Position numbers and translations under genes: made by a program. From positions 3,348,001 through 3,412,000 of the forward strand of contig NZ_AP024660.1 of the NCBI RefSeq assembly GCF_019977395.1: DNA of 64,000 nucleotides, given 5' to 3'. Under the pieces are notes generated by a model. It ran no database searches. It was not told the origin of the DNA and saw only the letters and a list, made by a program, of their open reading frames with translations. This document shows positions 1-64,000 of this stretch, piece after piece. Source of the stretch: Arthrobacter sp. NicSoilC5 (GTDB lineage Bacteria; Actinomycetota; Actinomycetes; Actinomycetales; Micrococcaceae). Each line of letters begins with the position of its first letter. Positions within the stretch are counted from its first letter, which is position 1.

Positions 1-1
1 G

Positions 2-274
2 TTGCAGGTCCGCACCCGCGTCAATGGGATCGAAGCCCAGAACGGCAACACCCGGGACATGATTTTCTCTGTCCCGGCCATCATTTCGCTGATCAGCGAA
101 ACCTTCACCCTGCACCCGGGTGACGTCATCGCCACCGGCACCCCCGGTGGCGTGGGCTACGCCCGCACCCCGCAGTGGCTGCTGCAGCCCGGCGATACCG
201 TGGAAGTGGAGATTGAGAAGCTGGGCATCCTGACCACGCCGGTGGGCGACATTTCCCTTCGGAGCCGTGCCTGA
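2..274 (+). CDS. Fumarylacetoacetate hydrolase family protein, C-terminal part
   Basis: The reading frame is open from the window edge, so the N-terminus is missing. The visible 90 residues contain the family's C-terminal core: a stretch reading HPGDVIATGTPGGVG at about residues 38-52 and a closing GDTVEVEIEKLG beta segment. These are characteristic of the FAH/2-keto-4-pentenoate hydratase superfamily, which hydrolyses or hydrates acylpyruvate-type products of aromatic ring cleavage using a divalent metal. The stop codon overlaps the start of the following FAD monooxygenase by one base (TGATG), so the two are probably translationally coupled in one catabolic operon. The exact substrate cannot be told from this fragment. 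Confidence 0.85.
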   Translation: MQVRTRVNGIEAQNGNTRDMIFSVPAIISLISETFTLHPGDVIATGTPGGVGYARTPQWLLQPGDTVEVEIEKLGILTTPVGDISLRSRA

Positions 275-2040
275 TGAGCGCCTTCCCTACCGCGGCTGAC
301 CTCCCGGCGGAGGTTCGGGTCCTGATCGCCGGCGGCGGCCCCAGCGGACTCTTCCTGGCACTGGACCTCGCCTCCCGCGGGGTGCCCAGCACCGTCATCG
401 AACCGCGGACAGCGCTGGACCACACCCGGCCGCGTGCCAAGACCACCAACGCCCGCACCATGACGCACCTGCGCCGGCTGGGCCTCGCCGAGGTTCTCCG
501 GGACGCCGCGCCGCTGCCGGTGGAATACGCCCAGGACGTCATCTTCTGCACCGGCCTCACCGGCCCTTCGGCCCATGAGCTGCGCCGGTTCCGCAATGCT
601 TTCCAGCTGGTTCCCGGCCGGTACGGGCCGCAGCCGGAGTGCGGCCAGCAGGTACCGCAGCCCGTCCTCGAGGAGGTGCTCCGGGCCGCCGTCGACAGCC
701 ACCCGCTGGTGACGTTCCTGGCCGGGTGCACCGTCACTGGCGTGAGTGCCCCTGAAGGCGGGGCCGCCACGGCACCCTGCGCCGTCGTCGTTGGGGATCC
801 CGAAGGTGCCGAACGCACCATCGCCGCGGAGTACGTCATCGGGGCCGACGGCGGGTCCTCCGCGGTGCGCCGCAGCCTGGGACTGCGGCTGGAAGGCGGC
901 TCCGCCGAGCTGTCCAACATCAGCATCCTCTTCCGCTCGAAATCGCTGGCGTCCGCTGTCTCTGTGGATCCGGCCGTGCAGTACTGGGTGGTGGGCTCGG
1001 AGACCTCCGGCATGGTGGGACCCATGGACCGCGACGGCACGTGGTGGGCCATCGTCCAGGGCGTGGATCCGTCCGTGACGGTCACTGCCGGGGACGCGGC
1101 CGCGATGGTCCGCTCCCTGGTGGGCTCGGACGTGGACATCGAGGTGGTGGCCACCGACCCCTGGACGGCACGGATGCTGCTGGCTCCCGAATACAGCCGC
1201 GGCAACGTCTTCCTGGTGGGGGACGCGGCGCACCTCAACCCGCCCTGGGGCGGCCACGGTTTCAACACCTGCATCGGCGACGCCGCCAACCTGGCCTGGA
1301 AGCTCGCCGCCACGATCAACGGCTGGGCCGGGCCCGGACTCCTCGCCAGCTACGGGGCGGAACGCCGGCCGGTGGCTGCGCGCACCATCCGCGACGCCGC
1401 CACCAACGGCAAGGCCCTGGCCTACCACTTCGCAGACCCGGACCTGGTTGCGGCCGGCCGTGCGGGGGATGCCGCCCGCGGGGCTGCGCACCGGGCACTT
1501 GCCGTGAAACAGAGCGAGTTCGACTCCCTCGGCTTGGTGCTGGGCTACGCGTACGGCGGCTCGCCCGTGGTGCTGCCGGACGGTTCTGCCCTCCCCGACG
1601 AGGACCCCATCCGGTACATTCCGTCCGCTGCTCCGGGGGCCCTGCTGCCGCACGCCTGGCTGGCGGATTCCCGGTCCCTGTACAGCGCCCTTGGTGCGGG
1701 TTTCACGTTGCTGGCCGACGCCGGATCGCTGGGCGGGGTGGACCCCGCCGAAGTTTTCGAACCGGTCATGGCCGCCGGTGCCCGGCAGGGCATCCCGGTG
1801 ACCGTGGCCGCCGTCGGGCCTTCCGACGACGGAACGCACCTTGCGGACCTGTGGGGCGCCACTGCACTGCTGGTCCGTCCCGACCAGCACGTGGCCTGGC
1901 GCGGCAACTCCCCGGTGGAGGCCGCCGCCGCGCTGTCCGCCGCCGCGGGCTGGGCGACCGCTTTCCCTCCCGCACGTCCTGAAGAACCTGCACCTTCCAT
2001 CGAGACCAGGAGCGCCCGTGTCGACGTCATCATTCCGTGA
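274..2040 (+). CDS. FAD-dependent aromatic monooxygenase (PheA/TfdB type)
   Basis: 588 residues. An N-terminal Rossmann motif (IAGGGPSGL, about residues 18-26) binds the ADP of FAD. A DG motif (VIGADGG, about 188-194) and a GD motif (FLVGDAAHLNPPWGG, near residue 312) are the other two hallmarks of class A flavin hydroxylases. The extra C-terminal thioredoxin-like domain and the length fit the phenol/resorcinol/3-(3-hydroxyphenyl)propionate hydroxylase branch rather than the roughly 400-residue 4-hydroxybenzoate type. It is expected to hydroxylate a phenolic ring with NAD(P)H and O2. It is coupled to the FAH-family gene upstream and overlaps the DUF3500 gene downstream, which supports a ring-degradation operon. 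The substrate is not readable from the sequence. Confidence 0.88.
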   Translation: MSAFPTAADLPAEVRVLIAGGGPSGLFLALDLASRGVPSTVIEPRTALDHTRPRAKTTNARTMTHLRRLGLAEVLRDAAPLPVEYAQDVIFCTGLTGPSAHELRRFRNAFQLVPGRYGPQPECGQQVPQPVLEEVLRAAVDSHPLVTFLAGCTVTGVSAPEGGAATAPCAVVVGDPEGAERTIAAEYVIGADGGSSAVRRSLGLRLEGGSAELSNISILFRSKSLASAVSVDPAVQYWVVGSETSGMVGPMDRDGTWWAIVQGVDPSVTVTAGDAAAMVRSLVGSDVDIEVVATDPWTARMLLAPEYSRGNVFLVGDAAHLNPPWGGHGFNTCIGDAANLAWKLAATINGWAGPGLLASYGAERRPVAARTIRDAATNGKALAYHFADPDLVAAGRAGDAARGAAHRALAVKQSEFDSLGLVLGYAYGGSPVVLPDGSALPDEDPIRYIPSAAPGALLPHAWLADSRSLYSALGAGFTLLADAGSLGGVDPAEVFEPVMAAGARQGIPVTVAAVGPSDDGTHLADLWGATALLVRPDQHVAWRGNSPVEAAAALSAAAGWATAFPPARPEEPAPSIETRSARVDVIIP

Positions 2041-3253
2041 TTTCCTCTTTACCCCGGACCACCCCCGCGTGGCGGACATCCGCGGACTGGATGCCCGCGA
2101 ATACGCCGAGGCCGCCAAGGCCGATGCGTTCGCCGGCCCCATGATCGAGGGCTGGCGGAAGCTCTATCCGCAGCCATTCACGGGCATCACCAGCGACGGC
2201 GTCCGCCGGGAGGGCCTCTACCCGCTGGCACCTGCCCGGCCCGGGGAGGAAGCGCCCACCGCGGACATGGTGGCTGCGGCGCGGAAGCTGATGGGCACGG
2301 TCACCGCGGACCAGGCCGGGAAGCTCTGCTACGCCGTGGACGTGCCGGAATGGCAGAGCTGGGCCAACCCCGAATTCATGCAGCACGACACGGGGCTCCG
2401 CCTGGACGAGGTTGCCGGTCCCGTGCGGGATGCGGTGCTCGGCGTGGTGGAGGCTTCGCTGAGCCCGGCCGGGTTTGAGCTGGTGCGGAACCTGATGCGG
2501 ATCAACGGCTTCCTGGGTGACCTGGTGGAGCTGCCGCTGCTCATGAACGAGTTCAGCTACAACTTCGCCCTGTATGGGGAGCCTTCCGAGACGCAGCCGT
2601 GGGGGTGGCAGCTGTTTGGCCACCACGCGGCGCTGAACTGCCTGGTGGCCGGGACGCAGCTGGTGGTCTCGCCGGTGTTCATGGGCGCCGAGCCGGACAT
2701 GATCGACGCCGGCCCACATCAGGGCGTCAAAGTGTTCAAGGAGCGCATCGCCCTGGCCCGGCAGCTGATGGCCGCCCTGCCTGCGGACCTGCGGGACCGC
2801 GCTGTTGTTTATGCGGAGATGGTGGACCCGGCCATGCCCGAAGGCCGCCTCCACCCGGGCGACGAACGGCACCTGGGCGGCTGCTTCCAGGACAACCGGG
2901 TGATCCCGTACGAGGGCATCCCGGTCACCGACATGCCGCCCGGAACCCGGGAACTGCTCGACGCCGTGGTGGAGGACTTCATCGCCTACCTGCCGGACGG
3001 TCCCCGTGCCGCCCGCCGCCGGGAAATCCAGGAACACTACGGTGAAACATTCTTCAGCTGGATCGGCGGCTGGGAAGGGGAGGAAGCGTTCTACTTCCGG
3101 GTGCAGAGCCCTGTGGTGGTTCTGGAACTGGACCACCACACCGGCGTCTTCCTCAGCAACGACCAGCCCGCCCCGTTCCACATGCACACCGTGGTCCGCA
3201 CCCCCAACGGCAACGACTACGGCCGCGAACTCGTCAGGCAAGCCACCCGCTGA
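2018..3253 (+). CDS. DUF3500 family protein
   Basis: 411 residues. I chose the GTG at 2018 because an AGGAG sits seven bases upstream; an earlier in-frame ATG lies deep inside the monooxygenase. The gene overlaps the monooxygenase by 23 bases. The protein matches the general look of DUF3500: an N-terminal half rich in LMG and W motifs, then conserved FGHH, HPGDERH, FFSWIGG and a C-terminal ELDHHTGVF..HMHTVVRTPNGNDYG block. The histidine-rich C-terminus suggests a metal or hydrolytic site, but no function is established for the family that I can name. Its position between an aromatic hydroxylase and a quercetinase-like bicupin suggests a role in degrading aromatic compounds (inference). No signal peptide is visible. 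Confidence 0.8.
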   Translation: MSTSSFRDFLFTPDHPRVADIRGLDAREYAEAAKADAFAGPMIEGWRKLYPQPFTGITSDGVRREGLYPLAPARPGEEAPTADMVAAARKLMGTVTADQAGKLCYAVDVPEWQSWANPEFMQHDTGLRLDEVAGPVRDAVLGVVEASLSPAGFELVRNLMRINGFLGDLVELPLLMNEFSYNFALYGEPSETQPWGWQLFGHHAALNCLVAGTQLVVSPVFMGAEPDMIDAGPHQGVKVFKERIALARQLMAALPADLRDRAVVYAEMVDPAMPEGRLHPGDERHLGGCFQDNRVIPYEGIPVTDMPPGTRELLDAVVEDFIAYLPDGPRAARRREIQEHYGETFFSWIGGWEGEEAFYFRVQSPVVVLELDHHTGVFLSNDQPAPFHMHTVVRTPNGNDYGRELVRQATR

Positions 3254-3281
3254 CCCACCCACCCACTCACCCACCCTCCCA

Positions 3282-3345
3282 CCATCGATTGCTGAGTAAC
3301 TGCCGTTTTGGAGCGCCATAACGGCAGTTACTCAGCAATCGATGG
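3282..3345. repeat. Perfect 26-bp inverted repeat (palindrome module A)
   Basis: Left arm 3282-3307 and right arm 3320-3345 are exact reverse complements, with a 12-base centre that can itself pair (TGG/CCA). The arms contain ATTGCTGAGTAACTGCCGTT. A close homologue lies at 9618-9685. Both lie between convergent genes and both are followed by a separate hairpin terminator. This looks like a dispersed intergenic palindrome family (REP-like). Confidence 0.9.
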
Positions 3346-3357
3346 GTTTTAAAAACC

Positions 3358-3395
3358 AGAAGGCCCGGATTTCCTCTCGGAAGTCCGGGCCTTCT
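3358..3395. terminator. Hairpin terminator between DUF3500 gene and bicupin gene
   Basis: A 17-bp stem (3358-3374 with 3379-3395, one G-T pair) carries GGCCCGG and closes on a TCTC loop. It lies between two convergent genes, so it may terminate both. An A/T-rich tract (TTTTAAAAA) precedes it on the plus strand. Confidence 0.75.
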
Positions 3396-3408
3396 GTGGT
3401 GGATTGGT

Positions 3409-4479
3409 TTAGGGGATGTCCAGCGCTGCGCGGCGCTGCGGCGGCGGGCCGACGACGGTCAGGTCCATCTCAGCCTGGGCGCGCCCGAAGCCCTCCATGT
3501 CCATGTAGGGCTCGCCGCCCTCGGTGTACATGTAGTCCTCGGTAGGTTCGTTGAAGTACTCGAAGAAGCCGTTGAACACCGACGGGGTCAGGAAGCCCAC
3601 CATCTGGGTGTTGTGGGCATCGAGCGCGAACGAGTGGATGGTCCCGGCGGGGGCGTGCACGAAGTCGCCCTTGGTCAGGAGCATCTCGCGGCCGTTGGCG
3701 TAGAGCCACATCCGGCCCTCGGTGCAGAGGAAGTTCTCCGTGTGCTGGGAGTGGAAGTGCAGCGGGATGTAGGGGGTTTTGGCGCCTTTGGTGTGCACGG
3801 CGAAGTAGTTGGAACCGGTGTTGGCAGGCCGGGACAGGTAGGTGAACATGGTCTGGTAGCTGACCAGGCGCTCACCCTCGCCGGCACTGAGGAAGTAGGG
3901 GCTCTGCGTGGGCGGCAGCCCGGCGTCGTGCTTGAACGACGGCGCCACACGCTCAACGTCAGGGAACGTGATGCCAAACTCGGCGCCCACCTCTGCCTGC
4001 TCCTGCAGGCTGGCCTTGTGACCGGGGCGCACCGGCGGGACGTGCGAATCGATGGGTGTGCCCACCCGCTCGTAGTAGGCCTCGCCGCCGCCGGGCGTCA
4101 TCCAGTTCAGGAAGCGGGTGTAGTGGCTGGCCATCCGGTACGCGTGCGGCGTGTTGGGCGGAATGACCACGGAGTCGCCGGGGGTGAGGATGCGGCTCTC
4201 GCCCGGCAGCCAGACATGCAGGATCCCGTCGAAAACGTAGAGCGTCTTGTGCTCCACTTTGTGGCTGACGAACGGCGACTCAGCGCCCATGCCGCCGGAG
4301 ATGTAGGCAGCGCTGAAGATGCCCCCGGTGTCGGCGGCGCGGGCGATGACCGTGACCAGCTGGCCGTTGATCTCGTAGCGTGCGCCTTCGCCCGACGCCA
4401 TGTAATACGGGACCGCCTCGCCGGGCAGCGCGTTGGCCACCGGGAGCTGCTTGTTCATTTCCTCAACGCTGAGGGACAT
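3409..4479 (-). CDS. Quercetin 2,3-dioxygenase-like bicupin
   Basis: 356 residues with two cupin domains. The first (about residues 60-130) has HKVEHKTLYVFDG and a later PPNTPHAYR. The second (about 235-300) has PLHFHSQHTENFLCTEG and PAGTIHSF, which supply the H-x-H, E and H metal ligands. Length and two-domain layout match bacterial quercetinases such as YxaG/QdoI, which cleave flavonols with O2 to a depside and CO. The first domain has fewer obvious ligand histidines than the second, so the metal may sit mainly in the C-terminal cupin (inference). It is convergent with the DUF3500/monooxygenase operon, consistent with a plant-phenolic catabolic locus. Pirin-like or other bicupin functions remain possible. 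Confidence 0.78.
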   Translation of the reverse strand: MSLSVEEMNKQLPVANALPGEAVPYYMASGEGARYEINGQLVTVIARAADTGGIFSAAYISGGMGAESPFVSHKVEHKTLYVFDGILHVWLPGESRILTPGDSVVIPPNTPHAYRMASHYTRFLNWMTPGGGEAYYERVGTPIDSHVPPVRPGHKASLQEQAEVGAEFGITFPDVERVAPSFKHDAGLPPTQSPYFLSAGEGERLVSYQTMFTYLSRPANTGSNYFAVHTKGAKTPYIPLHFHSQHTENFLCTEGRMWLYANGREMLLTKGDFVHAPAGTIHSFALDAHNTQMVGFLTPSVFNGFFEYFNEPTEDYMYTEGGEPYMDMEGFGRAQAEMDLTVVGPPPQRRAALDIP

Positions 4480-4606
4480 GGTTTCCTTCTTTCCAGTCGG
4501 CCGGCCCTTGCCGGAGCGTGACCTACATCATGGCTGTCCCACGCCCCGGCCACGAGCCCTGATTCCATTAGTTGAAATCAGAACGTGGCTGGCCATCGTC
4601 CCCCTG

Positions 4607-4906
4607 CTACCCCTCACATTCCTTGCAGTACTTCTTGCCGTCCTTCTCACGGGCCAACTGGCTGCGGTGATGCACCAGGAAGCAGGACATGCACGTGAAT
4701 TCGTCTGCCTGCACCGGGACCACCTGGATGAGGAGTTCCTCGTTGGAGAGGTCGGCGCCGGGCAGCTCGAAGCTGTCCGCGAGGTCCGTTTCGTCCATGT
4801 CGGGAGCGGCCTCCCGGCGGCCGGACTTGTCGGACTTCAGCTCCTCCAAGGCGACGTTCGGCTCTTCCTCGGGAGTCACCCGCGGAGCGTCGTAGTCAAC
4901 TGACAT
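4607..4906 (-). CDS. DUF4193 family zinc-ribbon protein
   Basis: 99 residues. I start it at 4906 (MSVDYDAP) because an AGGAG lies ten bases upstream; the longer frame to 4963 has no comparable site. The N-terminal half is acidic. The C-terminus carries FTCMSCFLVHH and KYCKECEG, a four-cysteine CxxC...CxxC zinc ribbon typical of this small actinobacterial family. Members are widely conserved in Actinobacteria and no molecular role is established that I can name. The gene stands alone. Its upstream region holds a perfect 18-bp palindrome at 5001-5058. Confidence 0.85.
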   Translation of the reverse strand: MSVDYDAPRVTPEEEPNVALEELKSDKSGRREAAPDMDETDLADSFELPGADLSNEELLIQVVPVQADEFTCMSCFLVHHRSQLAREKDGKKYCKECEG

Positions 4907-5000
4907 GTGGTGTGTTCTCCTGTCCAGCTGCTGATGTCCAGATTGTTCTGGACAGATCGACAACGCCGGATGGGCGCAACTAATTCCCTGCCCGTGCGCA

Positions 5001-5058
5001 AAGTGAAGACCTCTTAGTTGTTGGCTGTGTTGCTGCCGTCACTAAGAGGTCTTCACTT
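5001..5058. repeat. Perfect 18-bp inverted repeat upstream of DUF4193 gene
   Basis: Arms 5001-5018 (AAGTGAAGACCTCTTAGT) and 5041-5058 are exact reverse complements around a 22-base loop. It lies between two minus-strand genes: downstream of the MHS transporter and 95 bases upstream of the DUF4193 start. It lacks the GC-rich stem plus U-tract of a classic terminator, so a dispersed palindrome or a regulatory or mRNA-end element is equally possible. Confidence 0.85.
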
Positions 5059-5144
5059 GTTCACAACGGAATCAACGTTGTGGCCCGTACAGCTAGTACG
5101 CGATCATCTCAGGGGGCGATGACCTGTCACCTCTGCTTTTCGGG

Positions 5145-6524
5145 CTAACCAGCGAGGCCGCGGGCAGCTGTGCTTGGGGACATGGCCGCGGCCGTGAGGA
5201 CAGACGTTTCCTGCTCGCTCTGCTGCACCTCGTCGAGCTCCTTGAGGGTGTACTTTTTGGTTTCCTTAGCGGTGAGGGCTGAGATTCCTGCCAGGACCAT
5301 GAACCCGAGAGCGACCATGGATGGTCCGACCCAATCTTTCAGGTCGGGGCCAGCGAGTGCTGTCGAGAGAACGGGGCCGATGACGCCCGAGATGGCGAAG
5401 CCGATCTGGGTGCCAAGGGCGAGCCCGGAGACGCGCAGCCGGCCGGGGAACATCTCCGCGAAGAACGACGGCCAGGACGCGTTCACCATTGAGTAGAAGA
5501 GGGAGTAGTTGATGATGCCAAACAGGAAGATCAGCGACCAGTTGCCGGTGGTGATCGACCACAGGTAGGGCACCATAGTGACGCCTACGCCGCCCGTTGC
5601 AATAAGGAACATCGTTTTGCGGCCGATCTTGTCCACAAGGAATCCCGCCAGGGGCGTGATTCCGAGGGCGATCACGGCCGAGACTGTGGTCGTCAGGAGC
5701 ATGGTTGGCTTATCCAGCTTGTACCCGGCGGTCCCGAAGGCTACCGAGAAGGTCTGCATCATGTAGCTGGTGCCCGCGATGAGGGCACAGAATACGATCC
5801 GCAGCACTGCACGCCAGTGGAAGCGCAGAAGATGCCGGAGAGGGGCAACGTTCGCTTTGGCGGCCTGGGCCTTTACGAACTCGGGCGGCTCCTGGACGTG
5901 GCGGCGGATCAGGTAAGCAGCGACCACCACGAGGGCGGAGGCCCAGAACGGCAGCCGCCAGCCCCAGCTCAGCAACTGATCCGAGGGCATAGCGGCGATC
6001 GGGATGAAGACCAGCAGGGTGAGCAGCGTGCCTGAGGAGGAACCCAAGGTGGTGAAGCTCGCGAGGAACCCGCGCCGGCCCTCGGAGGCATGCTCCAGGC
6101 TCATGGTGATGGCACTGGGCTGCTCGCCGGAAAGGCACAGTCCCTGGATGACGCGGATCAGCACGAGCAAGATCGGAGCAAGAGGACCGATCTGGGCGTA
6201 GGTGGGCAGGCACCCGATCAGGAAGGTGCAGCCGCCGATGCCGAACAGTGTGATCATCATGACGAACTTGCGGCCGCGGCGATCGCCCAGCGGCCCCAGG
6301 ATGAGGGAGCCGAGCGGGCGTACCGCGTAGCCGACCGCGAAGGTGATCATGGCGAGCAGCACGCTGAGGCCCTGGGGCAGCTCGGGTGAAAAGAAGAGCA
6401 CGTTCAGAACCAACGCCGACGAGGTGCCATACACCGCGAAGTCGTAGTACTCCAACGTCGTACCGATCCAGGCCGCGATTGCGGCCCTGACCGGGGTCTT
6501 CCTGGGAAGTGTGGTTTCTGTCAT
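5145..6524 (-). CDS. MFS transporter, metabolite:H+ symporter (MHS) family
   Basis: 459 residues, about 12 hydrophobic segments. The start at 6524 (MTETTLPRK) has GGAG five bases upstream; the frame extends to 6551, but the ribosome-binding site would then lie inside the gene. The N-terminal AAWIGTTLEYYDFAVYG motif and the GPLGDRRGRKFVM loop between helices 2 and 3 are signatures of the ShiA/ProP/KgtP-like MHS branch, which imports organic acids, shikimate or betaines with protons. The C-terminal tail is hydrophilic (about 45 residues). No catabolic neighbour fixes the substrate. A GTGTGGGTCACAC dyad upstream may bind a regulator. Confidence 0.87.
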   Translation of the reverse strand: MTETTLPRKTPVRAAIAAWIGTTLEYYDFAVYGTSSALVLNVLFFSPELPQGLSVLLAMITFAVGYAVRPLGSLILGPLGDRRGRKFVMMITLFGIGGCTFLIGCLPTYAQIGPLAPILLVLIRVIQGLCLSGEQPSAITMSLEHASEGRRGFLASFTTLGSSSGTLLTLLVFIPIAAMPSDQLLSWGWRLPFWASALVVVAAYLIRRHVQEPPEFVKAQAAKANVAPLRHLLRFHWRAVLRIVFCALIAGTSYMMQTFSVAFGTAGYKLDKPTMLLTTTVSAVIALGITPLAGFLVDKIGRKTMFLIATGGVGVTMVPYLWSITTGNWSLIFLFGIINYSLFYSMVNASWPSFFAEMFPGRLRVSGLALGTQIGFAISGVIGPVLSTALAGPDLKDWVGPSMVALGFMVLAGISALTAKETKKYTLKELDEVQQSEQETSVLTAAAMSPSTAARGLAG

Positions 6525-6683
6525 TTCGTCTCCGTGAATGATGGTGAACACCGGTTGCCGCTATACCTGGGCTCTCGGAAAGAGATCTTGAGTGGAATAT
6601 CCGGCTGGTCCTGCTGTGAGCTCTCTCGCAAGCCGTGTTTACGGCTTTGCGGACCGGCCCCAGACATCAAGTTAACGTTTGCG

Positions 6684-6696
6684 GTGTGGGTCACAC
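6684..6696. promoter_or_regulatory. Candidate operator upstream of MHS transporter
   Basis: GTGTG-GGT-CACAC is a perfect short dyad about 160 bases upstream of the transporter start. It is suggestive of a dimeric regulator site; no cognate regulator is adjacent. A GTTAAC hexamer lies just upstream at 6671. Confidence 0.3.
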
Positions 6697-6768
6697 AAAG
6701 TCCTCTTTTATGTACCTACATAGCGATTTGTTATGGCTTAAAGCCGAAGAACCGGAGACCCGGGACGG

Positions 6769-7332
6769 TCATTGCGTATGGGCCGCACGCAAGCCGACGC
6801 CCCTGGTCATTTTGCGGATTTCGTCGGACTTCAGGCCGCTTGCCCCGGCAAGTTGGTAGTCGTCCAGGAGCCGGGATTTCCTGGCCAGGGCCAGTACCTG
6901 CGTTCGTTGTTGTTCCGCATCACTCCGGGCGCCTTCGGCTGCCGCCAGCTCCGAAGCCAATCCCGCGATGAGGTGAAGATGACCGCTTCGGGTTTGGCCG
7001 GAGGGGTACAGCCCGCCGCGTGCCAGCGTGGCAGACCGGATACTGGCGGCAGGCTGGCCGGCGGCCTTCGCGACGGCGGAAATCTTCACGCCGTCGCACA
7101 CGGCCTGGGCAAGGCAATCACCCAGCTCGGCGGTGAGGGCACGTACCCTGCTGGACCGAAGTGCGAGGGTCGTCCGCAGCTGGGCCAGCATGGCCAGGGC
7201 TTGTTGGGCGCGGGCCGTGGCGGGGTCTGGCTTCGGGACGCCCCGGTACCGGTACGCTGCTACGCCGGCCCCGCCTGTCCCGGTGCCGGCTGTTCGCGGA
7301 GGTATCCGTTCCTGAATCTGTCTGCCGGGCAC
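6769..7332 (-). CDS. Hypothetical protein with two predicted helix-turn-helix segments
   Basis: 187 residues. I chose the GTG at 7332 because AAGGAG lies about six bases upstream; the frame stays open further upstream, but that part is Cys/Arg/Pro-rich and lacks a start with a ribosome site. The C-terminal two thirds look like folded helical protein. Two stretches resemble DNA-binding helices: GVKISAVAKAAGQPAASIRS (about residues 80-99) and LLDDYQLAGASGLKSDEIRK (about 153-172). Between them lies an Ala/Glu/Gln-rich helix, possibly coiled coil. I do not recognise a named family. It may be a regulator or DNA-associated protein (inference). It has its own promoter region shared divergently with the aminotransferase. 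Confidence 0.6.
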   Translation of the reverse strand: MPGRQIQERIPPRTAGTGTGGAGVAAYRYRGVPKPDPATARAQQALAMLAQLRTTLALRSSRVRALTAELGDCLAQAVCDGVKISAVAKAAGQPAASIRSATLARGGLYPSGQTRSGHLHLIAGLASELAAAEGARSDAEQQRTQVLALARKSRLLDDYQLAGASGLKSDEIRKMTRGVGLRAAHTQ

Positions 7333-7659
7333 CTCTGCTCCTTGTCTTAGTTGGTGTTTCCATGCCCGCGTGGCTTCCTGCCAGCAGGCGTACCTCTCCC
7401 GCGGTTCGGGACGCTGGCATGGAAGGCGTCGCGGCGGCGCTTGGCCTTCAGTAGGCCCGTTATCCACCCTGCAGGTTACGCCGCCGGCAATCCGGTAAGG
7501 CAATACCGAAAGTGCGTGGAGCAATAGGCGAAAGTTTTGGCTGCTCCGTCATAAGGGCTGCTTATCTGTCCACGCACTTTAGGTCTTATCCAAGAGGGCG
7601 GCTCCTTCCCTAGGCTCGATTGAACAACCCTCATCCGCACCGGAAGCCTGGAAGAGACC
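7333..7659. other. Divergent intergenic region with a 12-bp inverted repeat
   Basis: This 327-base gap separates the two-HTH protein gene (minus) from the aminotransferase gene (plus). It contains AAAGTGCGTGGA at 7509-7520 and its exact reverse complement at 7569-7580, with a 48-base spacer. The repeat could form a long hairpin or be two operator half-sites upstream of the aminotransferase. No clear sigma-70 promoter stands out. Confidence 0.6.
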
Positions 7660-8868
7660 ATGCCTGAATTCGTGCCCGCATCACGCGTAACCCGTATCAA
7701 ATCCTCACCCAGCGTTGCCGCGGCGGCCCGTGTCCGGGAGCTCAAGGCCGAGGGCCGCCGGATCCTGGACCTGACGGTCGGCGAGCCGGATTTCGACACG
7801 CCCCAGCACATCAAGGACGCTGCCATCGCAGCCATCGGCCGTGGTGAAACCAAGTACACATCGGTCACCGGGACGCCCGAACTGCAAAAGGCCATCCTGC
7901 AGACGCTGCATCGCAAAACCGGCCAGCAGTACGCGCCGGGCGAGATCACCATCGGAGGGGGCGGGAAGCAGGTCATCTTCACCGCGTTCATGGCCACACT
8001 CGATGCAGGCGACGAGGTTGTCATTCCCGCACCGTACTGGGTCTCCTACCCGGACATGGTGCTCGCCAACGAAGGCACCCCCGTCATCGTTTCCTGTGGT
8101 GAGGACGCCGGTTTCAAACTCACCCCTGAGGCGCTGGCAGGGGCACTGACGGAGCGCGCCAAGTGGGTTATTCTCAATACGCCCTCCAACCCCACAGGGG
8201 CGGTGTACTCCCGCGAAGAACTGGCAGGCCTGGCCGCCGTCCTCAAGGAGCATCCTGCCGTCTACGTCCTCACTGATGAGATCTACGACGAGATCCACTT
8301 CGGCGAAGAGCCCATCACCAGTCTGGTGGCCGTTGCCCCTGAGCTTAAGGACCGTGTGCTGGTCACCAACGGGGTCTCCAAGGCCTACGCGATGACCGGA
8401 TGGCGGCTGGGTTACGCCGGAGGGCCGGCGCCCCTGGTGGCTGCCATCAACAAGCTGCAGTCCCAGATGTCCTCCTGCCCGTCCTCCATCAGCCAGGCCG
8501 CCGCCGCCGAGGCACTCGGCGGAGACCAGGCATTCGTCCGCGACAGCGTGGAGGTGTACCGCGAACGGCGTGATGCGGCAGTCGCCGGGCTGAACGCGGT
8601 CAAGGGCCTGGAGTGCGCGACGCCGGATGGCGCCTTTTACGCGTACGTCAACTGCGCCGGGGTCATCGGCAAGACGACGCCAGATGGCAGGAAGATCACC
8701 AACGACGAGGATTTCACGCTGTACCTGCTGGAGGCGGCCTCTGTTGCCGTCATCCAGGGGTCGGCGTACGGGCTGAGCCCCTACTTCCGGATTTCCTATG
8801 CCACCGGGCTGCCGGTGATCGAGGAATCCATCGCTGCCATCGAAAAGGCCGTCACGGCTCTTGCCTGA
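7660..8868 (+). CDS. Class I pyridoxal-phosphate aminotransferase (AspC/AlaT-like)
   Basis: 402 residues, typical for fold-type I class I aminotransferases. Visible landmarks are the N-terminal LDLTVGEPDFDTP, the PYWVSYP segment that stacks on the cofactor, NTPSNPTGAVYS with the cofactor Asn, DEIYDEI with the Asp that pairs with the pyridine nitrogen, and SKAYAMTGWRLGY with the Schiff-base lysine at residue 241. The C-terminal FRISYATG supplies the carboxylate-binding Arg. It probably transaminates aspartate or related amino acids. The aldolase gene 46 bases downstream yields oxo-acids in its characterised relatives, so this enzyme may convert pyruvate or oxaloacetate to an amino acid (inference). 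Confidence 0.9.
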   Translation: MPEFVPASRVTRIKSSPSVAAAARVRELKAEGRRILDLTVGEPDFDTPQHIKDAAIAAIGRGETKYTSVTGTPELQKAILQTLHRKTGQQYAPGEITIGGGGKQVIFTAFMATLDAGDEVVIPAPYWVSYPDMVLANEGTPVIVSCGEDAGFKLTPEALAGALTERAKWVILNTPSNPTGAVYSREELAGLAAVLKEHPAVYVLTDEIYDEIHFGEEPITSLVAVAPELKDRVLVTNGVSKAYAMTGWRLGYAGGPAPLVAAINKLQSQMSSCPSSISQAAAAEALGGDQAFVRDSVEVYRERRDAAVAGLNAVKGLECATPDGAFYAYVNCAGVIGKTTPDGRKITNDEDFTLYLLEAASVAVIQGSAYGLSPYFRISYATGLPVIEESIAAIEKAVTALA

Positions 8869-8914
8869 CCCAACCATTACTTTGCCCACGCTTTCTAAAT
8901 AACAGGAGCACCTC

Positions 8915-9610
8915 ATGATCCACGTCAAGACAAAATTCGACCGGCCTTCAGAAGACGCCGTTCAGCGGCTTTCCAAGTTCTCCTCCGCCACGGTGCACGA
9001 AGCGCAGGGCCGCAAAGGCGCCCTGAGCTCGAAAATAAAGCCGATCGACCGCAGCATGTCCTTCTGCGGCCCCGCCGTCACCGTGGTCTGTGCGCCGCGG
9101 GACAATCTGATGCTTCAGGTGGCCATCCATTACGCCCGGAAGGGCGACGTTGTGCTGGTGGCAGCCGGTGAGTACGACGAAGCCGGGACGTTTGGCGACG
9201 TGCTGGGCAACGCCATGAAGGCGAAGGGCCTGGCCGGTATGGTCACGGATTCCGGTGTCCGCGACACCAAGGACCTTATTGAACTCGGACTGCCGGTGTT
9301 CTCCGGCAGTATCTGCATCAAGGGGACCGTCAAGGAAACCATTGGCCCCATCAACCATCCCCTGGTCTTCGGCGACGAGATTGTCTACCCGGGCGATGTC
9401 CTGCTGGGTGATGCCGACGGCGTGGTGGTGGTCCGCAAGGATGAGATCGAGGAAGTCATTAAGCTGTCGCAGGCACGCGTGGACGCTGAGGACGACCTCA
9501 TCCGCCGCTACAAGGAAGGCGGCACCACCATCGAGTTGTGCAAGCTGACCGATGTGCTGAAGGCTAAGGGGCTGCTGGTGGAGGACGCCGAACTGGAGCC
9601 CGCCCTGTAG
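8915..9610 (+). CDS. RraA-superfamily aldolase (4-carboxy-4-hydroxy-2-oxoadipate aldolase type)
   Basis: 231 residues with a clear upstream AGGAG. It carries the class II HMG/CHA pyruvate-aldolase signature: GDVLGNAMKAKGLAGMVTDSGVRD (about residues 89-112), ending in the catalytic Arg-Asp pair. A later GDEIVYPGDVLLGDADGVVVV block completes the fold. Family members cleave 4-hydroxy-4-methyl-2-oxoglutarate or 4-carboxy-4-hydroxy-2-oxoadipate to pyruvate plus pyruvate or oxaloacetate, and decarboxylate oxaloacetate, in protocatechuate/gallate meta-cleavage. The presence of full active-site residues argues against the pure RNase E-inhibitor (RraA) branch. No ring-cleavage dioxygenase is nearby, so its pathway role here is open. 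Confidence 0.82.
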   Translation: MIHVKTKFDRPSEDAVQRLSKFSSATVHEAQGRKGALSSKIKPIDRSMSFCGPAVTVVCAPRDNLMLQVAIHYARKGDVVLVAAGEYDEAGTFGDVLGNAMKAKGLAGMVTDSGVRDTKDLIELGLPVFSGSICIKGTVKETIGPINHPLVFGDEIVYPGDVLLGDADGVVVVRKDEIEEVIKLSQARVDAEDDLIRRYKEGGTTIELCKLTDVLKAKGLLVEDAELEPAL

Positions 9611-9617
9611 CCCCACA

Positions 9618-9685
9618 CCCCATCGATTGCTGAGTAATTGCCGTTTTGAGCCCTCATAACGGCAGATACTCAGCAATCGATGGGG
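9618..9685. repeat. 28-bp inverted repeat (palindrome module B)
   Basis: Arms 9618-9645 and 9658-9685 pair at 26 of 28 positions. The sequence is homologous to the repeat at 3282-3345, sharing CATCGATTGCTGAGTAA on one arm and CTCAGCAATCGATGG on the other. As with module A, it lies at the 3' end of a plus-strand gene facing a minus-strand gene. Confidence 0.9.
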
Positions 9686-9696
9686 TTAAACGACAG

Positions 9697-9728
9697 AGGC
9701 CCGGGGTTCCTTTCGGAACTCCGGGCCT
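9697..9728. terminator. Hairpin terminator after the aldolase gene
   Basis: A 14-bp stem (9697-9710 with 9715-9728, one G-T pair) with a TTTC loop. It contains GGCCCGG like the terminator at 3358-3395 and sits at the same offset behind the palindrome. It lies between convergent genes. Confidence 0.75.
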
Positions 9729-9760
9729 TGCCTGTTGCCGCTTTGAAGCCGATGCGCCGA

Positions 9761-10003
9761 TCAGTTCATGCCGGGCAGCAGGTGGGTAGGCGGTCCTACC
9801 TGGGCGTCATCCAGGTACCACATGGTGGAGCCGCGTTTTCCGGGCGGCATCATGCTTCCCTCGAACACGAAGACCGGTTCCGTGGCGGGCGCGTCCTCCG
9901 GACGCCAGAAGCCGTTGGTGGGGCAGTGGGAACCGGTGCCGGCTTTGAGCTGGATCCTTCTTTCAGCTGATTTCCGGTACTGCACGCTGGTGATCTTTTT
10001 CAT
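9761..10003 (-). CDS. Small GSHCP-motif protein (paralogue 1)
   Basis: 80 residues, start preceded by GGAG. It shares with the 68-residue protein at 47722-47928 the pattern MK-[KR]-I at the N-terminus, then TGSHCP-x2-G-x-W-x-P, then F-[VF]-FEG and a downstream G-x2-T-x-W. The remaining sequence differs, so these are diverged paralogues rather than a recent duplication. The single Cys-Pro within GSHCP and the conserved aromatic residues suggest a small beta-structured fold. No function is assigned. It is transcribed towards the terminator at 9697-9728. Confidence 0.7.
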   Translation of the reverse strand: MKKITSVQYRKSAERRIQLKAGTGSHCPTNGFWRPEDAPATEPVFVFEGSMMPPGKRGSTMWYLDDAQVGPPTHLLPGMN

Positions 10004-10125
10004 GGCTGGGCTCCAGGGAATTTAAATGCCAGGGTTGCGCCTTTGGCGAACCTTTATGACTTTTATCCTAGGACCTGCTGAATTACCTGAATAAGACTAA
10101 AGCAGAGTGACCTGATAAGGCGCGC

Positions 10126-11076
10126 TTATGATGCCGCGAGTGGCGTGGCGGGGGGCGCGGAATATTTACTCCGGAGTATTTCCTGCAGCATTTCCTTGAG
10201 TACCAGCAGGACGGCAGACGCGGCTTCGGACAAGGGCTCGTGGTCAGGGGTGCAGAGTGCGATCCTGCACTGCATCGCGGGTTCGACGATCCGCAGCACC
10301 CGGAAGTCCTCCTCGTGGAACAGTGCGTCCGCAGCCGACTTGGGCAGGATAGTGGCTCCGAGGTCCGTGCGGAGCAGCCGGGTGAGGGAGGGGACTGATT
10401 CCACCTCGCCCACCAGCTTCAACTTCAGGCCACTGCTGTCGATGCCCGCCTGAACCACCTGCCGCAGCGTGTGGATCTGTTCCGGCAGGAAGAGCCCGAC
10501 GTCAGCCACCTCGTCCAGGGTGATCGTGTCAGCGTCCGCCGCTACCGGGAGCTCCCGCCGGGAGTTCACGATCAGGTACAGGTCCTCGACGATGAGGGTG
10601 GTGAACTGCACCCCGCGAATTGGCCCCGGCTCGTAGATGAGTGCCATGTCCAGCCGCCCGTTCTTGATGGCCTCACTGAGCACGCCGCCGTAAATCTCGG
10701 TCAAGTGCAGCACGATGTCGGGGTAGCGCCGCCCCACCTCACTGATAATCCGCGGGGTCAAGCTGGACGCCATGCTGTAGGGGGCGATTGCTATGGAGAC
10801 GCGGCCGGAAGGCGCCGCCCCTGAAGCTGCCACATCGATCCTGGCCTGGTCCACGAGCCGCAGGATGGTCTGCGCGTGCCGGTACAGGGTATGGCCGGCC
10901 GCCGTGGGCTCCACGCCCTGCTTGCTGCGGATCAGGAGCCGCTGCTTCAGCTCCGTTTCCAGGGCCGACACCTGCTGGCTCAGCGCCGGCTGGGCCACGT
11001 GGAGGGCGGCGGCCGCCTTCGTGATGCTTCCTGAGTCGACGATCTTCACGAAGTACGCCAGTTTCCGGGTGTCCAT
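10126..11076 (-). CDS. LysR-family transcriptional regulator
   Basis: 316 residues from the ATG at 11076 (MDTRKLAYF), which has GAGGAG seven bases upstream; an upstream ATG at 11112 lacks this. The N-terminal winged HTH (SITKAAAALHVAQPALSQQVSALE, about residues 16-39) is followed by a two-lobed LTTR effector domain. The sequence resembles the Nac/CynR-like group. It is divergent from the pxpABC operon across a 392-base gap, the usual layout for an LTTR and its target. It may therefore control 5-oxoproline use and the downstream sugar-acid genes, binding near the TATG-N7-CATA dyad at 11258-11272. Effector unknown. Confidence 0.9.
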   Translation of the reverse strand: MDTRKLAYFVKIVDSGSITKAAAALHVAQPALSQQVSALETELKQRLLIRSKQGVEPTAAGHTLYRHAQTILRLVDQARIDVAASGAAPSGRVSIAIAPYSMASSLTPRIISEVGRRYPDIVLHLTEIYGGVLSEAIKNGRLDMALIYEPGPIRGVQFTTLIVEDLYLIVNSRRELPVAADADTITLDEVADVGLFLPEQIHTLRQVVQAGIDSSGLKLKLVGEVESVPSLTRLLRTDLGATILPKSAADALFHEEDFRVLRIVEPAMQCRIALCTPDHEPLSEAASAVLLVLKEMLQEILRSKYSAPPATPLAAS

Positions 11077-11468
11077 AGCGCTCCTCTTTTCCAGCCGGGG
11101 ACGGCTCAGCATGCGGGGTCATACGTTGGCGCTATGGCGGGACAGGCATTACGTCTTTGTGTGATCCGAGTCTCGGGCATAGGTTAATTGCAGATGACTT
11201 TCCAATGACCAGAACATTCTATCCCCGCCCCGGCCATCACCGGTTTTGATGATGGCATATGTTTTGCGCATAAGCAGGGAAATAGTTTATTGGAAGCACC
11301 ATTCTTATAGTCACGAAATAAGGACCCTGTACATTTTTTGCGCCGTCAATAGCGCCGGCCAAGGTCATAACTGTTCCCTATAGCGTGATACCGCATTCGT
11401 CTTTGTGTGGCTCCTATCCCGCTGCCACACTGATTTACACCCGCAGTACCAGCAGAGGAAGGCCCGTA
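11077..11468. other. LysR/pxpA divergent intergenic region
   Basis: 392 bases without a gene, clearly more A/T-rich than its surroundings in 11170-11400. It should contain both divergent promoters. The best LysR-type dyad is TATG at 11258-11261 and CATA at 11269-11272, which satisfies T-N11-A. No RNA gene or riboswitch was recognised. Confidence 0.5.
11258..11272. promoter_or_regulatory. Candidate LysR box (TATG-N7-CATA)
   Basis: TATGTTTTGCGCATA has two overlapping T-N11-A matches with inverted TATG/CATA ends. It lies about 200 bases upstream of pxpA and about 180 upstream of the LysR start. Confidence 0.4.
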
Positions 11469-12254
11469 ATGCCCACAGTCGATCTCGTAGCGGATCTTGG
11501 TGAAGGTTTTGGCGCCTACTCGATCGGTGACGACAAAGCCCTGCTGGAAATCGTGTCCAGCGCCAATATCGCCTGCGGCTTCCATGCCGGGGACCCTGAC
11601 ATTATGGACGCCACCGTGGCTGAATGTGTCAGGACGGGAGTCGGCATTGGTGCGCATCCGAGCTTCCCGGATCTCCGCGGCTTCGGCCGCCGGGCGATGG
11701 ACCTCACAGCTGACGAAGTCCGCACCGACGTCATCTACCAGCTGGGAGCCCTGTCGGCGTTTACGGCCTACCACGGCGCTTCCGTCTCCCATCTGGCACC
11801 GCACGGCCGCCTGGGCAACCTCGTGGCCACCCGGGCGGACTATGCCGGAGCCGTAGCTGATGCCGCCGCCCGGGTGGACCCGAAGCTGATCATCCTGGCG
11901 CAGGACGGTGAACTCGCCACTGCTGCGGTAGAGCGCGGCCTGCGGGTGGCCATCGTTGGCATCGCGGACCGCGCCTACCAGGATGACGGCACACTGGTGC
12001 CGCGCAGCGAGCCGGGCGCCGTGATCCACAGCCCCTCCGTCATCGTCCAGCGCACCGTTCGGATGGTCACTGAAGGCCTCATCGAGACTGCCTCCGGCAG
12101 GGACATCGCCATCCAGGCAGACACGGTGCTGCTCCACGGCGACAACCCGGGCGCCGTCGAACTTGCCCGCCTGATCCGCAGCGAACTGATCGCCGCAGGC
12201 GTCACCATCGCCCCGCTGGCAGAGGTCCTTTCGGCAAAGCAAAAGGTTTCCTGA
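11469..12254 (+). CDS. pxpA: 5-oxoprolinase subunit A (LamB/YcsF family)
   Basis: 261 residues. The ATG at 11469 has AGAGGAAGG upstream. Family hallmarks are the N-terminal DLVADLGEGFGAY, SANIACGFHAGDP with metal-binding His and Asp, GAHPSFPD, and the late VLLHGDNPGAV. PxpA is the catalytic TIM-barrel subunit that works with PxpB and PxpC to hydrolyse 5-oxo-L-proline (pyroglutamate) to glutamate with ATP. The three genes are contiguous here. The start of a plus-strand series that continues into sugar-acid genes without an obvious terminator is notable. Confidence 0.93.
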   Translation: MPTVDLVADLGEGFGAYSIGDDKALLEIVSSANIACGFHAGDPDIMDATVAECVRTGVGIGAHPSFPDLRGFGRRAMDLTADEVRTDVIYQLGALSAFTAYHGASVSHLAPHGRLGNLVATRADYAGAVADAAARVDPKLIILAQDGELATAAVERGLRVAIVGIADRAYQDDGTLVPRSEPGAVIHSPSVIVQRTVRMVTEGLIETASGRDIAIQADTVLLHGDNPGAVELARLIRSELIAAGVTIAPLAEVLSAKQKVS

Positions 12255-12256
12255 CC

Positions 12257-12988
12257 ATGTCCGCCACAACGACGACCAGCCAGACAACGCTGGACATCTA
12301 CGAGTCCGGCGACGCCGCCCTGCGCGTGGTGGCACGGTCCGGTGACGCAGAAACCAACTGGGCCACCGTCCATTCCCTGGCAGGCTGGCTGGCAGCCGCC
12401 GGCGTCGACGGCATCCACGGCGCCGTTCCCACCTACGACTCCGTCCTGGTGGAATTCGACCCCTACCTCACCTCCGCCCGCCAGGTCCGGGCCTTCGTGC
12501 TCCTGGGCATGCGGCAGCTGGACTTCACCGGCACCGCCCTGCGGGAGCCGCGCCGCTTCGAAGTCCCCGTGGTGTACGGCGGCAGCTACGGGCCAGACCT
12601 GGACCGCGTGGCGGATCACCAAGGCCTGGACGTTGAGGACGTCATCGCCCGGCACACGGCCAAGACCTACGTCATCCGCTGCCTCGGAGCGCCGGCAGGA
12701 TCTCCCATGATGGACGGACCTGACTTCCCGGTCCCCGTCCCCCGGCTCAAGGACCCGCGGCTGTCCGTGCCCGCCGGTGCCGTATCCGTCGCCGGACGCC
12801 AAGCGGTGATCGCGCCCGCAGTCGCACCAGGAGGCTGGTGCGTCATCGGCCAGACCCCCCTGACGGTCCTGGACGCAGCACGCGAACCCCTGGTGCCCTA
12901 CGTCCCCGGCGATGAACTGCGCTTCTACCGCATTCCCGCCGAGGACTTCGGAAACTACCAGGGGCAGTTCCTGGAGGCACGGCCATGA
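12257..12988 (+). CDS. pxpB: 5-oxoprolinase subunit B (KipI family)
   Basis: 243 residues, starting two bases after pxpA stops. It contains the KipI/allophanate hydrolase subunit 1 pattern: VEFDPY, then VPVVYGG..GPDL and a C-terminal GGWCVIGQTPLTVLD with L-x-PGDELRFY. It belongs to the cyclophilin-like fold that pairs with the KipA-like subunit to activate the lactam with ATP. Its 3' end overlaps pxpC by four bases (ATGA). Older annotation calls such proteins allophanate hydrolase subunit 1; the pxpA neighbour makes 5-oxoprolinase more likely. Confidence 0.92.
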   Translation: MSATTTTSQTTLDIYESGDAALRVVARSGDAETNWATVHSLAGWLAAAGVDGIHGAVPTYDSVLVEFDPYLTSARQVRAFVLLGMRQLDFTGTALREPRRFEVPVVYGGSYGPDLDRVADHQGLDVEDVIARHTAKTYVIRCLGAPAGSPMMDGPDFPVPVPRLKDPRLSVPAGAVSVAGRQAVIAPAVAPGGWCVIGQTPLTVLDAAREPLVPYVPGDELRFYRIPAEDFGNYQGQFLEARP

Positions 12989-13998
12989 CCGGGTCACTTG
13001 TCATCCTGCAGCCCGGCCACTCCGTAGTCACCGACCTCGGCCGGACGAAGGGCCCTGCATTCGGACTTCCCGTCAACGGGGCCCTGGACCAGTTTTCGGC
13101 CAAGGCCGCCAACATCCTGGCCGGCAACGGGGACAATGATCCGCTGCTGGAACTCACCGCCCTGGACTTCAGGATGCGCGCCACCACGGACCTGCTGATC
13201 GCCGTGACCGGCACGCCCCTGGACCTCACGGTGGGCGGCCGCGACTGCCCCCAGTGGGAGCCCGTCTCCGTCCGGGCCGGCGAAACAGTGACGGTCCGCG
13301 GAATCCGCACCGGCCTCCGAGCCTACATCGCCGTCCACGGATCCTTCACCGTCCCCACGCTGCTGGGCAGTTGCGCACCGGACACGGTGGTGGGCTTCGG
13401 ACTGAAACTCGTCGAGGGCACCCGGCTCGCAACGCAAAAGACCACCGCACCCATCACGCAGCCACACTTCGGCCTGCCCCTGTTCAGGCTGGGACTGGCA
13501 AAGCCGGAATTCACCACCCACCCGGTCATCGACGTCACCGACGGGCCGGACGTGGCCGAATTCGGCGACACCGCAGACCTGCTTTTCACCACGGAATACA
13601 CCGTGAGCCCCCGAAGCAACCACATCGGACTCCGGCTCGGCGGCGCACTGCCCGAACGCCAGCTCACCTCCGAGGTCCTCTCCCGCGGTGTCCCGGTGGG
13701 GGCCATCGAGGTTCCGTCCCGGGACGAACTGCTGGTCCTGCACCGGGGACGCGGCGTCACGGCGGGCTATCCGGTCCTGGGAGTGGTCACAAGCCGCTCC
13801 CTGGACGTCCTGGCGCAGTCCAGGCCTGGACACACCGTCACCTTCAGAAAGACATCCGTGGCTGAAGCAACAGCCATGCACCGCACAGCCTGCCTGGAAC
13901 TGGACAAACTCCGGAACACCATGACCACAGTCTTCGGACTCCTCGGGATCGGCGCCGGCCAGCGCTGGTACGAACTCAGCCCGGCGTCAGGAGCCTGA
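12985..13998 (+). CDS. pxpC: 5-oxoprolinase subunit C (KipA family)
   Basis: 337 residues. It overlaps pxpB by ATGA. It opens with the family-typical LVILQPGHSVVTDLGR, followed by G-x-GLPVNGALD, GSCAPDTVVGFG, and VSPRSNHIGLRLGG, then GVPVGAIEVPS. This is the biotin-dependent carboxyltransferase-like domain of the KipA family, which forms the catalytic pair with PxpB. No biotin carboxylase or biotin carrier gene is adjacent, which supports PxpC rather than a carboxylase subunit. A 143-base gap without a recognisable terminator separates it from the SDR. Confidence 0.92.
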   Translation: MTGSLVILQPGHSVVTDLGRTKGPAFGLPVNGALDQFSAKAANILAGNGDNDPLLELTALDFRMRATTDLLIAVTGTPLDLTVGGRDCPQWEPVSVRAGETVTVRGIRTGLRAYIAVHGSFTVPTLLGSCAPDTVVGFGLKLVEGTRLATQKTTAPITQPHFGLPLFRLGLAKPEFTTHPVIDVTDGPDVAEFGDTADLLFTTEYTVSPRSNHIGLRLGGALPERQLTSEVLSRGVPVGAIEVPSRDELLVLHRGRGVTAGYPVLGVVTSRSLDVLAQSRPGHTVTFRKTSVAEATAMHRTACLELDKLRNTMTTVFGLLGIGAGQRWYELSPASGA

Positions 13999-14141
13999 AC
14001 ATCGTGAATGCCCTTCCCGCCGCCCAGGACCGCACCCACAAACCGCTACGCAATCCCTAACCCCCTGCCAACCGGGGACACCTGCGCCCGGCCCCGCGCC
14101 GGACGCAGGAGCCCGTCACTTCCCACTTTCTGGAGTACCAA

Positions 14142-14903
14142 ATGCCTTTTTCCGACTACACCACAGCCCTCGTCACCGGAGCCTCCACCGGCATGGGCGC
14201 AGCCATCGCCGAACGGCTGGCCAAGCGCGGCCTGACCGTCCACGCGGTGGCCCGCAACGAGGAACGCCTCGCTGAACTGGCGGACCGCACGGGAGCAGTC
14301 CCGCACGTGGTGGACCTGACCGACACGGCCGCGCTCACCGCCGTCGTCCGCGACCTCAAGGTGGACGTCCTGGTGAACTGTGCCGGCGTGTCCCGGCCCG
14401 GCAACATCCTGGACTCCTCCGAGCAGGACATCGACGAACTGGTGGACGTGAACCTCCGCGGGCTGCTGCAGCTCACCCGGCTGGTGCTGCCCGGCATGGT
14501 GGAGCGGGACCGGGGCCACGTGGTGAACATCAGCTCGATCGCCGGCCTGTACAACTTCTATGGCCACACCGTGTACCACGCAACCAAGGCCGCGGTGCAC
14601 CAGATCTCCCGCCAGCTCCGCAACGACACCGTGGGCAAGCGCATCCGCGTCACCGAAATCTGCCCCGGCCGGGTGGAAACCGAAATCTTCGGCCGCAACC
14701 TGGGTGGCAGCCCCGAGGCCATGGAAGAAGCCTGGAATACGTACTACGAGGGCTACGAATCGCTCACTACCGATGACATTGTCAACGCCCTTGATTACGC
14801 CATTGAGACGCCGCGGCACGTGAATGTTGGCATGCTTGAACTCATGCCCACCTTCCAGGTCCCGGGCGGCCTGACCTTCGACCGCCGCGAGCCCACCGCC
14901 TGA
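14142..14903 (+). CDS. SDR-family oxidoreductase
   Basis: 253 residues, classical short-chain dehydrogenase. The nucleotide-binding TGASTGMG lies at about residues 14-21, NCAG at about 84-87, the catalytic Ser in NISSIAG at about 131 and YHATK at about 145-149. ICPGRVETE follows. It resembles the YdfG/serine 3-dehydrogenase-like group, which oxidises 3-hydroxy acids with NADP, and the Thr/Arg residues after the second beta strand (VARNEER) favour NADP. RBS is GGAG. It lies between pxpC and a D-2-hydroxyacid dehydrogenase, so a sugar-acid or hydroxy-acid substrate is likely (inference). Confidence 0.88.
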   Translation: MPFSDYTTALVTGASTGMGAAIAERLAKRGLTVHAVARNEERLAELADRTGAVPHVVDLTDTAALTAVVRDLKVDVLVNCAGVSRPGNILDSSEQDIDELVDVNLRGLLQLTRLVLPGMVERDRGHVVNISSIAGLYNFYGHTVYHATKAAVHQISRQLRNDTVGKRIRVTEICPGRVETEIFGRNLGGSPEAMEEAWNTYYEGYESLTTDDIVNALDYAIETPRHVNVGMLELMPTFQVPGGLTFDRREPTA

Positions 14904-14948
14904 CGTCCGCCCGCACTTCAACCACCACCAACCGATAGGTCCCCACCC

Positions 14949-15890
14949 ATGCAGCATGTGCACACCGTCAGCTTTCCCGATTCCCGGCTCCTGGCCGACC
15001 TGTCGCCGCTTCCCGGCAGCCTGCGCGGGGTGGTGTGGGACATGAAGGAGGCCCCCGGTGGGGACCTGGGCAGCATCGACGGCGTCATCCTGCCCTACCT
15101 CAACGCCGGGGAAGTGCTGGGTTCCCTGGGCAAGGTCCCGGACCTCAAGTTCGTGCAGACGCAGTCAACAGGGTACGACGGCGTCTGCGAGGCCGCCGGT
15201 CCGGGCGCCGCAGTGGCAAACGCCTCGGGCGTCCATGCAGCTGCCACCGCGGAGCTGGCCGTTGGCCTCATCCTCGCCAAGCTGCGCGGCATCGACCAGG
15301 CCGTCAAGGACCAGCAGGTTGAAAGCTGGAAGCCGCAGCGCCGCCAGTCCCTGGCCGACCGCAAGGTGCTGCTGCTGGGCATCGGCGGGATCGGCAAGGA
15401 ACTGGCCCGCCGCCTGGAACCCTTCGAGGTGACCATCACCCGGGTGGGAAGCACGGCCCGCACGGACGCGGGCGGGCAGGTCCACGGCCCGGATGAACTG
15501 GTGGCCCTCGCCGCGGACCACGACATCCTGGTCTCCGTCCTGCCCCTGATCGACAACACCCACCACCTGGTGGGCCGGGACGTCCTGGCCGCCCTGCCCG
15601 ACGGAGCCCTGGTGGTGAACGTGGGCCGCGGCGCCGTCATCAGCACCGAGGCCCTGACCCGCGAAGTGGTCTCCGGCCGCCTCCAGTGCGCCATCGACGT
15701 TGTCGACCCCGAGCCGCTTCCCGCCGGCCACCCGCTGTGGTCCGCCGAGAACGCCCTCATCACCCCGCACGTGGGCGGCAACGCCTCGGCCTTTGAGCCC
15801 CGGATCCTTAAACTCCTGAAGCAGCAGCTCGAGGCGCTGGCCGCCGGCCGAACCCCGGCCAACCTGGTGCAGGAAGGACCCTTCGCATGA
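14949..15890 (+). CDS. D-isomer-specific 2-hydroxyacid dehydrogenase
   Basis: 313 residues. It has a divergent N-terminal substrate domain, then the NAD-binding GIGGIGKELARRL (about residues 138-150), VLPLIDNTHHLVG, VVNVGRGAVI with the conserved Arg, DVVDPEPLPAGHPLW with the catalytic Glu, and ITPHVGGNA with the catalytic His. The family reduces 2-oxo acids or oxidises D-2-hydroxy acids. Among idonate/gluconate genes it could be a 2-ketogluconate reductase (inference), though its short N-terminal domain is atypical. The stop overlaps the next gene by four bases (ATGA), so it is translationally coupled to the gluconate 5-dehydrogenase gene. Confidence 0.87.
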   Translation: MQHVHTVSFPDSRLLADLSPLPGSLRGVVWDMKEAPGGDLGSIDGVILPYLNAGEVLGSLGKVPDLKFVQTQSTGYDGVCEAAGPGAAVANASGVHAAATAELAVGLILAKLRGIDQAVKDQQVESWKPQRRQSLADRKVLLLGIGGIGKELARRLEPFEVTITRVGSTARTDAGGQVHGPDELVALAADHDILVSVLPLIDNTHHLVGRDVLAALPDGALVVNVGRGAVISTEALTREVVSGRLQCAIDVVDPEPLPAGHPLWSAENALITPHVGGNASAFEPRILKLLKQQLEALAAGRTPANLVQEGPFA

Positions 15891-16657
15891 GCGCGTTGTT
15901 TGATCTCACGGGGCGCGTAGCCCTGGTAACCGGTTCAAGCAGGGGCATCGGTTCTGCCCTTGCCAAGGCGCTGGCCGACGCCGGCGCAACAGTAGTGTTG
16001 AACGGCGTCAACCCGGAGCGGCTCAAGGACGCCGAGGCGGCCATGGCGGCAGACTTCCCGCCCGGCCGGATCCACAGCGTGGCCTTCGACGTCACCGACG
16101 ACGCCGCCGCCGCCCGCAGCATTCGCTGGATCGAAGACAACGTAGGCCCGCTGGAAATCCTGGTGAACAATGCCGGCATCCAGCACCGCGTCCCCATGCT
16201 GGATCTCGATGTGGCGGACTGGGAACGCGTCCTCTCCACGGACCTCACCAGCGCCTTCCTGGTGGGCCGCGAGGCCGCCCGGCACATGATCACCCGGGGC
16301 CGGGGCAAGATCATCAACATCTGTTCTGTCCAGACCGACCTGGCCCGGCCCACCATCGCCCCGTACATCGCGGCCAAGGGTGGACTGCGGAACCTCACCC
16401 GCGCCATGACCGCCGAATGGGCGGCCTCCGGGCTGCAGATCAACGCCGTGGCACCTGGCTACATCCACACCGAAATGACCCAGAACCTGGTGGACGACGA
16501 GGAGTTCAACTCGTGGATCCTCGGCCGGACACCGGCCCACCGCTGGGGCACCGTGGAGGACCTGGCCGGTCCGGTGGTTTGGCTGGCCTCGGACGGCTCC
16601 AACTTTGTGAACGGACAGACCATCTTCATTGATGGCGGAATGACGGTGGTGGTCTGA
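15887..16657 (+). CDS. idnO: Gluconate 5-dehydrogenase-like SDR
   Basis: 256 residues. SDR landmarks are TGSSRGIG (about 15-22), NNAGIQHR, the Ser in CSVQ, YIAAKGG with the catalytic Tyr and Lys, and the C-terminal FVNGQTIFIDGGMTVVV. NNAGIQ-R-PM is typical of the IdnO/gluconate 5-dehydrogenase branch, which interconverts 5-keto-D-gluconate and D-gluconate. It ends exactly at the first base of the next gene (TGATGG), indicating coupling to the idonate dehydrogenase. The neighbouring idonate dehydrogenase and gluconokinase support this role. Confidence 0.85.
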   Translation: MSALFDLTGRVALVTGSSRGIGSALAKALADAGATVVLNGVNPERLKDAEAAMAADFPPGRIHSVAFDVTDDAAAARSIRWIEDNVGPLEILVNNAGIQHRVPMLDLDVADWERVLSTDLTSAFLVGREAARHMITRGRGKIINICSVQTDLARPTIAPYIAAKGGLRNLTRAMTAEWAASGLQINAVAPGYIHTEMTQNLVDDEEFNSWILGRTPAHRWGTVEDLAGPVVWLASDGSNFVNGQTIFIDGGMTVVV

Positions 16658-17733
16658 TGGCAACGCCCCTTGATGTCGCATTGCCCGCCACCGGCCCGGC
16701 GCTGGTGGCGCACGCCGCCGGCGACCTGCGGATCGACGAGGTCCCGCTGCCCCGGCCCGCAGCCGACGAAGCAGTGGTCGAGGTCCTCTACGGCGGCATC
16801 TGCGGTTCCGACCTGCACTACTGGCTGCACGGCGCGGCCGGGGAGTCCATTCTCAAGGCGCCGCTGGTCCTGGGCCACGAGATCTCCGGCACGGTGGTGC
16901 GCCAAGCGGCGGATGGCTCCGGGCCGCAGGCCGGGACCGCCGTCGCCGTCCACCCCGCAACGCCCGGTCCAGGCGCCGCGCGCTATCCGGCGGACCGGCC
17001 CAACCTGTCACCTGGCTGCACCTACCTTGGCAGCGCCGCCCGCTACCCGCACAAGGATGGCGCCTTCAGCCGCTACGTCACGCTGCCCGTCCGGATGCTC
17101 CGCCCGCTGCCGGACAGCATCGACCTGCGCACAGCGGCACTGATCGAACCCGCGTCCGTCGCCTGGCATGCCGTGTCCAGGGCCGGGGATGTCCGTGGGA
17201 AGACCGCGCTGGTCATCGGCTCCGGCCCCATCGGTGCCCTCGCCGTCGCCGTCCTCAAACGCGCCGGCGCAGCGCATATCACCGCCGTCGACCTTCATCC
17301 CAAGCCGCTGGAAATCGCCACGGCCGTGGGCGCGGACCACGTCATCAACGCGGCGGACACCGAAGCCATCGCCGCCGTGGAGGCCGACGTCGTGATCGAA
17401 TCCTCCGGCAACCACCACGGGCTGGCCTCGGCCATCCGCGGCGCGGTGCGTGGCGGCACCGTGGTGATGGTGGGGCTGCTGCCCACCGGCATGCAGCCGG
17501 TGCCCATCTCGCTGGCCATCACCCGCGAACTGCAACTGCTCGGCTCGTTCCGCTTCAACGACGAGATCGATGGCGTGATCGCGGCCCTCGCCGACGGGTC
17601 CCTGCACATCGAGCCCGTCGTCACGCACGAATTCCCGCTGGCCGACGCCCTCCACGCCTTCGAGGTAGCCAAGGACTCCACCAGCTCCGGCAAGGTGCTC
17701 CTCTCCTTCGGCGACGCGGGGCAGGCCCGATGA
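16657..17733 (+). CDS. idnD: L-idonate 5-dehydrogenase-like zinc alcohol dehydrogenase
   Basis: 358 residues, medium-chain dehydrogenase. The catalytic zinc ligands appear as C49 in GGICGSDLHYW and H73-E74 in LGHEISG. The cofactor domain has VIGSGPIGALAV. The C-terminal LGSFRFNDEI and YLGSAARYPHKDGAFSRY match the idonate dehydrogenase pattern. Oddly, the structural-zinc lobe that normally has four cysteines is replaced by a Pro/Ala/Gly-rich stretch with a single Cys, so this member has probably lost the structural zinc. It converts L-idonate to 5-keto-D-gluconate in the standard pathway. Translational coupling on both sides puts it within the idonate/gluconate module. Confidence 0.84.
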   Translation: MATPLDVALPATGPALVAHAAGDLRIDEVPLPRPAADEAVVEVLYGGICGSDLHYWLHGAAGESILKAPLVLGHEISGTVVRQAADGSGPQAGTAVAVHPATPGPGAARYPADRPNLSPGCTYLGSAARYPHKDGAFSRYVTLPVRMLRPLPDSIDLRTAALIEPASVAWHAVSRAGDVRGKTALVIGSGPIGALAVAVLKRAGAAHITAVDLHPKPLEIATAVGADHVINAADTEAIAAVEADVVIESSGNHHGLASAIRGAVRGGTVVMVGLLPTGMQPVPISLAITRELQLLGSFRFNDEIDGVIAALADGSLHIEPVVTHEFPLADALHAFEVAKDSTSSGKVLLSFGDAGQAR

Positions 17734-18344
17734 GCGGGCACCTGCCACCGCTGGTGGTCATGGGAGTCTCGGGCTGCGGGAAGTCCACCGTCGGCGCCCT
17801 CCTGGGCCGCCGGCTGGGCAAGCCGTTCCTCGACGGCGACGACTTCCACCCCGCCGCCAACAAGGAAAAGATGGGCGCCGGGATTCCGCTGACCGACAGC
17901 GACCGCGAACCATGGCTCGCCGTCCTGGGCGGCCTGCTGGCGGGGCGGGACGGCTTGCCTGGAGCGGCGCCCGGGTTGTCTGAAGGAACGGCCGACGGCG
18001 GGCCAACAGTGCCGCCGATCGTCGCCTGCTCCGCGCTCAAGCGCCGGTACCGCGACCTGCTGCGCAGTTACGCGCCGGACCTGGTGTTCGTCCACCTCGC
18101 CGGCAGCGCGGAAACCATCGGCGCGCGGATGGATGCCCGGGCCCACGAATTCATGCCGCGCACGCTGCTGGAGTCCCAGTTCGCCGCGCTGGAGGAGTTG
18201 GCAGCGGACGAGGCCCACGTTCTCGGCGACATTACCCAGCCCCTCGATGTCCTTGTGGAAGCGGTGGCCCGGCACCTCGAGGCAGGCGCTCCCTGGGCCC
18301 CGGCTGCCCCCGGGTCTGTCCCGGAGGCTGTCCACTCGGCCTGA
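17730..18344 (+). CDS. Gluconokinase
   Basis: 204 residues, overlapping the dehydrogenase by ATGA. The N-terminal P-loop VMGVSGCGKST (residues 10-20) and FLDGDDFHPAANKEKMGAGIPLTDSDREPWL are diagnostic of the GntK/IdnK family. CSALKRRYRDLLR and the C-terminal MPRTLLESQFAALEEL also fit. It phosphorylates D-gluconate to 6-phosphogluconate with ATP, feeding the pentose-phosphate or Entner-Doudoroff route. A Gly/Pro-rich insertion of about 20 residues before CSALKRRYR is not usual. It closes the operon; no gluconate permease is attached. Confidence 0.93.
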   Translation: MSGHLPPLVVMGVSGCGKSTVGALLGRRLGKPFLDGDDFHPAANKEKMGAGIPLTDSDREPWLAVLGGLLAGRDGLPGAAPGLSEGTADGGPTVPPIVACSALKRRYRDLLRSYAPDLVFVHLAGSAETIGARMDARAHEFMPRTLLESQFAALEELAADEAHVLGDITQPLDVLVEAVARHLEAGAPWAPAAPGSVPEAVHSA

Positions 18345-18357
18345 GGACTTCTCCTGG

Positions 18358-18395
18358 CTCAGGTGGTAGGTAGACTGGTCTACCTACCACCTGAG
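18358..18395. promoter_or_regulatory. Perfect 18-bp-arm palindrome, likely TetR operator
   Basis: Arms CTCAGGTGGTAGGTAGAC (18358-18375) and its exact reverse complement (18378-18395) flank a two-base centre. The core GTAGACTGGTCTAC is of the kind bound by TetR-family dimers. It ends 13 bases before the TetR start and overlaps where its promoter or leader must be, so autorepression is likely. Confidence 0.8.
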
Positions 18396-18408
18396 CGAGG
18401 AGTGAACC

Positions 18409-19020
18409 ATGGCTGCTGCCGGCCTCTCATCACCTGTCAGCCCGACCCCTGCGCGCCGCCCCGCCCGGGAACTGCTGCTGGAAGCTGCGGCGCGGCTTTT
18501 CTATGCCAACGGCGTCGCGGCCACCGGGATCGACACCATCACGGCCGAAGCCGGAGTGGCCAAAAAGAGCCTCTACAACAACTTCAGCTCCAAGGCGGAT
18601 CTGGTGGCCGCATACCTTGAGGCGAGGCACGGGGAATGGCTCGGCCTGTACCGCAAGCGGCTGGCAACGGCGCCGACACCGCGCAGCCAGGTCCTGGCCG
18701 TCTTCGATGCCTACCTGGACCACGCCAACTTCGCCTACCAGTACGGCTTCCGGGGATGTGGCCTGCTCAACGCCGCGGCTGAACTGCCGGCCGGCCATCC
18801 CGGCCGGGACGCTGTGCGCCGCCACAAGGAGGAAGTCCAGGAACTCCTGGCCCGGCACGTATCGCCGTTGCTGCAGGGCCGGGAAGAACAGGTCTCCGCC
18901 GTCGCCGCGCATCTGGCGTTCCTCCTCGAAGGCGCCATGGCCCGCGCCGGGCTGGAAGGCAATGACGGTCCGCTGAAGGACGCCAGGCGCATGGCCGGTC
19001 AGTTGCTGGACGCCCTGTGA
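18409..19020 (+). CDS. TetR/AcrR-family transcriptional regulator
   Basis: 203 residues with GAGGAG upstream. The N-terminal TetR HTH spans about residues 20-66 (LLLEAAARLFYANG, then TITAEAGVAKKSLYNNFSSKADL). The C-terminal ligand domain includes FRGCGLLNAAAE, common in the YxaF/AcrR-like group. A perfect operator-like palindrome lies immediately upstream. The stop overlaps the GTG start of the EamA exporter gene (GTGA), so regulator and exporter are co-transcribed and co-regulated. It probably derepresses the exporter in response to a small toxic or metabolic ligand (inference). Confidence 0.9.
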   Translation: MAAAGLSSPVSPTPARRPARELLLEAAARLFYANGVAATGIDTITAEAGVAKKSLYNNFSSKADLVAAYLEARHGEWLGLYRKRLATAPTPRSQVLAVFDAYLDHANFAYQYGFRGCGLLNAAAELPAGHPGRDAVRRHKEEVQELLARHVSPLLQGREEQVSAVAAHLAFLLEGAMARAGLEGNDGPLKDARRMAGQLLDAL

Positions 19021-20093
19021 ACATCGAGCGCCACCACCCGAAGGCCCAACGCTGGGGAGCGATGTCCGTCGTGGCTGCCTCCGTCCTCTGGGGCACCACA
19101 GGGACCGCAGCCACCTTCGCCCCGGGCGTGAGCCCGCTGGCCATTGGCGCCGTGGCAATGGGACTGGGCGGCCTGCTGCAGGCACTCTTCGCAGCGCGGC
19201 ACATCGGCCGCCAGGCGGGCAGCCTGCTCGCACGGTGGCGCCTGGTCTTGCTCGGTGCCGCGGCCGTTGCCACCTACCCCCTGGCCTTCTACAGCTCCAT
19301 GCATCTCTCCGGCGTAGCCGTGGGAACCGTCGTCTCCATCGGCTCGGCCCCCGTGGCGGCAGCCCTCATCGAACGCTTCGCGGACAGGAAACCGCTGAGC
19401 AGGCGATGGATTCTTGGGGCCCTGCTGGGAGTCGGCGGCGCCGCCATGCTCTCCTTTGCAGGGCATGCCGCCGCAGGGTCACCACCGGTCCCGGCTGCGC
19501 CGGCTGCTACGGGGGAGGCCACGGCTTGGAGTCCGACGGCGGGAATCCTCCTTGGGCTGCTGGCCGGCGCCACCTATGCCCTGTATTCCTGGGCTGCGCA
19601 CCGCCTGGCGGGCACCGGGGTCACGGCCAGGGCCGCCATGGGCAGCATCTTCGGGCTGGGCGGACTCCTCCTGATGCCTGTCCTCGCGGTGACGGGCGGC
19701 CCGCTGCTGGAGTCCTGGGGCAACGCGGGCGTGGGGGCCTACATGGCTGTGGTGCCGATGTTCGCCGGGTATGTCCTATTCGGCTGGGGCCTGGCCCGCG
19801 TGGGGGCAAGCACCGCCACCAGCATCTCCCTGCTGGAAACCGTGGTGGCTGCTGTCCTGGCCGTTCTGGTGGTGGGCGAAAGGCTCCCGGCACTCGGCTG
19901 GCTTGGCGCCGCCGTCGTCCTGGCCAGCCTGTTCATCCTGACCCCACGCACCCGTCCGGCATCATCACCTGCAGCGGCACAGCCGGGGGCGAAAGAACAG
20001 CCTGCCGCAGGATCAGCCGGTGTGCTGCCGCCCCGCGCTCCGGGCCAGCACCGTGGGACCCAGGAGCAGGCAGGCGCCCAGGCCCAGCAGTAA
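19017..20093 (+). CDS. EamA/DMT-family exporter
   Basis: 358 residues starting at a GTG that overlaps the TetR stop. About ten transmembrane segments form two EamA repeats, the first around residues 12-145 and the second around 180-305. Motifs include SVLWGTTGTAATF near the N-terminus and VAAVLAVLVVGERL in the second repeat. The C-terminal tail of about 50 residues is hydrophilic, Gln/Ala/Pro-rich and not part of the fold. It overlaps the convergent DUF3040 gene by 81 bases. DMT exporters move amino acids, nucleosides or drugs out; the TetR partner suggests an inducible exporter. Confidence 0.88.
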   Translation: MNIERHHPKAQRWGAMSVVAASVLWGTTGTAATFAPGVSPLAIGAVAMGLGGLLQALFAARHIGRQAGSLLARWRLVLLGAAAVATYPLAFYSSMHLSGVAVGTVVSIGSAPVAAALIERFADRKPLSRRWILGALLGVGGAAMLSFAGHAAAGSPPVPAAPAATGEATAWSPTAGILLGLLAGATYALYSWAAHRLAGTGVTARAAMGSIFGLGGLLLMPVLAVTGGPLLESWGNAGVGAYMAVVPMFAGYVLFGWGLARVGASTATSISLLETVVAAVLAVLVVGERLPALGWLGAAVVLASLFILTPRTRPASSPAAAQPGAKEQPAAGSAGVLPPRAPGQHRGTQEQAGAQAQQ

Positions 20094-20309
20094 AATCCCC
20101 AGCACCACCGCACCCGGTGCAGGGACTCCGGCCCCTGCCAGGATGAGCACCACGCCGATCAGGGCCGCCAGCATCCCCGGGAACAGGCCTGCGGGGAAAC
20201 GCCGCGCCGGATAGCCGGACAACAGTTCCATGGCCAGGTGGGGATCGTCCGCGATCAGCCCCAGTTCGAGCTCCTTGAGCAGGCGTCGCTCCTCATCGGA
20301 CATTGGCAT
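20013..20309 (-). CDS. DUF3040 membrane protein
   Basis: 98 residues. The N-terminus MSDEERRLLKELELGLIADDP is the DUF3040 signature, followed by a short hydrophilic linker and two transmembrane helices (about residues 43-59 and 66-86). I start at 20309, with AGGGG six bases upstream; an internal ATG at 20303 is possible. Its 3' end overlaps the EamA gene's hydrophilic tail by 81 bases on the opposite strand. Small actinobacterial family with no established role that I can name. Confidence 0.85.
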   Translation of the reverse strand: MPMSDEERRLLKELELGLIADDPHLAMELLSGYPARRFPAGLFPGMLAALIGVVLILAGAGVPAPGAVVLGILLLGLGACLLLGPTVLARSAGRQHTG

Positions 20310-20403
20310 GGCGGGCCCCTGTTTTCCCTGGGAGGCGGTAACGGTATCGACCGTAGGAGCCTTCTACCGGTTAGTCAATAGGTCCAGTGGCGCTGCACGG
20401 CCG

Positions 20404-20937
20404 TCACTCCAGGACGTCATAGCGCAGCTCATTTTCCGTTACCCGTACGCCTTTGGTGGGAACATGCGGAACTGCCTTGGCCGGCGGCATCAGGTGTTCA
20501 ACGGGCAGGCCCGCCAGCAGGACGCAGTGGTCCGCGATGAGGCGGCGGTGGCAGCGCCACCACAGGGTTTCGCTGCACATGATGGCGGTGGTTGTTGCCT
20601 GGGAGCCTGCCACCAGTTCTGCGGCTGCCGCCAGGAAGTCTTCACTGCGCATATAGCCTGCGTAGGCGCGGAACGACTCGTTGCGGAGGGCCGTATCCGG
20701 AGAATCCGGGAGCAGCTTGCGGAACCCGCCCAGCCGCTTCTCCCAGCGGTAGCCGATACCCGCCTCCGGAAGCCACAGGGCCAAACGGTCCTTGCCGAAA
20801 TGCGGGTACTTGCGGCTGCCCGGCCCGATCCGGACATCCACCAGGGACGTCACCCCGGCGCTGCGGAGCAACCCGGCGAAGTCCTCCTGGGAAGCGGTGC
20901 CGTGACCTACGGTGAACAGGTCCTTCATCGAAGCCAT
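20404..20937 (-). CDS. DUF488 family protein
   Basis: 177 residues. The N-terminal LFTVGHGTASQEDFAGLLRSAGVTSLVDVRIGPGSRKYPHF is the DUF488 signature, with the conserved DVR and later MCSETLWWRCHRRLIA carrying a conserved Cys and the CHR motif. The family is widespread and uncharacterised; the Cys-rich central motif hints at a redox, metal or nucleic acid-related role. It has a weak ribosome site, and a second ATG at 20928 is possible. It lies 36 bases upstream of an aldo/keto reductase stop on the same strand, so the two may be co-transcribed. Confidence 0.87.
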   Translation of the reverse strand: MASMKDLFTVGHGTASQEDFAGLLRSAGVTSLVDVRIGPGSRKYPHFGKDRLALWLPEAGIGYRWEKRLGGFRKLLPDSPDTALRNESFRAYAGYMRSEDFLAAAAELVAGSQATTTAIMCSETLWWRCHRRLIADHCVLLAGLPVEHLMPPAKAVPHVPTKGVRVTENELRYDVLE

Positions 20938-20973
20938 GATAGGCGCGGGGGCGGGGTGGCCCGCAGAAGCCGG

Positions 20974-22020
20974 CTACCGTCGTCGTAATTCGGCGAACTC
21001 GATGGACGGCACAATGGCGCCTGCATCCCGTTCCACGAAGTTGGTGCCCGGGGGCACCAGGTCGTCAATGGCGTCCAGCACTGCCTCGCCCAGCTGGACG
21101 TCGGCCGCGCGGAGGTACACCTGAAGGTGTTCTTCGCTGCGGGGGCCGATGATCACGCTGCTGATGGCGGGGTGGGTCAGGGCGAATCCCACGGCCAGGT
21201 CCACCAGGGACAGCTCCAGCTTGTCCGCCAGGCGGGCCAATGAGTCTGCGGCGAGCAGCTTCCGCTCACTGGACGGTCCGGACAGGTCGTACCGGCCGGG
21301 AAGCGTATGGACGCGGGTGGGCGGCTTGCCCGATTCCAGCACGAAGCTGCCGGAAAGCCAGCCGCCCGCCAGGGGGCCGTAGGCAAGGACACCCAGGCCG
21401 TACTGCTGGGCAATCGGCAGCACGTCGCGTTCATTGCCGCGGACCAGCATGGAATACGGAACCTGGTTTCCCAGCGGCGGGATCAGGTGGTTGGTGGTGG
21501 CCAGCCACTGTGCCTCCACCAGCTGCGCCGGCGTGAACACGGAGGTGCCGTAGTACAGGATCTTGCCCTGGCGGATGAGGTCGTTCAGGGTGGTGATAGT
21601 TTCCAGGACGTCGGTGTTGTAGTCCGGCCGGTGCGCCTGGTAGAGGTCGATCCGGTCCGTCTGCAGCCGGCGCAGGCTGCCCTCCACCGCCTGCGTGATC
21701 CAGCGCCGGGAGTTCCCGGAATGCGCGGGGTTGGGGCTCATCTGGCCGTGGAACTTGGTGGCCAGGAAGACGTCGTCCCGGCGTCCCCGGAGTGCGCGGC
21801 CCACCACCTGCTCCGATTCGCCCTGCGAGTAGACGTCGGCGGTATCAACCGCTGTGATGCCGGCGTCCAGTGCCGCGTGGATGATGCGGATGCTCTCGTC
21901 AGCGCCGGTGGGTGCACCCTGGCCGTTGCCGGTCCCCTCGCCGAAGTTCATGGTCCCCAGGGTGAGGGGACTGATGGGGGTTCCCGACCGTCCGAACACC
22001 CGCAGTTCGCTCAGGCTCAT
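20974..22020 (-). CDS. Aldo/keto reductase (YajO/Tas-like)
   Basis: 348 residues from the ATG at 22020, which has GGAGGAG upstream. The family pattern is clear: LTLGTMNFGEGTGNG, then DTADVYSQGESE with the catalytic Asp and Tyr, FLATKFHG with the Lys, DLYQAHRPDYNTD with the His, YYGTSVFTPAQL, and the NADPH-binding IIGPRSEEHL near the C-terminus. It reduces aldehydes or ketones with NADPH. The physiological substrate is not deducible. It is the first gene of a possible transcript with the DUF488 gene, and is divergent from the GAF-ANTAR gene. Confidence 0.88.
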   Translation of the reverse strand: MSLSELRVFGRSGTPISPLTLGTMNFGEGTGNGQGAPTGADESIRIIHAALDAGITAVDTADVYSQGESEQVVGRALRGRRDDVFLATKFHGQMSPNPAHSGNSRRWITQAVEGSLRRLQTDRIDLYQAHRPDYNTDVLETITTLNDLIRQGKILYYGTSVFTPAQLVEAQWLATTNHLIPPLGNQVPYSMLVRGNERDVLPIAQQYGLGVLAYGPLAGGWLSGSFVLESGKPPTRVHTLPGRYDLSGPSSERKLLAADSLARLADKLELSLVDLAVGFALTHPAISSVIIGPRSEEHLQVYLRAADVQLGEAVLDAIDDLVPPGTNFVERDAGAIVPSIEFAELRRR

Positions 22021-22198
22021 CTCCGGTCTCCTCCATTCAGTTGCCGTGCCCTGGATTGTCACGACGCTACACAGATCAGGCAGGCGGCCGCAGATTTCCG
22101 TTGCAGTCCTTCTCTTTTCGTCGCATGGAGTAACCGGCGCAGCGGGGATGACGTTTTGTGGCGCGCAAAGAGGAGCGAATTACGCCTATATTGAGGGC

Positions 22199-22933
22199 AT
22201 GGGCATCCTCAGCAGCGATGAACAGTTCGTCCAGTTGCACGACCTCATCATCGGCAGCAGCAACGTCGCTGACTTCCTGTCCGAGCTTTCCGTTGTGGCC
22301 GCGTCAACGCTCAGCGATGCGGCGGGTGTCTTCATCGAATGCGGGGTCACGCTCCGCCGCCGCAAGCGCAGCGCGACCATTGCCGGCAGCAGCGAACGGG
22401 CCGCCGTGCTGGACAAGCTGGAACAGGTCCTCGGGGAGGGGCCGTGCATCGCATCCCTGGACGCAATGCAGCCCATGGTCCTCTCCGACGTCCACACCGA
22501 TACCCGCTGGCCCGACTACCAGAAGGTGCTGGCAGAAAACGGCTGCCGCAGCGTGCTGGGCGTGCCCTTGGCACTGGACCGGAACCAGGCAGCCGCGCTG
22601 AACTTCTTCGCCGCGGAGCCTGATGTCTTTGCCCCCAACGTCATCCGCACGGCGGAGGGATTTGCGGACCTTGCCGGCCGGGCGCTGAGGCTGGCCCTGC
22701 GGATCGCGGACGCACAGAACCTGGCGGATGACCTGAAGGCCGCCATGGCGAACCGCACCACGATCGACCTTGCCTGCGGGGTGATCATGGCGCAGAACCG
22801 GTGTACCCAGGATGAAGCCATGGCCTTGCTCACGAAAGCGTCCAGCCACCGGAACCAGAAGCTGCGGGACCTGGCCGCTGAAGTCCTTGGCCGGGTCAGC
22901 GACGGGCCGGTGACCACGCACTTCGATCCGTAG
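22199..22933 (+). CDS. GAF-ANTAR domain RNA-binding antiterminator
   Basis: 244 residues from the ATG at 22199, which has GAGGG upstream. The N-terminal 160 residues form a GAF-like sensor domain (EGPCIASLDAMQPMVLSDVHTDTRWPDY, LGVPL). The C-terminal ANTAR domain (about 180-235) has the KAAMANRTTIDLACGVIMAQNRCTQDEAMALL pattern that binds paired stem-loops in nascent RNA to prevent termination. Such GAF-ANTAR proteins are common in Actinobacteria and respond to small ligands or redox signals. No obvious stem-loop pair target was found next to it. Confidence 0.88.
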   Translation: MGILSSDEQFVQLHDLIIGSSNVADFLSELSVVAASTLSDAAGVFIECGVTLRRRKRSATIAGSSERAAVLDKLEQVLGEGPCIASLDAMQPMVLSDVHTDTRWPDYQKVLAENGCRSVLGVPLALDRNQAAALNFFAAEPDVFAPNVIRTAEGFADLAGRALRLALRIADAQNLADDLKAAMANRTTIDLACGVIMAQNRCTQDEAMALLTKASSHRNQKLRDLAAEVLGRVSDGPVTTHFDP

Positions 22934-23104
22934 CCGGCCGGATCCACCCTCCAACTTTTCCCCGCCCGGCTGCATGTCGCCTGGGTTTCGCCTCTGCGCC
23001 GCCCTGCAATAATCTGAACCAACGGTTGTGCACGGGGGTGTGAGCGCCCGGCACGACAGGCAGCACTGCAAGTTCCGGGACCATCACAGACGAGGCGGAC
23101 ACCC

Positions 23105-25327
23105 ATGACGGCTTCAGACCAGCAGCACGCAGCACGGCCAACGAGGCCGGCAGACCCTCCTGCCGCTGCCCCGGGGCCGGTGGATCCGCACCTGCTGCAG
23201 CGGCTGGCCGACGCGCATGGCGTGGGCACGTCCTTCCAGGGCTGGGACGGGCTTCCGCATTCCGTTGCCGAAGCAACCCTGATCAAGGTGCTGGCAGCGC
23301 TCGGAGTCGAGGCGCACACCAACCAGCACATCGAGGCAGCCCTCGCGGAGGTGGAACTGGCGCCCTGGCGACGGATGCTGCCGGCCGCCGTCGTCATCAA
23401 ACAGGGTGAACCGGCGCAGGTGCCGGTCCATGTGCGGGACGGTGCCACCGCGAGCCTCACCATCGCCCTTGAAGGGGGAGCCGGATCCCGGGAGGCGGTC
23501 CAGCAGGACATCTGGATCCAGCCCCGGGAGGTGGACGGCGTCTCCACCGGACGTGCCACGTTCTCCCTTCCCGAGGACCTGCCGTTGGGCTGGCACACCC
23601 TGCATGCGGAGTCGGAAGGCGCCACGGCCAGCGCTGTCCTGGTGGTCACACCGGCCCGGCTGGCCACGGCAAAGCCGCTGGAGGAGCGCCGCGGCTGGGG
23701 GCTGGCCACGCAACTGTATTCGGTCCGGTCCAAGCGGTCATGGGGCATCGGCGACTTCGCGGACCTGGCGGACCTGGCGGCCATCAGCGGTGCACGCGGG
23801 GCCGACTATGTGCTGGTCAACCCGCTGCACGCGGCGGAGCCGGTCCCGCCCGTCCAGCCCTCGCCCTACTCGCCGTCCACCCGCCGGTTCTTCAACCCCC
23901 TGTACATCCGCATCGAGGCCATCCCCGAGCTGGCGTACCTCCGGCCCCGGAAACGGGCGGCGCTGGAAAAGCTGCACGAGGAAGTGGCCGGCCTGAACAG
24001 GGACGGTGTGCGGCTGGACCGGGACGCCGTCTACGCGGCCAAGCTGCAGGCACTGGAGATGCTCTACCACACGCGGCGTTCACCTTCCCGGCAAGCCGCC
24101 TTCGAGGAGTTCTGCCGCATCTCCGGCAGCGGCCTGGACGATTTTGCGCTCTGGTCCGCCATCCGCGAGGACCTGGCCCCCGGTGATCCGTTGTGGGTGG
24201 ATCCGGCGTGCGCCATCGGAACCCCGGAGGCGGAGGCGCTGCGGGAGAAGCTGGCGGACCGGATCGGGTTCCACCGCTGGCTGCAGTGGATCTGCGATGA
24301 GCAGCTGGAAAACGCCCAGCAGGCGGCCCTCCGCTCCGGGATGCGGTTGGGCGTGGTGCACGACCTCGCGGTCGGCGTAGACCACAACAGTGCCGACGCG
24401 TGGACCCTGGGCCGTGTGCTGGCGCCGGATACCAGCGTGGGCGCGCCGCCGGACATGTACAACCAGCAGGGCCAGGACTGGGGCCAGCCGCCATGGCATC
24501 CCGCCCGCCTGGCCGAAGCCGGCTACCAACCGTTCCGCAACATGCTGGCCAACGTGCTGCGACACGCCGGCGGCATCCGCGTGGACCACATCCTGGGCCT
24601 GTTCCGGCTGTGGTGGATCCCCATGGGAAATGCGCCCGGGGACGGTGCCTACGTCCGGTACGACCACGAGGCCCTGATCGGCATCCTGGCCCTTGAGGCG
24701 CACCGGGCCGGTGCCGTGGTGATCGGAGAGGACCTGGGTACCTTCGAGCCCTGGGTGCGTGACTACCTCGCGGCCCGCGGCATCCTGGGCACGTCAATCC
24801 TGTGGTTTGAGTACGACGGCGATTCGCCCCTTGCACCGGAAAAGTACCGTACACAGGCGCTCGCCAGCGTGAACACCCACGACCTTCCGCCCACGGCCGG
24901 GTACCTTGCCGGCGACCATGTGGGGCTGCGGAGCCGGCTGGGGCTGCTGGAGCGGTCTGAGGAGGAAGAACGAGCCGAGCACAACGCGTCGCTGGAGAAG
25001 ATGTTTGCCCTGCTGCGCGAACGCGGGTACCTCTCCGAGGGGGCAGCCGGCGGAGCCGGCGCGCAGTCGGCGGAGGAGCACACCATCGAGGCGCTGCACC
25101 TCCTGCTGGCCCAGGCACCGTCTGTACTGCTCGGTGTGGCACTGGTGGACGCGGTGGGGGAGCGGCGGGTGCAGAACCAGCCCGGAACAACGGAAGCCCT
25201 GTATCCAAACTGGCAGGTTCCGCTGGGCGGGCCGGACGGCAGGCCGGTTTACCTGGACGACCTCCCCGGCAATAGGCGCTTCAACGCACTGCTCGCTGCC
25301 GTGGAGGGATCCCTGCACGGGTCCTGA
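23105..25327 (+). CDS. malQ: 4-alpha-glucanotransferase
   Basis: 740 residues, GH77. The N-terminal actinobacterial extension (about 1-190) has a beta-rich domain. The TIM barrel follows: GWGLATQLYSVRSKRSWGIGDFADL, HDLAVGVDHNSADAW, then the catalytic Asp in GIRVDHILGLFRLWWIP (about 493), the Glu in IGEDLGTFEPW (about 541) and the Asp in NTHDLPP (about 591). It transfers maltodextrin segments between chains inside the cell, completing maltose/starch use. A convergent secreted amylase lies just downstream; the pair fits external starch cleavage and internal maltodextrin recycling. Confidence 0.95.
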   Translation: MTASDQQHAARPTRPADPPAAAPGPVDPHLLQRLADAHGVGTSFQGWDGLPHSVAEATLIKVLAALGVEAHTNQHIEAALAEVELAPWRRMLPAAVVIKQGEPAQVPVHVRDGATASLTIALEGGAGSREAVQQDIWIQPREVDGVSTGRATFSLPEDLPLGWHTLHAESEGATASAVLVVTPARLATAKPLEERRGWGLATQLYSVRSKRSWGIGDFADLADLAAISGARGADYVLVNPLHAAEPVPPVQPSPYSPSTRRFFNPLYIRIEAIPELAYLRPRKRAALEKLHEEVAGLNRDGVRLDRDAVYAAKLQALEMLYHTRRSPSRQAAFEEFCRISGSGLDDFALWSAIREDLAPGDPLWVDPACAIGTPEAEALREKLADRIGFHRWLQWICDEQLENAQQAALRSGMRLGVVHDLAVGVDHNSADAWTLGRVLAPDTSVGAPPDMYNQQGQDWGQPPWHPARLAEAGYQPFRNMLANVLRHAGGIRVDHILGLFRLWWIPMGNAPGDGAYVRYDHEALIGILALEAHRAGAVVIGEDLGTFEPWVRDYLAARGILGTSILWFEYDGDSPLAPEKYRTQALASVNTHDLPPTAGYLAGDHVGLRSRLGLLERSEEEERAEHNASLEKMFALLRERGYLSEGAAGGAGAQSAEEHTIEALHLLLAQAPSVLLGVALVDAVGERRVQNQPGTTEALYPNWQVPLGGPDGRPVYLDDLPGNRRFNALLAAVEGSLHGS

Positions 25328-25337
25328 CTGGCTGGTT

Positions 25338-25385
25338 AACCACCATGGCCCCGCCGCTTCCGTAAGCGGCGGGGCCATGGTGGTT
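25338..25385. terminator. Perfect 22-bp bidirectional terminator
   Basis: Arms 25338-25359 and 25364-25385 are exact reverse complements around a CCGT loop. The stem contains CCATGGCCCCGCCGC and has A-rich and T-rich ends (AACC/GGTT). It lies between the convergent malQ and amylase genes and should stop both. Confidence 0.88.
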
Positions 25386-25396
25386 GTTCCGCTGAA

Positions 25397-28300
25397 CTAG
25401 CCTGCGGTGATCACGTGGGTGAAGTGGTCGTAGCGGAAGGTGACCGGGCCGCCGTCGTGCTCAAACACGATGTTGGCTCCGGGTGTTGCCCCGCCGGCCC
25501 CGTAGCTGATGTCCCATGACTTGTTGAGGGCCGCCTTGAACTCGTAGCTCCCTGCCGCCAGGTCAGGCACGGTGAGCTTCCAGACGAGGTCTGCCGGGTC
25601 CAGGACCAGCTGGGCCTGCTGGCAGGCGGGCTCCCAGTCGGTGGCGCAGCCCAGCTCGCTGTCCATGCTTCCGGCCGCCGCCACGGCGGACGGCTGCTGC
25701 GACGCGTAGACGGCGCTGAGCAGGTGCGTGCTGTTGTCGTAGCGGAACGTGACCGGTCCGCCGGGGTGGTCCAGCACGATGTTCTGGCCATTCAGCTGGC
25801 CGTCGGAACCGTAGTTTTCGTCCCAGCCGCCGTTGAGCGCTGCCTTGTACTCGTACTTCCCGGCCGGCAGGTCGGCGGTCAGCCGCCAGATGCGGTCCGC
25901 CGGGTCCAGGACCATTTTGGCCTGCTGGCACGTGGGATCCCACTGCGCGGTGCAGCCCATGGCCTGGTTCAGTGATCCGGCCACCGTCACCGAGTCCGGC
26001 TGCGGCGCCTGGCCTATCGTGACGGTCCTGGTGCCGCTGGTGACGCTGAAGCCCGTGCCGGCCATGACGGCCCGGTACTGGACTTTCGTGCCGTCGGCCA
26101 GCGTGGAGACATCATCGGTTGCCGAGTACACGGGCGACGACGAATCCGTGCCCACCGCCGTCCAGTCTCCGCCGTTCACGCTGCGCTCAAAGGTCACTAC
26201 GTAGCTGGCCTTCTCCGGATCGGCGGTGGCGCTAAGTTCCACCTTTCCTTCCACGCTGCTGCCTTCGGCCGGCTTCTGCAGGGTCAGGACGGGCGCGGGG
26301 ACGCTGGCTTGGCGGCTCTGGCTGGTGGCGGTGTGGCCGCCGTTGTCCAGCACCGTGGCGCGGTACTCCAGGGGCGTCCCTGCGTCCAGGGCCGCGACGT
26401 CATGGAACACCTGGTAGGGGGCGGTGTCGTCCGTGCCGATCGGCTGCCACTGGCCGCCTGCCGTGCGGGCCTCGAAGGTGACCTCGTAGAACGAAGAACC
26501 GTCGACGTCGGCCGTCACGTTGATGCGCCCGTTGTCACTGGGGGCTGCGGCCGGCTGCTGGAGGGCGACGGCGGGTGCAGCCTTTGAGTGCGGGATCCGC
26601 CCCGAGGATTCGTAGACGACGGCGGAGAGCGGCGGCACAGTGACCGTCAGCTTGGCGTCCTCCGAGGTTTTGGCTTCGTCGGCCCCTTCGCCGTAGATGC
26701 GCGTGTAGCTGCGCTTGGCAATGTAGGTGGGGACTTCGGCCGTCTGTGGCTGGGCGCTGTTGTTCAGGGCCACCACGTATTCGCGCTGGTCCTGGGCGTC
26801 CGTGCGGGAGAAGGCGTAGATGCCGGGGCCGTCCGAGGCGTAGCGGTGCTGGTGGGCGCCGTTCCGCAGCGCCGGGTGCTCTTTGGTCAGGGCAGCCAGC
26901 TCCTTGATCTTGGCGTACAGGGGGTGGCCCGGGTTGAAGTTGTCCGTGGCGTGCGTGGCATCGGTGCCCAGCAGGTCATCGTCAAGGTACTCCGGCACCT
27001 TGCTGGCGAAGAGCGTCTGGCGGGCGTCCTGGTCGCCGCCGGGGCCGGTGAAGCCCTGCTCGTCGCCGTAGTAGACCACCGGGTTGCCGCGGGAGAAGTA
27101 CATCAGCTCGTGGGCCAGCTCGCCCCGGGCCACCTTCTCGGCGTCGCCGGCAGCCGGGTTGTCCTGGGCAATGAAGCTGCCGATGCGGCCCATGTCGTGG
27201 TTGCCCAGGAAGGTGGGGAGCTCGTAGACGTTGGAGTCGGCGTCGGTGTACCAGTCGTCGCCGGCGAAGAAGGTTTGCAGCGCCTTGGCGTCCTGGCTCC
27301 TGGACGCGAAGTTGCGGGCCGCATCCTGGAAGGGGAAGTCCAGGACTGCCTGCATCTTGTTGCGGGTGGTGAACTGGGACGTGAAGCTCTTGGTGGTGTC
27401 GAAGACCTCGCCGAACATGAAGAACTCGTCCTTGCCGTGCTCTTTGGCGTAGCTGAGCACGTTGGGGCCGAATTCCTGCCAGAATTCGTTGTTGACATGC
27501 TTCATGGTGTCGATCCGGAAGCCGTCCACGCCGAAGTCGCCGATCCAGGACTTGTAGATGTCCTCCATGCCGTGCACTACTTTGGGGTTTTCGGTGAACA
27601 GGTCATCGAGGCCGAAGAAGTCCCCGTACATGGAGTCCTCGCCGGTAAAGGTGGTGTCGCCCCGGTTGTGGTACAGGGTGGAGTCGTTCAGCCAGGCCGG
27701 CACTTTGAGGTTTTCTTCGCCGGGTGCCAGGACGGGCTTGTAAGGGAATGAGGTGTTCGCGTCCAACTGGGGGAAGGTCCCGGTGCCGGCGTAGTCGCGG
27801 TCATCGAAGGGTTCGCCGGAGGCCGTCTTGTATGGGGCGGCGTCCTTGGACACGTAGCCCTTGCGGTCGCCCTCCTGGTAGCCGATGACGTCAGCGGTGT
27901 GGTTGGTGATGATGTCGAAGTAGACCTTCATGCCGCGTGCGTGGGCCTCGTCGATCAGGGCCTTGAGTTCGTCATTGGTTCCCAGGTGCGGATCGATTTG
28001 GGTGAAGTCGGTGACCCAGTAGCCGTGGTAGCCGGCTGACTTGTCCTCCGGTTGGACTGCCTTGTTCTTGAAGCTGGGGGTCAGCCAGATCGACGTGGTG
28101 CCCAGGCCCTGGATGTAGTCGATCTTGTTCCGGAGGCCTGCCAGATCGCCGCCGTTGTAGAAGCCTTTTTTCGTGGGGTCGAAGCCGGAGACCATGGGAT
28201 CGGGGCCAAGGCCGCCCTGGTCGTTGGCGGTACTGCCGTTGCTGAACCGGTCCGCCATGACGAAGTAGAAGTTTTCATCCGTCACGGGACCACGCAGCGA

Positions 28301-28558
28301 ATGCAGGGCGGGCGCGGCTCCCTGGTTCCTGCTGGCGGGGCCGTTGGAACCGGGACCGTTGGAGCCGGGACCGTTGGGGGCGGCCTGGGCCGGGAGGATT
28401 GCTGCGGAGACGGCCACGGCGGCCGCCAGGAGGCCGGCGGCGGACCGGACAGCAAAGCGTTTCCGGGGTGGCTGGGTGGCTGGGGGATGCGGTGTCCCCG
28501 CCGGACCTGCCGGCAGGTGGGCGCGTGGGGGCGCGCCGGGAGGGGTGCGGAATAACAA
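25397..28558 (-). CDS. Secreted modular GH13 alpha-amylase
   Basis: About 1053 residues if translation begins at the TTG at 28558, which has AGGAAGG eight bases upstream; no ATG precedes the catalytic domain, so the start is a judgement. A twin-basic, hydrophobic signal peptide (RKRFAVRSAAGLLAAAVAVSA...QAA) ends near residue 60. The GH13 barrel has ITNH, the nucleophile in DGFRIDTMKH (about Asp349), the acid in GEVFD (about Glu383) and GNHDMG (about Asp454). Two Ig-like domains follow, then two tandem modules, each with MGC/LGC..W.P.CQQA and AGKYEYKAALN or AGSYEFKAALN, that look like X25/starch-binding domains. It should hydrolyse starch-type glucans outside the cell. A LacI-type operator lies upstream. 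Confidence 0.88.
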   Translation of the reverse strand: MLFRTPPGAPPRAHLPAGPAGTPHPPATQPPRKRFAVRSAAGLLAAAVAVSAAILPAQAAPNGPGSNGPGSNGPASRNQGAAPALHSLRGPVTDENFYFVMADRFSNGSTANDQGGLGPDPMVSGFDPTKKGFYNGGDLAGLRNKIDYIQGLGTTSIWLTPSFKNKAVQPEDKSAGYHGYWVTDFTQIDPHLGTNDELKALIDEAHARGMKVYFDIITNHTADVIGYQEGDRKGYVSKDAAPYKTASGEPFDDRDYAGTGTFPQLDANTSFPYKPVLAPGEENLKVPAWLNDSTLYHNRGDTTFTGEDSMYGDFFGLDDLFTENPKVVHGMEDIYKSWIGDFGVDGFRIDTMKHVNNEFWQEFGPNVLSYAKEHGKDEFFMFGEVFDTTKSFTSQFTTRNKMQAVLDFPFQDAARNFASRSQDAKALQTFFAGDDWYTDADSNVYELPTFLGNHDMGRIGSFIAQDNPAAGDAEKVARGELAHELMYFSRGNPVVYYGDEQGFTGPGGDQDARQTLFASKVPEYLDDDLLGTDATHATDNFNPGHPLYAKIKELAALTKEHPALRNGAHQHRYASDGPGIYAFSRTDAQDQREYVVALNNSAQPQTAEVPTYIAKRSYTRIYGEGADEAKTSEDAKLTVTVPPLSAVVYESSGRIPHSKAAPAVALQQPAAAPSDNGRINVTADVDGSSFYEVTFEARTAGGQWQPIGTDDTAPYQVFHDVAALDAGTPLEYRATVLDNGGHTATSQSRQASVPAPVLTLQKPAEGSSVEGKVELSATADPEKASYVVTFERSVNGGDWTAVGTDSSSPVYSATDDVSTLADGTKVQYRAVMAGTGFSVTSGTRTVTIGQAPQPDSVTVAGSLNQAMGCTAQWDPTCQQAKMVLDPADRIWRLTADLPAGKYEYKAALNGGWDENYGSDGQLNGQNIVLDHPGGPVTFRYDNSTHLLSAVYASQQPSAVAAAGSMDSELGCATDWEPACQQAQLVLDPADLVWKLTVPDLAAGSYEFKAALNKSWDISYGAGGATPGANIVFEHDGGPVTFRYDHFTHVITAG

Positions 28559-28668
28559 GGGTGAGACCTTCCTGGGAAGCAGCGCTGCTGTACAGGCTTG
28601 CCGTTGACATGGGGATGCGGCAGGAGGGTTCGAAGGACAGCATGCTGTCTTGTGAACCAAGTCACAAC

Positions 28669-28682
28669 TGTAAGCGCTTGCA
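28669..28682. promoter_or_regulatory. LacI-family operator upstream of amylase
   Basis: TGTAAGCGCTTGCA is a near-perfect 14-bp palindrome (central AAGCGCTT perfect) of the form bound by MalR/CcpA-like LacI regulators. It lies about 110 bases upstream of the assigned amylase start. The regulator gene is not in the window. Carbohydrate control of the amylase is the natural reading. Confidence 0.65.
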
Positions 28683-28745
28683 CTGAATTACTCCAGTGTT
28701 TAGGGAGCGCGCTGGCGCGGTAACTTTCCGCCCGGACCTGCAGTG

Positions 28746-29807
28746 CTAGCCGGCGGCTACCAGCGCGGTGGGCGAGGCTGCATGCAGGGTGTGCAGCACC
28801 CGTCCGGGAAGGCCGGTGATGGGATCCAGTTCAAAGGTCGCGATGTTGTGTGATCGTTCGTGCGCCACATGGAGCCAGTTTCCGCGGACCACGTGGTGGC
28901 GCGGCCAGTTCCCGCCGCTGTCAAAGTCCTTGACGGGGACCAGTTCGGTGCCATCCCCGGCAACCTCCAGGACGCTGATGAGGTTGGAGCCGCGGACGCC
29001 GGCATAGGCGAAGTTCCCCCGCGGGCCCAGGCAGATCTCGGCGGCGGAGTCGCCTTGCTGGCTTCCTCCCGCTGTTGCAGGTCCCCGGAATACCAGCTCG
29101 TAGGTGCCGGCCTCGGGACGGACCACGAAGACTTCCACGGAGTACTCCGACACGATGAAGACGTTCCCGTTCGGGTGCTCCACCAGGTGCCGCGGGCCGC
29201 AGCCGAAGGGGAGGACCACCTCGTGGTCCGCCACCAGCCCGGCGCCCGGCTGGTAGGTCCAGATGCGGAGGGTGTCATGGCCCAGGTCTGTGGTCATCAC
29301 GCGGCCGTCCTGGAGCATCAGGCTGGCGTGGGCGCGGCTTTGCCGCGGGCTGCCGGGAGAAAGGGCCGCGTGGGGATCAACCGACGGTGCGGCGGGGAAC
29401 CGCCCGGCCATGCCGCCGTCGGAATCCAGCTCGTAGAGGAGGACCTGCCCGTCGCCCCAGCACGCGGCCGTGACAAAGCGGCCGTGCGGGTCAACGGCAA
29501 CATGGCAGGTGGCCTCACCGGCCGGCTGCGGTTCCCCGTAGGGTTCCAGGGCGGCCTCGCCGTGCCGGCGGTAGGCCCGGACCTTCCTGCGCTGCTCAGC
29601 CGCCGCGTACACCACAGGAAGGGTCGGGTGTACAGCAACGAACGACGGCGATTGAGCCTCGACAGCCGTTCCCAACCATTCCAGGCTGCCGTCCTGGTGC
29701 GCGCGGACAGCGCCGATGCCGTCCGCACGGCCGCCGCCGTCGGGGGTATACGTGCCGATCCACAGGATGTTGCTGGCCCGATTGTTGGTGGCTGCGCCGT
29801 TGGTCAT
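28746..29807 (-). CDS. Lactonase family protein (6-phosphogluconolactonase-type beta-propeller)
   Basis: 353 residues. Beta-propeller repeats are visible: WIGTYTPDGGG at the start, PSFVAVHPTLPVVYAAAE, CHVAVDPHGRFVTAACWG, GCGPRHLVEHPNGNVFIVSEYSVEV and a C-terminal NWPRHHVVRGNWLHVAHERSHNIATFELDP. These are signatures of the YbhE/Pgl-type lactonase family, which hydrolyses 6-phosphogluconolactone or related lactones. No signal peptide is visible, so it is cytoplasmic. It follows the amylase on the same strand but with its own gap, and starts 171 bases from the methyltransferase on the other strand. Confidence 0.87.
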   Translation of the reverse strand: MTNGAATNNRASNILWIGTYTPDGGGRADGIGAVRAHQDGSLEWLGTAVEAQSPSFVAVHPTLPVVYAAAEQRRKVRAYRRHGEAALEPYGEPQPAGEATCHVAVDPHGRFVTAACWGDGQVLLYELDSDGGMAGRFPAAPSVDPHAALSPGSPRQSRAHASLMLQDGRVMTTDLGHDTLRIWTYQPGAGLVADHEVVLPFGCGPRHLVEHPNGNVFIVSEYSVEVFVVRPEAGTYELVFRGPATAGGSQQGDSAAEICLGPRGNFAYAGVRGSNLISVLEVAGDGTELVPVKDFDSGGNWPRHHVVRGNWLHVAHERSHNIATFELDPITGLPGRVLHTLHAASPTALVAAG

Positions 29808-29978
29808 GGTCCAATCCTGCCAAGCTTTCGCCCCTATTCCCGTACCCCGGGCCGCCGATTAGCATGGGATTTCCGGCAGTGGCAGAAGGGAGGCGGGCGC
29901 GGTTATGGCTGCAGCTACGTCGATTTTCCCCACCCGGGGCCCTTCGGAGACCTGGGCCTAGCCCGCGTGGAGGTGTCC

Positions 29979-30875
29979 GTGGGCTGGCGGGAGGGCGGCG
30001 TTCAGCCTCCTCGTGGGTTGCCGGCTGCTCACGGCCAATCCCCGCAGCTGGGCTACGACCAGATCGTCTCCCAGTTGCGTTCCGCAGGCTGTGTTTTCGC
30101 CGAAGATGAGGCCCGGCTCCTCCTCGCTGAGGGCGCCGGCCCCGCGGAACTGTCACGCAATATCCAGCAGCGGGTGGAAGGCGTCCCCCTCGAGCACATC
30201 CTGGGCTGGGCTGAATTTGCCGGCGGCCGCGTGGTGGTTGAGCCCGGCGTTTTCGTGCCGCGGCGACGCACGGAACTCCTGGTCAACGCGGCCCTGGACC
30301 TGCTGGCGGAGGACGCCCTGGCCCTCCCGGCGGATGCCGCACTGCCGGCACCCCCGGTGGTGGTGGATCTCTGCTGCGGATCCGGGGCCGTGGGAACCGC
30401 CATCCTTCGCCATGCCCCGCAGGTGGAGCTGCATGCAGCGGATATCGAGCCTGCTGCCGTAAGGTGTGCCCGGCGGAACCTGGAACCCCTGGGCGGCCAT
30501 GTCCATGCGGGTGACCTGTTCGCAGCCCTCCCCGCCGCGCTGCCCGGCCGGGTCCGGGTGCTCGCGGTCAACGCTCCGTACGTCCCTACGCGTGCAATTC
30601 GCACCATGCCGCCGGAAGCCCGCCTGTACGAACCCGCTGCCTCGCTCGACGGAGGCCCGGATGGCCTGGACTTCCACCGACGGGTCGCCGCCGAAGGCGT
30701 TCACTGGCTGGCTCCCCACGGTCATCTGCTGATCGAGACCAGTGAGCAGCAGGCAGCCGGGACCTCCGGCATCTTGGCCGCAGCCGGGTTCGCGGTTCGT
30801 ACTGTGCGGTCGGAAGAACTGGACGGGACGGTGGTCGTCGGACGCCTGCCGGCCCAAGGTGTGGGCGCGGCGTAA
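29979..30875 (+). CDS. HemK/PrmC-like protein N5-glutamine methyltransferase
   Basis: About 298 residues from a GTG at 29979 with GGAG six bases upstream; earlier GTGs at 29967 and 29973 are possible. After a helical N-terminal substrate domain comes VVDLCCGSGAVGTAI (S-adenosylmethionine site, about residue 128), and the active-site motif NAPYVPT instead of the canonical NPPY. The whole reads like the putative protein-(glutamine-N5) methyltransferase group of Actinobacteria, related to PrmC, which modifies the GGQ of release factors. The NAPY variant occurs in that paralogous group, so it is probably not the housekeeping PrmC; its target is unknown. It stands alone. Confidence 0.82.
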   Translation: MGWREGGVQPPRGLPAAHGQSPQLGYDQIVSQLRSAGCVFAEDEARLLLAEGAGPAELSRNIQQRVEGVPLEHILGWAEFAGGRVVVEPGVFVPRRRTELLVNAALDLLAEDALALPADAALPAPPVVVDLCCGSGAVGTAILRHAPQVELHAADIEPAAVRCARRNLEPLGGHVHAGDLFAALPAALPGRVRVLAVNAPYVPTRAIRTMPPEARLYEPAASLDGGPDGLDFHRRVAAEGVHWLAPHGHLLIETSEQQAAGTSGILAAAGFAVRTVRSEELDGTVVVGRLPAQGVGAA

Positions 30876-31063
30876 GGCAGTGGCTTTCCGTGTGCCGCGC
30901 CCACCTATCGCTGCCGTTTGTGAAACCTGCTAGCGGCCGTTCCTGCTACCCCTCCAGCTGCCGTTCCTGAAAGTGCGCGTGTTAGCAGATCTTGCCAGGC
31001 CTCAAAGTGCGCACCGAATGGCCGAAGCAATGCCTCAAGCAACGTCTTTCCAGCCAGCCTTCA
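30876..31063. other. Intergenic region with short direct repeats
   Basis: This 188-base gap lies between the methyltransferase gene and the 3' end of the broken HNH gene. It contains three related copies of GCNGCCGTTYSTG at roughly 24-base spacing (near 30909, 30933 and 30956) and two AAAGTGCGC words. No gene or clear terminator was recognised. Confidence 0.4.
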
Positions 31064-31237
31064 TTATTGCCGAGGGTGGGGTGGCGGGGGTGGTTTGAAG
31101 TAGTGGTTTTGTTGGGGTGTTTGGGTGGGGTCGATGTGGGGTGGGGGGATGAAGGCTGGAGTGCCGGGGGTGGTGGTGATGGTCCATTGTTCTTTGTGGA
31201 CGAGGTGGTGGTGGTGGCTGCAGAGCAGGACGCCGTT
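31064..31237 (-). pseudogene. 3' remnant of DUF222/HNH endonuclease gene
   Basis: Read on the minus strand from 31237 this stretch encodes the end of an HNH protein: NGVLLCSHHHHLVHKEQWT, then a Pro-rich tail to a TAA at 31064-31066. NGVLLCSHHH is the conserved second half of the HNH zinc/metal motif. It continues in frame from the large 5' part at 34976-36479; the 3.7-kb element separates the two. On its own it is not a gene. Confidence 0.88.
31231..31237. repeat. Left attachment core (CGCCGTT)
   Basis: CGCCGTT here and at 34976-34982 are the direct repeats bounding the element. The bases on both sides differ between the two copies, so seven bases is the full identity. The serine integrase start lies 26 bases to the right. 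Confidence 0.82.
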
Positions 31238-31262
31238 ACTGACGCTTTGTTAGTCCGACCCC

Positions 31263-32663
31263 ATGCAAAAGCCCCGCTCGGCCGCGATCTACGCCCGCAT
31301 CTCCTCAGACCAGACGGGGGAGGCCCTGGGCGTGACACGCCAGCTGGAGGACTGCCGGAAACTCGCCGCCGATCATGGCTGGACCGTGGGTGAGGAGTAC
31401 GTGGACAACGACATCAGCGCCTTCAAAGGAAAGCCGCGGCCGCAGTACCAGCGGATGCTCGATGATCTTGCCGGAGGCTACCGTGACGCCGTAATCGTCT
31501 ACAACATGGACCGGTTGACCCGGCAGCCGATGGAGCTGGAACAGTTCACCAAGCTGTGTGAACTGGCTGGGGTGACACAGGTCAAATCCGTGACAGCGGA
31601 CATCGATCTTGGCAATGATGACGGCCTGTTCATGGCCCGCATCCTGGCAGCGATTGCCTCCAAAGAATCCGGCCGGAAGTCCCAGCGCCTCCAGCGCAAG
31701 GCGCGTCAAACCGCAGAACAAGGACTACCGAACGGCGGACACCACCGCCCCTTCGGATATGAGCAGGACCGCATGATGGTCAACGAGGCCGAGGCGGAAA
31801 TTCTTCGGCAGGCCGTGGCCCGGTTCCTCGCCGGGGAATCATCACGTTCCATCTGTGTGTGGCTGAACGAGGAAGGCGTACAGACCACTGCTGGTGGTCA
31901 GTGGCAGACGATGACGCTGAACGCGATACTCAAATCCGGGCGAATCGCAGGACTGCGGGAACACAAGGGAATCGTCGTTGCGGACGCCCAGTGGCCCGCT
32001 ATCATCACACGTGAACAGCGACAGCAGATTCTTGGCCATTTCGAAACCAAGAGGCGCACGAACGCCCGCGCCCCGCGCCGCTACGTCCTCTCCGGGCTCC
32101 TTCGCTGCGGCAAATGCGGAAACAAACTATTCTCCGCCATTCGCGTCGACACCCGCCGCTACGTCTGCCTGTCTGGGCCCGACCACGGCGGTTGCGGTGG
32201 CATCGCGATCGTCGCCGCCCCACTGGAAGAGTTTCTTGCCGCAGGCGTTCTTATGCGCCTGGACACCATCGAGTTGTCCGAAACGCTGAAAGGCCGCCGC
32301 GCAGCCGACGACCGACAAAGCACCTTGCTTGAGTCGCTGGAAGATGACCGGAACCAGATGAAGGAGCTTTCTGAACTATGGGCAGCGAAAGACATCTCGA
32401 GCGCGGAGTGGAAGGCCGCCCGCGGTCCCATCGAAGCCAGAATCAAAGCCACCGAACGGCAGCTGGTGCAGGCATCCAACTCAACAGCACTTGATGGCCT
32501 GATCGGCACCGGCAGCCAGCTGAAGGAACAGTGGGAAACGCTGAACCTTGACCGGCAGGCCGCGATCATCAAGGCCGTTTTGGACTATGCGACCATCCTG
32601 CCCGGAACACCTGGGGCACGGTCACTGGACCCGGCCCGGATTCAGCCCGTGTGGCAGCTATGA
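31263..32663 (+). CDS. Large serine recombinase (integrase)
   Basis: 466 residues. The N-terminal resolvase domain starts with AAIYARISSDQTGEALG; the nucleophile should be S14 in YARIS. IVYNMDRLTRQP supplies the conserved Arg residues. A recombinase domain follows (about 165-260; HHRPFGYE, FLAGESSRSICVWLNEEGV), then a zinc ribbon with LRCGKCGNKL...RRYVCLSG..GGCGG (about 280-310) and a C-terminal coiled-coil stretch (about 345-440). This is the complete domain order of phage/ICE large serine integrases, though at 466 residues it is near the short end. The start is 26 bases inside the left attachment core, as expected for an integrase. The upstream ribosome site is weak. Confidence 0.92.
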   Translation: MQKPRSAAIYARISSDQTGEALGVTRQLEDCRKLAADHGWTVGEEYVDNDISAFKGKPRPQYQRMLDDLAGGYRDAVIVYNMDRLTRQPMELEQFTKLCELAGVTQVKSVTADIDLGNDDGLFMARILAAIASKESGRKSQRLQRKARQTAEQGLPNGGHHRPFGYEQDRMMVNEAEAEILRQAVARFLAGESSRSICVWLNEEGVQTTAGGQWQTMTLNAILKSGRIAGLREHKGIVVADAQWPAIITREQRQQILGHFETKRRTNARAPRRYVLSGLLRCGKCGNKLFSAIRVDTRRYVCLSGPDHGGCGGIAIVAAPLEEFLAAGVLMRLDTIELSETLKGRRAADDRQSTLLESLEDDRNQMKELSELWAAKDISSAEWKAARGPIEARIKATERQLVQASNSTALDGLIGTGSQLKEQWETLNLDRQAAIIKAVLDYATILPGTPGARSLDPARIQPVWQL

Positions 32664-32828
32664 CGCCGCGGCGGTACTCCGGCCGCTGCCGCGTCCGTCC
32701 GTTCCCTGCGCGGCACCCATAAGCACGCCAACCCGGGCAAGAACACCGGGATCAGTCACGCGAACCGGAACACCCTGGGCAGCGCACGTGGCCTCCACCC
32801 ACTCAGCCAGCACCCGCTGATCGACCAT
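32658..32828 (-). CDS. Small protein coupled to Rep
   Basis: 56 residues (MVDQRVLAEWVEATCAAQGVP...). The ATG overlaps the Rep stop codon by one base (TGATG), indicating translational coupling, and the gene's end overlaps the integrase stop by six bases on the opposite strand. It is Val/Ala-rich and probably one or two helices. Its size and location beside Rep and integrase suggest an accessory role such as an excisionase or copy-control factor, but there is no motif to prove it. Confidence 0.6.
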   Translation of the reverse strand: MVDQRVLAEWVEATCAAQGVPVRVTDPGVLARVGVLMGAAQGTDGRGSGRSTAAAS

Positions 32829-33604
32829 CACGCACCCCACTGCGCCCAGATAGCAGGGGCACCTGCCCAGTCCTCAACGGAAGCCGAAGACCACTGCGTG
32901 ACAGGTGGGCCGTTCAGGTAATCGGAAGCCTGGGCGAGAACGTCACCGGGGGAGTCGCCGCTGAGAGCAAGTCTGACCGGTTGGAAGCCCTGCGCCACGT
33001 CGTAACGGTGCAGCCCGAATACCCGCGACTCTGGATCAGTGAACGTCTTGGTCACGTACTTGGACAGATATCCGGCTGCCTTGCGGGCCTCGGACAAAGC
33101 CCCGGAGCCGACCGGCAAGTCACCCAGCAGCTTGATATGGACGTGCCCGCGGCCCCACACTTCTCTGATCAGGCGCTGCCGGATGTATTGGCCGACGGCG
33201 AAGTGGGCATGTAGGCCGTGATCTGTCTTGTGCCACTCCGGAACCCAGGCGTATGGCAGTGGAGAGCCACCAAGTCCTGACCGGAGGTCCCGGAAAAATG
33301 CGCCAAGATGGGAGCGCAGTTCCTGCGGATCATGGCAGGGCTTTGCGTATGTGAGGGTGCCGAGACGGTTGAGCCGGTTTGCTGCACAGTAGCGGCGAAG
33401 TTTCGACCGTGCCCGCTTCCCGGCCTCCGCAGCCGCACGCTCTGGATCGGCAGCAGAGCCTTTTGCCACGAACGCGCGGTTTGGTTTGTACGACGACCGG
33501 AACCCACCGCCGCCCTCGCCGGCATCCGGAAACAGCGAGAAGAACCAGCCGGCATCGGCGGCGATGAGCCGGCCAAGAGAAGTGCTGACAGGTGACGTAG
33601 ACAT
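32828..33604 (-). CDS. HUH-type replication initiator/nickase (Rep)
   Basis: 258 residues from the ATG at 33604. The frame stays open upstream to 33727, but that part does not resemble the family. Central residues 129-134 read HGLHAH, giving the His-hydrophobic-His metal site of rolling-circle initiators. Further on, GYLSKYVTK (about residues 178-186) offers Tyr179 and Tyr183 as nucleophile candidates, with the neighbouring Lys expected in motif 3. An N-terminal YCAANRLNRLGTLTYA segment gives motif 1. Such proteins nick an origin hairpin and start rolling-circle replication. Its pairing with a serine integrase on so small an element is notable. Confidence 0.8.
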   Translation of the reverse strand: MSTSPVSTSLGRLIAADAGWFFSLFPDAGEGGGGFRSSYKPNRAFVAKGSAADPERAAAEAGKRARSKLRRYCAANRLNRLGTLTYAKPCHDPQELRSHLGAFFRDLRSGLGGSPLPYAWVPEWHKTDHGLHAHFAVGQYIRQRLIREVWGRGHVHIKLLGDLPVGSGALSEARKAAGYLSKYVTKTFTDPESRVFGLHRYDVAQGFQPVRLALSGDSPGDVLAQASDYLNGPPVTQWSSASVEDWAGAPAIWAQWGA

Positions 33605-34051
33605 AGGACCCCAAGAGAACGAAACCGACAAGGAATCGCCAAGGTCCACTGAGAAAAGAAAACAGAAGTTGATTTTCGACAGGGGCCTCAGCATCCGGTC
33701 TCGCTCCGGCGGGCCCAACTCTGTCATTTAACCGTGAGCATTCCGTATGGACGCGGGCCTACCACGCTGCTCAGCCCCTCAGGAAGGCCACCTGCTAAGA
33801 ATCCATACCGGCCCTGAGTTGGTCCTGCCGGGTACTGCAATGCGCCCATCTTGCCACACGAATTACACGGCTGTCACTACCTGCCGCGGGACCGTTCGTC
33901 CTCGGACGCTGAGCGTCCTCCGGGCGCTGCGTCCCTTGCCATCTGTCCCTGTGGTTTGGGTTCTCGGTCTGCTGGGACACTTCCGAGTTATGTTGCTATT
34001 TCAAGTAAAGGCGGTTGTGCCGCCTGCGGCGTCACAACCGCTTCGAGGCAG
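33605..34051. other. Element noncoding region with hairpins, candidate replication origin
   Basis: 447 bases without a convincing gene, upstream of Rep and downstream of the HEPN-like gene. It holds GGACGC-TGA-GCGTCC at 33903-33917 and a longer hairpin with GCGGTTGTG at 34011-34019 pairing with CACAACCGC at 34033-34041 around a GC-rich loop. The latter could also be the terminator of the HEPN-like gene. A Rep nick site would be expected in a region like this, but no conserved nick motif was recognised. Confidence 0.45.
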
Positions 34052-34906
34052 TTACGGCGTCTTCGCGTTCGCCACTTGAATGTCACGGATCATTCGGTTA
34101 GTCACGTCAAGGCTGAGTGACAAAAGATCCTGCGCTTCGTCGAGGTCGTACACTTTGTCGGGATGCTGAGTCGGATTGCGATAATTACGGCGGATGCTAT
34201 CAAGTGCATCCAAGAGGCCCGCCGGAACCTTTTTCTCTTTGAGGTGGGTCACCATCGGGCCCCACATAAGCGGCTGCTTGATTCGATTCCGCCGTACCTT
34301 GCAGCAGTAGTAATGCCGGAGTACCGCTTCGGTTCCACGCATAAGATGGAACGCTGCAGATGTCGGTAGTTCGTATGCGATGCACCGTCCGGCCTCGCGC
34401 ATATCTACCTGGGCGATTTCCGGGAGCTCAGCAAAGACTCCCGACGCCATCAAAGTAGAAAACTCGTCGGTGAGCTTCTGGATCGTATAACGCTTATCTG
34501 ACGCGGCATAGTTAATCTTCCCGGATGCCTCGGCCAGAAGGGCCTCGCGAAGAATCTCAGCTCGCCTCCACAGTTTTTCCGTTTCTTCCTGCGTCAGTGC
34601 ACGTGGGCTTGTTGCCGTGGCTCCAGAAATGGATTTGTCTCCGTCTTCCATCTTTAGGAGGTCTAACTCTGCCGGCTTGGCAGGGTCCACTCCAGCTTCC
34701 CTTTCCCAAGCCTTGATCATCTCGAGTAGGGGGTGGAGCAATCTGTGCGTGACATGGAATTCGTACCGCTGCAGAAGCAGGTCGAGCTGCTGGATATTTT
34801 CCGCAACGGCACCTTCGGAAAATATCAGCGACCCGGAATTCGCGTCCATGAGATACCGAACAGCGGTACCGATGTATATATATCCGGCCGTAGACCTTTT
34901 TTCCAT
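34052..34906 (-). CDS. HEPN-like cargo protein of the element
   Basis: 284 residues, mostly helical, no membrane segment. The C-terminal 100 residues look like a HEPN fold: a helix with HLMRGTEAVLRHYY (about 187-200), then LDSIRRNYRNPTQHPDKVYDLDEAQDLLSL, which contains R243-N-P-T-Q-H248, an R-x4-H motif typical of HEPN RNases. The N-terminal half has no domain I recognise. It is the only gene on the element not devoted to mobility or replication, and the codon use is A/T-richer than its neighbours. A defence or toxin function is an attractive inference. No antitoxin or nucleotidyltransferase partner is adjacent. Confidence 0.6.
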   Translation of the reverse strand: MEKRSTAGYIYIGTAVRYLMDANSGSLIFSEGAVAENIQQLDLLLQRYEFHVTHRLLHPLLEMIKAWEREAGVDPAKPAELDLLKMEDGDKSISGATATSPRALTQEETEKLWRRAEILREALLAEASGKINYAASDKRYTIQKLTDEFSTLMASGVFAELPEIAQVDMREAGRCIAYELPTSAAFHLMRGTEAVLRHYYCCKVRRNRIKQPLMWGPMVTHLKEKKVPAGLLDALDSIRRNYRNPTQHPDKVYDLDEAQDLLSLSLDVTNRMIRDIQVANAKTP

Positions 34907-34975
34907 GCTTCTTTTCGCTTTCCCCTTGATCCCCGGCTAGCCTACAGCCCGAGAAGAGGACGTATTAACAATTAG

Positions 34976-34982
34976 CGCCGTT
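34976..34982. repeat. Right attachment core (CGCCGTT)
   Basis: Second copy of the 7-bp core, at the junction between element and the 5' part of the HNH gene. On the minus strand it forms codons AAC GGC of the HNH gene. Confidence 0.82.
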
Positions 34983-36479
34983 GTTGGTGGTGGTGGGCCC
35001 GCCGTGGGACCAGTAGGTGATGTGGTGGGCTTCGCACCAGGGTGCGGGGGGTGGTGCAGTTGGGGAAGGCGCAGCCTTGGTCGCGGGTGGTGAGGGCGGT
35101 GCGTTGGGCGGGGGTGAAGAGGCGGGTTTTGCGGCCGAGGTCGAGGATTTCGCCGGTGGTGCCCAGGAGGGCGGGGATGATGTCGGCGTCGCAGGCGACT
35201 TTGCGGAGCGTGGCGGCGGGGACGGGTCCGGTGAAGGCGAAGGTCCCCGTACCTGTCACTGTTTCTGCGCTGTGGTCTTTGCTTGTGGGTGTGGCGGGGT
35301 TGGGGGGAAGAGGTCTTGGTAGTTGATAGTGGCGATGATGTGGGGTCGGTTGCCGCCGGTTGTGGGCAGGGTGTTGGTGGTGAGGGCTGTTTTTGCGGCG
35401 GTAATGAGGCCGTCGAGTTGTTTCTGGGCGCGGGTGCGCCGGTCCAGGTCAATCCCGCCGGGTTGGCATGCTGCTGCCTTGTCCCCGGCGGTGCGGGGGT
35501 TGGTGGCGGTGTTCATGACGGTGAGGAGGTGTTCGTATTGGTCGGTGGTGGCGAAAATCTCGAGGTGGTGGAGGCCGTGGCGGGGCTTGCGGATGAAGGC
35601 GCCCTGGGTGTGGCGGAGGGCTTCTTCGGTGGGTTCGCTCCCGTCGGCGTCGATGGTGTCGGTCCAGCGTTGGGCGACGCGGGTCAGGAAGTCAGGGTCG
35701 GTGGTGGTGGCGGCTGTGGTGAGGTGGTGTTCGATCGTGTCCAGGGTCTCGGCGGTGGTGTGGTGCTGGAGCCGGTCCAGGGTTGCCGTGATGAGGGTGG
35801 CGGCGTGCGAGGACACGGCAGGTCCGTACCCGGCCGGGGACGTGATCCCGGTCTCCGTGGCCCCTGTGGTGGTGGGGGTGATTGCGGCGGCGAGGTGGGG
35901 CCGGGCTGGTGGGAGTGGTTCGCCGGTGAGGCTGGTGGCCGGGAGGACCTGGTGGGCGAGGGTGAGGCGGCGGCGGGCTTCGCGGATGGGGATCCGCAAG
36001 CGCAGGCGGAGGAACTCCGCAGTGTTCCGGCACCCGTCATCGGCCGGTGACACCACCGGGCGGCCAGGACCGGCGGGCGGATTGGGCCAGGTCGCGTCGG
36101 TCTCAACCACGGCGGCGGACCGGGCGGCACGGGTCGTGGCTGCGGCGTCGGTGATGGCCTGGGCGCGGGTCCGGTCCACCGCCCCGGCGCCCAGGAGCTG
36201 CAGGTACTCCACGCTCCGGGCGAGGTCCTCGGCGCGGGCGGCGAACTCGGCGGCCTCGAGATAAGAGGCAGACGCCAGAACATCCGGGGCGGCCACGGCA
36301 ACGGCCGCGATCCGGACCGCCAACCCAGCCAGGAGGTCCTGGTGGCCAGGACCTGTGGCCCGGTGCTGTGAAGCCTCCCCTGGGACCGCATGAAGGTGGG
36401 CCGGGCGCGGCAGCCAGCTGCCGGCGTCGTACGCTTTCCGGCCGTACGCCGCACCAAGATGCTCCCCAATGGCCTCCAT
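34976..36479 (-). pseudogene. DUF222/HNH endonuclease gene, 5' part, frameshifted and interrupted
   Basis: The probable start is the ATG at 36479. The N-terminal DUF222-type domain reads well (AGAVDRTRAQAITDAAATTRAARS, then RLRLRIPIREARRRLTLAHQVLP). The frame then breaks twice: a G6 run (plus strand) at 35302-35307 and another at 35046-35051. The middle segment (TGTGTFAFTGPVPAATLRKVACDADIIPALLG, LFTPAQRTALTTRDQGCAFPNCTTP) is in a different frame. After the second run the original frame returns (PWCEAHHITYWSHGGPTTTNNG) and continues across the element into 31064-31237. The family is multicopy in Arthrobacter-type genomes. Homopolymer sequencing error could explain the shifts, but the insertion alone breaks the gene. 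Confidence 0.85.
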
Positions 36480-36572
36480 AACCACACTCTGCCAGCCACC
36501 ACTGACAACGAAGAGACCCAAAGACCCCTATGTGGAAAACGCGCGAACCGTAGTGGATCCACCCTTAAACAC

Positions 36573-36612
36573 TGCCGGCCGCCGCGTCCCCCAAGGATCG
36601 CGACGGCCGGCA
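36573..36612. terminator. Hairpin between YtxH-like gene and HNH gene
   Basis: TGCCGGCCG (36573-36581) pairs exactly with CGGCCGGCA (36604-36612). The region lies downstream of the YtxH-like gene (minus strand) and upstream of the HNH pseudogene, so it may end the YtxH transcript. A T-rich tail is not clear. Confidence 0.45.
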
Positions 36613-36696
36613 AGGCGATTCACTTGTAGCACAACGGCTGGTCATTCCCATGTCATGCGGCGGGACCCGCGTCATGAATGACCGGTGAAGAGTCAA

Positions 36697-37119
36697 CTAG
36701 GACTTCGTGCCGTTCCCATCGGAGGTACCAAGGTTGGTGGTCTCCGGGTGGGTGCTGTGGGCTGGGATGTGGTCCCCGCCCAGGGCGCCGGCGTCGCCGG
36801 TCCCGGAAGTGCCGGTCGAAGTACCAGGGGCAGCAGTAGAGGGTCCTGAGGCCTGGCCGCCACCGGATGCGCCGTCACGGTGCATCGCAGAGCCAATCAC
36901 AGTGCCTGCCCTGCGTGCGGCTTCCCCAAGCTGGTCTGCCACTTCAGGCGCCTTTTCCTTGATGGTTTCCGTCGCCACGGACACTTTGTCCTGCACCGGC
37001 TTGCTGTCCCAGATGCCGGCCGCGCGGGCCTTCAGCTTGTCGTAAGCAGCGCGGCCTGACCGCGAACCGAGGACGTATCCCACGGCAACGCCTACACCCA
37101 AAAGAAGCTTGTTTTTCAC
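36697..37119 (-). CDS. YtxH-like membrane-anchored protein
   Basis: 140 residues. The N-terminus MKNKLLLGVGVAVGYVLGSRSGRAAYDKLK is a single hydrophobic anchor with the G-Y-x-L-G-S-R-S-G-R motif found in YtxH-like small proteins of Actinobacteria. An amphipathic helix follows (KPVQDKVSVATETIKEKAPEVADQLGEAARRAG). The last 60 residues are low-complexity Gly/Ser/Thr. The fold resembles stress-response envelope-associated proteins. It lies next to another stress-type membrane protein (GlsB/YeaQ). No enzymatic function is expected. Confidence 0.8.
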   Translation of the reverse strand: MKNKLLLGVGVAVGYVLGSRSGRAAYDKLKARAAGIWDSKPVQDKVSVATETIKEKAPEVADQLGEAARRAGTVIGSAMHRDGASGGGQASGPSTAAPGTSTGTSGTGDAGALGGDHIPAHSTHPETTNLGTSDGNGTKS

Positions 37120-37192
37120 GATGATCTCCTGCTCTGCGAGAAGGTTGTCAGTCCCGGCCGGGGCAGCGGGCGCCGGTTGCCGGGGAAAATGA

Positions 37193-37227
37193 AAGCCGGC
37201 CCGGGGATGATGTCCCCAGGCCGGCTT
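37193..37227. terminator. Hairpin terminator of GlsB/YeaQ-like gene
   Basis: AAGCCGGCC (37193-37201) with GGCCGGCTT (37219-37227) and inner CGGGGA/TCCCC pairing. It lies just past the 3' end of the minus-strand GlsB/YeaQ-like gene. Confidence 0.7.
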
Positions 37228-37245
37228 CCTGGCTTGCCCGTGCAG

Positions 37246-37512
37246 TTATCCGCGGGCGCTGCGCTTGGTGACCATGCCGTAAATGGCAAGGACGATCAGC
37301 GAGCCGACGATCGCCAGCAGCCACGTCTGGATCGAGAAGAACTCCTGCAGTCCACTGCCGAAGATCATCCCGCCCAGCCAGCCACCGAGCAATGCGCCAA
37401 CGACGCCCAGGATCAGAGTGATGACCCAGCCGCCACCCTGCCTGCCCGGGAGGATCGCCTTAGCGATCGCACCAGCAATAAGTCCGAGAATCAGAAATGC
37501 AATAAATCCCAT
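37246..37512 (-). CDS. GlsB/YeaQ/YmgE family stress membrane protein
   Basis: 88 residues from the ATG at 37512, with GGAAGAGAG upstream; the frame extends to 37578 but the longer N-terminus is not family-like. Three hydrophobic segments carry the family pattern GLIAGAIAKAILPGRQGGGWVITLILGVVGALLGGWLGG. The family is a transglycosylase-associated or general stress membrane protein group. Exact role unknown. Confidence 0.88.
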   Translation of the reverse strand: MGFIAFLILGLIAGAIAKAILPGRQGGGWVITLILGVVGALLGGWLGGMIFGSGLQEFFSIQTWLLAIVGSLIVLAIYGMVTKRSARG

Positions 37513-37644
37513 TTGAAGCTCTCTTCCTAAGTAAAGGAGGCCTCCAGGTTCCGGAGGCACTTCATCCTTCTGGCTCAATAGTAATCATGCTTACTATCTT
37601 TTTGCCAACCCCGTTTTTGGAAAAAAGTGCAGTTCAGGCTGGTT

Positions 37645-38478
37645 TCAGTGTCCCGTTTGGTCCGAGTCGTTGCCCGCTCCGGGACCCTCGTCAAGGATGG
37701 ACAATTCCGCTAGATCCTGCGGATCCAGGGCGAAATCGAACACGTCCAGGTTCTCTGCCATCCGCTCCGGCGAAGCGGTCTTCGGAATCGTTACCAATCC
37801 GTTTTGTATGTGCCACCGAAGGACGAGTTGGCCAGGGGTTTTCCCATGCTTTTCCGCCAGTTGGGAAAGGATGGGAGCCCCCAACAAACCCGCCCCCGAG
37901 CCGCCCAACGGACTATAAGACTCAGTAATAATGCCATGCCGTCTATGGAATTCCCGCTCGGCGGACCGCGTGATGGCCGGACTGAGCTGGATTTGGTTTA
38001 CCGCAGGCACCACGTCAGTCTCCGCCATCAGCCGCTCGAGGTGCGCCGGCTTGAAATTGGACACTCCGATGGACCGGACTTTTCCCTCGGCCTGCAGCCG
38101 TTCAAAGGTCTGCCAGGTGGAGATGTACTGATCCCTGCCGGGCAGAGGCCAGTGGATCAGCAGCAGGTCCACGTAATCCAGCCCAAGACGCGCCAGCGAC
38201 CCCTCCAGGCCTGCTACGGCGCGGTCGTGGCCTTGGAATTCCCCGTCCAGCTTGGTGGTGATAAAGAGCTCGCTGCGGTCCACGCCGCTGGCCCTGATGC
38301 CGTTGCCCACACCGCGTTCGTTGCCGTACTTCACGGCGGTGTCGATATGCCGGTACCCGGCTTCCACGGCCTGTGCGACGGCGGCGGCCGCTTGTTCGTC
38401 GTCCAGGGGCCAGGTGCCAAGCCCCAGCTGCGGAATCCTGTTGCCGTCATTGAGGTCGATGAGCGGTGCAAGTGTCAT
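37645..38478 (-). CDS. Aldo/keto reductase (2,5-diketo-gluconate reductase type)
   Basis: 277 residues, the usual length. It has the AKR signature: GNRIPQLGLGTWPLDDEQ, then YRHIDTAVKYGNERGVGNGI with catalytic Asp and Tyr, FITTKLDG with Lys, DLLLIHWPLPG with His, IGVSNFKPAHLERLM and the NADPH-binding IPKTASPERMAENLDVF. AKR5-like members reduce keto-gluconate or other aldehydes and ketones. Transcribed alone between the GlsB-like gene and the acyl-CoA ligase operon. Substrate undetermined. Confidence 0.9.
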   Translation of the reverse strand: MTLAPLIDLNDGNRIPQLGLGTWPLDDEQAAAAVAQAVEAGYRHIDTAVKYGNERGVGNGIRASGVDRSELFITTKLDGEFQGHDRAVAGLEGSLARLGLDYVDLLLIHWPLPGRDQYISTWQTFERLQAEGKVRSIGVSNFKPAHLERLMAETDVVPAVNQIQLSPAITRSAEREFHRRHGIITESYSPLGGSGAGLLGAPILSQLAEKHGKTPGQLVLRWHIQNGLVTIPKTASPERMAENLDVFDFALDPQDLAELSILDEGPGAGNDSDQTGH

Positions 38479-38558
38479 GCGATCAGTCTGCCCCCTCCTG
38501 GCCGTCCCGGCTCCCGGTGCCCGCGATTCGGGACGGCCCGGAGGATACTGCCGGCGGC

Positions 38559-40115
38559 CTAGGCCAGTTCCTCTGCCAGTTTCCGCTTCAGGATCTTTCC
38601 ACTGGGTCCCAGCGGGAGCTCGGACAGTATCCTGACCACGCGCGGATACTTGTAGGCCGCGAGCTGGGCGCTGGCGAAGTCCATCAGCTCGGTCTCGGTG
38701 ACACTGGCCCCCGCGTCCAGCACGATGGCGGCCGCGATTTCCTGGCCGTGGACATCGTGCGGGATGCCGTAAACGGCGGCGCTGACAACTGCAGGGTGTG
38801 TCAGCAGGACTTCCTCCACCTCCCGCGGATACACGTTGTAGCCGTTGCGGATGATCATGTCCTTCTTGCGGTCCACGATGGTGAGGTAGCCGTCGTCGTC
38901 CTTGGTGCCAAGGTCCCCGCTGCGGAACCAGCCGTCCACCACGGCCTCGGCGGTGGCCTCAGGCCGGTTGAGGTAGCCCTTCATCAGCAGGTGGCCGCGG
39001 ATCACCAGCTCGCCGAGTTCCCCGTTGGGCAGCAGTTCGATCCGCTCCGTCACCTCAGGGCGGGCGATTTCGATATCAACGCCCCAGATCGGGATACCGA
39101 TGGTGCCGGGCCGTGGCTGCATGCCCACGTGGTTGAAGGCCGCAACGGGGGACGTCTCGGTGAGGCCGTAGCCCTCATGGATCTCCACGCCGAAGACGTC
39201 ACGGAACCGGTCCATCACTGCCAGTGGAAGTGAGGCTCCACCGGAGATGCCGTAGCGCAGGGCCGCCGGCCGGTCCGGCACGGTCTTGGCGGCCTCCAGG
39301 AGTGCCACGTACATGGTGGGGACGCCCAGGAAGATGTTCACGTCGTGCTTCGCCAGCAGCTTCAAGGCGTCCGGGCCGGTGAACCGGGGCATGAGGACGA
39401 TGGTGGCCCCGGCGCGAAGGCCCGTGTTCAGCACCACCGTCTGGCCGAAGGTGTGGAAGAGCGGCAGGCCGCCGAACAGGACGTCGCCGGGCCGGAAGTC
39501 CATCACGCTGGTCAGCAGGACGCTGGTTTGTTCCACCAGGGCGAAGTGGCTGCCCGGTGCGCCTTTGGGCTTGCCGGTGGTGCCTGAGGTGTACAGGATG
39601 GTGGCCGTGTCCGATGGGCGGCAGGGTTCGTACGTCCGGATCGGCTCCACGGCGGCCGCCTCCGCTTCCAGCCGCGGAAGCCCGCCGTCGTCGGGAGCCA
39701 TGACCGTCAGCACATCGACCCCGCTGGCTGAAGCACCGGCGGCGCCCTCCGTGAGCAGGGGAGCGGCGCAGATGAGCAGCCTGGCGCCGCTGTCCTGCAG
39801 GACGTACTCGATCTCGCGGGCCTTGAGCAGGGCGTGGACCGGGACAACGATGGCGCCCAGCGACAGGATGGCGTAGTACACCCGCGCGAAGTCCGGCACG
39901 TTGGGGATCAGGACGGCGACGGCGTCTCCCGGGCCGATTCCCCGCGCCCGCAGTGCACCGGCATAGGCGCGGGTTTGGCTCCACAGGTCGGCGTAGCTGA
40001 CCTGGTCCTCGCCCACAACGAGGGCGATGCTGTCAGGATTCCTCTTGGCTGATTCTGCCAGGACGGCAGCGACGGAGATGGTGGCGAAGCCGTCAGCGGA
40101 GTTGGTGTTGGTCAT
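38559..40115 (-). CDS. Long-chain acyl-CoA synthetase-like AMP-forming ligase
   Basis: 518 residues of the ANL superfamily. ILYTSGTTGKPKGAPGSHF is the AMP-binding motif (about 170-188). YGLTETSPVA, SGDLGTKDDDGYLTIVDRKKDMIIRNGYNVYP and the near-C-terminal PLGPSGKILKRKL with the catalytic Lys complete the set. It should activate a fatty or carboxylic acid to its CoA thioester. It is last in a minus-strand run with a thiolase 24 bases upstream and an acyl-CoA dehydrogenase and TetR regulator before that, pointing to a beta-oxidation-type operon. Confidence 0.92.
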   Translation of the reverse strand: MTNTNSADGFATISVAAVLAESAKRNPDSIALVVGEDQVSYADLWSQTRAYAGALRARGIGPGDAVAVLIPNVPDFARVYYAILSLGAIVVPVHALLKAREIEYVLQDSGARLLICAAPLLTEGAAGASASGVDVLTVMAPDDGGLPRLEAEAAAVEPIRTYEPCRPSDTATILYTSGTTGKPKGAPGSHFALVEQTSVLLTSVMDFRPGDVLFGGLPLFHTFGQTVVLNTGLRAGATIVLMPRFTGPDALKLLAKHDVNIFLGVPTMYVALLEAAKTVPDRPAALRYGISGGASLPLAVMDRFRDVFGVEIHEGYGLTETSPVAAFNHVGMQPRPGTIGIPIWGVDIEIARPEVTERIELLPNGELGELVIRGHLLMKGYLNRPEATAEAVVDGWFRSGDLGTKDDDGYLTIVDRKKDMIIRNGYNVYPREVEEVLLTHPAVVSAAVYGIPHDVHGQEIAAAIVLDAGASVTETELMDFASAQLAAYKYPRVVRILSELPLGPSGKILKRKLAEELA

Positions 40116-40139
40116 GGCCTGCTTCTTTGTTGGGATGGG

Positions 40140-41336
40140 TCACGCTGTGAGGATCAGGGCGTCGCCCTGGCCGCCGCCCCCGCAGAGGGCCACGACCCCG
40201 GTGCCTCCGCCGCGGCGTTTCAAGGCCAGCGCCTGGTGCAGCACCAGGCGTGCACCTGAGGCGCCCACGGGGTGGCCCAGTGCGATGGCGCCGCCTTCGG
40301 CGTTGACAGTTTCGGTGTCGATGCCGAGATCGTTGGCGGACTGGATGAGGACCGAGGCGAAGGCCTCGTTGATTTCCACCAGGTCCAGCTCCTGCACCGT
40401 GAGTCCCTGGTCCTTGAGCGCGCGCTCGATGGCGCGGGCGGGCTGGGAATGCAGGGATCCGTCGGGGCCTGCGGTCTGGCCGTGGGCGCCGATCTCGGCA
40501 ATCCACTCCAGGCCTGCTGCTTCCGCGGCCGCCTTGCTGGCAATGACCAGCGCCGCTGCGCCGTCGGAAAGGGGCGACGACGACCCTGCCGTGATGGTGG
40601 CGGTCCCCGCCTTGGAGAACGCCGGGCGGAGCTGCGCCAGGGATTCGGCGGTGGTGTCCGGACGGATGCCTTCGTCGTGTTCGAGGGTCATGGCAGGTCC
40701 CTTGCGCTGCGGTATCTCGATCGGCGCGATTTCCTCCGCCATGATCCCGGCGGCGCGGGCGGCTTCGGCACGCTGGTGGGAGCGGGCCGCGACGGCGTCC
40801 TGCTCTTCGCGCGTGATGCCGCGTTCGGCGTTGCCGGCGTCGGTGGCCTCACCCATGAGCTTCTTGCTCACCGGGTCCTGCAGCCCGTCATGGTTCAGGG
40901 AGTCCAGCATGGGGGCATCTCCGATGACGACGCCGGCCCGCAGCCCGGGGACCAGGTGCGGCGCGTTGGTCATCGATTCCTGGCCGGCGGCCACGATGAA
41001 GTCGGCTTCCCCCGTGCGGATCATCCGGGCAGCGTCGATCACGGCCGTCAGGCCGGACAGGCAGAGCTTGTTGATGGTGATGGTGGGAACGTCCCAGCCG
41101 ATTCCGGCGGCCAGGCTGGCCTGGCGTGCGGGGCCCTGGCCCGCGCCGGCCTGGATGACCTGGCCGACAATGACGGCGCCGATCTGCTCCGGTGCCACGC
41201 CGGTGCGTTCCAGCGCGGCGCGGATGGCGTGGGCGCCCAGTTCGCTGGAGGAAAAGGGCGTGAGTCCGCCGCGGAACCTGCCAAACGGGGTGCGGGCGCC
41301 GCCCAGGATGACGGGGATGTTGGCGTTCTGGTTCAA
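40140..41336 (-). CDS. Thiolase (acetyl-CoA C-acyltransferase)
   Basis: 398 residues from the TTG at 41336, with AAAGGA six bases upstream; the frame runs upstream to 41537 with no family-like sequence. Active-site Cys92 sits in INKLCLSGLTAV, and the C-terminal part has EINEAFAS, GGAIALGHPVGASG with the catalytic His and VALCGGGGQGDA with the second Cys. It cleaves 3-ketoacyl-CoA or condenses acetyl-CoA. The gene is between an acyl-CoA dehydrogenase and an acyl-CoA ligase on the same strand, supporting a degradative role. Confidence 0.93.
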   Translation of the reverse strand: MNQNANIPVILGGARTPFGRFRGGLTPFSSSELGAHAIRAALERTGVAPEQIGAVIVGQVIQAGAGQGPARQASLAAGIGWDVPTITINKLCLSGLTAVIDAARMIRTGEADFIVAAGQESMTNAPHLVPGLRAGVVIGDAPMLDSLNHDGLQDPVSKKLMGEATDAGNAERGITREEQDAVAARSHQRAEAARAAGIMAEEIAPIEIPQRKGPAMTLEHDEGIRPDTTAESLAQLRPAFSKAGTATITAGSSSPLSDGAAALVIASKAAAEAAGLEWIAEIGAHGQTAGPDGSLHSQPARAIERALKDQGLTVQELDLVEINEAFASVLIQSANDLGIDTETVNAEGGAIALGHPVGASGARLVLHQALALKRRGGGTGVVALCGGGGQGDALILTA

Positions 41337-41385
41337 GAACAGTCCTTTCAGGGGATGATGGGCAGCCAAAGCCGAACGGCAGGGC

Positions 41386-42642
41386 TTAGGCGAAGGCGGA
41401 GGTGCCGGTGATGCCGCGTCCGATGATGAGCGCCTGCATGGTTTCGGTGCCTTCGTAGGTGTGGATGGCTTCGATGTCGGCAAGGTGCCTGGCGACGCGG
41501 TTTTCCAGCAGGATGCCGTTGCCGCCCAGCAGGTCACGGGCGTTGGAGGCGATGCCGCGTGCGGTCCGGGTGCAGGTGTACTTCACGAGCGATGCCTGCT
41601 CGGGTGTGAGGGTTCCGGCTTCATCGAGCCGCGTCATCTGCACCACCATCAGCTGCATGGTGGCCAGTTCACTGAGCATCCGGGCCAGCCGCTCCTGGAC
41701 GATCTGGGACGCGGCCAGCGGCCGGCCGAACTGCTTGCGCTGCCTGGCATACTGGACGGCCGTTTCGTAGCAGGCGGTGGCATGGCCGACGGCGGACCAG
41801 GCCACGCCCAGCCGGGTCGCCAGCAGCACCCGGGCCGTGTCTTTGAAGCTGCGCGCACCCGGCAGGACGTTCTCTTCGGGGACGAAGACGTCCTCCAGGC
41901 GGATGTGGGCCTGCCAGATGGCGCGGAGGGCAAGCTTGCCTTCGATTTTGGCGGCGGTGTAGCCGGGGGAGTCCTGCGGAACCAAGTAGCCGTGGACCTG
42001 GCCGTCGTCGCCCCGGGCCCAGACGATGCTGACGCCGCCCACGGAGCCGTTGCCGATCCACTTCTTCTCGCCGTTGAGCAGGAACCCGCCGTCCGTGCGG
42101 GTTGCCGTGGTTTCCAGGGCCACCGAGTCGGAGCCATGGGTAGGCTCGGTGAGGGCGAACGCCGCGTATTCCGTGCCCCTGGCAATCGCCGGCAGCCAGC
42201 GCTCCTTCTGCGCCGCGGATCCGCATTCAGCCACGGAGCGCAGGGCCAGGCCGCCCTGGACGGCAATCATCGTGGCCACGGAACCATCGCCCCGGCTGAT
42301 TTCCATGTTCACCAGGCCGGCGGCCATGCTGCTCATGGGTGCGAAGCCCTCCACGGTGATGCCGTCGCGGAGCAGGTCCAGTTCGCCCAGGCGCTGGAGG
42401 AGGTGCAGCGGGTACTCGCCGCGTTCCCAGTAGCCGTCAATGACGGGCAGGACCTCGTCCTGGACAAAGCTGCGGGCGCGCTCCCAGTAGGCGCGGTCCT
42501 CGTCTCCGACGCCGGCCAGGATGGACGCCGGGTCCGTCCCGAGGGCCTCGGTCAGGACATATTCCGGCTCCACTGTTCCGGCGGGGAAGCCGGCGGGATC
42601 CCCGGTGCGGGTGGGCGCGAGGGCGGGCGACGTCGTCGTCAT
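41386..42642 (-). CDS. Acyl-CoA dehydrogenase
   Basis: 418 residues from the ATG at 42642, with AGGA nine bases upstream; two earlier ATGs at 42651 and 42647 are too close to it. Motifs are YAAFALTEPTHGSDSVALET (FAD-binding), GEKKWIGNGSVGGV, the RKQFGRPLAASQIVQERLARM segment and the C-terminal DLLGGNGILLENRVARHLADIEAIHTYEGTETMQALIIGRGITG, whose TYEGT contains the catalytic Glu region. The pattern is close to glutaryl-CoA-type dehydrogenases, though the exact substrate is not established. It heads a three-gene catabolic run below the TetR gene. Confidence 0.92.
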   Translation of the reverse strand: MTTTSPALAPTRTGDPAGFPAGTVEPEYVLTEALGTDPASILAGVGDEDRAYWERARSFVQDEVLPVIDGYWERGEYPLHLLQRLGELDLLRDGITVEGFAPMSSMAAGLVNMEISRGDGSVATMIAVQGGLALRSVAECGSAAQKERWLPAIARGTEYAAFALTEPTHGSDSVALETTATRTDGGFLLNGEKKWIGNGSVGGVSIVWARGDDGQVHGYLVPQDSPGYTAAKIEGKLALRAIWQAHIRLEDVFVPEENVLPGARSFKDTARVLLATRLGVAWSAVGHATACYETAVQYARQRKQFGRPLAASQIVQERLARMLSELATMQLMVVQMTRLDEAGTLTPEQASLVKYTCTRTARGIASNARDLLGGNGILLENRVARHLADIEAIHTYEGTETMQALIIGRGITGTSAFA

Positions 42643-42685
42643 TGCATGCATCCTTTGAATCAGCGGCGGCGGGAGGGCCGGGACC

Positions 42686-42701
42686 TTGTGGCCTGGACCA
42701 C
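42686..42701. promoter_or_regulatory. Candidate operator upstream of acyl-CoA dehydrogenase
   Basis: TGTGG-CCTGGA-CCACA is a perfect 5-bp-arm dyad between the TetR gene and the acyl-CoA dehydrogenase start. A minus-strand TTGACG at 42739-42734 upstream is a possible -35 box, with CATCCT at 42715-42710 as a weak -10. The TetR product is the obvious binder (inference). Confidence 0.35.
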
Positions 42702-42777
42702 ACCAATCAAGGATGCAATGAAACGGAGTTCCACGTCAAGAAACTGGGTACCAGGGCTGGAGGTGGCGCCGCTGGGG

Positions 42778-43515
42778 CTAGGGGAGCGCGTCCCGCACCG
42801 CCTGGGCGATCGCATCCTTGTCGGCAGGGCCGGGAAAAACGGTGACGACGACGGTTGGGGAGGGTTGGGCGGGCGCGGCGGCGTCCGCCGGGCTGCCCAG
42901 GAGTGCAGGCCGGAAGGTTTCCGCCAAGGCCTGGAGTTCGGCGGCCAGGGCGGTGGCCCTTTCCCGGTCGCCTGCAGTGGTGTCCCCGGCGCCAGGCGCG
43001 GCCCGCAGCCACTCCCGCAGGAAGGCGTTGTGCACGGCCACCACCGCTGCAGCGAAGGCGACGGCTTTGTATTCGCGCCGGTCGTTCCGGGGCAGCTTGT
43101 CATTCAGGTAGTGCAGGAACGCCCGCTCGTACCGGTGCGAGGTCACCAGTTCCCGGTCGCGGAGGGCCGGCACTGCCTGCAACAGCCCGTACCGGGCGCG
43201 TGAGGTCTGGGGGTTCCGCAGGTGGTGGTCGAAAACCAGCAGCGCCGCGTCCGCCACCGCGGCCAGCGGCCCGAGCCTGGATCCGGCGAGCCGTTCATTG
43301 ACCTGGTGCAGGATCTGCTCGTGGTCGGCGAAGACAACGTCCTCCTTGGACCCGAACCTGCGGAAGAACGTGCTGCGGCTCATGCCTGAGGCTTCTGCGA
43401 GTTCCTCAACGGATGTTGCGTCGAATCCCTGCTTCGCCAGGAGGCCAATGGCTGCCGCGACGGGCCCATCGGCAGGGTGCCCCTCGACGGGACGGTGGGA
43501 AGGGGGCGAAGTCAT
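42778..43515 (-). CDS. TetR-family transcriptional regulator
   Basis: 245 residues. The N-terminal HTH (IGLLAKQGFDATSVEELAEASGMSRSTFFRRFGSKEDVVFAD, about residues 23-64) is unmistakable TetR type. The long C-terminal domain contains an RYGLLQAVPALRDRELVTSHRYERAFLHYL stretch. It is located immediately upstream of, and co-directional with, the acyl-CoA dehydrogenase/thiolase/ligase run with 135 bases between, so it is their most likely local regulator, perhaps responding to an acyl-CoA. Confidence 0.9.
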   Translation of the reverse strand: MTSPPSHRPVEGHPADGPVAAAIGLLAKQGFDATSVEELAEASGMSRSTFFRRFGSKEDVVFADHEQILHQVNERLAGSRLGPLAAVADAALLVFDHHLRNPQTSRARYGLLQAVPALRDRELVTSHRYERAFLHYLNDKLPRNDRREYKAVAFAAAVVAVHNAFLREWLRAAPGAGDTTAGDRERATALAAELQALAETFRPALLGSPADAAAPAQPSPTVVVTVFPGPADKDAIAQAVRDALP

Positions 43516-43591
43516 GCGCCGAAATCTAGCACAGCAGCCCTCCGGCAGGCTGGCCTGCCGCCGGCTGCGGAAGGCCAGCCTGTGGCCGCTT

Positions 43592-44614
43592 TCAGGCGCC
43601 CTGCCGTGCCCAGCCGGTCAGCTTGTCCGAAAGCTGCATGTAGGCCTCGTTGACCTGCTGCAGCTCCGGGTGGTTGTCATACCAGGCCACGATTTCCCGT
43701 GCTCCGTCCGCGAACGGGATGGTGGCGGTGTAGTCCGGGACCAAGGCCTTGATCTTGGTGTCGTCGAAGACCACGGAATGCGACCGGTCCCCCAGGAGGT
43801 TGGAACCCAGTTCCTGGTCGTGGGCGGCGATGGTTTCGGAGGCCACATGCACCAGTTCCGGTTCCCGGACGCCCGCGGCGCGGGCGAAGAGTCCGTAGAT
43901 CTGGTTCCACGGCAAGTACTCGTCGGAGGTGATGGTGTAGCTTTCGCCCACCGCCTGCGGCCGGCCAAGCAGGCCGACGAACGCCTTGGCAAAGTCCTTG
44001 CTGTGCGTCAACGTCCACAGCGAGGTGCCGTCACCGTGGACCATGACCGGGAGGCCGCTGCGCATGCGGTGGATGTCCGTCCAGCCGCCCACCATCGCAA
44101 TCTTGGTGCGGTCATAGGTGTGCGAGGGCCGGACCACCGTCAATGGGAAGTCGTCCTCCCGGTAGGCCCTGAACAGCAGCTCCTCGCACGCGATCTTGTC
44201 CCGGGAGTACTGCCAGAACGGATTCTTCAACGGCGTGGACTCTCGGATGGGCAGCCTGGTGGGCGGCTTCTGGTACGCGGAGGCCGAGCTGATGAAGACG
44301 TACTGACCCGTCCGCTCCCGGAACAACTCCATGCTGGTTTGGGCCTGGTCCGGAGTGTAGGAAATGAAGTCCGCCACGGCGTCGAACTCCCTTCCGCCCA
44401 GCACCTCCCTGACGGAGGCCGCATCGCGGACGTCGGCGTGCAGCACTTCGGTGCCGTCGGGGACAGGCCTGCCGGACTGCCCCCGGTTCAGGATGGTCAG
44501 CCGGTGGCCCAGCGCGGCGGCACGTTCTGCCGCCGCCGCGCTGATGACCCCGGTCCCGCCGATGAAAAGGATGCTCCTCGGCGCCACCGTATCTGCGGCG
44601 ATTGTGCCTACCAC
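43592..44614 (-). CDS. NAD-dependent epimerase/dehydratase-type SDR
   Basis: 340 residues from the GTG at 44614, with GGAAG seven bases upstream; it overlaps the preceding aldo/keto reductase stop by seven bases. The frame is open further upstream but reads as noise. The N-terminal ILFIGGTGVISAAAAERAAALGH is the extended-SDR glycine motif, followed by LHADVRD and FISSASAYQK; YSRDKIACEELL contains the Tyr-x3-Lys catalytic pair. It resembles the mRNA-binding/epimerase-like extended SDR group acting on nucleotide sugars. Coupled to the aldo/keto reductase, it may act on a sugar derivative. Confidence 0.86.
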   Translation of the reverse strand: MVGTIAADTVAPRSILFIGGTGVISAAAAERAAALGHRLTILNRGQSGRPVPDGTEVLHADVRDAASVREVLGGREFDAVADFISYTPDQAQTSMELFRERTGQYVFISSASAYQKPPTRLPIRESTPLKNPFWQYSRDKIACEELLFRAYREDDFPLTVVRPSHTYDRTKIAMVGGWTDIHRMRSGLPVMVHGDGTSLWTLTHSKDFAKAFVGLLGRPQAVGESYTITSDEYLPWNQIYGLFARAAGVREPELVHVASETIAAHDQELGSNLLGDRSHSVVFDDTKIKALVPDYTATIPFADGAREIVAWYDNHPELQQVNEAYMQLSDKLTGWARQGA

Positions 44615-45579
44615 GCGTAGTCTTCCGGTGCCGGGCGGTGTCCCGGGAAAATGTCGTCCAGCCTCTTGAGTGCGTCCCCATCCAGGGAGACATCCAGGGC
44701 GCGGATTGCGGCGTCCAGCTGTTCCTGGGTCCGGGGGCCCACGATCGGTGCGGTCACGGCAGGCTGGTGGAGGAGCCACGCCAGGGCCACGTCGCCGGGT
44801 TCGTGGCCCAGTTCGTCGGCGAAGTCCTCGTACTGGCGGATCTGGTCCTCGTGCTTCTTCAGCGTTTCCGCTGCCCGCCCCTCCGTGCGGCGGACTCCCT
44901 GGCGTTCCTTCTTCAGCACGCCGCCCAGCAGCCCGCCCTGCAGCGGCGACCAGGGAATGAGGCCCAGCCCGTACTGCTGTGCTGCCGGGATGACTTCCAG
45001 TTCCACCTGCCGCATGAACAGGTTGTAGATGGACTGCTCGCTGACCAGGCCCGTGTAGTTCCGGCGGCGTGCTGCCTCCTGCGCCTGGGCGATGTGCCAG
45101 CCGGCGAAGTTGCTGCTGCCCGAGTACAGGATCTTGCCCTGCTGTACGGCCACTTCGATGGCCTGCCAGATCTCGTCCCACGGAGTGTCGCGGTCGATGT
45201 GGTGGAACTGGTACACATCGATGTAGTCCGTCTGCAGGCGCTTGAGGCTGGCGTCCAGCGCACGGCGGATGTTCAGGGCCGAGAGCTTGGACTCGTTGGG
45301 CCGGTCCGTCATGGTGCCGTAGAGCTTGGTGGCCAGGACGGTGTGCTCCCGGCGCTCGCCGCCCCTGGCGAACCAGCGCCCGATGATTTCCTCGGTCCAG
45401 CCGCGGTGGTCGGCGCCGCCGTATACGTTGGCGGTGTCGAAGAAGTTGATGCCGGCTTCGTGCGCGGAATCCATGATGCTGTGGGCGTCCGCCTCCTCCG
45501 TCTGCGGCCCAAAGTTCATGGTGCCGAGGCAGAGGCGGGAGACTTTCAGGCCGGAGCGGCCCAGATGGGTGTACTGCAT
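44608..45579 (-). CDS. Aldo/keto reductase (YakC/Kvbeta-like)
   Basis: 323 residues from the ATG at 45579, with AAAGGA upstream. The family pattern is clear: LGRSGLKVSRLCLGTMNFG, then DTANVYGGADHRGWTEEIIG, VLATKLYG, DVYQFHHIDRDTPWDE, ILYSGSSNFAGWHIAQAQ, PWSPLQGGLLGG and APIVGPRTQEQLDAAI. It reduces carbonyls with NADPH. It lies 54 bases after another aldo/keto reductase on the same strand, and its stop overlaps the start of the epimerase-type SDR, so three oxidoreductases form one likely operon starting at 46455. Confidence 0.91.
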   Translation of the reverse strand: MQYTHLGRSGLKVSRLCLGTMNFGPQTEEADAHSIMDSAHEAGINFFDTANVYGGADHRGWTEEIIGRWFARGGERREHTVLATKLYGTMTDRPNESKLSALNIRRALDASLKRLQTDYIDVYQFHHIDRDTPWDEIWQAIEVAVQQGKILYSGSSNFAGWHIAQAQEAARRRNYTGLVSEQSIYNLFMRQVELEVIPAAQQYGLGLIPWSPLQGGLLGGVLKKERQGVRRTEGRAAETLKKHEDQIRQYEDFADELGHEPGDVALAWLLHQPAVTAPIVGPRTQEQLDAAIRALDVSLDGDALKRLDDIFPGHRPAPEDYAW

Positions 45580-45633
45580 GGAAGATCCTTTCAAGGGTAG
45601 GCCTGCCAAACCGGTGGGTGGGCCGGCTGGAAC

Positions 45634-46455
45634 CTACATCTGGGTGAAGGAGGCGACGGCGGGATCGGAGCCAATGCGCGCGCCGGACTCCAGTGCGGTG
45701 ATGGCGGACAGTTCGTCTTCGGACAGCTTGAGGGACGAAGCCGCGAAGTTTTCCCGGATGCGGCCCGGATTCGCGGATTTGGGAATGACGATGTTGCCGT
45801 TGGCGAGGTGCCAGGCGAGCACTACCTGGGCGGTGGTGGCGCCGTGGGCGTCGGCGATCGTGGTGACGGCGTTCCCGTTAAGGTCACCGCCCTGGCCCAG
45901 TGGGCTGTACGCCTCCACGGCGATGCCCAGGCTGCGGCACTTGGCCGCAAGGTCCGCCTGCTGGTAGCTGGGGTGAAGCTCGATCTGGTTGACGGCGGGC
46001 ACTGTTTCCGCGGATTCCAGCAGGGCGTCCAGATGGTCGGAGAGGAAGTTGGAGACGCCGATGGCGCGGATCTCCTTGTTTTCGTACAGCCGCTCCATCT
46101 CCTTCCATGCCTGGACGAAGAGGCCCTGCGAAGGAACCGGCCAGTGGATGAGGTAGAGGTCGATGAAGTCCAGGCCCAGGGCCTTGCGGCTGTTCTGGAA
46201 CGCCTCCTGCGCCCGGCCCTGCTCGCCATTGCGGAGCTTGGTGGTCACGAAAATTTCCCCGCGGGGGATCCCTGTGGCTGCGAGGGCCGCCCCTACCCCT
46301 GCCTCGTTGCGGTACGCCGCAGCGGTGTCGATGTGGCGGTAGCCCGCTTCCAGCGCGTCCTCCACGGTTCGCTGTGTGTCCTCCGGCGGGACCTGGAAAA
46401 CGCCGAAGCCAAGCTGCGGAATGGTGACGCCGTTGTTGAGTGTCAGCTCTGACAT
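45634..46455 (-). CDS. Aldo/keto reductase (AKR5-like)
   Basis: 273 residues from the ATG at 46455, with AAGGAG upstream. Catalytic features are NGVTIPQLGFGVFQVPPEDTQ, YRHIDTAAAYRNEAGVG (Asp and Tyr), FVTTKLRN (Lys), DLYLIHWPVPSQ (His), IGVSNFLSDHLDALL and the cofactor segment IPKSANPGRIRENF. It shares family with the 37645-38478 protein, though its sequence differs considerably. It is the promoter-proximal gene of the three-gene oxidoreductase run and is divergent from an MmyB-like regulator, the obvious candidate controller. Confidence 0.91.
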   Translation of the reverse strand: MSELTLNNGVTIPQLGFGVFQVPPEDTQRTVEDALEAGYRHIDTAAAYRNEAGVGAALAATGIPRGEIFVTTKLRNGEQGRAQEAFQNSRKALGLDFIDLYLIHWPVPSQGLFVQAWKEMERLYENKEIRAIGVSNFLSDHLDALLESAETVPAVNQIELHPSYQQADLAAKCRSLGIAVEAYSPLGQGGDLNGNAVTTIADAHGATTAQVVLAWHLANGNIVIPKSANPGRIRENFAASSLKLSEDELSAITALESGARIGSDPAVASFTQM

Positions 46456-46606
46456 GGGTGTACTCCTTGGACGTATGGTGCTGGGAACGATGCCGGTTGC
46501 TCGACGAGTGGGGAAACACAGTGAGAAATCGGTTTCCACCGGCTCACTCCTGAGCCTATGCACTTTCCGCCATCAAGTCAGCAGCCAAGGCTGATCCTGT
46601 TTTTCC

Positions 46607-46623
46607 TAGGACCGCCAGTCCTA
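46607..46623. promoter_or_regulatory. Candidate operator of the MmyB-like regulator
   Basis: TAGGAC-CGCCA-GTCCTA is a perfect 6-bp-arm dyad in the divergent gap between the aldo/keto reductase operon and the regulator gene. Its position would cover the regulator's promoter. Confidence 0.55.
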
Positions 46624-46669
46624 CCTTCGTTGTAGAGCAGGCCACGCCAACGCAGGCACAATGGTCTGC

Positions 46670-47569
46670 ATGGGTCAAAGCGCCGAGTTCGGAAAATTCC
46701 TCAAAGCCATGCGGTCCCGGCTGAGCCCGGAAGTCGCAGGGACGGGCCCCAGTACGGGCGCCCGCAGGGTTCCGGGCCTGCGGCGTGAGGAAGTGGCGCG
46801 CCTGGCCGGGGTCAGCACCGACTACTACGTGCGGCTGGAACAGGGCCGCAATATCCACCCGTCACGCACGGTCCTGGACGCCGTTGCCAGGGCCCTGCGG
46901 CTGGACAGCAGCGAGCACGCGCACATGCTGGACCTGCTCGAGAACTGCGCGGGCGCTCCCCGCGAACCGGGTGCCAATGCAGCCCAGGGCGTCCGGCCGG
47001 CGCTGCGCCAACTCCTGGACGCGGTGGGGGAGGTGCCCGCGCTGGTGCTGGGCCGCCGCAACGACGTGCTGGCCGGCAACAGGATGGCGTTCCTCTTGTT
47101 CGCCGATTTCCCCGCGCTGCCGCCCGCGGAGCGGAACCTCACACGCTGGACCATCCTTGACCCGGCTGCGCGGGAACTGTTCAGGGACTGGAAAACCGTG
47201 GCGGCAGAAGCCGCGGGCTCCCTCCGCCTGGACGTGGGCCGGCACCCCAACGACCCCCAGGCGAACCACCTGGTGGGGGAGCTGGCGGTCCACAGCGAAC
47301 ACTTCCGCCAGTGGTGGGCGGGGCACCGGGTTGCCACCCGCGCTGCAGGCACCGTCCGGCTGCACCATCCCGCGGTGGGGGACCTGGAACTGAACTTTGA
47401 AAACCTGGTCCTGCCGGAGGACCCCGACCAGACGCTCCGGGTGTACTCCGCCCGGCCGGGATCGCCGTCGTCGGACGCCCTGGCACTGCTGGGAAGCCTC
47501 GGGGCAGCCCCGGATGCCGGCCTGGAACGGGACCCTGCCGCGATGGCCGAAAGCGGCGACGCGGGCTGA
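46670..47569 (+). CDS. MmyB-like XRE-family regulator
   Basis: 299 residues from the ATG at 46670; an ATG at 46661 is an alternative, neither with a good ribosome site. The N-terminal helix-turn-helix contains the MmyB-typical VPGLRREEVARLAGVSTDYYVRLEQGRNIHPS. The C-terminal 200 residues form the PAS-like MmyB ligand-binding domain, with LGRRNDVLAGNRMAFLLF, NLTRWTILDPAARELFRDW and VRLHHPAVGDLELNFENLVLPEDPDQTLRVYSA. Such regulators usually control an adjacent divergent oxidoreductase, matching the aldo/keto reductase operon here; the ligand may be a fatty acid or a reductase substrate. Confidence 0.92.
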   Translation: MGQSAEFGKFLKAMRSRLSPEVAGTGPSTGARRVPGLRREEVARLAGVSTDYYVRLEQGRNIHPSRTVLDAVARALRLDSSEHAHMLDLLENCAGAPREPGANAAQGVRPALRQLLDAVGEVPALVLGRRNDVLAGNRMAFLLFADFPALPPAERNLTRWTILDPAARELFRDWKTVAAEAAGSLRLDVGRHPNDPQANHLVGELAVHSEHFRQWWAGHRVATRAAGTVRLHHPAVGDLELNFENLVLPEDPDQTLRVYSARPGSPSSDALALLGSLGAAPDAGLERDPAAMAESGDAG

Positions 47570-47721
47570 CCGGCCATGCGCGCGCCCACGCCACTGTACA
47601 TTCGTCCAGCGAAGTGGGGTGATTCTGGCCAGCCGCCCATTGGTGGCGGGCCGGCCCTTTCCTAGGGTGGGAGTACCAGCTTTCCCTGCCCAGTTCTTAT
47701 CACCCCAGGATGGTCTCAACG

Positions 47722-47928
47722 ATGAAACGCATCGCCCTGCTGAAGGAGCGCCAGGCCTCTGCCGGCGCCGCCTCCACCGCCACCGGTTCCCACTGCCCGG
47801 CTTCCGGCCTCTGGAGCCCCGACATCGATCCCCACACGGTCCTGTCCTTCTTCGAGGGCCACGTGTTCCCGGCATTCGACGGCGTGCCCACCGTCTGGCG
47901 GCGGCGCAGCCCCGGCACGGCAAACTAG
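47722..47928 (+). CDS. Small GSHCP-motif protein (paralogue 2)
   Basis: 68 residues from the ATG at 47722; an ATG at 47710 is possible. It shares with the 80-residue protein at 9761-10003 the start MKRI, TGSHCPASGLWSP, then SFFEGHVFPAFDGVPTVW. The rest is variable. The same set of landmark residues (Gly-Ser-His-Cys-Pro, Gly-x-Trp, Phe-Glu-Gly, Pro, Trp) in two unlinked positions indicates a real small-protein family. Function unknown. It is convergent with the dodecin gene over a hairpin terminator. Confidence 0.7.
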   Translation: MKRIALLKERQASAGAASTATGSHCPASGLWSPDIDPHTVLSFFEGHVFPAFDGVPTVWRRRSPGTAN

Positions 47929-47944
47929 GTCCTGCCTTAAGCGC

Positions 47945-47994
47945 AACTGACCCGCAGCTAACACCGTCAGGAACGTGTTGGCTGCGGGTCAGCT
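47945..47994. terminator. Hairpin terminator between small protein and dodecin
   Basis: AACTGACCCGCAGCTAACAC (47945-47964) pairs with 47975-47994 at 18 of 20 positions, plus G-T tolerance. It lies between convergent genes and is followed by TGTGTTTGG. Its long near-perfect stem resembles the other intergenic palindromes in the window. Confidence 0.75.
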
Positions 47995-48004
47995 GTGTTT
48001 GGCG

Positions 48005-48217
48005 TTAGTGATCTTCCAGTCGGAAGCCAATCTTGATGGTGACCTGCCAGTCTGCGACCTTTCCGTCCTCCAGGTGGCCGCGGACCTCCTTGACCTCAAA
48101 CCAGTCGAGGTTCCGCAGGGTCTGGGATGCCTTGGCAATGCCGTTGCGGACAGCGTCGTCCACGCCCTCGGTGGAGGTGCCGACAATTTCAGAAATGCTG
48201 TACGTGTGGTTGGACAA
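48005..48217 (-). CDS. Dodecin
   Basis: 70 residues, the normal length. MSNHTYSISEIVGTSTEGVDDAVRNGIAKASQTLRNLDWFEVKEVRGHLEDGKVADWQVTIKIGFRLE matches the dodecin fold, with the conserved Trp in LDWFEV and the GTS motif. Dodecins assemble into 12-mers that store and buffer flavins such as FMN and FAD or lumichrome. Single gene. Confidence 0.94.
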   Translation of the reverse strand: MSNHTYSISEIVGTSTEGVDDAVRNGIAKASQTLRNLDWFEVKEVRGHLEDGKVADWQVTIKIGFRLEDH

Positions 48218-48330
48218 CTTCGCTCCTCGTGATCGTCGATGCTCCCGGTTGCGGGCCGTTCCTGAAGCCTAGTAGGACTGCGGGAGCGTTGAACAGGGGC
48301 CCGGGGTAATCAGGACCGCGGCACGGGAGG

Positions 48331-49035
48331 CTACTTGGCGTCCAGCACCAGCTGCTTCAAGTCATCGAGCGTCTGCTGCATGTGCGCGTCCATGGCCTGG
48401 CGCGACCGGTCAGGATCACGGGACTCCAGGGCCTCGGCAATGTTCTGGTGATGGCCGATTGCGTGCTCCTGGATCGCAGGGACGGCGGAGGTCTCGGTCC
48501 TGCGCTTTTCCAGCACGCGGTGCAGCGGCTCAAACAGGACCGACACGAACACATTCCCGGATGCCCGCAGGATGACGTCGTGGAACGCAAGGTCTGCTTC
48601 CACGAAAGCGGCAACATCGTTGATGCTGTGGGCGGCCTTCATCGCGGAAATGTAGTTGAAAAGGGACGTGATGTCTTCCTCGACGATCCGTCCTGCGGCA
48701 AGTTCACAGGCGCCCGTTTCGAGCATCCTGCGCAGCTCGATGAGCTGGATGGAGGCATCGGCGTCGTTCTTGCCCTCGGATGCGGCGCGCAGCACGGCTT
48801 CGAGGGAGGCCCAGCGGCTCAAGGGATTAACGAAGGTGCCCCGGCCGCGCTCCACGCTGAGGATGCGCTGGGCCTGCAGCGTCTTCATCGCCTCGCGGAC
48901 CGTCATGCGGCTGACCTCGTGGCGAGCGCTCAGTTCGTGTTCGCCGGGAACGGTGGAGCCGGGCGGAAACTCGCCTTCGATGATGCGGTCCAGCAGCTCA
49001 TCGGCCACCACGCCCACCAGTGACTTCCTTGCCAT
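48331..49035 (-). CDS. FadR-subfamily GntR regulator
   Basis: 234 residues from the ATG at 49035; an upstream ATG at 49086 would overlap an operator site. The N-terminal winged HTH has LLDRIIEGEFPPGSTVPGEHELSARHEVSRMTVREAMKTLQAQRILSVERGRGTFV. The C-terminal FCD domain has ELRRMLETGACELAA and DLAFHDVILRASGN with metal-binding Asp/His. It is divergent from the four-carbon sugar-acid operon and is flanked by two TGTCAGACA sites. It should repress that operon until an acid intermediate binds. Confidence 0.92.
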   Translation of the reverse strand: MARKSLVGVVADELLDRIIEGEFPPGSTVPGEHELSARHEVSRMTVREAMKTLQAQRILSVERGRGTFVNPLSRWASLEAVLRAASEGKNDADASIQLIELRRMLETGACELAAGRIVEEDITSLFNYISAMKAAHSINDVAAFVEADLAFHDVILRASGNVFVSVLFEPLHRVLEKRRTETSAVPAIQEHAIGHHQNIAEALESRDPDRSRQAMDAHMQQTLDDLKQLVLDAK

Positions 49036-49075
49036 GTTGCCCCCGATCGCTCTCTCCGGCCGACGCCTGGCGGAT

Positions 49076-49085
49076 ATGTCAGACA
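49076..49085. promoter_or_regulatory. GntR operator site 1 (ATGTCAGACA)
   Basis: ATGTCAGACA matches the core of the larger palindrome at 49135-49151. The T-GT-N-AC-A layout is the FadR-type consensus. It lies 40 bases upstream of the GntR start, suggesting autoregulation. Confidence 0.6.
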
Positions 49086-49134
49086 AGTGTACTTGCGCGT
49101 CCGTATGCTGTGTGCCACACTAATTTTCAAATGC

Positions 49135-49151
49135 AAGATGTCAGACATCTT
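49135..49151. promoter_or_regulatory. GntR operator site 2 (AAGATGTCAGACATCTT)
   Basis: A 17-bp odd-centred perfect palindrome located 57 bases upstream of the DUF1537 kinase start. Sharing the TGTCAGACA core with site 1, it is the best candidate operator for the divergent GntR regulator. Confidence 0.75.
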
Positions 49152-49208
49152 ACAGTTACCTTTACATCTGGATCCGCGAGCCCGGATCGCTACACAACGG
49201 AGTGCACT

Positions 49209-50705
49209 GTGACGCATGAAGCAGACGTTCTGGCCGCCTATCCGGCAGACCTCGAAATTCCCGCCGGGCTGGTTGCCGGCGCGCTGGCCGCTTCCAACGC
49301 GGCGGTTCCCCGCGTCCTGGTAGTGCTCGACGACGACCCCACCGGCACGCAGTCCGTGGCAGACCTGCCCGTGCTCACCCGCTGGGAAGTGGAAGACTTC
49401 ACCTGGGCCTTCGGCCAGGGCAAGCCCGCCGTGTACGTCCTCACCAACACCCGCAGCCTTGACCCGGCCGAGGCGGCAGCCCGCAACGAGGAAGTGGTCC
49501 GCAACGCCCTGGCCGCAGCAGGATCGCAGGACTCCGCCGGCTCCAGTCTTCGACTGGGCTTCGTCAGCCGCAGCGATTCCACCCTCCGCGGCCACTTCCC
49601 CCTGGAACCGGACGTCATCGCAGCCACGGTTGCCGATGTCAGCGGTGAGAAGACCGACGGCGTCGTCCTGGTCCCCGCCTTCCCCGACGCCGGCAGGCTC
49701 ACCATCGGCGGTGTCCACTACATGCGCGGCACCGGCGACGCCAAGGGAACCCTGGTCCCCGTCTCCGAGACCGAGTTCGCCAAGGACGCCTCCTTCGGCT
49801 TCAGCACCTCCGTCATGGCGGACTACGTCGCGGAAAAGTCGCAGGGCAGGTTCCCGGCAGACTCCGTGATTGTCCTGGACCTGAACATCATCCGTGCCGG
49901 CTCCGCCGCCCAGGACCCGGCCATCTCGGCCAAGGCCATCGCCGACGCCATCGAACCGGCCTCCGATTCCACGCCCATCGTCGCGGATATCGTCACCGAG
50001 AACGACTTCCGCGCGCTGGCTTTGGGCCTGGAAGAAGCCGAGCGCCGCGGCAAGAAGCTGCTGTACCGCGTCGGGCCGCCGTTCGTCCGCGGCCGCATCG
50101 GCCAGGACATCCGCACCGCGCTGACCTCGGAGGAGGCCTACGCGGGCAACACGCCGTCGGAGGCCGGCGGCCTGATCGTGGTGGGCTCGCACGTGGGCGT
50201 CACCACGCGCCAGCTCAACGTCCTCACCGCGGAACACAGCTCCGCCCGGATCATCGAGATCGACGTCGAGAAACTCCTCGGCGAGGAAAATGAAGCCAAG
50301 GCGCACCTGGACCAGACCGTGGACGCAGTCGTCGAAGCCCTCCACACCGGCGACGTCATCGTGCACACCAGCCGGCTCCTCATCAAGACCGACGACCCCG
50401 CCGAAAGCCTGCGGATCGCACGGACCGTTTCCGCCGCCGTCGTGGATGTGGTCAACCGGACCCTGAAGACCTTCCCGCCGCGGTTCGTCATCGCCAAGGG
50501 CGGAATCACGTCCTCGGACGTGGCAGCCCACGGCCTGGAAATCAGGCATGCCATTGTCCGCGGCCCCATGCTCCCGGGCATCGTTTCCCTCTGGGAACCA
50601 GTGGACGGTCCCGCCAAGGGCATCCCGTACATCGTTTTCGCCGGCAACGTGGGCGATGACGACTCGCTGGCCCAGGTCACCCGCAAGCTCAGCAGCACTT
50701 TCTAA
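49209..50705 (+). CDS. DUF1537 four-carbon acid sugar kinase (OtnK-like)
   Basis: 498 residues from the GTG at 49209, which has GGAG seven bases upstream. The N-terminal LVVLDDDPTGTQSVADLPVLTRW and FVSRSDSTLRGHFPLE are the DUF1537 signature; GLIVVGSHVGVTTRQL and a C-terminal FVIAKGGITSSDVAAHGL complete it. This family phosphorylates 3-oxo-tetronate (OtnK) or D-threonate/D-erythronate derivatives. With the LtnD-like dehydrogenase, GntP permease and aldolase downstream, it should phosphorylate an oxidised tetronate. The clade (OtnK, DtnK or other) cannot be settled by eye. Confidence 0.9.
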   Translation: MTHEADVLAAYPADLEIPAGLVAGALAASNAAVPRVLVVLDDDPTGTQSVADLPVLTRWEVEDFTWAFGQGKPAVYVLTNTRSLDPAEAAARNEEVVRNALAAAGSQDSAGSSLRLGFVSRSDSTLRGHFPLEPDVIAATVADVSGEKTDGVVLVPAFPDAGRLTIGGVHYMRGTGDAKGTLVPVSETEFAKDASFGFSTSVMADYVAEKSQGRFPADSVIVLDLNIIRAGSAAQDPAISAKAIADAIEPASDSTPIVADIVTENDFRALALGLEEAERRGKKLLYRVGPPFVRGRIGQDIRTALTSEEAYAGNTPSEAGGLIVVGSHVGVTTRQLNVLTAEHSSARIIEIDVEKLLGEENEAKAHLDQTVDAVVEALHTGDVIVHTSRLLIKTDDPAESLRIARTVSAAVVDVVNRTLKTFPPRFVIAKGGITSSDVAAHGLEIRHAIVRGPMLPGIVSLWEPVDGPAKGIPYIVFAGNVGDDDSLAQVTRKLSSTF

Positions 50706-50785
50706 ACCCCACCGGCTCCCAACCCTCGCAGGCTCGGGCCGGGGCCCTCGTCGGCGTGGGCCCAGTAAATTTCAAGGAGAACACC

Positions 50786-51685
50786 ATGACCAGCAATTAC
50801 ACCGTCACCGTCCTGGGCCTCGGCGCCATGGGCCTGCCCATGGCCACCCGCCTGGCCTCGCAGCTGACCGTCCACGGCTTCGACATCGCCGAACCCCGCC
50901 TGGAACTCGCCCGGGAAGCCGGGATCGCCACCTTCAGCACGGCCCGCGAAGCCGCCAAGGGTGCCGACGCCGTCCTCCTGGCCGTCCGCAACGGTGAACA
51001 GCTCAACGACGTCCTCTTCGGCGAAAACGGCGTGGCCTCCGTCCTGGAGCCGGGCGCCGTCGTCATCCTCGGCTCCACCGTGGGCACCGACGCCATCCCC
51101 GCCACGGTCGCCAAGCTGGCCGAATACGGCGTGGACCTGGTGGACGCGCCGCTGTCCGGCGGCCCCAAGCGCGCCGGCGAAGGCGACCTGCTGATCGTCG
51201 TCGGCGCTTCCCCTGAAGCCCGCGAAAAGGCCGCCCCCGCCCTGGACCTGCTCGCCTCCACCCTCACCGTGGTGGGCGACAACCCCGGTGACGGCCAGGC
51301 CCTGAAAACGGTCAACCAGCTCCTGTGCGGCGTCCACATCGCCGCCGCCGCCGAGGCCCTGGCCCTGGCCGACGCCCTGGGGCTGGACCAGGCCAAGACC
51401 CTCGCTGCCCTGGAAGCAGGCGCGGCAGGTTCCTTCATGCTCTCCAACCGCGGCCCCCGCATCCTGGAGGCCTACAACGAGGAAGGTGCCGAGGTGCTGT
51501 CCCGCCTGGACATCTTCGTCAAGGACATGGGCATCGTGGGCAAGGCGACCCGCGCCGCCGGCCTGGCAGCCCCCGTTGCCGCCGCCGCCGAACAGCTCTA
51601 CCTCCTGGGCCAGGCCCAGGGCCTCGCCGCCGCCGATGACTCCGCCGTCATCAAGGTGGTCGCGCCCGCCAAGCGCACCAAGTAA
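50786..51685 (+). CDS. Beta-hydroxyacid dehydrogenase (LtnD/GarR family)
   Basis: 299 residues from the ATG at 50786, with AAGGAG upstream. The N-terminal VTVLGLGAMGLPMATRL binds NAD(P); VDAPLSGGPKRAGEGDL is the family substrate motif, and VNQLLCGVHIAAAAEALALADALG has the catalytic Lys region changed (K-x2-NQ: LKTVNQLL). In sugar-acid operons this family member (LtnD) oxidises L-threonate or D-erythronate at C2. Context with the DUF1537 kinase supports that; tartronate-semialdehyde reductase is the alternative. Confidence 0.88.
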   Translation: MTSNYTVTVLGLGAMGLPMATRLASQLTVHGFDIAEPRLELAREAGIATFSTAREAAKGADAVLLAVRNGEQLNDVLFGENGVASVLEPGAVVILGSTVGTDAIPATVAKLAEYGVDLVDAPLSGGPKRAGEGDLLIVVGASPEAREKAAPALDLLASTLTVVGDNPGDGQALKTVNQLLCGVHIAAAAEALALADALGLDQAKTLAALEAGAAGSFMLSNRGPRILEAYNEEGAEVLSRLDIFVKDMGIVGKATRAAGLAAPVAAAAEQLYLLGQAQGLAAADDSAVIKVVAPAKRTK

Positions 51686-51715
51686 GCCACCCCTCCTGCC
51701 CTTGCGGCACAAGAC

Positions 51716-51753
51716 GTACGACGACGGCGGTCCCCCCTCCGCCGTCGTCGTAC
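51716..51753. other. Perfect 15-bp hairpin inside the tetronate operon
   Basis: GTACGACGACGGCGG (51716-51730) pairs exactly with 51739-51753 around a TCCCCCCT loop. It lies between the dehydrogenase and permease genes of one operon. It could be a processing or attenuation element that lowers or stabilises downstream expression; no T-tract follows, so a full terminator is less likely. Confidence 0.55.
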
Positions 51754-51855
51754 CTCCCAGCGTTGCCGGCGCAGTCCCGCAACGTTTATCCCCACACCAC
51801 CATTCCCTGATGCCGCCCTGCCCCGGGACCGGCACGTCAAAGGAGACATCCCCCC

Positions 51856-53322
51856 GTGAACCACCTGATGAGCCCGCTGATACAGCGGGCGGCCGATGCC
51901 CCGGCCATCAAGCCCGCCGTTGAGCTGGGCACCCCGGTACTGCTCACCATCGCAGGGGTGGGCATCGCCATCCTGCTGGTGATGATCATCCGCTTCAAGA
52001 TCCAGGCCTTCGTGGCCCTGCTCACCGTCAGTATCCTGGTGGCCGTGGCGGCCACCATCCCGCTGCAGGACATCTTCACCGTGGTCTCCAGCGGTGTGGG
52101 CAGCACCATGGGCAAAGTCGCCATCCTGATCGCGCTCGGCGCAGTGCTGGGCCGCATGATCGAGGTGTCCGGCGGCGTCCAGTCGCTCGCGGACCACTTC
52201 ACCCGCAAGCTGGGAGCCAAGCGCGTTGCCGTGGCGCTGACCGCCGTCGGCTTCCTCGTGGCCATCCCCGTCTTCTTCGAGGTGGGCATCATCGTGCTGG
52301 TGCCCATCGTGTACGCCTTCGCCAAGATCGCCAAGGTCCACCCCGTGAAGTTCGGCCTCCCCATGGCCGGCATCATGCTCGCCATCCACGTCGCGGTACC
52401 GCCGCACCCCGGAATCGTGGCCGGCGCCGGCGTGCTCGGTGCCGACATCGGGCTCATCGCCCTGATCTCACTGCTGATCTGCGTGCCCCTGGGCTTCCTG
52501 TCCTACTGGGTTGCGTCCATCATGAACCGCAAGGACTACGAGCTGCTGCCGGCCGTGAAGGCCCAGGTGGAGGAGTTCGGCTCCAAATCATTGGTCAAGG
52601 TGGGCCACGACGGTCCCGGAGCCGCCGCCGTCGCACCCCCGCGCCCGGGCCTGATCATCTTCCTGATCGCAGCGCCCATCGTGCAGATCCTGCTCGGTAC
52701 CGTTGGCACCCTGGTGCTTCCCAAGTCCGATCCGCTGTACGGCCTCGCTGCCTTCATCGGCAACCCCTTCCTGGCCCTGCTGGTGGCCGTGGCGCTGTCC
52801 TTCTTCCTGCTGGCTGTCCGCCGCGGCTGGTCCTTCAAGGAAACCGGCGAGATCTTCGAAGGCTCCCTGCCGCCCATCGCCTCCATCCTGATGGTGGTGG
52901 CCGCCGGCGGCGTGTTCGGCAACGTACTGCAGGTTTCCGGCATCGGATCGGCGCTGTCCAAGACCCTGGACACCCTCGGCGTGCCGCTGCTGCTGCTCGG
53001 CTTCATCATCTCGCTGGCCCTCCGCGCCGCCCAGGGTTCGGCCACCGTGGCCATCGTGACCACCACCGGCCTGCTGTCCGCAGCAGTCAGCGGCGGCGGC
53101 TACAGCCCGGCACAGATCGCCGTGATCGTCATTGCCATCGGCTTCGGCGCCCTGGGACTGTCCCACGTAACAGACGCCGGCTTCTGGGTGGTAGTGCGCT
53201 ACTACGGCCTCACCGTCTCCGACGGCCTGAAGACCTGGACCGTCCTGACCACCATCCTGGGCGTGGCCGGCTTCCTGCTGACCTTCGTCGCCTGGATCCT
53301 GGTGGGAGGCCTGGGCGCCTGA
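51856..53322 (+). CDS. GntP-family sugar-acid permease
   Basis: 488 residues from the GTG at 51856, with AAAGGAGA upstream. About 12-14 membrane segments. The GntP pattern is visible: KIQAFVALLTVSILVAVAA, then the conserved VAIPVFFEVGIIVLVPIVYAFAK (about 130-160) and LPMAGIMLAIHVAVPPHPGIVAGA, and near the C-terminus FIISLALRAAQGSATVAIVTTTGL and SHVTDAGFW. Permeases of this family (gluconate, D-serine, YgbN in the tetronate cluster) import sugar acids with protons. Position in the operon points to threonate/erythronate uptake. Confidence 0.93.
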   Translation: MNHLMSPLIQRAADAPAIKPAVELGTPVLLTIAGVGIAILLVMIIRFKIQAFVALLTVSILVAVAATIPLQDIFTVVSSGVGSTMGKVAILIALGAVLGRMIEVSGGVQSLADHFTRKLGAKRVAVALTAVGFLVAIPVFFEVGIIVLVPIVYAFAKIAKVHPVKFGLPMAGIMLAIHVAVPPHPGIVAGAGVLGADIGLIALISLLICVPLGFLSYWVASIMNRKDYELLPAVKAQVEEFGSKSLVKVGHDGPGAAAVAPPRPGLIIFLIAAPIVQILLGTVGTLVLPKSDPLYGLAAFIGNPFLALLVAVALSFFLLAVRRGWSFKETGEIFEGSLPPIASILMVVAAGGVFGNVLQVSGIGSALSKTLDTLGVPLLLLGFIISLALRAAQGSATVAIVTTTGLLSAAVSGGGYSPAQIAVIVIAIGFGALGLSHVTDAGFWVVVRYYGLTVSDGLKTWTVLTTILGVAGFLLTFVAWILVGGLGA

Positions 53323-54197
53323 TGCAGACCCGTCTGGACCACCTGGTCACCTCCGCCCTGCAGCAGGGTTCCGCAGTGCCGGCCTTCACCTGCTACGACT
53401 TCACCACCGCGCTGGCCGTGGTGGGCGCCGCCGAGGAATCCGGCAGGGGCGTGATCCTGCTGGTGGCACCCAAGACCGCCGCCACCGCGAACGGCCTCCG
53501 GCTGATCTCGGCGCTGCGTGGGCTGGCTGACGCCGCCGTCGTCCCCGTCGCTGTGCAGCTTGACCACGCCTCCGACCTCCAGGTGATGGCCGACGCCGTC
53601 ACGGCAGGGGCGGATTCCGTCCTCGCCGACGGTTCGTCCCTTCCGTACGAGGACAACATTGCGCTGGTCCAGGCAGCCCGTGCCCTGCTGGGCTCCGACG
53701 TGGTGCTTGAGGCGGAACTCGGCGGCCTGGCAGGAGACGAGGACCGTGCCTTCGGCGTGGACCCACTGGATGCCGCGGGGGCCGGTCAGTCCGGCGCCGA
53801 CGTGGCAGGCCTGACCGACTCAGCGCAGGTGGAGGACTTCGTGTCCCGCACCGGGGCGGAACTGCTGGCCGTCGCAGTGGGCAACGTCCACGGCAAGTAC
53901 AAGGGCGAGCCGCGGCTGCGCTGGGACGTGCTGCAGGACATCGCGGCGCGGATCCATATTCCGCTGGTGCTGCACGGTGCGTCCGGCATTCCCGCTGAAG
54001 AGCTGGTCAAGGCCGCGGCCATGAACGTTGGCAAGGTTAACTTCAACACCGAACTGCGGACCGGCGTCCTGGCCACCCTCCAGGAGCAGCTTCCCGCACA
54101 CCGTGCCGACGGTGAGAACCTGCAGGGCCTGCTGGCTTTGTGGAACACGTCGGCGAAGGGCTTCGCTGCCACCACGCTGGCCACGCTGGCACGGTAA
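53322..54197 (+). CDS. Class II fructose-bisphosphate aldolase-like protein
   Basis: 291 residues, overlapping the permease stop by one base. It has the zinc-dependent class II (FBA/GatY/KbaY) layout: AFTCYDFTTALAVV, QLDHASD with the first zinc His and Asp, EAELGGLAGDED with Glu, AVGNVHGKYKGEP with the second His, LVLHGASGIPAEELVKAA with the third, and KVNFNTELR. The usual partners for DUF1537/LtnD are the AraD-like OtnC and the isomerase OtnI. Here only this aldolase follows. It may cleave or decarboxylate the phosphorylated tetronate intermediate to DHAP (inference). Confidence 0.9.
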   Translation: MQTRLDHLVTSALQQGSAVPAFTCYDFTTALAVVGAAEESGRGVILLVAPKTAATANGLRLISALRGLADAAVVPVAVQLDHASDLQVMADAVTAGADSVLADGSSLPYEDNIALVQAARALLGSDVVLEAELGGLAGDEDRAFGVDPLDAAGAGQSGADVAGLTDSAQVEDFVSRTGAELLAVAVGNVHGKYKGEPRLRWDVLQDIAARIHIPLVLHGASGIPAEELVKAAAMNVGKVNFNTELRTGVLATLQEQLPAHRADGENLQGLLALWNTSAKGFAATTLATLAR

Positions 54198-54221
54198 CGG
54201 GAACGGAATCTTCCACGAACG

Positions 54222-54255
54222 GGAGGCCAGGATCAAGCAGCCGGTCCTGGCCTCC
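54222..54255. terminator. Terminator of the tetronate operon
   Basis: GGAGGCCAGGA (54222-54232) pairs perfectly with TCCTGGCCTCC (54245-54255), followed by TCCTTTCGCTTT. It lies just after the aldolase stop at 54197. A related sequence (GGGAGGCTAGGCTCAAGCA, 54302-54320) recurs before the next gene and forms part of its leader. Confidence 0.78.
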
Positions 54256-54320
54256 TCCTTTCGCTTTCATCCCGCCTGCCAGGCGGGCGGAAGGTCTCGT
54301 CGGGAGGCTAGGCTCAAGCA

Positions 54321-54725
54321 ATGATCCTGGCCTCCCTTCTCTTTGCCTTCCTTGCCGCCGCACTGCACGTCTTCATCTTCACCATGGAGTCGCTCACCTG
54401 GACCCGGCCCGCCACCTGGAAGCGCTTTGGGGTTGCCTCCCAACAGGACGCTGAGACCACCAAATCCCTTGCGTACAACCAGGGCTTCTACAACCTGTTC
54501 CTGGCCGTCGGAGCGTTCATTGGAGTGGGGCTCGTGGCGCTTGGCGGGTCGGGATCCGTGCAGGACGTGGCAGGCTGGACCCTGATCTTCAGCTGCTGCG
54601 GTTCCATGCTGCTGGCGGCCGCCGTCCTGGCGTTCACCGGACGCAAGTACCTCCGCGCCGCGGCAACCCAGGGCACCACGCCGCTGCTCGCCGTCGTGCT
54701 CGGACTGCTTGCAGTGCTGCAATAG
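54321..54725 (+). CDS. DUF1304 membrane protein
   Basis: 134 residues, four hydrophobic segments (about 1-22, 52-76, 86-105, 118-134). The N-terminal AAALHVFIFTMESLTWTRPATWKRFGV and KSLAYNQGFYNLFLAVGAFIG are the DUF1304 signature. Small inner-membrane family of unknown function. Single gene; the upstream repeat of the terminator stem is noted with 54222-54255. Confidence 0.87.
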   Translation: MILASLLFAFLAAALHVFIFTMESLTWTRPATWKRFGVASQQDAETTKSLAYNQGFYNLFLAVGAFIGVGLVALGGSGSVQDVAGWTLIFSCCGSMLLAAAVLAFTGRKYLRAAATQGTTPLLAVVLGLLAVLQ

Positions 54726-54811
54726 GGGCAGAAGGGGCGTAAGTCCTTAAACCCGCGCAGGCAACGGGGGCACAATAGTGCCGTGGGCAGCGTCGAGCCG
54801 TTGTAGGTCCC

Positions 54812-56131
54812 ATGCGCAGCACCGTGGGGCGGGGGACAGGAACCGGGGCGGACACGGTGGACCGTGATCCGGCCATCGACCTTGTCCGGTTCATCTGCCT
54901 GGCGCTGGTGGTGGTGGGGCACTCCATGATGGTCAGCCCGGTCCTGCACCCGGACGGAACCGTGACCACCGAGAACACCCTGGCCCAGCAGGACTGGTTC
55001 GAGCCCATCATCTGGATCTTCATGGTCATGCCCCTGTTCTTCGTCACCGGCGGCGTGACCGGACTGCAGTCCTGGCGCCGGCTCAAGGCAAGCGGAGGCA
55101 CCGCGGCCCAGTTCATCCGCGCCCGGCTCCTGCGCCTCCTCCGCCCGGCCACCCCTTTGCTGGCAACGATGGTGGTGGGTTTGTCCGTGGCGGCGGCGCT
55201 CGGCGTGGACCGGCAGGCGGTCCAGCTCATGGCAGCCGGGGCGGGCATGCCCCTGTGGTTCCTGGCCGCCTACCTCGCGGCGCAGCTGAACATCCCGGCC
55301 CTGGCGGCACTGCATGCGCGGGCGCCCTGGCTTGGCTTCTGCCTGCTCACCGGGCTCGTGGTTGCCGTGGACTGCCTGCGGGGCGTCCTGCCGGACCTCG
55401 CCAACGCCAACCTGGTGTTCGTGTGGTGCGCGGTCCAGCAACTGGGTTTCCTGGCCGCCGACGGCCACTTTTCCCGTCTGTCCCGTTCCGAGCTGCTGGG
55501 CATTGCCGTGGCCGGACACCTGCTGCTGGGACTCGTGACCGGGCTGGGGCTGTACCGCGGAAACATGTTGGTGAACCTCAACCCGCCCAACCTGACCCTG
55601 GTGATCCTGGCCGTCCCGCAGCTGGCCACGATGGAACTGGCGCGTCCGGTCCTGGCGCCGCTGGCCGGGGTGGGCTGGATCGGCCGGCTGCTGGTGCTGG
55701 TTGGCGGCAGATCCCTTACCGTGTACCTGTGGCACCTGCCGCTGCTGGTGGGCATGTCCGGGCTGCTGCTCCTGGCGCCGATCCCCAAGCCCGGCGCCGG
55801 CACCGCTGCATGGTGGTGGTCGCGGCCCCTGGTGGTCCTGGCGCTGCTCATCCTGCTCCTGCCGGTGGCCGCCGCGTTTGGCCATCTGGAGGAACGGACG
55901 ACGACGGCCGTCACCCTGCGCTGCCGGCCCGCCACGGCGGGGGCCGCCGTCGTCGTGGTCTTCATCCCCGTGGCGGACGCCGCGCTCAGCGGACTGTCAC
56001 TGGGACTGCTGGCCGCCGGCACGGTGTGTTTCTCGGTGGCGATCGTTTTGCTGGGCGGTTTTCCGCTGCGGCGCCGGCAACCATACCGGCGCCGCCATGG
56101 CCGAAGGACCATTGCCAGCGGACTGAAGTAG
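54812..56131 (+). CDS. Acyltransferase-3 family membrane protein
   Basis: 439 residues with about ten membrane segments. The N-terminal RDPAIDLVRFICLALVVVGHSMMV contains the family's R-x10-H motif (Arg and His in the first helix). FFVTGGVTGLQSWRR and PLWFLAAYLAAQL follow; GGRSLTVYLWHLPLLV is the late W-H motif. These integral membrane enzymes O-acylate sugars, lipids or antibiotics. An AraC, glycosyltransferase or cell-wall partner is not adjacent, so substrate is unknown. The C-terminal 25 residues are Arg-rich and cytoplasmic. Confidence 0.85.
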   Translation: MRSTVGRGTGTGADTVDRDPAIDLVRFICLALVVVGHSMMVSPVLHPDGTVTTENTLAQQDWFEPIIWIFMVMPLFFVTGGVTGLQSWRRLKASGGTAAQFIRARLLRLLRPATPLLATMVVGLSVAAALGVDRQAVQLMAAGAGMPLWFLAAYLAAQLNIPALAALHARAPWLGFCLLTGLVVAVDCLRGVLPDLANANLVFVWCAVQQLGFLAADGHFSRLSRSELLGIAVAGHLLLGLVTGLGLYRGNMLVNLNPPNLTLVILAVPQLATMELARPVLAPLAGVGWIGRLLVLVGGRSLTVYLWHLPLLVGMSGLLLLAPIPKPGAGTAAWWWSRPLVVLALLILLLPVAAAFGHLEERTTTAVTLRCRPATAGAAVVVVFIPVADAALSGLSLGLLAAGTVCFSVAIVLLGGFPLRRRQPYRRRHGRRTIASGLK

Positions 56132-56146
56132 TGCCAGTGTCGAACC

Positions 56147-56476
56147 ATGACCGAGAACACCACGTCCGCTGAGGACAAGTTCACCGCAAATGTCTCGCTG
56201 CGGCGCAATGACGCACAGCACCGGTACGAACTCCTGGTGGACGGCAGGCTGGCTGTCCAGGCCTTTTTCCACGATCTTCCCGGGCACATCGATTTCACCC
56301 ACACCGAGACCGGCGAGGATTTCGAGGGACAAGGCCTGGGCAAGGTCCTTGCACACTTTGCCCTGGATGACGTGGTGGCCACCGGCAAGCGGATCATTCC
56401 GCACTGCCCGTTCATTTCCAGCTACCTGCGAAAGCACGAAGGCTACGAACAATTCGTCGATTGGCCGGAACGCTGA
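56147..56476 (+). CDS. Small GNAT-like N-acetyltransferase (YjdJ type)
   Basis: 109 residues. QGLGKVLAHFALDDVVATGKRIIPHCPFISSYLRKHEGYEQFV is the GCN5-related acetyl-CoA-binding motif of the one-domain YjdJ family, much shorter than classic GNATs. The N-terminal half has a beta-rich RYELLVDGRLAVQAFF segment. It starts 15 bases after the acyltransferase gene on the same strand, so they may be co-transcribed. It probably acetylates a small amine or amino acid. Confidence 0.86.
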   Translation: MTENTTSAEDKFTANVSLRRNDAQHRYELLVDGRLAVQAFFHDLPGHIDFTHTETGEDFEGQGLGKVLAHFALDDVVATGKRIIPHCPFISSYLRKHEGYEQFVDWPER

Positions 56477-56509
56477 TCCCGGGCCGCCGGCATTAGTGCC
56501 GGCGGCGGT

Positions 56510-56833
56510 TCAGCTGGCCAGCGCCTGGCCGGTGACCGCCATGGCGGTGCCCGGATCATCGATGGTGAAGCCGCAGGCGCAGCGGTAAGTGACGATGCTG
56601 TCCGGGACGGACCCGGGACGCAGTGAAACTACGGTGTCCCCGTCAACATAGACGGGCTGCCGGACCGGAAGCTCATCATGGTCGACGCGCTGCATTGGCG
56701 TGCGGCAGTGCGTGCGCGAATTCAGGGTCATCAGCAAACCTGCGTCCACGGGTACGGTTGTGGACAAGAGCTGCCCAGCTGCCTCGGTGCGCGCCCCAAA
56801 CGCCGTCAGCTGGTGTTCCATTGCGGTGGTCAT
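56510..56833 (-). CDS. Hypothetical protein with a Cys-x-Cys motif
   Basis: 107 residues, ATG with AAGGA upstream. The C-terminal TYRCACGFTIDDPGTAMAV and the motif HCRTPMQRVDHDELPVRQPVYVDGDTV are distinctive; two or three cysteines could bind metal. No family recognised. It is convergent with the GNAT gene and divergent from the SDR at 57024. Confidence 0.6.
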   Translation of the reverse strand: MTTAMEHQLTAFGARTEAAGQLLSTTVPVDAGLLMTLNSRTHCRTPMQRVDHDELPVRQPVYVDGDTVVSLRPGSVPDSIVTYRCACGFTIDDPGTAMAVTGQALAS

Positions 56834-57023
56834 TATGTTCTTCCTTGGGCTTCTTCACGGAACCGCCGGCATTGGCAGCCCCGCCGCGAACTGCTTGCGG
56901 AGGTTCATCTATCACCGTAAGCAAAGCATGCTTACTATTTGTTGCACAAGTTACGGCTGGGAATCGGCCCCTCAGCCAGCAGCCACAACAGCCCACACAG
57001 CCGTCTCTGGCTAGGCTTGCATC

Positions 57024-57797
57024 ATGACGCCAACCAGCAACCGAACCACAGCACTTGTTACTGGCGCCAGCGCCGGCCTGGGCCACGAATTTGCCGAGCA
57101 GCTCGCCGCCCAGGGGCATGACCTGGTCCTGGTGGCGCGCAACGCGTCCCGGCTCGCAGAAACAGCGGAAGACTTCCGGCGGCGGTACGGCGTCACGGCT
57201 GAGGTGCTGCCCGCCGACCTGACGCAGGACGACGACGTCGCGGCCGTCGTCGAACGCCTTGAGGACGCCACGCGGCCGGTGGGGATCCTGGTGAACAACG
57301 CCGGGATCGGCCTGCTGCACAACTTTGAGGACAACCACGCAGCGGAGGAGAGGCGCCACCTGAAGCTGCACGCGGAAACGTCCATGGTGCTCACCCATGC
57401 GGCACTCAGGGGGATGCTGGAGCGCGGGGAGGGCCGGATCATCAATGTGGCCAGCGTGGCTGCGTTCCTGCCGCGCGGCACTTACTCGGCGGCGAAGGCG
57501 TGGCTGGTGAGCTTCAGCCGGTGGGCAAACCTGGCCTATCGCAAGCGGGGCATCAAGGTCACAGCCGTCTGCCCGGGCTTCACCCATACGGAGTTCCACG
57601 ACCGGATGGGGATGGACAAGTCGGTGGCCCCGTCCTGGACGTGGCTGCGCGCGGAGCGGGTGGTCAGGGAAGGCCTGGCGGACAATGAACGCGGCAAGGC
57701 GGTGTCCATCCCCTCCAAGAGGTACAAAGTGGTTGCCGCCGTGGCCAAGGTGGCGCCGGCGCGGCTAATGGCCGGGCCGGCGCGGAAGCCGAAGTAG
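57024..57797 (+). CDS. SDR-family NAD(P)-dependent oxidoreductase
   Basis: 257 residues. TGASAGLGHEFAEQLAAQGHDLVLVARN (about 12-39), NNAGIGLL, the Ser in NVASVAAF, YSAAKAWL with the Tyr and Lys, and VCPGFTHTEF are all in order. The dehydrogenase belongs to the classical SDR class; the Arg-Asn after the second beta strand favours NADP(H). Residues 200-257 contain a basic tail. It overlaps the convergent FUSC gene by 33 bases at its 3' end. Substrate unknown. Confidence 0.89.
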   Translation: MTPTSNRTTALVTGASAGLGHEFAEQLAAQGHDLVLVARNASRLAETAEDFRRRYGVTAEVLPADLTQDDDVAAVVERLEDATRPVGILVNNAGIGLLHNFEDNHAAEERRHLKLHAETSMVLTHAALRGMLERGEGRIINVASVAAFLPRGTYSAAKAWLVSFSRWANLAYRKRGIKVTAVCPGFTHTEFHDRMGMDKSVAPSWTWLRAERVVREGLADNERGKAVSIPSKRYKVVAAVAKVAPARLMAGPARKPK

Positions 57798-58901
57798 GCC
57801 GGGGCGCCTGGCCGGCAGCCCGGGAAGGGCCTTCCGCGGCCGGGCACCGGACCTGCGGACGGCCAGCACCACCAGGATCCCCAGCAGCGCGCCCACCAGC
57901 GTCTCCACGGCCCGCTCAAGGATCAGGACCCGGGGTTCGGTGGGGGAGGCCAGCTGGGTTATCAGCAGGATGACCGGGGTGAACCAGACCATGGCCAGGC
58001 CATAGTGCCTGGTCATGAACAGTTCCGTGGCGAACTGGAAGAGGATCACCAGCAGCGCCAGCACCACCGCCCGGTGTACCGGCTCCTGAAGCGCCGGGTA
58101 CAGCGCCGCCAGGGTCCAGGGTCCCGGGATGATGACGACGGCGGTGACCGCCAGTCCCAGGAACGTCCCGACGATGCGGTGGACGCCCCGCCGGACGCTG
58201 CTGGGCAGGTCTGCTCCGGCAAGGGGTACGGCGGCCGCGGCCATGGCCCAGTGCGGGTGGCCGCTGCCGCTGATGACGCCCACGGTCCCGGCGGCACCCA
58301 CCGCCAGGACGTACCGGGCGGCGTGGACTGACAACTCCCGGCGCCCCGCCGCCGAACGGCGCGGGACGCTCCGGGTGGCTCCTGGCTCCCAGGACCGCCG
58401 CCGAACCCAGCCGCTGAAGCCAATCAGGATGGAGAATACCGACGACGCCACCGCGATGAGCATGGCGGTGTACCAGGGGACTGCGGTGGGAACGGAAGCG
58501 CAGGCGCCCAGGGCGAGGATTCCAAAGAAGGGCCCGTTGGGTTTCAGCCGTACCCTGTCCGCGTATACCGACCCCACTCCGGCCAGGGTCGCTTCCACTG
58601 CCACGAGCCCCCAAGAGTGGATGTGGTTGATGGAGAGCGTTACTCCCACCACCACGCCGGTGAGCAGCACAAGGGCGCCCTGGCCCTGGTGGCGGAGCCG
58701 GAGCTGGTGCGGTTCCGAGCGGCCGTACATGCCGGTGAGCGCGCCGAACACGGCGTAGATGATGAGGTCGGTACGGCCGGCGGCCAGCAGGAGCAGCGAC
58801 GGTACCGCCACGCTGAGGGCCACGCGGAGCGCGGCAAGGTGGTCGCCGTTGGCAGGTTCCAACCGGTGGAGCGCGCGTACCTGCTCCACAACGCGCTTCA
58901 T
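57765..58901 (-). CDS. FUSC-family (aromatic acid exporter-like) membrane protein
   Basis: 378 residues. There is an N-terminal block of about six membrane segments (LRVALSVAVPSLLLLAAG onward), a short cytoplasmic Arg-rich linker, and a second block whose ELSVHAARYVLAVGAAGTVGVISG, HPHWAMAAAAVPL and GVHRIVGTFLGLAVTAVVI match the FUSC domain. Family members export aromatic acids or other compounds. The gene's 3' end overlaps the SDR gene by 33 bases on the opposite strand. Confidence 0.86.
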   Translation of the reverse strand: MKRVVEQVRALHRLEPANGDHLAALRVALSVAVPSLLLLAAGRTDLIIYAVFGALTGMYGRSEPHQLRLRHQGQGALVLLTGVVVGVTLSINHIHSWGLVAVEATLAGVGSVYADRVRLKPNGPFFGILALGACASVPTAVPWYTAMLIAVASSVFSILIGFSGWVRRRSWEPGATRSVPRRSAAGRRELSVHAARYVLAVGAAGTVGVISGSGHPHWAMAAAAVPLAGADLPSSVRRGVHRIVGTFLGLAVTAVVIIPGPWTLAALYPALQEPVHRAVVLALLVILFQFATELFMTRHYGLAMVWFTPVILLITQLASPTEPRVLILERAVETLVGALLGILVVLAVRRSGARPRKALPGLPARRPGLLRLPRRPGH

Positions 58902-59022
58902 GTCCCGACCTGTCCTGTTTCTATAGATCTACTGCAGCCCGAGGGCCCTTGCGACCGTATCACCGCGCCCCATGCAGAGCCACATGCCGGCAGTCACGGG
59001 AGGACATCGGGCAAGCACGCAA

Positions 59023-59069
59023 AGGCCCGCCCAGCGTGCTTCCCCCAAGGAAGCACGCGGGACGGGCCT
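59023..59069. terminator. Terminator of the second MHS transporter
   Basis: A 21-bp stem (59023-59043 with 59049-59069; two mismatches) with AGGCCCG/CGGGCCT ends. It lies just beyond the minus-strand MHS gene's stop. Confidence 0.72.
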
Positions 59070-59106
59070 GTGAGCGTGGGCTACAAGAGTGCCCGGGAGG
59101 CTGGGC

Positions 59107-60696
59107 CTATGCCCCGGCCGGAACCCCGCGCTGTGCGTGGGTGTCGGTGCCGTCCTCGGTGTCGAACGGCAGTTCGTCCAGGTTGATCAGCGGGTTCTCG
59201 TCCTGGGTCGCCACCAGTTCCTTGGCCTCTGCCTGGGTGTCAACGCTGGGCATCGATCCCGGGAGCGGCCGGTTGGCGGATTCCTTCAGGAAGTAGATGG
59301 CCACGGCGCCCACCAGGGAGGTGGCCATCAGGTAGTACGCCGGCATCATGTCGTTGCCGGTGGCCCCGATCAGCGCGGCCACGATGAACGGCGTGGTCCC
59401 GCCGAAGATGGCTACGGCGAAGTTGTAGGCAATGCCCATCGCTCCGTACCGGCTGGAGGTGGGGAACTGGGCCGGGAGTGCCGAAGCCAGGTTGGCCACG
59501 TAGAAGGTCACGGGGAAAGCGATCAGGGCCAGGCCGGCGAGGGTGGACCAGATCTGCCCAATGCCAATCAGCATGAAGGCCGGGATGGCCAGGACGATAG
59601 TACTGACAGCGCCGATCCAGAGCACAGGACGGCGGCCAATCCGGTCGGAGAGCTTGCCGGTCAGCGGGATGCAGAGGCTCATGACCACCAGGACGGGAAT
59701 CGTCAGCAGCGTGCCGTGCACCTCGTCGTAGCCCTTGGACTCGGTCAGGTACGTGGGCATGTAGGACGTCAGCGCGTAGCCGGCAGTGTTGGCAGCGGCC
59801 ACAACAACCATGGCCACAATGATGGGGCGCCAGTAGGCCTTGACGATACCGACGGGTCCCTTGGCCGTGGCGGTGTCCCCGGCGGAGGCGTTCTTGGCGT
59901 TTTCTTCCTGGGCGTCAAGGGTGGCCTGGAACTGCGGCGATTCCTCGATCTTGCTCCGGAAGTACACGGCGATCAGGCCCAGCGGCCCGGCAACCAGGAA
60001 CGGGATGCGCCAGCCCCAGTCCTCCATGGTGCCCTGGCCCAGGGTCAGCTGCAGGACAGAGACCAAGGCAGCGCCGATGGCGAAGCCGAGGTAGCTGCCC
60101 AGGTCCAGGAAGCTGGCGAAGAAGCCGCGGCGCTTGTCAGCGGCGTACTCGCTGACGAACGTGGTGGCGCCGGCGTACTCGCCGCCGGTGGAGAAGCCCT
60201 GGATGACCTTGAGAAGCACCAGGAGCGCTGCAGCCCAGAGGCCGATCTGGGCGTATCCGGGCAGGAGGCCGACGGCGAACGTGCTGGCCGCCATGATCAT
60301 CAGCGTGGTGGCCAGGATCTTCTGGCGGCCCATCTTGTCGCCCAGCCAGCCGAAGATCACGCCGCCCAGAGGACGGGCGATGAAGGTGGCGGCAAAGGTT
60401 CCCAGCAGGAACAGCGTTTGGGTGGTGGGATCGGATTCAGGGAGGAACACCGGGCCCATGGTGGTGATGAGGTAGCCGAAAACGCCTACGTCGTACCACT
60501 CCATGGTGTTGCCAACGATCGTGCCGCCCAGTGCTTTTTTGAGCATGGGCTGGTCCACCACGTTGACATCGGATTCCTTGAGCCGGCGGCGTGGCAGCAG
60601 CCTGGGCTTCTTGGCAGCCGTGGGGGCTGCAGGGTCGGTTCCGCGGGCGCTCCTGGCGCCTGCTGAAGAGTCGGTCATGCTTCGGTCTGTGGGCAT
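59107..60696 (-). CDS. MFS transporter, MHS family (proline/betaine-like)
   Basis: 529 residues from the ATG at 60696, with AGGAG nine bases upstream. About 12 membrane segments. The NTMEWYDVGVFGYL motif near the first helix, GWLGDKMGRQKIL between helices 2 and 3, and KVIQGFSTGGEYAGATTFVSEYA are clear MHS family markers. The long hydrophilic N-terminus (about 60 residues) and a central EESPQFQATLDAQEENA loop resemble ProP-like proton symporters for osmolytes or organic acids. The long C-terminal tail (about 40 residues) is acidic. No operon partner identifies the substrate. Confidence 0.9.
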   Translation of the reverse strand: MPTDRSMTDSSAGARSARGTDPAAPTAAKKPRLLPRRRLKESDVNVVDQPMLKKALGGTIVGNTMEWYDVGVFGYLITTMGPVFLPESDPTTQTLFLLGTFAATFIARPLGGVIFGWLGDKMGRQKILATTLMIMAASTFAVGLLPGYAQIGLWAAALLVLLKVIQGFSTGGEYAGATTFVSEYAADKRRGFFASFLDLGSYLGFAIGAALVSVLQLTLGQGTMEDWGWRIPFLVAGPLGLIAVYFRSKIEESPQFQATLDAQEENAKNASAGDTATAKGPVGIVKAYWRPIIVAMVVVAAANTAGYALTSYMPTYLTESKGYDEVHGTLLTIPVLVVMSLCIPLTGKLSDRIGRRPVLWIGAVSTIVLAIPAFMLIGIGQIWSTLAGLALIAFPVTFYVANLASALPAQFPTSSRYGAMGIAYNFAVAIFGGTTPFIVAALIGATGNDMMPAYYLMATSLVGAVAIYFLKESANRPLPGSMPSVDTQAEAKELVATQDENPLINLDELPFDTEDGTDTHAQRGVPAGA

Positions 60697-61127
60697 TTGG
60701 GCAACTCCTGTGGAGGTCATTTGCTTGCGACTTGTAGCTGCCCCGCTCCGGGCAGGCCTTCAATTTTACGGGATTCCTCTAGCGTCCGGGCAGTTTGATG
60801 GCGTAGCATGCTCCCTTTTGGGCCCGATATGGGGCCGGTTCCGGAAATTTTTCCCCCGGCTTTTCCCGCGTGATCACTGGGAAGCAGGCTGATGAACGGC
60901 GCCGTTACCAAAATTTTTCCAAGTTGCTCCGTTTCAAGCCCGCTCCCGCGGGAAACCGGCCGCAAAAAGTGACCGCTGCCACGGTCCCCGGAGGGGTTCC
61001 CAGCAGCCGCGGACGTGCCTATGGTAGAGCGATGAACACACTTCTTTCCGGGCAGTAGTCCGCGCGCCCGGACGCTTTCGTCGGCATTCGTTTCAAGGAA
61101 GAACGAAGGAAAGAAGGGAAGAACCAC
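60697..61127. other. Divergent intergenic region between MHS transporter and small protein
   Basis: 431 bases. The left half must contain the MHS promoter. An ATG at 61032 could encode an eight-residue leader peptide (MNTLLSGQ) upstream of the small protein. Nothing else structured was identified, and no RNA gene or riboswitch was recognised. Confidence 0.4.
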
Positions 61128-61385
61128 ATGGGTGAAGAATCCAACCAGTTCCACATCAGGCCTGAGGTGGCAGACCACCTTGCCGCAGCCATGGATGCGC
61201 CTGTTACGCCCGGCCCCGCGGCAACGGGTGCCGTTCCGCTGGCAGGGCAGGGCGGGTGGCCGGACGGCATGGGAAAGCGCAGGCACCCGAAGGACCGCGG
61301 CGCCGGCCACGGCCGGATGGGGCACGAGGCCGCCGTGGTGGCGGTCCACCGCACCGGCCGGCCGCAGATGCCGCACTCCTCATAG
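61128..61385 (+). CDS. Hypothetical 85-residue protein
   Basis: The ATG at 61128 has GAAGG upstream. The sequence is Gly/Pro/His-rich with an N-terminal MGEESNQFHIRPEVADHLAAAMDAPVTPGP and a basic middle (GKRRHPKDRGAGHG). No family was recognised; it is probably disordered. It has the codon bias of the genome, so it is likely expressed. Confidence 0.5.
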   Translation: MGEESNQFHIRPEVADHLAAAMDAPVTPGPAATGAVPLAGQGGWPDGMGKRRHPKDRGAGHGRMGHEAAVVAVHRTGRPQMPHSS

Positions 61386-61443
61386 CTGCCTGCAGCGCGC
61401 GGATCCAGCATGGCGACGCGCGCTGTCCACATCGACACGGAAG

Positions 61444-61481
61444 TTACCTGGCGCCCCCGACATATGGGGGACGCCAGGTAA
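61444..61481. terminator. Hairpin between small protein and LigD genes
   Basis: TTACCTGGCGCCCCC (61444-61458) pairs with 61466-61481 around a short loop with one bulged base, giving a long GC-rich stem between convergent genes. The TTACCTGG arms are unlike the genome's other terminators. Confidence 0.65.
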
Positions 61482-61548
61482 TTTGCGCGCCGCGGACCCG
61501 CAAGCGCGCCGACAAGCGTGCGCCCCGCCAGGAGTCATCGCGCCGGGC

Positions 61549-64000
61549 TCACCCTTCGCGGACCACGTCCGACGGGTCCTTGTCCAGGCGCCAGCCCCGC
61601 CACCGTGGATGCCTGAGCCTGCCCGGCCCCGTCCACTCGCTGTAGGTCACCTCGCCTACAAGCTCCGGTGACACCCAGTGGGCGTCGGCGGAATCCGGCC
61701 GGGGGACGTCGTGGAAGGGTGAGGTCTTCCGGCCCAGGCGTTCCACCGTCTGGCGGAGTTCCGTGAGCTCCCGGCTGCTGAAACCGGACCCGACCCGGCC
61801 CACGTACTGCAGCTTGCCGCCGTCGGGAATGCCCACCAGCAGCGATCCCACGGTGTCCTGCCGCCCGCCCTTCCCCGGCCGCCAGCCGCCCACCACCACT
61901 TCCTGCGTCTGCTCCGTCTTGAGTTTGATCCAGGTCCTGGTCCGCTGCCCGCTCACGTAGCGGCTGTCGGTCCTCTTGGCCATCACGCCTTCAAGGCCGA
62001 GCTCCCGGGCGCTGTCGAGGAGGAGGTCCACGGATTCCTCAAGCACCATGGACAGGTCCACCGGGCAGCCGGAGGGACGGAAGAATTCCTCCAGCCGCTG
62101 CCGCCGTGTGCTGAGCGGCAGGCGCCGGAGGTCCTTGCCGTCGTCGAAGAGCAGGTCGAACAGCATCAGCTGGACCGGGATCGAGGTGCGGGCTTTGGCG
62201 ACGTCGGCGGCCCGGGTGAGTTTCATCCGCCCCTGCAGCAGGCCAAAGTCAGGCCTTCCACCGGGCCCGACGGCGATGATCTCACCATCCGCCACGAACG
62301 GCTGCTCCGGCCAGCAGGCCCGGTCCGTGAACTCGGGGTAGGTCTTGGTGACATCATTGCCGTTGCGGGAGAAGATCCGGACCTTTTCGCTGTCCGCCAC
62401 CAGCAGCGCCCGGACGCCGTCCCACTTGAGCTCGTACTGCCACGTGCTGCCGTGCAGGTCGGCGGTGCTTCCTGAGGTTGCCATCATGGGCGCGTACTCC
62501 AGCGGGTCGGCGGGAGCGCTGTGCGTTGCTGCGGGAGCCTCGGACGCCTCTTCGCCGCCGGCGTCCTGCGAAGGTTCCGGCACTGCCCGGGCCGGCTGCC
62601 GTCGTCGTCCGCCTTGCTGCTCCTGGTCCATCAGGTGGATGAGCCATTGGTTTTCGGCGTCCTTGCCTTGCCCGCGTCCGGTGTGGATGAGGGCCACCTT
62701 CCTGCTGCCGCCCAGGCCGCCGCTTTCCGAGCCCGTCAGGGTGACAATGACTTCCTTGCCGTTGATCCACTTGTGCAGTTCGTAGGTGCCGGTGTCCCAA
62801 ATCGTCATCTCGCCCGCGCCGTACTGCCCCTTGGGGATGGTGCCGTGGAAGGTGAGGTAGTCCATGGGATGGTCCTCGGTCTGGACTGCCAGATGGTTCC
62901 TGCCACCGGATTCCGGGACGCCCTTGGGCAGGGCCCATGACGCCAGGACCCCCTCGTGTTCCAGCCGCAGGTCCCAGTGCAGGCGGCTGGCGTGGTGCTC
63001 CTGGATGACAAAACTGTTGCCGCCGGCCGGGATGCCAGCGAACGGTTCGGGGGTCGCCTTGGGGTCGCGCATGGAACGGTACCTGCCCAGCCGGGCGTCG
63101 GCGTCGTGGTGTGCGTCCCCCTGGTCCGGGCTGTCGGTTGTCCCACCCGCCGCCGCGCCTGCCGCGGCGTTGACGACGGCGGCGAACGGGTCCTTGCCGT
63201 CCCGCACCCGGCGCAGCACCTCCTGGTAGTCCAGGTGCTTCAGCGTGGGAGACTGGATTTCCCGCCATGTCCGCGGGGCGGCCACCATGGGCGTGGGCCT
63301 GCCGCGCAGCGAGTAGGGGACCACCGTGGTTTTTGCCGCGTTGTTCTGGCTCCAGTCCACCAGCACCTTGCCCGTGCGCAGGGATTTCTTCATGTCGCTG
63401 ACGGCAAGGTCCGGGTGGTCGGCCTCGAGTGCCCGGGCCAGTTCACGGGCGAAAGCGGAGATCTGTTCCGAGGTCTGGCTGCCGTCCAGCGACGCGTACA
63501 GGTGGATGCCCTTGCTGCCGCTGGTCACCGGGACCGGGTCCAGGCCCACGTCCTGCAGGATGGTCCGGGCCAGGAGGGCCACCTCCCGGCATTCCGGCAG
63601 CCCGGCACCGTCGCCCGGGTCCAGGTCCAGCACCAGCCGGTCCGGATTGAGCTGGTGGCCGTGCGAATCCACCCGCCACTGCGGCACGTGGATTTCGAGG
63701 GAGTTGATCTGGCCGAACCAGGCCAGCGTGGCGGCGTCGTTGACCAGGGGGTAGTGGATGGTCCGGTCCTTGTGGGTGATCGCGGCCCGGGGCAGCCAGC
63801 CGGGGGCTGAGTCCTCCAGGTCCTTCTGGAAAAACACCTCTCCCGGTTTGTCCGCGGTGCCCACCCCGTTGACCCACCGCTTCCGCGTGGCCGGGCGGTT
63901 GGCGGCCGCCGGTATCAGGACGTGCGCCACTGCGGCGTAGTAAGCCAGCACATCCGCCTTGGTGGTGCCGGTCTCCGGGTAGATGATCTTGTCCAGGTTG
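61549..64000 (-). CDS. ligD: ATP-dependent DNA ligase LigD, N-terminus beyond the window
   Basis: The frame runs out of the window at 64000, so the N-terminus is missing (visible part about 816 residues; NLDKIIYPETG is the first part seen). Domain order is POL, PE, LIG. The POL domain has LDLDPGDG with metal Asp residues. The 3'-phosphoesterase domain has FVIQEHHASRLHWDLRLEHEGVLASWALPKG. The ligase domain has YELKWDGVRAL with the adenylated Lys, GEIIAVG and a C-terminal OB-fold. This is the mycobacterial-type order used in Ku-dependent non-homologous end joining. The ku gene is not in this window. Confidence 0.93.
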   Translation of the reverse strand, partial: NLDKIIYPETGTTKADVLAYYAAVAHVLIPAAANRPATRKRWVNGVGTADKPGEVFFQKDLEDSAPGWLPRAAITHKDRTIHYPLVNDAATLAWFGQINSLEIHVPQWRVDSHGHQLNPDRLVLDLDPGDGAGLPECREVALLARTILQDVGLDPVPVTSGSKGIHLYASLDGSQTSEQISAFARELARALEADHPDLAVSDMKKSLRTGKVLVDWSQNNAAKTTVVPYSLRGRPTPMVAAPRTWREIQSPTLKHLDYQEVLRRVRDGKDPFAAVVNAAAGAAAGGTTDSPDQGDAHHDADARLGRYRSMRDPKATPEPFAGIPAGGNSFVIQEHHASRLHWDLRLEHEGVLASWALPKGVPESGGRNHLAVQTEDHPMDYLTFHGTIPKGQYGAGEMTIWDTGTYELHKWINGKEVIVTLTGSESGGLGGSRKVALIHTGRGQGKDAENQWLIHLMDQEQQGGRRRQPARAVPEPSQDAGGEEASEAPAATHSAPADPLEYAPMMATSGSTADLHGSTWQYELKWDGVRALLVADSEKVRIFSRNGNDVTKTYPEFTDRACWPEQPFVADGEIIAVGPGGRPDFGLLQGRMKLTRAADVAKARTSIPVQLMLFDLLFDDGKDLRRLPLSTRRQRLEEFFRPSGCPVDLSMVLEESVDLLLDSARELGLEGVMAKRTDSRYVSGQRTRTWIKLKTEQTQEVVVGGWRPGKGGRQDTVGSLLVGIPDGGKLQYVGRVGSGFSSRELTELRQTVERLGRKTSPFHDVPRPDSADAHWVSPELVGEVTYSEWTGPGRLRHPRWRGWRLDKDPSDVVREG

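Follow-up and report, generated by a model that had tools for sequence, protein, structure and literature searches.

We identified in the genome of Arthrobacter sp. NicSoilC5 a 3,752-bp element, located at 31231-34982 of the window (the whole 64,000-nucleotide stretch of DNA that was analysed), that is integrated within a DUF222-HNH gene and carries genes for a large serine integrase (Int), a small protein (ORF60), an HUH Rep and one cargo protein. We read it, with a probability of roughly 0.8, as a minimal element that integrates itself, replicates by rolling circle and transports a single defence gene. Judged by its sequence, it is IME/AICE-like and is a member of an actinobacterial family whose elements retain the engine and exchange the passenger gene; literature searches returned no description of this family. 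The first-pass annotation had proposed that a serine integrase, an HUH Rep and a single cargo gene make up a minimal integrative element; profile matches and gene content bear this out, and the four genes are placed as it described (with the Rep ORF at 32828-33727). The features are as follows.

31080..31230, minus strand: 3' part of the disrupted DUF222-HNH gene, about residues 515-565 of the intact paralogue (tblastn, 92% to the paralogue)
31231..31237, no strand: att core copy on the Int side, CGCCGTT on the plus strand (of which AA alone, TT on the plus strand, recurs at both junctions of every relative read)
31238..31262, no strand: putative attP arm on the Int side, on the minus strand GGGGTCGGACTAACAAAGCGTCAGT (similar arm upstream of int in relatives)
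31263..32663, plus strand: large serine integrase, 466 aa (Resolvase, Recombinase and Zn_ribbon_recom all above the Pfam cut-offs; phrog_95 integrase, 1.7e-99)
32658..32840, minus strand: ORF60, a conserved small protein whose gene overlaps those of Rep (start) and of Int (3' end) (homology in 32/33 loci with Int)
32828..33604, minus strand: HUH Rep, 258 aa, ORF open to 33727 (REP_ORF2-G2P, 2.2e-14, above the Pfam cut-off)
33684..33709, minus strand: conserved hairpin CCGG-N7-CCGG in the Rep leader (family alignment)
33861..33880, minus strand: palindrome resembling an operator, with the consensus GAATNACA-N4-TGTNATTC, at the presumed promoter of Rep (12 of 14 positions here)
33983..34010, minus strand: candidate double-strand origin (dso) CTTTACTTGAAATAGCAACATAACTCGG (33/38 loci match 20 or more of the 23 fixed bases; predicted nick between 34002 and 34001)
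34011..34041, no strand: inverted repeat of 14 bp adjoining the candidate dso (inverted-repeat pair I7)
34052..34906, minus strand: cargo, 284 aa, with a putative C-terminal HEPN-type domain containing RNPTQH (motif invariant in 29/29)
34951..34975, no strand: putative attP arm on the cargo side, on the minus strand CTAATTGTTAATACGTCC... (in the matrix training set; similar arms at relatives' borders)
34976..34982, no strand: cargo-side copy of the att core, plus-strand CGCCGTT (from the sequence)
34983..36521, minus strand: 5' part of the interrupted DUF222-HNH gene, which has a frameshift of its own near 35256 (DUF222, 2.8e-16, Pfam)

The element is present in one copy in its own genome. Joining the flanks across it by eye gives ...GPTTTNNGVLLCSHHHHLVHKEQWT..., the same as in an intact paralogue (G000:C1:3947142-3948887), and this own-genome HNH paralogue crosses the joined-flank junction at 96%. 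A joined-flank query had matches in 120 of 121 genus genomes; many of the matches listed cross the junction and are uninterrupted HNH copies, i.e., the empty sites that had been proposed as a check. The borders had previously been drawn from the restored reading frame and a 7-bp direct repeat. Their position stands, with CGCCGTT at both ends and joined flanks that equal the paralogue, but the heptamer is not the conserved core. In every relative with both junctions readable, AA (usually AAC) is the sole stretch common to both; the conserved att core is AA, and the heptamer is therefore partly a local coincidence. CGCCGTT is absent from most relatives with the same genes, an outcome that had been expected to speak against the borders; they are nonetheless unmoved, given that relatives inserted in HNH genes have similar arms and terminate close to the same codon. 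The host HNH gene carries, apart from the insertion, a frameshift near 35256-35280, and for this reason removal of the element would still leave the gene not fully open.

With arms and a short common AA core beside int, the predicted att sites resemble those expected of large serine integrases; the att matrix was trained on 12 loci (17 in a later version), and scores on training loci are by construction. Of 41 loci with Rep, 33 have a convergent Int, which lies 134-818 bp away from where the Rep match ends; 32 of these 33 also have ORF60, a candidate recombination directionality factor (RDF). Thus, the layout recurs at other sites, where a search for it had been suggested. L022 and L030 contain only part of int (contig ends), yet were counted among the 33, while L039 was omitted from the ORF60 alignment (frame with a stop). 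We dropped L003-L012 as shorter fetches, most of these loci being kept under other ids, and L034 (= L014), one of L019 and L037 (the latter covers the former) and L077 (= L031) as duplicates, and counted L025 and L026 as one element. By the borders of this analysis, family elements span ~3.5-7.8 kb. Among 40 distinct elements, 19 are inserted in a DUF222-HNH gene; a second target, recognized by eye, is the Walker A of TadA/CpaF-like genes. Rep and Int identities are correlated (Mantel r 0.71, reached by 0 of 2,000 permutations) in the 20 of 33 Int loci whose best stretch was long and without stops.

H132xH134, Y179 and Y183 of Rep are unchanged in 16/16 sequences. We take these to be the catalytic residues of the two-tyrosine (phiX174 gpA/G2P-like) HUH class, to which Rep, with HUH histidines and two tyrosines conserved, would belong. 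Although the Rep ORF opens at 33727, the protein probably comprises the 258 aa encoded by 32828-33604, because four relatives have one in-frame TAG in the aligned stretch and open frames that align from M42. Adjoining the cargo gene is a 28-bp block, CTTNACTTGAANNNGCAACRTAACTCGG, that is nearly invariant in 33 of 38 loci and that we read as the Rep nick site (dso). Its ACTTGAA presumably resembles the phiX174 and pC194 nick sites, and the dso pattern occurs once in the genome, also when 3 mismatches are tolerated. The operator-like palindrome reaches at least 11 of 14 consensus positions in 22 of 39 loci; for this count, as for that of the dso block, scores on 20 loci are by construction because both patterns were drawn from one alignment of those loci.

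The REP_ORF2-G2P family is named after filamentous-phage G2P, and Rep also matches phrog_3419. Together with the small size and the single defence-like cargo gene, these matches would fit a phage satellite, in which single strands or concatemers made by Rep are packaged by a helper phage and the cargo gene acts against the helper or a rival. We consider this unlikely, since the four element proteins have no match to structural or packaging families in PHROGs, 50,697 phage records contain no Rep relative, and neither Rep nor Int relatives were confirmed in viral contigs.

The element resembles actinomycete integrative and conjugative elements (AICEs) of the pSAM2 type, as described in an excerpt of PMC3218068, in its integrase, small gene in the xis position, rolling-circle initiator and actinobacterial host. 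It also resembles the AICE Faln2929, for which the same excerpt (Ghinet 2011) gives a serine recombinase, a putative endonuclease gene as the target, and an int convergent to tra and rep. Unlike AICEs, it lacks an FtsK-like Tra and RepSA: Pfam searches of the four genes found no FtsK/SpoIIIE-type Tra and no RepAM or Prim-Pol replication protein up to E 1, the Rep match to RepSA (E 0.036) is under the cut-off, and Rep is of the REP_ORF2-G2P type. The variable, often defence-like slot and the engine-less cassettes described below also separate the family from AICEs. The element might instead be an AICE remnant that lost its tra gene and kept replication only for persistence, and elements without tra or rep are described, in the excerpt that covers Faln2929, as remnants or mobilisable elements (PMC3218068). 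Moreover, a 55% identical integrase lies on an AICE-like segment of an M. avium plasmid with a weak ORF60 homologue (E 3e-4), a replication initiator and an FtsK/SpoIIIE protein. Even so, this explanation appears slightly less probable than packaging by a helper phage, as elements that combine another class of Rep with a conserved dso recur across distant genera and RepSA is matched under the cut-off.

The preferred reading, a self-integrating element with one defence gene, also draws on the cargo. R243, N244 and H248 of the RNxxxH motif are unchanged in 29/29 cargo sequences, and in an AF2 model (pLDDT 89.5) residues 159-278 align to HEPN structures, in agreement with the HEPN-like assignment in the first-pass annotation. 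PADLOC models gave no match to the window cargo up to E 1. The gene is probably an anti-virus gene. The proposed layout of a defence carrier is likewise supported, in that the cargo slot of relatives is often defence-like: it contains TIR, ApeA, DUF4062, PIN, OLD-like ATPase, HEPN and unknown proteins. These come from 40 scanned candidates, of which those of L018, L027, L035, L073 and L079 may be host genes because these loci have no left border. In L014, L026 and L033, Rep is 81-95% identical to that of the window, and the cargo has no similarity to the window's. The slot thereby yields defence candidates, including the HEPN protein, DUF6414, a family common to L017 and L023, and a GDNS-motif family (L020, L065 and L068).

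Searching with the 28-bp block alone, we found four cassettes (L116, L119, L120 and L121) that have both att arms, cargo and dso and lack the Int, ORF60 and Rep of the family. L119 and L120, which differ in cargo and insertion site, align by blastn from 12 bp before the dso ACTTGAA to the attR core (85%, 389 bp); beyond this stretch, there is one 30-bp blastn match and nothing else, and their cargo regions have no match by blastn or tblastx. These cassettes suggest that the family comprises both autonomous and cis-only members, in which the cargo is framed by dso and att. An immobile, domesticated defence locus, i.e., an old island with Int and Rep as relics, could explain why several members and the host HNH gene are frameshifted and is very improbable given the four open window genes, the patchy distribution (7/295 family genomes, own included), the dissimilar cargo beside Reps 81-95% identical to that of the window, and the backbone common to L119 and L120 at different sites. 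The dso block, the att arms, the second target and the engine-less cassettes are additions to the first-pass annotation.

Under the reading as a self-integrating rolling-circle element, Int, probably aided by ORF60, would recombine attL and attR and thereby excise the element from the HNH gene as a circle, which Int could reinsert at the same conserved place in another HNH copy. On the circle, Rep would nick the dso (ACTTG/AA) and initiate rolling-circle replication, in which copying of the nicked strand would begin with Rep, pass through ORF60, int and attP, and finish with the cargo. To reach new cells, the circle or single strand may use a vehicle that is not its own; most likely, this is a conjugative element with a coupling protein that can accept the Rep-DNA complex. 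The cargo, a presumed HEPN ribonuclease, would most likely provide an abortive-infection type defence. Its gene is situated between the att core and the dso, two sites where the element's own enzymes should act, and is exchanged among members; family copies that have att arms and dso but none of Int, ORF60 and Rep would be moved in trans. We tentatively extend this to a two-tier mobile defence system, in which cis-only cassettes use the enzymes of autonomous mini-elements in trans, and in which dso-dso joining by Rep and recombination by Int swap defence genes in a slot bracketed by att and dso, a possible strand-nicking counterpart of the integron for immune genes. If the main reading is true, the element is a vehicle for immune genes that is integrative, complete and very small, and a concrete system for how single defence genes get swapped; its 28-bp signature finds members without a protein search, and its relatives provide serine integrases whose actinobacterial target is conserved and multi-copy. 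Movement of cis-only cassettes in trans would offer a simple origin for defence genes at HNH and tad loci.

The gene content of phiRv1 of M. tuberculosis is phage-like, unlike that of the present element, and REP13E12 is presumably a DUF222-type gene. In the part of PMC9317374 drawn on here, phiRv1 is a prophage-like element with a serine recombinase that lies within a REP13E12 repeat; both the shared recombinase type and the difference in gene content are by description, not sequence. Streptococcal IMEs with RCR-type relaxases also pair an integrase with an RCR initiator-like protein, include gene-disrupting serine integrases, measure 5-18 kb (one, 53 kb), and carry the TcpA coupling protein in 83 of 118 cases, according to excerpts of PMC5357655 and PMC5704250. 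The present family differs from the IMEs in these excerpts in its size and its slot bounded by att and dso, and the window element in having no coupling protein. By analogy with the IMEs in the excerpt of PMC5704250, Rep could act as a relaxase for a helper conjugative system. In PMC5704250, CIMEs (cis-mobilisable elements) are also described, as products of ICE/IME decay that are mobilised through tandem accretion; like these, the engine-less cassettes have att sites and no integration or transfer genes, but they stand alone and keep a replication origin.

The minimal integrative element claimed in the first-pass annotation is confirmed and is a better finding than it first seemed. Together with its relatives it forms a small, coherent family that is marked by a DNA signature, inserts at two targets, has a cargo slot of variable, often defence-like content and includes engine-less derivatives.

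31231-34982: window element; four genes, encoding a large serine integrase (Int), the small protein ORF60, an HUH Rep and a putative HEPN-type cargo protein

All four genes of the claimed island with a serine integrase and an HUH Rep were found. Int (466 aa) has Resolvase, Recombinase and zinc-ribbon domains that exceed the Pfam cut-offs, Rep matches REP_ORF2-G2P (2.2e-14), and the cargo protein is 284 aa long. The G+C content is 60% in the element, 54% in the cargo gene and 67% in the window. The element is flanked by two pieces of one DUF222-HNH gene. The host frame had been described as restored; this holds in that the joined flanks agree with an intact paralogue elsewhere in this genome that runs across the junction with 96% DNA identity, but the host gene has a frameshift at 35256-35280, separate from the insertion. 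The target is multi-copy, because the paralogue protein matches 12 places in its own genome besides the disrupted gene, i.e. the paralogue itself and 11 distant matches to its last part only.

We sought Rep relatives in GTDB contigs (20 loci) and in family, order and phylum genomes, of which 7 of 295, 13 of 396 and 6 of 396, respectively, had a match; each of these three counts includes the element's own genome. Named hosts include Arthrobacter, Sinomonas, Cryobacterium, Microbacterium, Kocuria, Agrococcus and Homoserinimonas, and further hosts are MAGs labelled Pseudonocardiales, Actinomycetota and Dormiibacterota. A related Int is convergent to Rep in 33 of 41 loci examined (134-818 bp from the end of the Rep match), and ORF60 homology lies between the two in 32 of these 33, the exception being L020, in which the match falls on int itself. 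Among the remaining eight loci, two (L026, the other half of L025, and L029) stop within Rep at a contig end, four (L036, L071, L072 and L079) contain Rep fragments only, and L031 has a Rep with a different integrase. L078 (7253-7918) is a distant Rep relative from a small, AT-rich genome and lacks the related integrase and the candidate origin. Rep and Int identities are correlated (r 0.71; 0 of 2000 permutations; 20 loci). In L031 (1-3343), the Rep relative is followed by the codirectional, different integrase and by a DUF222 gene.

The most constant DNA seen in the family is the block CTTNACTTGAANNNGCAACRTAACTCGG, which lies between cargo and Rep on the Rep-coding strand and retains at least 20 of 23 fixed bases in 33 of the 38 loci that offer sufficient sequence; the other five retain fewer, namely 15 in L028 (apparently an indel), 18 in L071, 16 in L072, 14 in L078 and 13 in L079. 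In 25 of the 26 loci for which a distance to a preceding cargo ORF was obtained, that ORF ends between -9 and 65 bp from the block (345 bp in L019, a doubtful ORF), with the stop codon inside it in L026, L063, L069 and L070. The minus-strand ORF called in L016 and L023 extends beyond the block, probably through a start codon assigned too far out. In the window, a 14-bp inverted repeat abuts the block. Because its ACTTG/AA resembles the nick sites of phiX174 and pC194, and because Rep retains two tyrosines four residues apart, we read the block as a candidate double-strand origin (dso).

The DUF222-HNH gene is the site of 19 of 40 distinct elements. Its left half is present in 18 loci, with the paralogue match ending at residues 509-528, mostly 518-520, in loci measured against the paralogue, and its right half lies at most 60 bp from int in 8 loci. 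By eye, the second target is the Walker A codon (GK/TT) of TadA/CpaF-like ATPase genes (L017, L035, L071 and L072). On the int side the att arm reads GGGGTCAGACTAACAAAG...AA; the cargo-side (left) arm, AA...CAAGTTNNTAATACGACCC, is an imperfect inverted copy of it. We built a scoring matrix from 12 left arms. In 14 loci not used for training, the best site scored 15.7 to 26.6, and in L072 and L068 it reached 10.5 and 8.2, respectively; most runner-up sites scored <9. The best site falls at the point where the HNH half stops in L023, L062, L063, L064, L068 and L070, and left borders in other loci are matrix-based predictions. The matrix found no convincing left arm in L018, L027, L035, L073, L074 and L076. 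Extra left arms lie inside elements, between cargo genes, in L020 (3588; score 22.0), L064 (5859; 18.6) and L066 (5433; 12.4), in the orientation of the left-arm scan. By eye, no int-side arm precedes them, and they may be remnants of cargo accretion.

A search for the exact dso pattern matched 10 of 396 order genomes, and a reversed-pattern control had no matches in these genomes among the matches listed. Five of the ten (G597, G547, G529, G621 and G614) had no Rep match in the earlier order-genome search, and G653 has a complete element plus two further dso copies. In the seven new loci (L115-L121; ~6 kb either side of the dso), no homology to the family's Int, ORF60 or Rep was found at E 1e-3, and the ORFs that the arms enclose do not resemble recombinases by eye. 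Four loci have both att arms:

L116: 1,185 bp; left arm 29.6; int-side arm 20 of 27 bases (next best 17); 8-bp repeat AATGGAGC
L119: 2,386 bp; left arm 20.7; int-side arm 24 of 27 (next best 17)
L120: 2,229 bp; left arm 31.8; int-side arm 23 of 27 (next best 16)
L121: 3,571 bp; left arm 26.9; int-side arm 18 of 27 (next best 16)

The int-side counts are relative to the int-side arms of L063-L066, which are complete elements, and each arm is the top site in its 12 kb. The L121 arm, the weakest by this comparison, is ranked first by the general matrix (17.5), which gives those of L119 and L120 only ~8 and does not have the L116 arm among its listed sites. The joined flanks of these four cassettes revealed no clear host gene. 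L115 (19.8) and L118 (12.5) have a left arm only, and the matrix found no convincing one in L117. By eye, an L118 protein resembles DUF4062 proteins at its start, and an ATPase-like protein is encoded in L120.

By blastn, L119 and L120 share 389 bp at 85%, from 12 bp before the dso ACTTGAA to the attR core, and elsewhere only one 30-bp flank stretch; their cargo regions have no match by blastn or tblastx. Each matches the complete element L064 for ~255-262 bp from the dso (87% and 82%, respectively). Flank-to-flank matches among those listed by whole-locus tblastx probably stem from DUF222-like genes. The two thus represent one engine-less backbone with different cargo at different sites. This pattern fits cassettes being moved in trans, with the dso as a breakpoint; alternatively, independent deletion may have been followed by cargo exchange through ordinary recombination.

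ORF60 occupies the place of xis in actinomycete integrative and conjugative elements (AICEs), which a passage in PMC3218068 puts between rep and int. Weak relatives are present on an M. avium plasmid (E 3e-4), where a replication initiator and an FtsK-like gene are adjacent, and on a Gordonia plasmid (E 4e-7, in a frame interrupted by a stop); each lies near an integrase 55-57% identical to Int. ORF60 thus seems to track Int across Rep types, which favours it as a candidate recombination directionality factor; its predicted model was of poor quality and did not enter into this reading. On the M. avium plasmid pS2b (L040, 5962-10823), the related Int, ORF60-like protein, replication initiator and FtsK-like protein form an AICE-like set that adjoins a transposase gene.

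Among the window element's four proteins, Pfam and PHROGs identified no Tra protein, canonical relaxase, coupling protein or phage gene. Since rolling-circle replication initiators are able to serve as relaxases, as an excerpt of PMC5704250 has it, transfer by a borrowed conjugative apparatus would be our first choice and phage packaging the second. The element would work like AICEs and integrative mobilisable elements but falls outside the AICE definition.

33861-33880: palindrome GAATNACA-N4-TGTNATTC, upstream of Rep, in the same place in relatives

At least 11 of 14 palindrome positions are retained in 22 of 39 loci. It may be an operator or a Rep-binding site, bound by a host regulator or by Rep itself; none of the element's four genes encodes an evident repressor. 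The Rep leader (33605-33850) is conserved, contains a CCGG hairpin and is possibly structured.
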